Made by a program: the position numbers and the translations under genes | Virus record (IMG/VR): IMGVR_UViG_3300045936_000294 | Coordinates: 1 to 24,151 of that record | Reading direction: 5' to 3' (one strand) | DNA length: 24,151 nt | Origin: a virus | The notes under the pieces: generated by a model | Database searches by the model: none | Seen by the model: only the letters and a program-made list of their open reading frames with translations | What the model was told of the DNA's origin: nothing | Part shown: one piece after another, positions 1 through 24,151 of the stretch | Layout of the letters: the number at the start of each line of letters is the position of its first letter | How positions within the stretch are numbered: the stretch's first letter is position 1

Positions 1-69
1 GCCAGGTGCTTCGCATGCGCGATCGCGCGGTGGAGAGGGGTCGAGATCCGCGGTGGCAGCGAGAATGAC

Positions 70-218
70 ATGGCGGGTGCCACGGGTGTTGTGGGTCCGG
101 CCGAGATGATGGGCAAGCACGCTAAGGTGATTCGGCGTCTTTGGCGTAGGTGTCCGTGTTGCCGTAGATCCGGGCGAATGGCAATGTCCTATTCACCCCG
201 CGTGGCACACCTGTCCTA
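70..218 (+). other. Apparent frame-shifted 5' part of the gene that follows
   Basis: A plausible start lies at ATG 70, two bases after a TGA (66-68) that closes a protein-like frame running in from the window edge. From 70 the first frame reads like coding sequence for about 25 residues (MAGATGVVGPAEMMGKHAKV). From 168 the third frame reads ANGNVLFTPRGTPVLLDEG without a stop into the ORF at 219. Between about 130 and 170 the second frame is the most protein-like (VFGVGVRVAVDPG). So two frame changes appear within about 45 bases. This may be real decay or an assembly error near a contig end. The alternative is that 70-218 is untranslated and the downstream gene starts at 219 without a visible ribosome site. 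Confidence 0.3.
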
Positions 219-1415
219 TTGGATGAAGGCGCCGTCCGCCGGCTGGTCCAGCAACGGATTGCGGTCGTTGGCGAGGCACTCAAGGACGTTTCTCTGGGCC
301 CAGACGACAACCTGGTCGTGAACGGCCGTGAACTTGAGCCGATGAAGCTTCAGGAGAATGGCGTGAGCTGGAAAGGCCATTACTACACCGATGCCCAACT
401 CGCGGCCCTTGAGAAGGTCCCCAGGAACATTCTCCCACCTCGGCAGCTTGCGGACATCAAGAACCTCAACGCCGCAGTCCGATCCGGTGCCGGCACGGCC
501 AAGGCCATCGACTACAATCCAGCCACGCGTGAGAAGGGTCGCACGGGCAAACGCAAATACGCCTCGATGGGCAGTAAGGCCTACGAGACCGTTCCTTTTG
601 CTTTCTTTATCAACAAGGAAGGCGGCATGGGGTTTGACGCTTTCGACATTGGACTGCTCGAACGCAAGCTCGCACGCTGGATGGACGATCCGAAGATCAA
701 GTCCAGGTTGGGTGCATGGAGTGATGACAGGGCCGTGATGGCCGATATATTCAAGTATATCGATAACCAGCGCCAGGGACTTCCCAACAGTTTGCACCTC
801 GATCGGGATCCCGTCGTGGCAGTTCAGAAACGGAACCTTATCACTGATCTTCTGGGAGGTGAGGCGGCCAAGGGAGCCTTGGGCGAATCCCGACTGAGCA
901 CGAAATCCAGCCGCGACAATCCCTGGCGCAGCTACCGGCTCGATCGGTTGAATCAAATGACCGACTCCAGCGGTCAGAACTTTCCTGTCCACTACGACGC
1001 GGTGAAGCAGAATTTGATGCCGGGCGGAGCGACCAAGCCGCTTCCTGGGACCGAAAGCAACCCCCTGCGTCCCGGGGTCACTCCGACGGCGGTAATAAAC
1101 CACATCAAGGCACAGTCCACCGTCGATCTGAGCCAGGGATTAATCACTGCAGGCGTTCCACGCGCACTGGCTCAAGAGATTGCCCAGGAGGCCTACTCCC
1201 AGAGCGAGCGAGTCGTCCGACGCAAGACCGCTCCGCACGAACGCGCCTATGCAATGCGAGCCAGTGAATTGATGGCGAGCCTGGGTCCGGACGATCTGGC
1301 TGCCATCAGCCAGGCGATGCTGAAAGGTGGCACCAAGGGCGCGAAGGAAGCAGCGAAGACGAAGCTCCAATTGGCGGCGAGCAAGCGAACCCGGCTCCGC
1401 ACCAAAGGCGGCTAA
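219..1415 (+). CDS. C-terminal part of a large phage protein (polyvalent or internal virion protein-like)
   Basis: The 398-aa open frame has no Shine-Dalgarno motif before ATG 219, and the same frame stays open and protein-like back to 168, so 219 is probably not the true start. The product is hydrophilic and mixed alpha/beta, with no membrane segment or signal peptide. A central block around residues 125-215 (FAFFINKEGG, AFDIGLLERKL, then a W-rich stretch and a conserved-looking DIFKYIDNQ) resembles, from memory, the ends of very large phage proteins that gather several domains (large polyvalent proteins). The C-terminal tail is basic and helical. Its stop overlaps the stop of the convergent minus-strand gene, so no terminator can lie between them. 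Position suggests the end of a late operon whose beginning is outside the window. Function is not established. Confidence 0.55.
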   Translation: MDEGAVRRLVQQRIAVVGEALKDVSLGPDDNLVVNGRELEPMKLQENGVSWKGHYYTDAQLAALEKVPRNILPPRQLADIKNLNAAVRSGAGTAKAIDYNPATREKGRTGKRKYASMGSKAYETVPFAFFINKEGGMGFDAFDIGLLERKLARWMDDPKIKSRLGAWSDDRAVMADIFKYIDNQRQGLPNSLHLDRDPVVAVQKRNLITDLLGGEAAKGALGESRLSTKSSRDNPWRSYRLDRLNQMTDSSGQNFPVHYDAVKQNLMPGGATKPLPGTESNPLRPGVTPTAVINHIKAQSTVDLSQGLITAGVPRALAQEIAQEAYSQSERVVRRKTAPHERAYAMRASELMASLGPDDLAAISQAMLKGGTKGAKEAAKTKLQLAASKRTRLRTKGG

Positions 1416-2014
1416 TAGCGCTCGGGAGGTAGGTGATAAATGATTTCTCCGTCCTTCCCGATGTCATGGATGGCGGGATTCGGGATGACGGGCGGAGCGG
1501 CCGGCGGCTCCCAGTCGGGAGGAATTCCGGCCGCTGTCAGTAGTGCCGGATTCCCAAAGACAGGGTAATCTTTTCCGGTGCGGCGCTTGTACTCAATCTG
1601 TTGCGCGATGAATCGCTCTCTGTTCTTCCGAACTTTGCGCCTCCACTCGCCCTCTTCCTTCTCCCGTTGGTCCAACCGTGCCGCCACTTCCCCAACCCTA
1701 GGCAGGAAATAGTCCTGGTCTTGACGAGCCTCAATGGGGCCGCGGCGTTCTGCTTCTTCTCGATCTCCAAAGGGTCCATAGCTTCGGTGGAAACGGGTGC
1801 TTGTGCTACAAGCAATGTAACACCATTCAGGCGAGTTGCCGTATTTCTCGGCGCGGCCTTCGAATGGGTCCACCACTTTCTTGCTGCCGAGCAGTCCTGA
1901 GACAAGCGTAATGGCAACCATCAGAAAGATCCCGCTTGCGAAGCCCCATCCGACCTGAACTGGGAATTTCAATGCCAGCCAAACGCCGATCATTACCACG
2001 ACAAATGTTTTCAT
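1412..2014 (-). CDS. Membrane protein of unknown function with two N-terminal helices
   Basis: 200 aa. The start at ATG 2014 is chosen because GAGGA lies ten bases upstream on the minus strand and the product then begins directly with a hydrophobic segment (MKTFVVVMIGVWLALKF). A second hydrophobic helix covers about residues 24-43. The rest is soluble: a Cys/Trp patch (EWCYIACSTS, residues 63-72), a long charged helical stretch (about 88-145, many E, R and K), and a proline-rich tail. This suggests a small anchored protein with a cytoplasmic or periplasmic coiled stalk. I do not recognise a family. It is transcribed opposite to the phage operons and converges on the preceding gene with overlapping stop codons. 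A perfect TTGACA sits at 2066-2071 on the minus strand but no convincing -10 follows it. Confidence 0.65.
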   Translation of the reverse strand: MKTFVVVMIGVWLALKFPVQVGWGFASGIFLMVAITLVSGLLGSKKVVDPFEGRAEKYGNSPEWCYIACSTSTRFHRSYGPFGDREEAERRGPIEARQDQDYFLPRVGEVAARLDQREKEEGEWRRKVRKNRERFIAQQIEYKRRTGKDYPVFGNPALLTAAGIPPDWEPPAAPPVIPNPAIHDIGKDGEIIYHLPPERY

Positions 2015-2189
2015 TCTGCGCTTATCCTCATTTTTAACTAGTACAGATCCAGACGCAGGAATGTATGTCAAATTCGATTGAATCCATGAATAAAGGTACC
2101 TGAGCAAAACTCAACCAGCCTGATTTGTTACTGTACTGGAGTTTAGTGAGACCAAAGACTGACCGCTAATCTGCACTCAGAGCTAGCAT

Positions 2190-2230
2190 GGTGTACCCAA
2201 CGATGAACCTCGTGTACCGAAGAGTGTACC
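2190..2230. repeat. Three direct GTGTACC repeats
   Basis: GTGTACC occurs at 2191-2197, 2212-2218 and 2224-2230, all in the same orientation, spaced 21 and 12 bases apart. The last copy overlaps the -35 position of the promoter proposed just downstream and is followed by an AT-rich stretch. Such spacing fits either operators for a ribbon-helix-helix or HTH regulator, two of which are encoded by the operon that follows, or origin-type iterons next to an unwinding region. The reverse-complement core recurs inside the third gene of the operon (3710-3729). Confidence 0.5.
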
Positions 2231-2253
2231 GAGCGAATTATTTGATTTATAAT
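2225..2253 (+). promoter_or_regulatory. Likely early promoter with perfect TATAAT
   Basis: TATAAT lies at 2248-2253. At 17 bases upstream is TGTACC (2225-2230), a poor -35 match that coincides with the third GTGTACC repeat, so a protein bound there would cover the promoter. It points toward the rightward early operon, leaving a leader of about 320 bases before the first supported gene at 2584. Inference from motifs only. Confidence 0.4.
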
Positions 2254-2429
2254 ATCCTGAACTGCAACGATTGATTGTTTGATTCTCCCTGCTTAACCGT
2301 CAGAAACTGGCAGCCGACATGTCCCGGCGGTTGCAAGGAAATGTTCATCCCCTGCAATCCGAGCATCGCGCGGCCAATCTTTTCCGCCTGATATGAATTT
2401 GATTCATTATTCGGCTTCATCTGACTCAT
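2247..2429 (-). CDS. Possible small protein in the control region
   Basis: This 60-aa frame on the minus strand begins MSQMKPNNESNSYQAEK at ATG 2429. Its composition is protein-like, with mixed codons and a hydrophobic pattern in the second half, and nothing better competes for this stretch. No clear Shine-Dalgarno motif precedes it. If real it would be divergent from the early operon, start next to the dyads at 2442-2482, and end against the TATAAT of the rightward promoter: the place where phages often keep a small regulator. No family recognised. It may equally be chance. Confidence 0.3.
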   Translation of the reverse strand: MSQMKPNNESNSYQAEKIGRAMLGLQGMNISLQPPGHVGCQFLTVKQGESNNQSLQFRIL

Positions 2430-2441
2430 GGTTGTTGCCCA

Positions 2442-2482
2442 CTGTGATTGTTAAACCGTGTAACTGTTACTCAATGTCACAG
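2442..2482. promoter_or_regulatory. Overlapping dyads, possible operator
   Basis: CTGTGATTG (2442-2450) faces CAATGTCACAG (2472-2482), giving a 6-bp perfect outer arm plus a partial inner arm. Inside lies a separate perfect inverted repeat GTAAC-T-GTTAC (2460-2470). The two dyads have slightly different centres. The stretch sits just upstream of the small minus-strand ORF and about 100 bases before the early operon start, an operator-like position. No binding protein can be named. Confidence 0.3.
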
Positions 2483-2583
2483 GTTTTGCAATGGTCAGGA
2501 TTTGTTATTGGACCGTCCCTAAATTTCATTTGCATTCTGCCTTGTCTTATCCGTGCAACTTGCCAAAGGTTATTATCCCCAAG

Positions 2584-2790
2584 ATGAATGCATCTGATGA
2601 ACGTGTGGGTCGTCGGGGAACACTGACAATCACTGCTCCCTTGGCAGATCTCAATCGATTCAAGGCCGCGGCAGCCGCGGAAGACCGTTCCGTGTCCAAC
2701 TGGGTTTTGCGCGCGCTCAGGCGCGAACTGGAAGCCCAGAATTCGCCCCCTGGTCAACGGATTGTGGATCAGGAGGAGGTTGCTGCGTGA
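2584..2790 (+). CDS. Ribbon-helix-helix DNA-binding protein
   Basis: 68 aa. The open frame begins earlier (2491), but the residues before ATG 2584 are encoded by AT-rich leader and look non-coding, and AAAGG lies about 14 bases upstream. The core LTITAPLADLNRFKAAA followed by DRSVSNWVLRALRRELE has the beta strand and two helices of the Arc/CopG/MetJ fold: strand residues about 14-19, helix A about 21-31, helix B about 36-48. Proteins of this kind bind DNA as dimers on short direct or inverted repeats and often control their own operon. The GTGTACC repeats upstream are the obvious candidate site. Its stop overlaps the next start (GTGA), so it is translationally coupled to the HTH protein behind it. 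Confidence 0.7.
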   Translation: MNASDERVGRRGTLTITAPLADLNRFKAAAAAEDRSVSNWVLRALRRELEAQNSPPGQRIVDQEEVAA

Positions 2791-3053
2791 AGACAAAGGA
2801 ACCTGCTGCACCACCAGGTCCTTGGGAAATCGGCCAAGCTGTCGAGATTTTACGGTCTGCCGGTTTTCAAGTGCTGGTAAACACTCGCATTAAACTGTGC
2901 ACCGTCGCAGAGGCGGCCGCCGCTCTTTCTGTTCATCCTGACTGGGTTAAGACCCACTTGGATCGTTTCCCGGGTGCGGTGAGGTTGCCTGGCGGACACC
3001 TACGGATCCCGGTGGACGATATTTTGAGTTTTCTTAAGAACTCTCCCCTTTGA
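2787..3053 (+). CDS. Excisionase/MerR-like helix-turn-helix protein
   Basis: 88 aa, GTG start overlapping the previous stop by four bases. The C-terminal half (about residues 37-86) is a winged helix-turn-helix of the helix_turn_helix_17 / excisionase type: LCTVAEAAAALSVHPDWVKTHLDRF, then a wing GAVRLPGGHLRIPVDDILSFL. This pattern binds DNA directly in phage Xis and in many small regulators. The first 30 residues form a separate proline-rich lead-in with a short helix. Without an integrase in the window, a regulator or accessory replication role is as likely as excision. Confidence 0.65.
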   Translation: MKTKEPAAPPGPWEIGQAVEILRSAGFQVLVNTRIKLCTVAEAAAALSVHPDWVKTHLDRFPGAVRLPGGHLRIPVDDILSFLKNSPL

Positions 3054-3055
3054 TT

Positions 3056-3844
3056 ATGGAACGGTTGCCAGGCGTTGATGAAATCGGGAACGCGTGCATC
3101 AAGGTCGCGGAAGAGCTTGCTGGGCAGCCCGAGCTTTTCGATGCAACTTTACTGCCTATTGACATTCCAGTGCTGCGGAGCGCGAAGACATTTGCCAGGA
3201 CAGGAAAGATTGCTTGTAAGGACGACGCCACCGCAATGGCTGTGGCCGTGTGCAAGCTCGGCGGTTTGTCTGATCGTGAGACATCGCGCAGGACAGGCGT
3301 CACTGCCTCCACGGTTCCCGCGATCATGAGAGCCCTCGAGGTTTCCGGACGTATCCCCTCCGCTCATCGTAGGCTGGCAACATCGCTGGTGGAGTTGGCG
3401 GGCGCCAGCGCTCAGGAGATGCAACGCATAATAGTCGATGCAGACGGCAACTGGTCTCCTCAAAGTGCAGCGGCTATTAGATCGTTATCTATACTTATGG
3501 GCGTCGCCGTCGATAAGTCGCAGCTATTGACCGGTCAGGCGACGCAGATTGTGGAACAAAGAGCGAGCGTGGATCACGCGGCGGACTGGGAAAGGAAACT
3601 GCGTCAGGTGTTCCCGGCAGACAATGTAGATATAAGTCCAGCTCCTCCTGATCCACAATCAGGTGCAGTCATTTCTAACTACCTTGCACCCAACACATCC
3701 ACCGAATTGGGTACACCAGAGAGTACACCAAACCGCGATTTCCTTGTGAACGATCGGCGGCCCGAGCCTCTCGAGGTGGCCCTCCTGGGGGCGGGGGGGG
3801 TCGAACTTTCCCGCGGCGGCGGGAGCGGCGACGCATTTCCCTGA
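3056..3844 (+). CDS. HTH-domain phage protein of unknown role
   Basis: 262 aa from ATG 3056 (a TTG at 3050 overlaps the previous stop and is an alternative start). An HTH unit lies around residues 68-95 (KLGGLSDRETSRRTGVTAST VPAIMR region): a helix, a turn at SDRET, and a recognition helix at VTASTVPAI. A further all-helical block runs to about residue 175. The last 90 residues are low in order and probably variable; they carry two inverse copies of the upstream GTGTACC core at DNA level. A run of eight G (3793-3800) lies near the end; loss of one G would fuse this frame to the next gene. It could be a regulator or a small-terminase-like protein. Confidence 0.6.
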   Translation: MERLPGVDEIGNACIKVAEELAGQPELFDATLLPIDIPVLRSAKTFARTGKIACKDDATAMAVAVCKLGGLSDRETSRRTGVTASTVPAIMRALEVSGRIPSAHRRLATSLVELAGASAQEMQRIIVDADGNWSPQSAAAIRSLSILMGVAVDKSQLLTGQATQIVEQRASVDHAADWERKLRQVFPADNVDISPAPPDPQSGAVISNYLAPNTSTELGTPESTPNRDFLVNDRRPEPLEVALLGAGGVELSRGGGSGDAFP

Positions 3845-3851
3845 ACAACTT

Positions 3852-4334
3852 ATGTCACAAGTCGCCCAGCCTCTCCCGTCCGATTCCCCCTTCCCCTGGC
3901 GGGAGGATGTCCTCGTCCAGGTGATTGGTCTCGCCCGGCGGGAGCTCAAGGAACTGAGGGCTCGCTCCGTCCAGGGAACCGACTGGGAAAAGATCGGCTC
4001 GTCCATTTGCTGGTCCGACCAGGCGGTCGCCCATCTTGTGCCCGTCCCCGTACCTAACGCGGAAAATCCAGCTTTCCCCGCTGATCCCTCTCCCCTCACA
4101 ACGCTCCGCGTCGTCAAAGCCAGCTTCCCTAACACTCGTGTATTGCATGCCATCCATGAAAATAACGGCCACGCCGGTGCCATCCCGGTGCGGGTCAAGG
4201 ATGCGCGTCTCTTTCGTCCCGGAATGAAAATCCTGGCGCGGCCAGCCCTCGTGGGCTCCGCCTGGGAATTCATGGGAAACCCGGATCGGCCCGAGGTTGG
4301 TCCGCGGCCGCCCCGCTGGCCGGGTCGATGGTAA
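3852..4334 (+). CDS. Hypothetical protein, possibly the second half of a frameshifted gene
   Basis: 160 aa from ATG 3852, which has no Shine-Dalgarno motif. Upstream of the ATG the frame stays open and protein-like through the G8 tract of the preceding gene (GSNFPAAAGAATHFPEQL), so the two ORFs may be one gene in some genomes or by frameshift. The N-terminal 60 residues are helical (VLVQVIGLARRELKELRARS), followed by a proline-rich linker and a small beta-rich domain (AGAIPVRVKDARLFRPGMKI). The basic, proline-rich C-terminus overlaps the start region of the next gene. I do not recognise it. Its place between HTH proteins and the replication gene marks it as an early phage gene. Confidence 0.5.
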   Translation: MSQVAQPLPSDSPFPWREDVLVQVIGLARRELKELRARSVQGTDWEKIGSSICWSDQAVAHLVPVPVPNAENPAFPADPSPLTTLRVVKASFPNTRVLHAIHENNGHAGAIPVRVKDARLFRPGMKILARPALVGSAWEFMGNPDRPEVGPRPPRWPGRW

Positions 4335-4348
4335 AGAAAAAAGGAAAC

Positions 4349-4591
4349 ATGAACTGCGCACGAATCAACACGCTCAAGGAGCTCATCGCCCAGGTCAATG
4401 TGGTCCGAGTGGGCCTCGAGAATCTCATGATCAGCGAATCGAAACTCCCACCCAGCTCGATCGGCCCGGGCCCTGCCCCGAAAAAGGCCACGCCGGCCCC
4501 ACAGCCCCCGCTGCCCGCCCCGGACGTGATCCTGGGGAAAACCTATTTCAAGGACCTCCGCCAGGAGGTCCAGTCCGCACTGAAAAAATGA
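4349..4591 (+). CDS. Small hypothetical early protein
   Basis: 80 aa from ATG 4349, preferred over ATG 4328 because AAGGA lies four bases upstream (AAAAAAGGAAACATG). It has a leucine-rich N-terminal helix (about residues 5-27), a proline/alanine-rich linker (35-62) and a short charged C-terminal helix (LGKTYFKDLRQEVQSALKK). No cysteines, membrane segment or known motif. Two helices joined by a flexible linker fit an adaptor, but no function can be assigned. Confidence 0.5.
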   Translation: MNCARINTLKELIAQVNVVRVGLENLMISESKLPPSSIGPGPAPKKATPAPQPPLPAPDVILGKTYFKDLRQEVQSALKK

Positions 4592-4645
4592 TCTAACACT
4601 GATCCCCAACCCCATCCCCGGAGACAACGCCGGGTTATCAAGTCA

Positions 4646-5434
4646 ATGCCAGAGCGAATTCTCAGGCCGGGCATCCTCACCAGCGAGAGCATCGACACGC
4701 TCTCTTACCCTGAAGAAGTGTTCTTTCGACGCCTCATGAGCATCGTGGATGACTTCGGGCGCTATGACGGAAGGCCAAAGATTCTCAAGGCTGCATTGTA
4801 TCCTCTAAGACTCGAACAGATTCGTGACGCCGACTTAGCAACGTGGATTCGGGCGACTGAAGAAGCCGGGCTAGTACGTGTCTATGCTGTTGACGGTAAA
4901 GAGTACCTGCAGATCGAGAAATTTGACCAACGAATGCGTGCCAAAAAGAGCAAGTGGCCGCCGCCTGATGCCGTCACGCGCACGCATCCGCGTGCGGATG
5001 CCGTCACGCGCACGCATCGGCGGACATCCGCAACGGAGTCGGAGGCGGAGACGAAGTCGGAATCGGAATCGAAATCGGAGGCGGAATCGGCCACATCCGA
5101 TCCTGTCGAGCTTCCCCATGGGTTCCCTCGTGAATTCGGGCCGAAAGTCATTGCTTTGGTCCATTCCGCCCAACAGGTCGGCACCCCGCCAATACCGGCT
5201 GATTTCATCGAAGATCAGTGGCGGCTGGCCAAATCTCGAGGTGGGTGTGACACGAAAAGGCCGATCGCAGACTTCGCGAATCATTGCATCGTCCATTGGC
5301 GATGGACTCAAAGCCGCCAACGCGCGGCCAACGGCTCACCCGCTACGGCTTCTCGCTCCACCGCGGCCGAGCGTGCCTTTGCTGGCGAAGTCCGCACCGG
5401 AATCACGCTCAAAGCGCGTAAACTCGATGCCTGA
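4646..5434 (+). CDS. Phage replication initiation protein (winged-helix primosomal type)
   Basis: 262 aa. The N-terminal 100 residues (RILRPGILTSESIDTLSYPEEVFFRRLMSIVDDFGRYDG pattern, abbreviated here as PGILTSESIDTLSYPEE and FFRRLMSIVDDFGRYDG) are characteristic of phage replication proteins with a winged-helix domain that sit directly before a DnaC-type loader. Next comes a 10-residue tandem repeat (DAVTRTH at 108 and 118), then a Ser/Glu-rich linker (about 129-150) and a C-terminal helical domain with a W-rich stretch that probably contacts the loader or helicase. By family analogy it recognises the phage origin and recruits the loader. The repeat and linker DNA may itself be an origin, as in lambda O. 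The gene overlaps the loader gene by eight bases. No clear ribosome site precedes ATG 4646. Confidence 0.75.
   Translation: MPERILRPGILTSESIDTLSYPEEVFFRRLMSIVDDFGRYDGRPKILKAALYPLRLEQIRDADLATWIRATEEAGLVRVYAVDGKEYLQIEKFDQRMRAKKSKWPPPDAVTRTHPRADAVTRTHRRTSATESEAETKSESESKSEAESATSDPVELPHGFPREFGPKVIALVHSAQQVGTPPIPADFIEDQWRLAKSRGGCDTKRPIADFANHCIVHWRWTQSRQRAANGSPATASRSTAAERAFAGEVRTGITLKARKLDA
4967..5017 (+). repeat. 21-bp direct repeat with embedded palindrome
   Basis: The 21-bp unit starting GATGCCGTCACGCGC occurs at 4967-4987 and 4997-5017, a 30-base period that keeps the reading frame (10 codons). Between them GCATCCGC-GT-GCGGATGC (4984-5001) is a perfect 8-bp-arm palindrome. It is followed by a purine-rich strand with a loose six-base period of TCGGAA/TCGGAG type (about 5037-5092). 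Confidence 0.75.
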
Positions 5435-6185
5435 GAACCCGCCCATTCCCCATGAGTCCGGCGCCGGGGCCAATGGTAACACCGACGCCCCTGACCTGGG
5501 CATCGCGAAGGATATCGAACGGGTCCTGGAGCGAATCAGTGCCCTGCCTTTGAGCGAAGAAGACCAATCGGCCTTCGCCGACGACGAACTCTTCCGCCAG
5601 CTCCGCCGGGATGCCTTCTTGGAGGCTCGGTCTGTCCGATGGTGGAAGGCTCGGAACGAGGCCTTCGGCAAGCCCGCCTGCGAGGAACCCGACCCAAGCT
5701 CCGCTCCCAGGTGGAACGCTGCCTGGCAAGCCGTTCGGACCATCCTGCTCGATCGGGGTGTTCAGGGCCCGATCATCCTCCTGGCGGGGCACACTCGCAC
5801 GGGAAAGACCCTCCTCGCCACGGGTGCCGGCCTCCTGATGATTCGCCGCAAGAAGCGGGTTTTGTATAACACCTGGTTCCGGGTAGGACTCGACTTCGAA
5901 GAATCGATGAAGCCGGAGTCCGATCGTTCCCGCCGTGAGATCCTGGATGACCTATGCGGCCCCTGGCTCCTCATCCTGGATGAGATCTCGGGCGGCATCG
6001 ATAGCGAAGCCAATGTCCGGATATTTCGCCAGCTCATCACCGAGCGTGAAGGCGCGTGCAAGCCCACGATTCTCATCTCCAATCACAGCCTCACGGAGAT
6101 CGAGCGATTTCTGCCCGAGAGCATCATGTCTCGGATCGAGCACAGCGACGCTGTCATTGACTTCAACTGGAGCCGACTCGATTGA
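5427..6185 (+). CDS. DnaC-like AAA+ helicase loader
   Basis: 252 aa from ATG 5427; the longer open frame starting at 4878 is an overlap with the replication gene and is not used. Walker A is GHTRTGKT (residues 121-128), Walker B LLILDE (181-186), and a sensor-1 type Asn follows in ILISNHS (215-221). SRIEH (235-239) fits the arginine-finger region of the DnaC/IstB group. The N-terminal 100 residues are helical and would bind the helicase. It loads the replicative helicase on the origin in the cytoplasm, with ATP as switch. It overlaps the replication gene before it by eight bases and the helicase gene behind it by four, so all three are likely made together. Confidence 0.88.
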   Translation: MPENPPIPHESGAGANGNTDAPDLGIAKDIERVLERISALPLSEEDQSAFADDELFRQLRRDAFLEARSVRWWKARNEAFGKPACEEPDPSSAPRWNAAWQAVRTILLDRGVQGPIILLAGHTRTGKTLLATGAGLLMIRRKKRVLYNTWFRVGLDFEESMKPESDRSRREILDDLCGPWLLILDEISGGIDSEANVRIFRQLITEREGACKPTILISNHSLTEIERFLPESIMSRIEHSDAVIDFNWSRLD

Positions 6186-7621
6186 AAACTGACCTCCTAC
6201 CACCACACTCCGTCGAAGCCGAGCAAGGCGTGCTTGGCTGTGTCCTGCAGGACCCGAAGAACTCGATGCTGTTGTGCCGCGAGGTCCTCCCGGAGGCCTC
6301 CGCGTTCTACGATCTGCGTCATCAGACGATTTATGGGTCGTTTGTGGCCATGGAGGACCAGGGCACCCCAATCGATCTGCTTACCGCCAACACCTGGTTG
6401 AAGAGCCGTTCCCAACTTGATCGCGCTGGCGGCCTCTCTTACCTCGCGGAACTACCAGATCGAACTCCCAGTGCGGCAAACCTCTCTCATTACCTCGAAA
6501 TTGTCGCTGGCAACTGGGCTCGCCGCAGAAAGATCGCCGCGCTCAGTGAAGCGATCCTGTTGCTTCAGGATGAATCTCGCGGAGTGGAAGAAACTCTGGA
6601 TCGAGTCGATTCGCTTGTGGTTGGCGCGGGCGATTCGCTCAATCGGTCCAGCATCGAGCCGATGGCGGCGCTCGTCGAGCGCGCCATAGAGAGCATCGAG
6701 CGTTCTTACGAACATCGGAACCAGGGGCTCCTGGCCGGGATTAGCACCCGCTTTGGTTACCTGGACAAACTCACGGGTGGCATTCGGTCGAAGGAGCTTT
6801 GGTTCATCGGCGGCCGGCCTGGAATGGGGAAGACCTCCTGGCTCTGCTCTTTGATCATCGCGATCGCCGTTGAGCAGAAGATTCCATTCGGTTTCCTGAG
6901 CCTCGAGATGTCGCGCGACGACATCATCATGCGCCTCCTTTGCTCGCTGGCCTTTGCAAACTCGATGCACCTGCGCACTGGCCACTTGTCCCGTGTCGAT
7001 CGGGACCGGCTCAAGGCTGCGGCCGTCCGCCTCGCCTCGGCTCCGCTCTTTATCGATGACGCCCCGAGCATCACGCCCGCCCAGGTCCGGAGCAAGGCGC
7101 GCCGGCTCATCCAGGGCCACGGTGCCCAGATCGTCGGCCTGGACCACCTCCACGAGATCTATGTGCCGGAGGCCCGCGGCGACGAGCGAATCCAGGCGAC
7201 CGAGGCCGGCCTCGCGCTGCATTTCGTTGCCAAGACGCTCGGCGTTCCCGTGATTGGCCTTGCTCAACTCAGCCGGACATTCGAGAGCGAAGCGGCCAAA
7301 AGCAGGAGCCGCCGGCCCCGGATGACGGACCTTCGTGGAAGCGGCAACCTCGAGCAAAAGGCCGATCTCATCGGAATCCTTTGGCACAACCGAGAGGACG
7401 AGCGAGAGGAGGAGGATCTGACAAGCGACGAGAAATCCGTCCCGGTCAGCCTCGAAATCGTGAAGCAACGCAACGGTCCCACGGGTGAATGTCAGCTCAC
7501 GTTCTTCAAGAGCAGCCTGAAGTACGTGGATCGTTACGAGAACACAGGCAGTCGTGAAGGGCTCGAGCGTCACCGGGAGCACCAGCAGCAGGAAGCAGGA
7601 GAACTGGACACCCTTGCGTGA
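6182..7621 (+). CDS. dnaB: Replicative DNA helicase, DnaB type
   Basis: 479 aa, TTG start in a TTGA overlap with the loader stop. The N-terminal domain (about 1-110) begins with PHSVEAEQGVLGC, the classic opening of DnaB. The RecA-like domain has Walker A GGRPGMGKTS (210-219), LEMS (241-244), a Walker B region IVGLDHLH (317-324), AQLSR (361-365) and DLRGSGNLEQ (383-392), followed by KQRNGPTG (438-445), the arginine-finger motif. All key residues are present. The usual length is about 450-470 aa, so it is complete with a short Glu/Gln-rich tail. Note LDHLH where many DnaB proteins have DYLQ. It unwinds the phage fork as a hexamer and works with the loader and replication protein before it. Confidence 0.93.
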   Translation: MKTDLLPPHSVEAEQGVLGCVLQDPKNSMLLCREVLPEASAFYDLRHQTIYGSFVAMEDQGTPIDLLTANTWLKSRSQLDRAGGLSYLAELPDRTPSAANLSHYLEIVAGNWARRRKIAALSEAILLLQDESRGVEETLDRVDSLVVGAGDSLNRSSIEPMAALVERAIESIERSYEHRNQGLLAGISTRFGYLDKLTGGIRSKELWFIGGRPGMGKTSWLCSLIIAIAVEQKIPFGFLSLEMSRDDIIMRLLCSLAFANSMHLRTGHLSRVDRDRLKAAAVRLASAPLFIDDAPSITPAQVRSKARRLIQGHGAQIVGLDHLHEIYVPEARGDERIQATEAGLALHFVAKTLGVPVIGLAQLSRTFESEAAKSRSRRPRMTDLRGSGNLEQKADLIGILWHNREDEREEEDLTSDEKSVPVSLEIVKQRNGPTGECQLTFFKSSLKYVDRYENTGSREGLERHREHQQQEAGELDTLA

Positions 7622-7962
7622 ATAGGACGGGTGATTGCGAGATGAATCCTAACATTTGGCCATATCTGGGGTTCCTATTCGGACTATTCGGCCTGGGACC
7701 TATATTGGGTTTCTGGTGGGCTTCGAGAAGATCACTTCGCGACTCGTCCCACAATCTGTCCTGCCCGAGTCGTTGCTGGTCTGATCGGAATAGAGCGGAT
7801 CGTTACCACCGCGGGGAAGGATTCATCGTGGGAATCAGCATTTGCCGCCGTTGTGGTGATGAGCTCGATTGTGCGATCCCGCCAGGGACCAATCAGAAAG
7901 AGCTCCTATGCATCCGCTGCGGGGCGAGTGATTCGGAATTCGAAGAGAGGAGGGCGGAGTGA
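7618..7962 (+). CDS. Small membrane protein with C-terminal zinc ribbon
   Basis: 114 aa from GTG 7618, a GTGA overlap with the helicase stop; ATG 7642 is an alternative. One hydrophobic helix (about residues 12-35, rich in Gly, Phe and Leu) is followed by a basic stretch and a zinc-ribbon-like part with C76-x2-C79 and C98-x2-C101. Inside the frame, GTG 7828 is preceded by a strong GGGGAAGGA six bases upstream, so the 44-aa zinc ribbon may also be made alone. Combination of a membrane helix and a zinc ribbon in a phage early operon is unusual. Function unknown. Confidence 0.5.
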   Translation: MNRTGDCEMNPNIWPYLGFLFGLFGLGPILGFWWASRRSLRDSSHNLSCPSRCWSDRNRADRYHRGEGFIVGISICRRCGDELDCAIPPGTNQKELLCIRCGASDSEFEERRAE

Positions 7963-8738
7963 GAAGGGATGAGCCCATTCACATCCTGGTCACCTGTCGC
8001 ATGCCCGAGCTTCTGCCGGCGGCCACCCTGGTTTTCAAGACCCTCCGGGTCGGATTCCCGGATGCCAAGGTGTACGTGTATCAACCGAGAATTCAGGCCT
8101 GCGCGAATGACATCGCCCAGGCCGCGACCGGGGCGGGAGCCAAGTGTTACTTCACCGAATACGAGCCGCATGACCGATGGATCGACCATCTGATCGACGT
8201 GGAGGCCTCGCCCTTCTGGATCTGTGACACAGATGTCGTCTTTTGGAAACGCTTCGAGCACCAGCCGGATCGCTCGGCCATTGCCGGGGTCCGTACGCCT
8301 GAATTCTACGAGCCGTGGACCAAGGCCTACTACCGCGAACGGCTTCACACCTGCCTGATGCGAATTGATCCGCAAAAGTTCAGGAGCGAGAGGGCCGCTT
8401 ACAGGACGCGTGTCATTGTCACCCCTTTCCTTCCTGTGATCGAGTTGGTCCGCCAGCAATGGCAGCCCGAACGGAGGACTGGCCAAATAAGGAATTACTT
8501 CTACGACACGCTCGCGATGGCCTGGCACGCCTTCGGCGGCCAGGAATTCAACCGAGAGCAGATCGAGTCGTTCGATCACCTGAATTGCGCGACCTACGTC
8601 GATCGGATTGCACCCTCGCTCGACTTCGACATCCAAGCTGCCCACAAGGCCGTCTATGAGAACCCGGACCGGCTCCGTGGTTCGTGGGCCCGTCAATTCG
8701 AGTGGTTCTCTCAGCACCGTGAGAAGAAGGAGACATGA
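7959..8738 (+). CDS. Glycosyltransferase-like protein (GT-A fold)
   Basis: 259 aa, GTG start in a GTGA overlap. It opens with a beta strand and helix (IHILVTCRMPELLPAATLVFKTLR) as in nucleotide-sugar enzymes, and carries a DxD motif D90-T-D92 in FWICDTDVVFWKRF, which binds the metal and nucleotide-sugar phosphate in GT-A transferases. Later motifs (YDTLAMAWHAFGG, DHLNCATYVD) fit an acceptor or closing loop. Phages use such enzymes to decorate their DNA or virions, or to alter host surface sugars. The gene lies between replication and packaging genes; no base-modifying enzyme is seen nearby, so DNA as a target is not supported here. No signal peptide or membrane helix, hence cytoplasmic. Confidence 0.6.
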   Translation: MRRDEPIHILVTCRMPELLPAATLVFKTLRVGFPDAKVYVYQPRIQACANDIAQAATGAGAKCYFTEYEPHDRWIDHLIDVEASPFWICDTDVVFWKRFEHQPDRSAIAGVRTPEFYEPWTKAYYRERLHTCLMRIDPQKFRSERAAYRTRVIVTPFLPVIELVRQQWQPERRTGQIRNYFYDTLAMAWHAFGGQEFNREQIESFDHLNCATYVDRIAPSLDFDIQAAHKAVYENPDRLRGSWARQFEWFSQHREKKET

Positions 8739-9142
8739 AGACGGATTGGACACACTTGGATCCGCTGCGCGTGATCGACGGGACTTACAAAACTCGTCCA
8801 GGTGATCGATTCGGGGCCTTTGTCGTTCCCGTCAATTCGCAGATGAAGCTCGTCATCATCGCGACGGCGGCCGAATCGCATCCGGATACGCCACCGGAGA
8901 CGTGGTGGTGGGAGCATGCCAGTGTCCACATGGAGGAACGTCAGAAGAATGGGCAATGGAGGGAGCGTACACCCAACTGGAAGCTCATGTGCCTCGTGAA
9001 GGATCTCTTTTGGGACGAGGACGAGATGGTGGTCCAATTTCACCCAGCCCGGAAGGACTACGTAAACAATCACTCCACGACGCTCCATCTCTGGCGAAAC
9101 TCCAGAGAGAACTTTCCCAGGCCGCCCAAGATGTGTGTGTGA
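8735..9142 (+). CDS. DUF7694-like phage protein
   Basis: 135 aa, start ATG 8735 inside the previous stop with a strong AAGGAG five bases upstream. The middle and end (WWWEHASVHM, TPNWKLMCLVKDLFWDEDEMVVQFHP, RKDYVNNHSTTLHLWR) match, from memory, a small domain common in tailed phages: a W-E-H-x-S-V strand, then P-x-W-x-x-M-C-x-x-K-D-x-F-W, then Q-x-H-P and H-L-W. The role of that family is not known to me. The first 50 residues (RFGAFVVP, MKLVIIATA) form an additional beta segment. Good match, no function claimed. Confidence 0.65.
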   Translation: MKTDWTHLDPLRVIDGTYKTRPGDRFGAFVVPVNSQMKLVIIATAAESHPDTPPETWWWEHASVHMEERQKNGQWRERTPNWKLMCLVKDLFWDEDEMVVQFHPARKDYVNNHSTTLHLWRNSRENFPRPPKMCV

Positions 9143-9166
9143 GTATATGACATTAATGAGGACAAT

Positions 9167-9436
9167 ATGACTGCCAATAGAGAAGAAGACCTGGAGACCT
9201 GGTTCGTCAACAACATCGCGCTCTTGAGAAACTCCGCTGGAGCTGCTCCGCCAGCGACCGTCGAGTGCCATCGCTATGCCCTCAAATGGCTCGAGACTGC
9301 TCACGAGAAGTTTGCTGAATTGAGAGTGGAGCCGAAAACACCCCCTCCCACCCGTATTGTTCCGAAGCCCCCGCCGGCGGTGGATCCGCCGCGGCGGAAA
9401 GTTCCCAAGGTAACCAAAACTGCACATGCTCGTTAG
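9167..9436 (+). CDS. Small hypothetical phage protein
   Basis: 89 aa from ATG 9167, with AGGA seven bases upstream. The first 50 residues are helical and rather acidic (EEDLETWFVNNIALLRNSAG; ECHRYALKWLETAHEKF). The last 35 are a basic proline-rich tail (repeated PPP and PK). The stop abuts the ATG of the next frame, so it belongs to the same operon. No family recognised. Confidence 0.5.
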   Translation: MTANREEDLETWFVNNIALLRNSAGAAPPATVECHRYALKWLETAHEKFAELRVEPKTPPPTRIVPKPPPAVDPPRRKVPKVTKTAHAR

Positions 9437-9451
9437 ATGGAGACTCATACC

Positions 9452-9841
9452 ATGCCAGACACTCACTGGATCAGCGTGAAAGATAAACTGCCGGAGGAGC
9501 GGCAGAGCGTCCTCGTATGCCGCCCCTTATGGTACGAACGAATTGGGGAAATGAAGCGCATGGGCGACAGGTGGTATCCCAGCAAGGGCCCTTCGCTCTA
9601 TGGGTATCCCCTCGATACGGTCAGCCATTGGATGCCGAGCCCGTTCCTGGCTGAGGGCGGGAATTGGATCAGTGTAAAGGATCGACTGCCTGAATCTGAT
9701 GCAAAGGTGCTCTTCTACTGGCGGCAAGGAGAAATGGACATCGGTGTTAGGCGATCCGCCGGAGGCTGGGTCGGCAAACAATCTGAATACTCAGATGATG
9801 AAGTCACCCATTGGATGGGCCTTCCCGACCCGCCGAAGTGA
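9452..9841 (+). CDS. Tandem DUF551 protein
   Basis: 129 aa from ATG 9452, chosen because GGAG lies nine bases upstream; ATG 9437 is possible. The protein is two copies of the DUF551 unit: WISVKDKLPEERQSVLV ... VSHWMPSP (6-64) and WISVKDRLPESDAKVLF ... VTHWMGLPDPP (72-127). DUF551 is a small domain common in phage accessory regions, usually with one copy, recognised by WI-S-V-x-D-x-LP at the start and T-HW-M-P at the end. The copies are still similar at DNA level around the WISVKD motif, so the duplication may be fairly recent. Function of the domain is unknown. It is the last gene before terminase. Confidence 0.8.
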   Translation: MPDTHWISVKDKLPEERQSVLVCRPLWYERIGEMKRMGDRWYPSKGPSLYGYPLDTVSHWMPSPFLAEGGNWISVKDRLPESDAKVLFYWRQGEMDIGVRRSAGGWVGKQSEYSDDEVTHWMGLPDPPK

Positions 9842-9848
9842 AAGGTAA

Positions 9849-11846
9849 ATGACTGCCCAGACGCTCAATGACGACTGGCTCATTGCCCAGGCCCGGAAGT
9901 TCCTCGTGGAACATGCCCCGCCGCCTCATCCGATCCTGCGGCTGCCGACCGAACGGGAGGTCGCGGCAGCGATGCGCCGGCCCCTCCAGAGCGGCCTCTA
10001 TGTTGTCGCCGCCCTCTTTGCCGAATACACCAAGCGGATTGAGGACGCAGACGAACGGACCGGCGAACCCCTCACTCATGGCTTCGTCCTCGATGCCTGG
10101 TACAAGCTGGTCGAGCAATTTCAATTTGCCAGGACGGTCTACTGCGGCGGGGGTAAACGGGCCTCCAAGACAGAGTGCGCAGCCTGGCTGTTTGTCAAAT
10201 CGTGCCTGGCCTATCCGGGTGGCCGCCGCTGGGTCCTGGGTGAGACCGAGAATTCCTCTCAAAACATCCAGCAACCCGCGATCTGGCGTTACCTGCCGCG
10301 AGCCTGGCGAGTCGAACTCAACGCCAAGGAGTCGCGCGACTTCAAGCTCAAGTACGCTGAGGGCCGCGGCTTCTCAGATAATCTCCTCGTGATGCCCACC
10401 GAACCGCCCACGATCGTGAAGTTCCTCAGCTTTGTTCAGGATCCAAAGCATTACCAGGGCTGGAAGCTTGGGGGTGAAGTTCACAAGCCAACGACGATCA
10501 GCTTTCCAGGCGGTCGCGAGCTTTCCCTTCCCAACATGGGTTGGTGGGCGGATGAGAATATGCCGCTCTTGTGGCTCGAGACGGCCGAAACTCGCTCCCA
10601 GGATTTACAATCCTGCGGCCTCTGGACCTATTCACCGCTGGAAGGGATCACGGCAACGATCAAGGAGATGCTCGGTGTCCCCAGGGTCCTCGAGGAGCGC
10701 GAGGCGGAGCTCCTCCCGAATCACCGCGTCCTCGTCCCTGGCTGCCGGCCCGGCCAGATGCCGAGCGTGGTCGAGTGCGGCCGGCACCGGACCCGCGCGG
10801 TCTTCTTCTTCCGCAAGGACAATCCCTTTGGCCGTTACGAGGCCCACGCGGCCGAGATCCGCTCGCGGCCCGAGACCGTGATCATGCGCGACTCCTACGG
10901 TTGGGCGACGGACATCCGTCACCGGGCATTTCCGAAATTCGGTGCGGTTCACATCGTAAAGCCAGAGCACTTGCCCAAGGACGGAACCAACTACCTCTTT
11001 ACCGATCCCGCCGGGGCTCGGCGCTGGGCCACGATCTGGGTCCGGGTGGATCCGCGCGGTTATCACTTCATTTACCGGGATTGGCCGCACAAGCGCCTCT
11101 TTGGGGATTGGGCTGTCCCGAGCGATTCAGAGTCTGAGCCCGACGGCCGCGCCGGACCCGCCCAGCAGAGCGATGGCCTCGGGGTCACCGGCTACAAGGA
11201 ATTGTTCCTCGATCGGGAGACAATCTCGATGACCACGGAGGGCTCTGGAGAGTGGGCTGAGAAGGATCCTTACCGTCGGCATTGGTGCGACCAGGTGATG
11301 CGAGGCTTTCGGAAGAAGCCAGGGGAGGACGGCCTTTGGGATCCTGCGGATGTGCGCGAGGTCCGGGCCAACCTGGCCGAACCGCTGCGCGAGGTGATCA
11401 TGGGCCGCTACATCGATCCACGCGCGGCCGGCACGCAACACGCCCAGGAGCAGGGCGCCAGGACTGTGATCGAGCTCTTTGCGGAGCGGGTCGAGGGAGC
11501 TAAGGGCACAGTCTCTGAGCCGATGACGATGGAGTCGGCCTATAGCGGCCGACAACTCGGCACGGGCGAGAATGCCCAGATCGGAACGGGCCTTAGCGAG
11601 GTCAACGAGCTGCTCGATTGGGATCCGCTGCACCCCGAAGGCCTCGTTCCGGGCGTGAATGAGCCGCGTCTATACGTTTCAGCGGAGTGCGAGCAGGTGA
11701 TCTGGGCGATGCAAACCTATACCGCGCGGGGCGGCGCCAAGGGCGGCTGCAAAGATTTCTGTGACTTGTTGCGCTATGTGTGCCTCGCGAACCTGCCCTA
11801 CGTGGGGGCGGAGGGCCTTCTCGGGACCGGAGGAGGGACTTATTAA
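9849..11846 (+). CDS. terL: Terminase large subunit
   Basis: 665 aa, ATG 9849 with AAAGG three bases upstream. The ATPase part carries a Walker A variant GGGKRASKT (100-108), in which the usual final Gly before Lys is Ser (S106-K107-T108), and a Walker B like WWADE (232-236). The nuclease part has D386 in YLFTDPAGARRW, a second Asp in GRYIDPRAA (533), and D639 in DFCDLLRY, the three-acid layout of RNase H-like terminase nucleases. It drives DNA into the head through the portal and cuts it at the end. An extra polar segment (about 424-450) precedes the second nuclease acid. No small subunit is obvious just upstream. The last codons contain AGGAGG, which would serve the next gene. Confidence 0.88.
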   Translation: MTAQTLNDDWLIAQARKFLVEHAPPPHPILRLPTEREVAAAMRRPLQSGLYVVAALFAEYTKRIEDADERTGEPLTHGFVLDAWYKLVEQFQFARTVYCGGGKRASKTECAAWLFVKSCLAYPGGRRWVLGETENSSQNIQQPAIWRYLPRAWRVELNAKESRDFKLKYAEGRGFSDNLLVMPTEPPTIVKFLSFVQDPKHYQGWKLGGEVHKPTTISFPGGRELSLPNMGWWADENMPLLWLETAETRSQDLQSCGLWTYSPLEGITATIKEMLGVPRVLEEREAELLPNHRVLVPGCRPGQMPSVVECGRHRTRAVFFFRKDNPFGRYEAHAAEIRSRPETVIMRDSYGWATDIRHRAFPKFGAVHIVKPEHLPKDGTNYLFTDPAGARRWATIWVRVDPRGYHFIYRDWPHKRLFGDWAVPSDSESEPDGRAGPAQQSDGLGVTGYKELFLDRETISMTTEGSGEWAEKDPYRRHWCDQVMRGFRKKPGEDGLWDPADVREVRANLAEPLREVIMGRYIDPRAAGTQHAQEQGARTVIELFAERVEGAKGTVSEPMTMESAYSGRQLGTGENAQIGTGLSEVNELLDWDPLHPEGLVPGVNEPRLYVSAECEQVIWAMQTYTARGGAKGGCKDFCDLLRYVCLANLPYVGAEGLLGTGGGTY

Positions 11847-12036
11847 CACTCACTTCCAGCTAGTGGTGGAGGGCTTTCGTCCCTGGCTCACGCCGAAGGA
11901 GGCGTTGAACCTCCTCGGTGAAGGACGCCATTCGCTGCGGATCTACTGCTCCCGCGGCCGGATCAGGTCCCGCAAGACGCCTGGGGGCCACTGGCGTTAC
12001 TGGCGGGACGATATTCTCCTAATGATTAAGCCGTGA
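11842..12036 (+). CDS. Small winged HTH protein with possible ATT start
   Basis: About 64 aa. The frame is open from 11761, but the residues before 11842 are a shadow of terminase. AGGAGG (11831-11836) sits five bases before ATT 11842, which would give MNTHFQLVVEGFRPWL; ATT starts are rare but known. GTG 11863 is the nearest ordinary start, 26 bases from that site. The body is an excisionase-type HTH: FRPWLTPKEALNLLGEG, then RHSLRIYCSRGRIRSRKT and the wing GGHWRYWRDDILLMI. Such a protein right behind the large terminase may be a regulator or serve as a DNA-recognition partner in packaging. The second is inference from position only. Confidence 0.55.
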   Translation: MNTHFQLVVEGFRPWLTPKEALNLLGEGRHSLRIYCSRGRIRSRKTPGGHWRYWRDDILLMIKP

Positions 12037-12212
12037 AACCCAAAGAACGACCCGCCACCTATGAAATCAACTTCCAACGCAACACCATCTACTTCCGCAC
12101 TAAACAGAAAGCCAAGGTTTGCAGCACCAAGGAAATCAAGGTCCGCCAATGCCTCTTTGACCTCGACGAAGACGGACAAATGATTGGGGTTGAATTGTTG
12201 ATTGAAACCTGA
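12033..12212 (+). CDS. Small DUF2283-like protein
   Basis: 59 aa, GTG start in a GTGA overlap with the HTH gene stop. It reads MKPKERPATYEINFQ at the start, then a strand NTIYFRT, KVCSTKEIKVRQ, and ends FDLDEDGQMIGVELLIE. The alternating beta pattern and closing D-x-D-G-x-h-h-G-h-E-h-L match DUF2283, a small beta domain found in bacteria and phages and of unknown function. The gene is easy to miss because of its size, but the overlap, frame and motif support it. Confidence 0.6.
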   Translation: MKPKERPATYEINFQRNTIYFRTKQKAKVCSTKEIKVRQCLFDLDEDGQMIGVELLIET

Positions 12213-12224
12213 GCCGCCCAAGCA

Positions 12225-12494
12225 ATGAAACCCCGCTTCACTCACAATTGCGATTCAGCTAAACCCACAGACACAGATTGGCAGGCGCCACCCCAAGCCG
12301 GCCCGCTTCGGAACTGTTCCACTTGTGGGCACAGGCAGGAATCAGTCTTTTACGACCTCGATCGATGTCAACTTTCCGGCTTTCTCTGCTCAACCACTCG
12401 TTCGCATAGGGACGCCTGCGACATCAATTTCTCGGGCTGGGTCCCCAAACCTCCAAAGCGAAGCCTGCTGGATCGGCTGCTTGGACGACAATGA
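12225..12494 (+). CDS. Small cysteine-rich protein
   Basis: 89 aa from ATG 12225. Six Cys: C9, C31-x2-C34, C48, C55 and C65, spaced as CSTCGHRQES ... DRCQLSGFLC ... HRDACD, followed by INFSGWVPK. This layout (CxxC, then two spaced Cys, then DAC before a G-W-x-P end) recurs in small phage proteins and suggests a bound zinc. The tail is basic. It ends two bases before the next ATG. No biochemical role is known to me. Confidence 0.6.
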   Translation: MKPRFTHNCDSAKPTDTDWQAPPQAGPLRNCSTCGHRQESVFYDLDRCQLSGFLCSTTRSHRDACDINFSGWVPKPPKRSLLDRLLGRQ

Positions 12495-12495
12495 T

Positions 12496-12744
12496 ATGAA
12501 GACTAACCGCCGTAAATTTTTCACCGGATCGCTTCTGGGACTCTTCGCGCCAAAGAAACCACAACCACCACCCCCTAAAGAGAAGATCATCATGATCCGC
12601 TATACGTTGGGCGCTTCGGGCGAGGGTGTGACCCGAAAGGTGGAGGGTGTTCCCGAAGCCTTTACCCATGCCATGGACGACTTTCGAAAGGGGCGTGTCG
12701 TTGACCTGGACACGGCCCTTTTCAAGGAACCTCCAAAAGCATGA
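12496..12744 (+). CDS. Small hypothetical with twin-arginine-like N-terminus
   Basis: 82 aa from ATG 12496, one base after the previous stop. It opens MKTNRRKFFTGSLLGLFAPK, which fits the RR-x-F-F core of a twin-arginine signal, but the hydrophobic stretch is short and is followed at once by a proline-rich segment (KKPQPPPPKEK) instead of a clear signal-peptidase site. The rest is a small domain: IIMIRYTLGASGEGVTRKV, then EAFTHAMDDFRKGRVVDLDT. A second start at ATG 12592 (IRYTLGASG) could give the domain alone. The real role is unknown. Confidence 0.5.
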   Translation: MKTNRRKFFTGSLLGLFAPKKPQPPPPKEKIIMIRYTLGASGEGVTRKVEGVPEAFTHAMDDFRKGRVVDLDTALFKEPPKA

Positions 12745-12747
12745 AAG

Positions 12748-12769
12748 CCCCGGACCTTTCGATCCGGGG
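12748..12769 (+). terminator. GC-rich hairpin before the portal gene
   Basis: CCCCGGA (12748-12754) pairs with TCCGGGG (12763-12769) across an eight-base loop. No T run follows, so intrinsic termination is doubtful; it may process or stabilise mRNA between the small genes and portal. The rest of the 110-base gap holds a second weak hairpin and the spacer GCCCCTAATCCCTAACCCC just before the portal start. Confidence 0.3.
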
Positions 12770-12857
12770 GCAATCTCCGGCAGGACGGATTGTACTGGGA
12801 GTACGAGATGCCGCTGCCGGAACCGCCCCTTGCCCCTAATCCCTAACCCCTCTCTAT

Positions 12858-15053
12858 ATGACACCCGACATTAGTGAAATCTCCACGGAGTTCCAGGAAC
12901 TCATCAATGGCCCGGCGGACGACGTAACTCGCCGGCAGCTCAACTACAACACCCGCTATTGCGTCTGGTCTGGCCAATCGTCCGACCTGAAGAAGTGGAA
13001 GAAGAACCAACCCGCCGGCCAGGACGTGGTCCCGTGGGAAGGCGCCACGGACAGCCGGATCTTCCTGGTCGATCAATATATCAACGAGGACGTGGACACC
13101 CTTTGTTTGAGTTTCACCCAGGCTACGCCTGAGGCGAAGCCCGTCGCCCTCGATGACATCGCCAAGGCCAGACGGACCTCGCAGTTCCTGCAATGGCTCT
13201 GGGGCTCTCAAATTGAGGACATCGATGCCGAGGTCGAGATCCTTGCCAACGGAATGCTCGAAGATGGGATCGCTTATATCTCCGTGACCTGGGAGCGAAA
13301 GGTCGAGCTCACCGAAGAGGAGATGACGATCGAGAACATCATCAACGCCGCCCAGCAAGCGCAATTCCGAATGGCCCAGGGCGATCCCGACCCGAATCTC
13401 CAACTCCTCGTGGCTCTTCCCCAGACGCTCATGGACCCGGATCGGGATGAGGCCTCGGTTGAAATCATAAAGGTGCTTTACAAGCAGCAGGCTGCGACTC
13501 CGGATCTTTATGAGACGGAGATTCCTGACCCGTCGAGCGAGGATATTCGCAAAGGGCTCAAGGAACTCCGGGAGACCGGTCGGACGACGATCGTGGTTCC
13601 CAAACTTGTAAGCAACAAGCCGCGTGTAACGGCGCTCCGGGATCGGCTCGATCTCTTTCTGCCCGACGACACCCAACGACTCCAGGATGCGCGGCGAGTG
13701 TATCGGAGGGAATTCGTCACGGCCGAGGAGCTCGACAATCGCCAGCTCGCGATGGGGTACGATGAAGATTGGGTCAAGGAAGTGAAGGAGCGAGGCAAAG
13801 GCCAGTCCACGGCTGCCTGGTACTCCGGTCTCGAGCAGCGATCGGCCCAGGGAATTTCGAATAGTCGGCGAACCCCGGGTGATCCGTTTCTCGATATCGA
13901 CAACCTCTATGAGATCGTCCACTGCTATGAGCGCAAATCGGATGATCGGGGTGTGCCTGGAATCTATTGCACCGTCTTTTCACCCGTCGTCACAAATTCA
14001 CATGGCAAGGAGATCTACGCCTATTCTGAGCTCATCGATTATGATCATGGCCGATATCCGTTCGTGGAATTCCCCCGCGAGCGATTGAGTCGGCGCTGTA
14101 CCGATTCCCGGGGCTATGGGGAGGTGGGCGCGACCTTTCAGAAGCTCCTCAAGCTCGAGGCGGATTCCCGGAGCGATTCAACCAATCTCTCGACAATCCC
14201 TCCCCTCATGCATCCCGCCGGCCGGCCGCCGACCAGGTGGGGTCCTGGGGTAAAGCATCCTTACATCCGGCCCAACGAGTATTATTGGGCGGCAGTTCCA
14301 ACCCCGCCCGCAACCTCATTCGAGGTTTCAAAGGATATCCACCTGCAGGCGGACCGGAGCTTTGGACGGCCCACTCCCGATGCGGATCCGACCTATGCCC
14401 GCAATCGGCGGATGCGAATGGTAGGCCGCTGGCTTGCCTGCTGGACTCACGTCCTTGAGCAGGTCTTTGCTCTCTGCCAGCAATTCGAGCCGGACGTGTT
14501 CTGGTTCCGGGTGACTGGCCAGATCGATGGAGAGCCAATCCGGGCGAGCCGGGAGGACATCCAGGGCAAGTACGATCTCTCCCTGACATTCAACATTGCC
14601 GGCCTCGAGCCGGACCTCCTCAAGCAACAGTTTGAGATGCTCATACAGTTTGTCCAGGCGGTGGACATGGGCGGGACGGTGGATCGCGATCAACTCCTCC
14701 GATTGGGTCTCGAGGCAATCAACCCGGCCTTTGCGGAGCGGCTATTGAAGAATCCTCAAGGGGCGGCCCAAGCGGAGGTTGATGCCGAGCGGGCGGTCAT
14801 CACGGGACTTCTCAACGGCATCGATAACGACGTGCAACCGAACCAGGCTCATGCGCTTCGGTTGCAGACATTCGACCAGATCATGCAAACCAACAGTCGG
14901 GCCCTCCAGATCGCCTCCGAGAATCCCCAGGTGGCAGAGCTCCTCAAGAAGAGGCGAACCCAGCTTCAGTTCGCCGTGGAACAGAAGACCGTGAACGCCC
15001 AGGCAGGCAGGATTGGAACAATGCCGAGCTCGCAAGTGGGGGCGGCCGGATGA
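12858..15053 (+). CDS. Portal protein
   Basis: 731 aa from ATG 12858 (no Shine-Dalgarno seen). Position after terminase, size close to P22-like portals (about 725 aa) and sequence style all agree. The N-terminal half is acidic-aromatic with SRIFLVDQYINEDVDTL and QFLQWLWGSQIEDID; the middle holds stem/wing regions with GRYPFVEFPRERLSRR, RGYGEVGATFQKLLKLEADSRS and the LMHPAGR core; the C-terminal part is helical (LLKQQFEMLIQFVQAVD; HALRLQTFDQIMQTNSRALQ), as in the barrel helices of podovirus portals. Twelve copies would form the ring through which terminase moves DNA and to which the neck attaches. Scaffold and capsid follow after a cargo zone instead of directly. Confidence 0.85.
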   Translation: MTPDISEISTEFQELINGPADDVTRRQLNYNTRYCVWSGQSSDLKKWKKNQPAGQDVVPWEGATDSRIFLVDQYINEDVDTLCLSFTQATPEAKPVALDDIAKARRTSQFLQWLWGSQIEDIDAEVEILANGMLEDGIAYISVTWERKVELTEEEMTIENIINAAQQAQFRMAQGDPDPNLQLLVALPQTLMDPDRDEASVEIIKVLYKQQAATPDLYETEIPDPSSEDIRKGLKELRETGRTTIVVPKLVSNKPRVTALRDRLDLFLPDDTQRLQDARRVYRREFVTAEELDNRQLAMGYDEDWVKEVKERGKGQSTAAWYSGLEQRSAQGISNSRRTPGDPFLDIDNLYEIVHCYERKSDDRGVPGIYCTVFSPVVTNSHGKEIYAYSELIDYDHGRYPFVEFPRERLSRRCTDSRGYGEVGATFQKLLKLEADSRSDSTNLSTIPPLMHPAGRPPTRWGPGVKHPYIRPNEYYWAAVPTPPATSFEVSKDIHLQADRSFGRPTPDADPTYARNRRMRMVGRWLACWTHVLEQVFALCQQFEPDVFWFRVTGQIDGEPIRASREDIQGKYDLSLTFNIAGLEPDLLKQQFEMLIQFVQAVDMGGTVDRDQLLRLGLEAINPAFAERLLKNPQGAAQAEVDAERAVITGLLNGIDNDVQPNQAHALRLQTFDQIMQTNSRALQIASENPQVAELLKKRRTQLQFAVEQKTVNAQAGRIGTMPSSQVGAAG

Positions 15054-15073
15054 GCTGAGGAAAGGAAGAAGAA

Positions 15074-15334
15074 ATGACTTTTGTTGAGCTCCAAGAGCGG
15101 GCACGAATCCTAACACCCGAACAGATCGAATCCTCGCTGGCGCTCCTGATGCGCGATCCGCGGTTTCCCGCGATGCTCCGCGTCTTATCCGATCACCGGG
15201 AATCGTTGATGGTGGGGGTGTGTGGTCCGCAGGTGGCGGGCCGACCGGAGGCCTCGAGCATCATGGCGCACGGGCTGGGCGGGGTAGACGCAATCCTGAG
15301 CATCGAATCACGGCTGCATGGACTCCTCGAATGA
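15074..15334 (+). CDS. Small hypothetical virion-region protein
   Basis: 86 aa from ATG 15074, with GGAAGAAGAA just upstream (AAGGAAG). Helical N-terminal half (TFVELQERARILTPEQIESSLALLMRD in pieces: FVELQERARIL, PEQIESSLALLM), then HRESLMVGVCG and a Gly/Ala-rich end (HGLGGVDAILSIESRLHGLL). Similar small helical proteins often follow the portal gene in tailed phages. Function unknown; the stop is followed by the first NNGGC array. Confidence 0.55.
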   Translation: MTFVELQERARILTPEQIESSLALLMRDPRFPAMLRVLSDHRESLMVGVCGPQVAGRPEASSIMAHGLGGVDAILSIESRLHGLLE

Positions 15335-15337
15335 ATC

Positions 15338-15442
15338 TTGGCTGGGCGTGGCCCGGCAGGGCTCGGCATGGCAGCGTCCGGCTAGGTCGGGCATGGCGCG
15401 GCGTGGCAATCCCATGGTCCCGCGCGTGCGCGGGACCACAGC
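15338..15442 (+). repeat. NNGGC array plus hairpin, copy 1
   Basis: From 15338 to 15407 the sequence is a degenerate five-base repeat NNGGC (TTGGC TGGGC GTGGC CCGGC ...) with only a few slips. It is followed by CAATCCCA and a perfect 10-bp stem TGGTCCCGCG / CGCGGGACCA (15415-15424 and 15429-15438) with a four-base loop, then CAGC. A TTTTT tract at 15451-15455 follows a few bases later, so this copy might also stop transcription. Confidence 0.85.
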
Positions 15443-15454
15443 TTTCTCGATTTT

Positions 15455-15596
15455 TCGGCGCGGCGAGGCATGGCTTGGCAAGGCCAGGTATGGGCCAGGT
15501 TTGGCATGGCGATGCGTGGCAAGGGTCGGGCGGGGAAAGGCGCGGCAATGCACGGCGCGGCAATTCCATGGTCCCGCGTAAATGCGGGACCACAGC
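15455..15596 (+). repeat. NNGGC array plus hairpin, copy 2
   Basis: The array (15455-15561) is less regular, with several 6-base steps, but keeps NNGGC as its unit (GCGGC GAGGC ATGGC TTGGC AAGGC). Then AATTCCA and a 9-bp stem TGGTCCCGC / GCGGGACCA (15569-15577 and 15584-15592) with loop GTAAAT, then CAGC. Together with copy 1 it fills the whole 301-base gap 15335-15635; no gene is seen there, and reading frames through it are by-products of the array. Confidence 0.85.
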
Positions 15597-15635
15597 TTTT
15601 GAACGCGGGAAACCACTCAAAACAAAAGGATAACA

Positions 15636-16232
15636 ATGGCACTCAGCACACTCCGAATGCGTTGGACGGGGGTCCGTCCGCTTCTCATGGCGAACATCCG
15701 GGCGGTGGACACGACGGATTCCAAGGTGAAGGAGATCAAGAGCCTTACGCAAAAGCGAACCAAGGACACGACGGACACGGAACGGGAACGGATCGCCCAA
15801 CTCGAGTGGGAAATCTCGACCTACTGGGACCCAAAGCTTGGGTTTTATATCCCCTCCCAGAACATCGAGCGGTGCATCCAGATGGGAGGGACCAAGGACC
15901 GCCTGGGCAAGAAACTGACCGCTGCGGTCTGGCTGACCGACCTGATGGTCCCCATCCAGAACCGGACCCGGCATCGAACTCTGGAGGCGTACTATGAAGA
16001 CCCTGCCTTTCGTTTCCGGACGGCGGTCAGGACGCCGCCCCGGACGGGCGGAAGGCAGATGAAGAGCCGGGCGATGATCCCGACCGGGTGGATGATCGAG
16101 TTTGAGCTCAATTATGACGACAAGGAGTTGAACAAGGAACAGATCGAGTCCTCCGTGGGGAATGCCGGGGTGATGGTAGGCCTCGGTGATTGGCGCCCCA
16201 AGTTTGGCCGGTTCACCTCGGAAACCATTTGA
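15636..16232 (+). CDS. Hypothetical virion-region protein
   Basis: 198 aa from ATG 15636 with AAGGA seven bases upstream. The N-terminal part is a basic strand-rich stretch followed by a charged helix with TTDTERERIAQLEWEIS. The middle holds WDPKLGFYIPSQNIERCI, and the end IPTGWMIEFELNYDD, then helix EQIESSVGNAG and VGLGDWRPKFGRF. The GLGDWRPKFGRF closing motif recurs in phage proteins in my recollection, but I cannot give a family name or function. Mixed alpha/beta, soluble, no Cys pair. It lies between two repeat modules, one on each side. Confidence 0.6.
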   Translation: MALSTLRMRWTGVRPLLMANIRAVDTTDSKVKEIKSLTQKRTKDTTDTERERIAQLEWEISTYWDPKLGFYIPSQNIERCIQMGGTKDRLGKKLTAAVWLTDLMVPIQNRTRHRTLEAYYEDPAFRFRTAVRTPPRTGGRQMKSRAMIPTGWMIEFELNYDDKELNKEQIESSVGNAGVMVGLGDWRPKFGRFTSETI

Positions 16233-16260
16233 AGATCTCCATGGCGCAGCAATGCACACC

Positions 16261-16340
16261 AAGGCCGAGCGTGGCAGGGCTCGGCACGGCTCAGGCTCGG
16301 CAAGGCAATTCCACGGTCCCGCATCGCGCGGGACCGCAGC
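16261..16340 (+). repeat. NNGGC array plus hairpin, copy 3
   Basis: A shorter array (about 16261-16306; GTGGC AGGGC TCGGC ACGGC ...) shares 14 identical bases GGCAGGGCTCGGCA with copy 1. The stem is CGGTCCCGC / GCGGGACCG (16314-16322 and 16328-16336) with loop ATCGC, then CAGC. Relative to copies 1 and 2 the outermost pair has changed from T-A to C-G on both arms. The next gene starts 23 bases downstream. Confidence 0.85.
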
Positions 16341-16362
16341 CTCAAATAAAGGATTCAGACCG

Positions 16363-16860
16363 ATGAATGAGACTCGCAAATTTCCGTTATGGAAGAACGT
16401 CGTCCTCCTGCTTGAGGAGCAGGGGGTCAACTGCGACACCGTGATCAAGACCGAGTGGCTCGAAGCGGAGCTGCAACTGAAGTACGGGACGCCGCAATTT
16501 GGCGGGTCGATCCACAAGATCCGACTCCACTTCGAGCACATGGGTCTTTACCTCACGCAATCGGAGCAGCGCGGGAAGCAATTCGTCTTCCTGCCCTACC
16601 GGGACAATTTCAAGAAGATCCAGTCCTTCGACCGCCAGGCGAAGGCAAAGTTGAAGCGCGGTCTCATCCTGGGGGCTTCGACTCCCGTTGATGGGATGAC
16701 CGAGGAGGAGCGGGTCCGCCATGAGCGATGGACCGAGGCAGCCGGGGTCCGTTCGGCCTTCCTGCACCGGTCCATTTCAACCCTCAAGCGCCTCTCTGAA
16801 TCCTTCAAGAAACCCCGCCCAAAGCTCGCCCCGACCCAGTTGCCGGAGATAAAAGGCTAA
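16363..16860 (+). CDS. Hypothetical protein with winged-helix-like N-terminus
   Basis: 165 aa. ATG 16363 is chosen because AAAGGA lies about ten bases upstream and because the longer frame (from 16186) would read through repeat module 3. The first 90 residues (WKNVVLLLEEQGVNCDTV, KTEWLEAELQLKYG, SIHKIRLHFEHMGLYLTQ, KQFVFLPYRDNFKKI) alternate helices and strands like a winged helix or small DNA-contact domain. The rest is helical and basic, ending in a proline-rich tail. A small-terminase or head-assembly role is possible, but nothing specific is seen. It is the last plus-strand gene before the inverted cargo block. Confidence 0.55.
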   Translation: MNETRKFPLWKNVVLLLEEQGVNCDTVIKTEWLEAELQLKYGTPQFGGSIHKIRLHFEHMGLYLTQSEQRGKQFVFLPYRDNFKKIQSFDRQAKAKLKRGLILGASTPVDGMTEEERVRHERWTEAAGVRSAFLHRSISTLKRLSESFKKPRPKLAPTQLPEIKG

Positions 16861-16893
16861 ACAAATCGCGTGGGGAAGAAGCGGCCACCAACC

Positions 16894-17406
16894 TCAATTT
16901 ATCAGCTCGGCTTGATCCACGACGGGTTTTGTGATCTCGAGACCTTCAACTCCACTGTCCTTATCAAGCTCAAGTAGCCCAAGGTTTTTCTTGTTTTTTC
17001 CACCGCCATCAAAGGTGAAGAATCTCCGGGCTTTGCATGTTAGAGCTGTAGCGAGGTGAATTGCATCGGGCGTACCCAGAATTTTTCCGCTCTTGTGCTT
17101 CAGAAAGCGGTCCCGAAGTTCTCTTGCTTTCAAGGCGATTGCCGTGTCGAGGTCGTAAGCGATATGGTCCTGACTGCCGAAAGCCTTTCGAAATAGCTTT
17201 TCTTTTTCCGGCTCCATGTTTGAACCGAGTACCTCAACCAGAGTGAGTGTTGAAGAGATGATAATGTTCTTTCGCTCGTAATTTTCCTTCAGTATTTGGG
17301 CGATTGCATCAAGGTGCGCCTGTCCGTGGGATTTCTCATCCCTCAGCCACGCGAGATAAACGCAAGCATCCCAATAGAACACTGGGATTTTATCAGTCCC
17401 ACTCAT
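16894..17406 (-). CDS. PIN-domain ribonuclease-like protein
   Basis: 170 aa from ATG 17406. The acidic PIN residues are all visible: D13 in FYWDACVYLAWL, E58 in LTLVEVLGS, D114 in GTPDAIHLATAL, and D133 in FFTFDGG. PIN proteins of this size cut RNA with metal ions; VapC toxins are the best known. The start lies inside the end of the partner gene (14-base overlap), partner first, the usual antitoxin-toxin order. The C-terminal 35 residues extend beyond a minimal VapC. All catalytic positions are intact, so it should be active. It is read against the flanking virion genes. Confidence 0.85.
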   Translation of the reverse strand: MSGTDKIPVFYWDACVYLAWLRDEKSHGQAHLDAIAQILKENYERKNIIISSTLTLVEVLGSNMEPEKEKLFRKAFGSQDHIAYDLDTAIALKARELRDRFLKHKSGKILGTPDAIHLATALTCKARRFFTFDGGGKNKKNLGLLELDKDSGVEGLEITKPVVDQAELIN

Positions 17407-18214
17407 CCCGGATGTTTCTCACAAATTCGACGGAGGAGAGGGCGTTGGATTTCTCGGTGGCTATTCCTCTTAAGTCCTTAAGGTGAACCTCAGGTTTGTC
17501 AGGCAAGACCGTGAATTCTCGGACAGAAACACGAAATGGATACGGGCTTTGCGCACGGAAGTATTTGACTCCTTCCACTCTGACATACTGCCCCAATGCG
17601 TCGCGAAGCTGTTCTGAGCTGCCTGGCAGAAAGTCGCACCGTATTTTTTGTGCTCCGACGCGCGGATAAATCCAGAACCGTCGAGCATGGCCGTGAATGT
17701 TAATAGTATCGAGGCTGCCTTCCACGTGACCGTAAGAGGCGTCTTCTTCATTGAGTAATGTTTGAAGATTCGCTTCGAAACTCTTGTCCAGGCGTACACG
17801 GCTGCTTCCATTGGAAATGGTGACTGTTTTGAAAGACGGCTCTGCGCCTGCAACCAGATTGCGAAGATGCTCGAGCAGGTTCTCGTCGAGCTCAGGTGAA
17901 ATGGGTGCCTTCTTGCTTATCGCTTCAAGCTCTTGAAAGAATCGGTGGTGTCTGCGGGCAATATGGTCGGCTTTGGGCTTGGGGAAGCTCCGGCGTATAA
18001 TCGGCTCGAGTGTCAGTCGCAGTGGACTAGCGTGACTTACGTTGACGATCCGATAATAAAGCGTCGGACTTCCGGTTCCTCCGACTAACCTATCGATCCC
18101 ATTGAGTGTTGTGAGTAAATGATTGAGGCTGTCACAGAGTTCGTCCGCCCTCACGTGACCAGCTTCGGAATCTGTGCCCTCGACGGTGAGTGTAATGAGG
18201 TTTTCTGCGTCCAT
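17393..18214 (-). CDS. Partner protein of the PIN nuclease, unknown family
   Basis: 273 aa from ATG 18214; TTG 18247 would add 11 residues. It starts with strand ITLTVEGTD, a helix with DELCDSLNHLLTTLNGID, and strand YYRIVNVSHASPLRLTLEPI. A helical middle follows (residues about 85-125), and a beta-rich C-terminal half with DTINIHGHARRFWIYPRV, QKIRCDFL and GQYVRVEGVKYFRAQ, OB-like in feel, ending LKDLRGIAT and VEFVRNIRDEW. No AbrB, RHH or HTH domain is seen, so it is not a classical VapB-type antitoxin, which are mostly under 100 aa. Its length, order and overlap with the PIN gene still suggest that it controls, targets or neutralises the nuclease. I have an impression that similar proteins sit next to PIN genes elsewhere, but cannot name a family. 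Confidence 0.7.
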   Translation of the reverse strand: MDAENLITLTVEGTDSEAGHVRADELCDSLNHLLTTLNGIDRLVGGTGSPTLYYRIVNVSHASPLRLTLEPIIRRSFPKPKADHIARRHHRFFQELEAISKKAPISPELDENLLEHLRNLVAGAEPSFKTVTISNGSSRVRLDKSFEANLQTLLNEEDASYGHVEGSLDTINIHGHARRFWIYPRVGAQKIRCDFLPGSSEQLRDALGQYVRVEGVKYFRAQSPYPFRVSVREFTVLPDKPEVHLKDLRGIATEKSNALSSVEFVRNIRDEWD

Positions 18215-18247
18215 TTTTACAATTGGGGGCAAAGAGATGGCCGTCAA

Positions 18248-18438
18248 TAACCTGATAAGACAGGAATCCCGAATTGCGATACAAATTTGAATTAATTCTG
18301 TGTTCAGTTATTAACGAATGTGCTCATCCCTCTTGTGGTGAGATTTCGCCGTTTGGCATCGAGGTGACTTCTTAAGCGTTCGGCGCACGCTGCCCATGCT
18401 TTCATTCAAGGACCAGTTCCTTGACCTTGTGTCATGGG
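18248..18438 (-). promoter_or_regulatory. AT-rich upstream region of the PIN module
   Basis: About 190 bases without a gene lie between the PIN partner and the XhlA-like gene, both on the minus strand. The part nearest the partner (18248-18320) is clearly richer in A and T than its surroundings and holds a perfect palindrome GAATTAATTC (18289-18298), a possible operator. No convincing -35/-10 pair could be assigned. No tRNA fold is seen. Confidence 0.2.
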
Positions 18439-18687
18439 TCAGCCCGTGAACTTGGAATGCGTCAGAATCCACCCGAGGACGGCGGTCGCGAACGCGATCG
18501 TGGCGGGGATAATGATGAGAGCGGCCCGTATCAATCCCTTCAGTTCAGCCAACTGCCGGGTGTGATCGTTCAGAACTGTATTAATTCCATCAAACTTCAG
18601 GTCGAGATGTTCTTCCAGTCGGTTGATCCGGGTATCCAGTCGGACAATGTCCTGTTCAGCGGTCATAATCTGCGCCGGGCTCTCCAC
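18439..18687 (-). CDS. XhlA-like small membrane protein (holin-associated type)
   Basis: 82 aa, GTG start at 18687 with GAGG nine bases upstream; ATG 18666 is an alternative. The first 50 residues form a coiled coil (IVRLDTRINRLEEHLDLKF, VLNDHTRQLAELKGLI), followed by one membrane helix (about 54-76, AALIIIPATIAFATAVLGWIL) and a short polar tail. This plan and length match the haemolysin XhlA-type proteins, which work with holins in phage-like particles. There is no holin or endolysin gene next to it, and it lies in the inverted cargo block, so a lysis role is possible but not shown. Confidence 0.6.
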   Translation of the reverse strand: MESPAQIMTAEQDIVRLDTRINRLEEHLDLKFDGINTVLNDHTRQLAELKGLIRAALIIIPATIAFATAVLGWILTHSKFTG

Positions 18688-18895
18688 TTTGGGTTGCCTC
18701 GTGCCTGAAATCTACATCTCCCCACTCGACAAATCTAGTCCGAACCCTTCGGAACCCTTCCGAATTGACGAACTTCCCTCCGTTCGACCTTGCCCAAGGT
18801 CGCCTTTCCCCTGCCAAACTGCCCGCTGAATAGCGGCCCCACGTCTCGCGCCGGCCCTTGGTCAAGCAACCTTGGGCGAAGCGGACGGCAATAGA

Positions 18896-20068
18896 ATGGC
18901 AGACGCAATAGCGGCGGGTGACGGTGCCCCGCCAGTCCCGCAAAGCGCGGACCCGGCCTCGCTACCAGCGAGCCCAGCACCGGCTGAAACGCAGGCGGAA
19001 GGCAATGCTTCGGTTCTCGAGTATGCCCGGCGCAAATTGCGCCAGAGGGAAGCTGCGAGGGCGGCGAAGCAGGCCAAAGGTCAGTCAACAGGTGGTGCCC
19101 AGAAGCAGCCGGGCCCGCCCGAGACCGACCCGGTAGCTGAACCAGTTCTTTCTCAACCAGCAGCAGCAACAACAGCCGAACCGGAATCCGGAGCAGCGCC
19201 AGAAGTTCCCCAGGAGGAACCGGAGCCCTCTTCCGAGGGCACGCAGGAAGCGGAGAGCGACCTGCCGGATGATGCGCCCGACTGGATCAAGAAGCGGATC
19301 GCCCGATTCACACGCCAGAAGGGCGAACTCGAGCGAAAGATTGCCGAGATCGAAACCGAGCGGGCGTCACTGCGATCGGAGATGGAGCAAGCCAGGTCGG
19401 CCAGTCCTCCTCTCCCGGTCGTGGTGAACCAGGCCGACCCAGCGAGCCAATTCGTGAACGAGCAACAACTCGACACGGCAGTCTCCGAGGCGCGGCACCT
19501 CAAGCGGTGGTGCGAACGCCATCCCGATGGCGGGACCTTGCAAGTGCGCAACGGAAAGGGTGGATACGAACAGCGGGAATTCTCGGCCGAACAAGTCCAG
19601 TCAATGCGAGAGGCAGCCGAGGATGACCTCGAGGAGCACCTGCCGCGGCGCCGGGAACACTTGCGGCACGAGGCAGCGATCACGGCACAAGCCGTCCGCG
19701 AGCACCCGTGGTTGACGGACAAGGCCTCTCCAAGGACGGCTCTGTTTCGAAAGGTCCTTGAAGGGGATCCCAGCATCCGGCTCCGGCCCGACTGGGCGCG
19801 AGTGACCGCGATCTTTGTGCGTGGACTCGAGGCCGTCGAGGCTGATGGCAAGGCGGCCGCGGCGCCGCCAAAGCCAAAGGCCGGCACGCCCCCGCCGAAG
19901 CTCCCGGGTCCGAGTGCGTCGGCCCCTCCCAAGAAGGGCCCGATCGCCGTGGGACAGGCTGAACTTGCTGCTGCAGAGAAGGAATGGAGAGAGACACCGA
20001 GCCACAGAACTTTTGCCAGGCTGCAACAGATCAAACGCGAACAGAGACAACAAACGAGCGCGGGATGA
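18896..20068 (+). CDS. Head scaffolding-like protein
   Basis: 390 aa from ATG 18896; TTG 18872 would add eight residues. Directly upstream of the major capsid gene, where scaffold genes sit. The N-terminal 130 residues are low-complexity Ala/Pro/Glu; then a coiled coil (about 130-165: KKRIARFTRQKGELERKIAEI, ETERASLRSEME), a central helical part with HLKRWCERHPDGGTLQVRNG, and a Pro/Lys-rich linker before a basic helical C-terminus (AELAAAEKEWRET; FARLQQIKREQRQ), as in scaffolds that touch the capsid shell by a basic C-terminal helix. It would guide procapsid assembly and then leave. No protease domain is seen. The 208-base gap before it (18688-18895) shows only weak inverted repeats and no gene. 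Confidence 0.72.
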   Translation: MADAIAAGDGAPPVPQSADPASLPASPAPAETQAEGNASVLEYARRKLRQREAARAAKQAKGQSTGGAQKQPGPPETDPVAEPVLSQPAAATTAEPESGAAPEVPQEEPEPSSEGTQEAESDLPDDAPDWIKKRIARFTRQKGELERKIAEIETERASLRSEMEQARSASPPLPVVVNQADPASQFVNEQQLDTAVSEARHLKRWCERHPDGGTLQVRNGKGGYEQREFSAEQVQSMREAAEDDLEEHLPRRREHLRHEAAITAQAVREHPWLTDKASPRTALFRKVLEGDPSIRLRPDWARVTAIFVRGLEAVEADGKAAAAPPKPKAGTPPPKLPGPSASAPPKKGPIAVGQAELAAAEKEWRETPSHRTFARLQQIKREQRQQTSAG

Positions 20069-20077
20069 AACCCGCGC
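20058..20077 (+). terminator. Perfect hairpin over the scaffold stop codon
   Basis: GCGCGGG (20058-20064) and CCCGCGC (20071-20077) form a 7-bp stem with loop ATGAAA, which contains the scaffold TGA (20066-20068). No T run follows, so termination is unlikely. Its place 13 bases before the capsid ATG suggests control of capsid translation or mRNA processing. Confidence 0.35.
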
Positions 20078-20089
20078 GCCAATGCAGCC

Positions 20090-21073
20090 ATGCCAGCAGC
20101 CAATACCTACGCCAACCCCAGTTGGCCCGGCGGCAATCGCGAGGACCTCATGGATATCCTCACGATTGTGGAGCCGGAAACTTACCCGGTCACATCGACC
20201 CTCCGTAAAGGAGCGGCCCCTGATGCCGTCTTCAGTGAGTGGCTCGTCGATAACCTTCGTCCCGCCCGTATCGGCGGTGTACCCGAAGGCCAGGACGTTC
20301 AACTCTTCAACAACAAGGCCGTCAACCGGAAACGGATCGGCAACTACGTCCAGATCTTCCGGGACGAATATGCTGTCACCGACCTCCAGCAACTTGTGGA
20401 AGTGGCGGCCGTGGATGACGAATACCAGTACGCCAAATTCAAGTCTGCCCGCGAACTCAAACGAGACATCGAACTCACACTCTGTTCCGGCCAGGACCGG
20501 CAGGTCGGTGCGGCTGATGTGCCGTATCTTACCCGCGGATTCTTCAACTGGATCAGCTCAACGGGTCCGGCCGATGTGCCGGCTGAAGTAAGGACACCTG
20601 CGGGTGCAATCCTCACTACGGGTGCTGCGACGACCGAGGATCAACTCAATGGACTGCTTCAGGCCCTCTTTGAGGTGCGGGGCGGCCCCACACAGTATCT
20701 CGGCGCCTTCGGGACAAACCTGATCCGCCAGGTGGACAACTTCACCCGGCTCAGTGGTGCTGCGGATTCAACCAGGAATCGCTACACCGTGACCGAGGAT
20801 GCGAGTTCGCATGTGATCACGATCCATGTGAAGCGATTCGAGAGCACCTTCGGTGACATCAACTTCGTCCCGGATGTGTATATGAACCCGACACCGGGGA
20901 CGATCAGCCAGAATGCGGGCCTTGTCATCGACAAGGACCTCGCTGAACTGGCCTACCTTGACAAGCTCCACGCGATGGAGTTGCCGGACCAGGGTGGCGG
21001 CCCCCGAGGCTACACCAAGGGCATCCTCCAGTTGCGGGTCCTGAACCCGCGCGGCCTTGGCAAAATCACCTAA
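20090..21073 (+). CDS. Major capsid protein, SU10 type
   Basis: 327 aa from ATG 20090, without a visible Shine-Dalgarno motif. Blocks NREDLMDILTIVEPETYPV, FSEWLVDNLRPARIGG, GNYVQIFRDEYAVTDLQQL, ELKRDIELTLCSGQDRQVG and YLTRGFFNWISSTGPADVP match what I know of the SU10 major capsid family (DUF5309). The later part has VYMNPTPGT and LAYLDKLHAMELPDQGG, also typical. It has the HK97-like fold in that family and forms the head shell with the scaffold as guide. No N-terminal delta domain. Length is in the usual range of 300-350 aa. The clearest structural marker in the window. Confidence 0.9.
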   Translation: MPAANTYANPSWPGGNREDLMDILTIVEPETYPVTSTLRKGAAPDAVFSEWLVDNLRPARIGGVPEGQDVQLFNNKAVNRKRIGNYVQIFRDEYAVTDLQQLVEVAAVDDEYQYAKFKSARELKRDIELTLCSGQDRQVGAADVPYLTRGFFNWISSTGPADVPAEVRTPAGAILTTGAATTEDQLNGLLQALFEVRGGPTQYLGAFGTNLIRQVDNFTRLSGAADSTRNRYTVTEDASSHVITIHVKRFESTFGDINFVPDVYMNPTPGTISQNAGLVIDKDLAELAYLDKLHAMELPDQGGGPRGYTKGILQLRVLNPRGLGKIT

Positions 21074-21090
21074 CCCACAATAGGAGAATT

Positions 21091-21555
21091 ATGAGAGTTT
21101 CATCCCTCACAGAACAAGAGCGGGCGAACACAGGGTTCAGCCATGTGATTCGGATCGCTTTTTCATCCGTCGCGGCAGAGAACGACTTCAACGTTGCGGC
21201 GACCTCCTCGGCGATCAATGCGATCGCGCTGGGCGCCGGCGACACGGTCAACTTCCCCCTGGCGACCGTTTACACCAAGCAGGCCCCGACTGGAGTTACG
21301 GCCCCGACCATCTCGGTCGGTGTCACCGGGGCGGCCGCGCAATTCATTGCGAGCGGGACCCCGACGACGGGCCGATCGCTTGTTGCGATTGACGTGGCGG
21401 CGACTGCGGGCGGGCCGTTCCAGTCGGACGGCTCGGCGAAGTTTGTCACCGTCACGATTGGCGGGTCGAACAACCTGACGAACGCCACGGCGGGCGAGAT
21501 CCTCGTCTTCGTGTCGATCACACGCGGCTCGGATCTTGGGAGGATCCAGGCCTAA
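21091..21555 (+). CDS. Head decoration-like protein
   Basis: 154 aa, ATG 21091 with TAGGAGA seven bases upstream, a strong site fitting a high-copy product. Composition is Ala/Thr/Gly/Val-rich and beta-strand-rich (FPLATVYTKQAPTGVTAPTI, SVGVTGAAAQFIASG, FVTVTIGGSNNLT), with almost no charged helices, as in capsid cement or decoration proteins that follow the capsid gene. No specific family recognised; a minor head or tail protein is the alternative. Confidence 0.5.
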   Translation: MRVSSLTEQERANTGFSHVIRIAFSSVAAENDFNVAATSSAINAIALGAGDTVNFPLATVYTKQAPTGVTAPTISVGVTGAAAQFIASGTPTTGRSLVAIDVAATAGGPFQSDGSAKFVTVTIGGSNNLTNATAGEILVFVSITRGSDLGRIQA

Positions 21556-21660
21556 CACTTAAACGAACAGTGGCCGGAGTCTCACAACGTTCCCGGGGGT
21601 TCTTATCCTTCCCTCGTGGACCTGTGGGGCTCGGGCCGCTGCGAGTGTTCGCTCTTTTCG

Positions 21661-21975
21661 ATGCAAGTGATCATTCCAAAGTACGGCGGCCTGACCGGCA
21701 CCGCGCGCCGGACCGTGGAGAATGAGCTGCGGTTTGGCGCGTGGTTGCAGAAGCGGCTCGATCGGGAGCGGGCCGATACTCGGCGGCGGATGGTCAATGC
21801 GGCGGTTCCCTACCGGAATGCCCGTCGGCAAATGGGTGAACTCACCCTGACGGGAATCATCGATGCCCGGACGTTCTTTCGATGGATGCAGACGGACCCC
21901 GACTTTTGGAGGGACAAAGGAAATTGGAAGCGATTCATCCGTGACAATCCCGAGGTCCAGCCCTGGAAGGCTTAA
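21661..21975 (+). CDS. Small basic virion-region protein
   Basis: 104 aa from ATG 21661; an earlier GTG at 21616 would add 15 residues rich in Cys and Trp that look non-coding. Strongly basic helix (about 22-55, with KRLDRERADTRRRM), then ELTLTGIIDARTFFRWMQ, a W-rich end DPDFWRDKGNWKRFIRDNPE. The F-x-x-W-x-x-x-D-P-x-F-W motif recurs in phage proteins as I remember. Its TAA overlaps the ATG of the next gene, so the two are coupled. Possibly a head-closing or DNA-contact protein. Confidence 0.5.
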   Translation: MQVIIPKYGGLTGTARRTVENELRFGAWLQKRLDRERADTRRRMVNAAVPYRNARRQMGELTLTGIIDARTFFRWMQTDPDFWRDKGNWKRFIRDNPEVQPWKA

Positions 21976-23003
21976 TGAGAATCACTCCAGCCAGCGAAAT
22001 CTTTGCAGGCGCGTGCGCCCTTCATGGGCAGCCCTGGAGCGCCAGGGCGGGTGAGGACTCCCTTTCCCTGACTGACTTCCGGATGGTTCGCGGACTCCTG
22101 AATGACCGGCTCAACGGCGCCTGGCACTCCTTTCCATGGCCCGCCCTCGTCTTCACCGAACTGCGAAGCAGGCTCGAGGAGAAATTCGACTTTGCCCGGG
22201 AGTATGTCGCCGGGATGCAACTCCTCGATGTGGTGAGTAACCAGTGTTATGTCTCCGTCACCTTCGTCCCGGATAACCTGCCGGCCCCGCCCGACTCGCC
22301 GGCATACTGGGCGCGCCTGGGAGACATCCCTTATGTGGTGACCAATGAACCGCTGCGGAAGTTCAACGTCGGCGACCGGGTCTTTAATCCGCGCAATGGC
22401 CAGGTCTACTACTGCCTGAAGGATGGGAGCTACTACGCGGACATCAATCTTCTGTTCCGGTTTTATCCATTACCAGAGTTCGATCCGGCCTTTCCCCTCA
22501 ATGATTTATTCCAGCGGCCCATGGAGGAGGTCCTGGGAGTTACCTCCTACCCATGCAATGAACGGCTGAACTTCCAGCTTGTGGATGCGGCCGTCCGGGT
22601 CGAGGGCGACCCTGGCAGTGCCACTTTCCGATACCGGCTCGAATGCCCGACTCTCATGGGGGATCCCCTGGATGAGGAAGCGGGCTACGAAGCGGGCGCC
22701 CAGGTTTATTTCACCCTGCCGGACGCTGCGGCGACGGGCGACTTCTACGTCTGCCTCGGGAGCGCATTGGCCGGCGAGACGCCCATCTCAAAGCCGGAGC
22801 TCTGGCGCCGGATCGAATTGCCCTACCTCTTTGGCCCTTACCTCAAACGGGGGGTTCACGCGGACTGGTGCGAGCTCGATGGGCAGAACGAGAAGGCGGG
22901 TGTGGCCTCCCTCGCGGCCTTTGAACGACTCCAGCTTGAGTACGACAAGATTGAACGGCAACAGCGACAGCAGGAACCCTGGACCGTGGCCACTCGACCT
23001 TAA
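21975..23003 (+). CDS. Neck/head-tail connector-like protein
   Basis: 342 aa from ATG 21975, overlapping the previous stop by one base. The N-terminal helical part (RMVRGLLNDRLNGAWHSFPW) resembles head-tail adaptors. It is followed by beta-rich modules, including a unit YEAGAQVYFTLP ... GDFYVCLGSAL ... KPELWRRIELPYLF like the small strand modules in phage and carbohydrate-binding proteins, and ends with a helix (GQNEKAGVASLAAFERLQLE, YDKIERQQRQQ). The sequence YLKRGVHADWCELDGQNEKA is of the type shared by several phage neck proteins. It probably sits between portal and tail. The sugar-binding resemblance is weak. Confidence 0.6.
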   Translation: MRITPASEIFAGACALHGQPWSARAGEDSLSLTDFRMVRGLLNDRLNGAWHSFPWPALVFTELRSRLEEKFDFAREYVAGMQLLDVVSNQCYVSVTFVPDNLPAPPDSPAYWARLGDIPYVVTNEPLRKFNVGDRVFNPRNGQVYYCLKDGSYYADINLLFRFYPLPEFDPAFPLNDLFQRPMEEVLGVTSYPCNERLNFQLVDAAVRVEGDPGSATFRYRLECPTLMGDPLDEEAGYEAGAQVYFTLPDAAATGDFYVCLGSALAGETPISKPELWRRIELPYLFGPYLKRGVHADWCELDGQNEKAGVASLAAFERLQLEYDKIERQQRQQEPWTVATRP

Positions 23004-23009
23004 CTTTTT

Positions 23010-23360
23010 ATGGGCATCAATTCGTACACCATCGTCAACCGGATCGAGGCGGCGGCGGCCAAGACCCCGCGGGCACATCACATCGCCTTTGGCGCCGGGG
23101 GTGTGCCCATTGCGCTCTCCCAGACGGACCTCTGGGTAACCTATGTGGAGGTCTATGGGTATAAGACGGTCTCGGCAACGGGCGCCCCGGTGGCTAACAG
23201 TTCCATCGCCCATGTGGGGACCGCTGTGGCTCTTACGGATCCCGTGCCCGTAGGAGGCAAGATCGTCCTCGATCTTCCACTCGGCACGAAATTCAACCTG
23301 CGGGACCTCTATGGGCTCGCGGCCAATGGGGATGGACTTCTTATCCGCTACCTGGAATAG
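23010..23360 (+). CDS. 116-aa virion-region protein, paralogue 1
   Basis: 116 aa from ATG 23010. It starts MGINSYTIVNRIEAAAAKTP and ends PLGTKFNLRDLYGLAANGDGLLIRYLE in pieces PLGTKFNLRDLYG and GLLIRYLE. Beta-rich with VEVYGYKTVSATGAPVANSS. It is a clear paralogue of the next gene: same length, same MGINS start, shared YGYK-x-VS, PLGTK-x-NL and RYL. Likely a small structural (stopper, ring or decoration) protein. No SD seen (CTTAACTTTTTATG). Confidence 0.55.
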   Translation: MGINSYTIVNRIEAAAAKTPRAHHIAFGAGGVPIALSQTDLWVTYVEVYGYKTVSATGAPVANSSIAHVGTAVALTDPVPVGGKIVLDLPLGTKFNLRDLYGLAANGDGLLIRYLE

Positions 23361-23366
23361 GTTTTT

Positions 23367-23717
23367 ATGGGCATCAATTCCTTTTCCCCTGCAAACCAGC
23401 TCGCGGCGGCCACTGCCAAGACTTATCGGGAATTTGGCCTTGTCCCGGTGACCACGGGGGCCCAGACCGCGGTGAGCGCGACCGATGTCTTTGCGACCCA
23501 GGTCGAGTTCTACGGTTACAAGAGTGTCTCGTCCGGGACCGCCCCGGTCCCGAACACAGCCAATGTCTACTACGGGCTTCAGGTCGCCATGAGTGACGTC
23601 CTCGCGCCGGGGGCGAAGGTGACTTACCGGCCGCCCCTTGGAACGAAGATCAATCTAAAGAATTTCTATGTGACCGGAACGACGGGCGACTCGGTGTTTC
23701 TCCGCTACCTCCAATAG
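23367..23717 (+). CDS. 116-aa virion-region protein, paralogue 2
   Basis: 116 aa from ATG 23367, six bases after the paralogue stop. MGINSFSPANQLAAATAKTY, VEFYGYKSVSSGTAPVPNTA and PLGTKINLKNFYV align with the preceding protein without length change. About a third or more of positions look identical by eye, with the strongest conservation around YGYK and PLGTK. The start region GTTTTTATGGGCATCAATTC is nearly the same as in paralogue 1. Same predicted role. Confidence 0.55.
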   Translation: MGINSFSPANQLAAATAKTYREFGLVPVTTGAQTAVSATDVFATQVEFYGYKSVSSGTAPVPNTANVYYGLQVAMSDVLAPGAKVTYRPPLGTKINLKNFYVTGTTGDSVFLRYLQ

Positions 23718-23724
23718 GTGTTCT

Positions 23725-24075
23725 ATGGGTGTTCAACTCACTCAACTGCCTCCGTTCAATCCCGCGGGATTGAACCTCCGGGACTATGCGACTTATGTCC
23801 GGAAGCTGACCTCGGGCGGGACGCAGGATTTCCAGGCGAGCATCGCGGACCTGACCGCGCAACTGACGGTCTTTGTGGCGACGAACAAACCGCAACTCCG
23901 TTCGCTCAATCCGACCGCCCAATACCAGATTTGCGCGTGTCTCGGGGGCGAGGAACCGAACGACAACATGGGCGGGTGGTATTTCACCAAGCAGGCGACG
24001 GATGTGGACAACGACGGCGACCGGATCCGACCAGACGATTTCCAAGGCCTTGTATGGTACAAATGGCTAATTTAG
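23725..24075 (+). CDS. 116-aa virion-region protein of different fold
   Basis: 116 aa from ATG 23725. Again 116 residues, but apart from MG at the start I see no convincing similarity to the two paralogues. Helical middle (IADLTAQLTVFVATNKPQL) and an end GGWYFTKQATDVDNDGDRI, RPDDFQGLVWYKWLI, with an acidic DVDNDGD loop that could bind calcium. Strand- and aromatic-rich C-terminus fits a tail or neck surface protein. No family recognised. Confidence 0.5.
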   Translation: MGVQLTQLPPFNPAGLNLRDYATYVRKLTSGGTQDFQASIADLTAQLTVFVATNKPQLRSLNPTAQYQICACLGGEEPNDNMGGWYFTKQATDVDNDGDRIRPDDFQGLVWYKWLI

Positions 24076-24081
24076 GGATTA

Positions 24082-24151
24082 GGGGCGAGGGGCGAGGGGC
24101 GAGCGTTGCCTGGTTGCTTCGCTTGCTGATTCTTCTCTCGTCCCTCGCCCC
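24082..24151. repeat. Long inverted repeat built of GGGGCGA units at the right edge
   Basis: Tandem GGGGCGA-type units (24082-24103) are the left arm; CTCGTCCCTCGCCCC (24137-24151) is the right arm, matching 14 of 15 bases in inverted order, with a loop of about 33 bases. The flank TTAGGGATTAGGGGC (24072-24086) recurs inverted before the portal gene (about 12832-12846). The structure continues beyond the window. Confidence 0.7.

Follow-up and report, generated by a model that had tools for sequence, protein, structure and literature searches.

Evidence for a divergent VIPR locus with a lineage-specific guide RNA tail in an IMG/VR virus

A candidate VIPR locus

We analyzed a 24,151-nucleotide stretch of a viral genome (IMG/VR record IMGVR_UViG_3300045936_000294, positions 1 to 24,151), henceforth referred to as the window. 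With a probability of about 0.93, it carries a VIPR (Viral Interference Programmable Repeat) locus composed of three guide RNAs, the gene vipr and the gene vap (Table 1). The locus is a previously unlabelled, divergent VIPR member with a lineage-specific tail; the kind itself was already described in 2026. In the VIPR preprint (PMC13142463, April/June 2026), which covers 667 systems, a locus comprises an ancestral RAMP encoded by the phage, the accessory gene vap, and vrRNAs in which 9-16 GGY/NN units are followed by a structured tail. VIPR is presented there as RNA-guided DNA recognition with a non-contiguous code, a relative of CRISPR that is the older of the two. The VIPR features present at the window are a single-domain RAMP/Cas7-like phage protein, intergenic GGY/NN units beside vipr, hypervariable NN positions, a structured 3' tail and vap.

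An earlier note on this DNA knew of no description of the combination of array and hairpin, but the preprint reports guide RNAs in which GGY/NN repeats precede a structured 3' tail (PMC13142463). Its suggestion of an RNA signal is now rated likely, the units matching VIPR guide RNAs (vrRNAs). Literature searches by repeat sequence gave no match, and the preprint was reached via a PDB molecule name. The linkage between gene and array and the Cas7 fold were obtained before the preprint was known.

Table 1. Coordinates of the features of the proposed VIPR locus in the window
Feature	Position	Strand	Description
vrRNA 1 guide part	15337..15407	+	14 NNGGY units; array HMM and unit list
vrRNA 1 tail	15407..15446	+	CAATCCCA, stem TGGTCCCGC/GCGGGACCA, CAGCTTT; covariance model 51.8 bits
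vrRNA 2 guide part	15457..15561	+	23 units by HMM, about 22 by eye; two one-base insertions
vrRNA 2 tail	15561..15600	+	Hairpin as in vrRNA 1, loop GTAAAT; covariance model 51.3 bits
vipr gene	15636..16232	+	198 aa, phrog_4652; predicted Cas7/Csm3-fold RAMP protein
vrRNA 3 guide part	16240..16306	+	13 units; one one-base insertion, several imperfect triplets
vrRNA 3 tail	16306..16345	+	Outer pair C-G, not T-A; covariance model 43.1 bits
vap gene	16363..16860	+	165 aa; predicted winged-helix-like N-terminal and helical C-terminal part

Arrays and hairpins in the window

An HMM of the five-base unit detected exactly three NNGGC arrays in the window, all on the plus strand, with no hits on the minus strand of the window or in five shuffled sequences of 24 kb. 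Three GGTCCCGC/GCGGGACC hairpins lie on the same strand (15416-15437, 15570-15591 and 16315-16335), and the hairpin match was obtained in 0 of 100 dinucleotide shuffles. The three array-hairpin units that the earlier note had picked out are thus real. The AAT(C/T)CCA linker, the CAGC end, the switch of the outer pair on both arms of the third copy and the placement of two copies in a single 301-base gap (15335-15635) are all as it described. Its degenerate NNGGC arrays are also present, although, as a correction, copies 2 and 3 are interrupted by one-base insertions and some of their triplets are imperfect. The genes beside the units, which it had taken for virion genes, are vipr and vap.

The dinucleotides of vrRNA 1 read TT TG GT CC AG TC AT AG CC TA CG AT GC GT. 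The three arrays contain 14, about 22 and 13 units, so that two of the three fall within the published range of 9-16. All three register shifts in the window are located in copies 2 and 3. Because array 2 exceeds the published length and arrays 2 and 3 are shifted in register, some of the guides may be decayed, and copies 2 and 3 may be partly worn.

We considered other identities for these sequences. A coding role of the arrays was ruled out because of the five-base period, in agreement with the earlier note, and no known RNA family in Rfam matched at gathering scores. A CRISPR array, looked for as a constant repeat with spacers of ~30 bases, was absent from the locus. The scanned window genes had no Cas family match and the protein family had no strong PADLOC match. 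GC-rich hairpins in intergenic gaps could also terminate transcription or mark recombination hot spots where modules meet, yet none of the three window hairpins was flagged in a terminator scan. This explanation, which does not account for the array, its strand or its linkage to a Cas7-like gene, is hardly credible.

Elsewhere in the window, two tandem open reading frames of 116 amino acids (23010-23357 and 23367-23714, 42% identical), after the major capsid protein gene, are probably a duplicated virion gene.

The probable Vipr protein

The product of 15636-16232 belongs to a family annotated as function unknown. We predicted its structure with AlphaFold2 (pLDDT 95.7) and compared the model to the PDB (Foldseek, VIA-align). 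The best 50 entries were all Cas7-family CRISPR subunits, the best match being Csm3 (Z 11.6, rmsd 3.6, 158 residues). As modeled, the protein has the Cas7/Csm3 fold over its full length. Among PDB sequences it matched 36pp_D, named "SUSP1 Vipr protein", with an E-value of 2.5e-26 for the single sequence and 4.4e-54 with the family profile. By this sequence comparison the window protein is kin to SUSP1 Vipr.

Linkage between the arrays and the gene family

We surveyed IMG/VR from both sides of the association. On the gene side, NNGGC arrays were detected in 61 of the 63 loci found with the window protein versus 1 of 119 control loci; the exception (L018) is itself a relative. One of the two loci without a detected array (L385) has hairpins with strongly worn arrays when inspected by eye. 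On the array side, a search with runs of eight exact NNGGC units gave, among the matches listed, 120 array-only loci, of which 85 carry the gene versus 0 of 118 controls; none of these controls has an array either.

Array and gene are on the same strand in 263 of 266 cases. They lie within 1 kb of each other in 261 of the 266, and the median gap is 36 bases. Their orientation also follows the flanking genes, with 83 same/same versus 8 opposite/opposite among the IMG/VR matches listed. The NN letters vary widely in IMG/VR arrays and low-variety arrays are few (15 among the matches listed). Per-position entropies are 1.94 and 1.99 bits for N1 and N2 versus 0.71, 0.70 and 0.88 bits for G, G and Y, the low GGY values being partly due to how the arrays were detected. 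The modal array length of 12-13 units is within the published 9-16. Of the 128 arrays that a scan found in bacterial genomes, 113 were true tandem repeats of low variety, and arrays with varied NN therefore look mainly like a phage trait.

Members of the vap family are present in 51 of the 63 loci found with the protein and in 20 of the 120 found by the array (the latter among the matches listed), mostly directly 3' of vipr. The profile of the family aligns to that of wV8 gp94 with an hhalign probability of 96.9. In the structural model (pLDDT 92.6), long helices come after a helix-helix-helix-strand-strand order that resembles a winged helix. Matches in the PDB were weak and mostly to MarR-type and other winged-helix proteins. 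Vap is likely to bind DNA.

Gene and arrays also co-occur in cultured phages: Mycobacterium phages Quico and Mattes, Gordonia phages Trine, ODay and UmaThurman, Cyanophage Cy-LDV1 and Felixounavirus wV8. In wV8 the family gene is gp95 (33% identity), with NNGGT arrays on both sides that match the GGY rule. These arrays (NC_012749.1 58500-62500, minus strand, 700-1110 and 2120-2690 of locus L429) lie in a region partly annotated only as repeat_region DR_4. In the Cheoctovirus phages Quico (L123 1400-1647) and Mattes (L124 1436-1685), one array of ~50 units is directly upstream of the vipr-like gene, and the end of the Quico array, TTGGCTGG-GCAA-CCAGCCA, could form a hairpin. Cy-LDV1 has arrays directly after the vipr-like g34 (L432 3102-3284) and after g33 (3882-4042). 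The tails of Trine (L428 11510-11760) and of its relatives L231, L217, L143 and L128 resemble a tRNA acceptor plus T arm (GGTTCGACTCC) and are perhaps a processing site. tRNA genes were rejected for the T-arm-like tails of L143, L217, L128 and L231: ARAGORN called just two, each of them doubtful and located within an array locus. Two gene annotations touch these elements. Trine gene 40 has its annotated start inside the noncoding L428 stretch (11510-11760), and the UmaThurman gene 40 call is probably spurious because it coincides with a vrRNA array (L430 3132-3443).

Covariation in the tails

A scan of IMG/VR for the stem found one contig with the array-hairpin unit of the window (L018, the same contig as L365). 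It has ten copies in the gap between the same two genes as in the window (L365 2463-3792), several of the guides being near-duplicated in tandem. Its stems include GGTCCCGC, GGTCCCAC, GGTCCCTC, GCTCCYGC and TGTCCCGC, with the partner arm altered to match each, and the 10 guides comprise about six different stems.

We assessed the pairing over 13 distinct tails. All 117 of 117 cells were paired, and 4 of 9 pairs had changes on both sides. Neither the paired percentage nor the covariation score was reached in any of 500 shuffles, and 39-56% of cells paired when the partner arm was slid. Two-sided changes alone are weaker evidence, since 14 of 500 shuffles reached four such pairs. Together, the complete pairing, the two-sided changes and the shuffle and slide controls support selected pairing, as the earlier note had proposed from the outer-pair switch. 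A covariance model built from the 13 tails found more tails beginning at array ends in L366, L369, L370 and L372. Further copies, for which the note had proposed a search, do exist elsewhere. Across window and relatives, the tail consensus consists of C-AAYNCCA or CAAACACA, then a stem of 6-10 bp, then AGCTTT; the stem sequence differs among copies while the pairing stays.

The same note had likened the units to REP-like or miniature mobile elements, a reading that would fit several similar copies and the tandem near-duplicates of L018. However, the copies are restricted to the neighborhood and strand of one gene family and are not dispersed independently. In nearly every relative they flank the Cas7-like gene on the gene's strand, the 118 controls have neither gene nor array, and the tails begin at array ends. 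We therefore set the mobile-element reading aside as having next to no likelihood.

In the array units of the closest relative (L018/L365), the first G position is G in 57% of units (A or T in 40%), the second is G in 89%, and C is found in 97%. A tentative proposal, for which the odds are somewhat below even, is that the guides of this VIPR lineage follow a format of their own, with a stem that drifts under strict pairing among the guides of one locus and, in the closest relative, a relaxed NN(G/A/T)GC unit in place of NNGGY. If so, Vipr would read the shape of the stem and not its sequence, and guides of one locus could bear partly different tails.

Target searches and proposed mechanism

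According to the preprint, the NN letters of VIPR recognize double-stranded DNA with a one-base skip from each dinucleotide to the next, and the phages that the complex represses are competitors (PMC13142463). We searched IMG/VR for targets under this one-base-skip rule with exact 8-unit seeds, four from the three window guides. The two vrRNA 1 seeds gave 16 and 11 matches, the vrRNA 2 seed 55 and the vrRNA 3 seed 6; extensions were at chance and there was no convincing target. Self-targets within the window did not rise above shuffled guides, and one wV8 guide, searched with an exact 8-unit seed, gave no target in IMG/VR. Among the collected loci, a skip of one base gave slightly more long matches than shuffled arrays, a weak excess that is not decisive.

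The lack of a target for the window guides in IMG/VR or in the window under this seed search, together with arrays that share the gene's strand and nearly always lie within 1 kb of it, would suit a Cas7-like protein that coats arrays in its own mRNA. Such a protein would act in cis (autoregulation, mRNA protection or processing) and target no DNA. Against this, GGY is conserved and NN is near random, the pattern that a programmable part should have, and SUSP1 vrRNAs, both native and reprogrammed, target DNA in the experiments that the preprint reports (PMC13142463). We consider cis control quite unlikely.

We favor RNA-guided recognition of DNA by a VIPR complex. Each GGY would be held by one Cas7-like Vipr subunit, leaving two free NN bases to spell the target, and the 3' tail, made up of the CAATYCCA linker, the covarying hairpin and the CAGCTTT end, would cap the guide. 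By polymerizing along the array, Vipr subunits would build a complex that binds double-stranded DNA, its NN letters pairing with target dinucleotides that are each followed by one skipped base. Binding would in turn repress genes of competing phages or satellites, aided by the winged-helix-like Vap. In other VIPR members, vrRNA expression and binding, one-base-skip DNA recognition and repression are all reported as demonstrated (PMC13142463); for the phage studied here, we infer transcription, RNP assembly, targets and effect. Silencing of rival phages appears to be the use that phages make of VIPR.

The locus adds a divergent VIPR lineage with a conserved yet different tail, plus a ten-guide relative, and its natural compensatory changes are evidence on which features the tail has to preserve. 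The survey ties VIPR to phages in culture, namely those of Mycobacterium, Gordonia and cyanobacteria and the Felix O1-type, in which it is testable.

Comparison with known systems

We compared the window to three known systems. TRAP, which forms a ring, recognizes (G/U)AG triplets set apart by 2-base spacers, and these spacers carry no information. Like the window, TRAP has a triplet plus two free bases along RNA, a geometry that had suggested a TRAP-like ring protein; the idea was dropped because the linked protein proved Cas7-like. The fold of TRAP is unrelated and, unlike the window's NN, its spacers are uninformative.

The type III CRISPR backbone (Csm3, Cmr4, Cas7-11) shares with the window the predicted full-length Cas7 fold (Z 11.6) and a layout of guide plus structured handle. 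It differs in its period, which is 6 bases (PMC13142463) versus 5 bases in the window, where neither cas neighbors nor CRISPR repeats were noted.

The SUSP1-clade VIPR (type II in PMC13142463; Ounavirinae SUSP1 and wV8) differs from the window in several details. The window triplet is GGC versus GGT in wV8, and the window vap is related to wV8 gp94 at the profile level only. Array 2 of the window has about 22 units versus 9-16 in the preprint (PMC13142463). The window tail (CAATYCCA, covarying stem of 8-10 bp, CAGCTTT) is distinct from the SUSP1 tail, for which the same source reports a pseudoknot (PMC13142463). In its overall organization this clade is like the window: both have a lone RAMP (Cas7-like) with vap downstream, vrRNAs upstream and downstream of vipr, 5-base GGY/NN units and a structured 3' tail.
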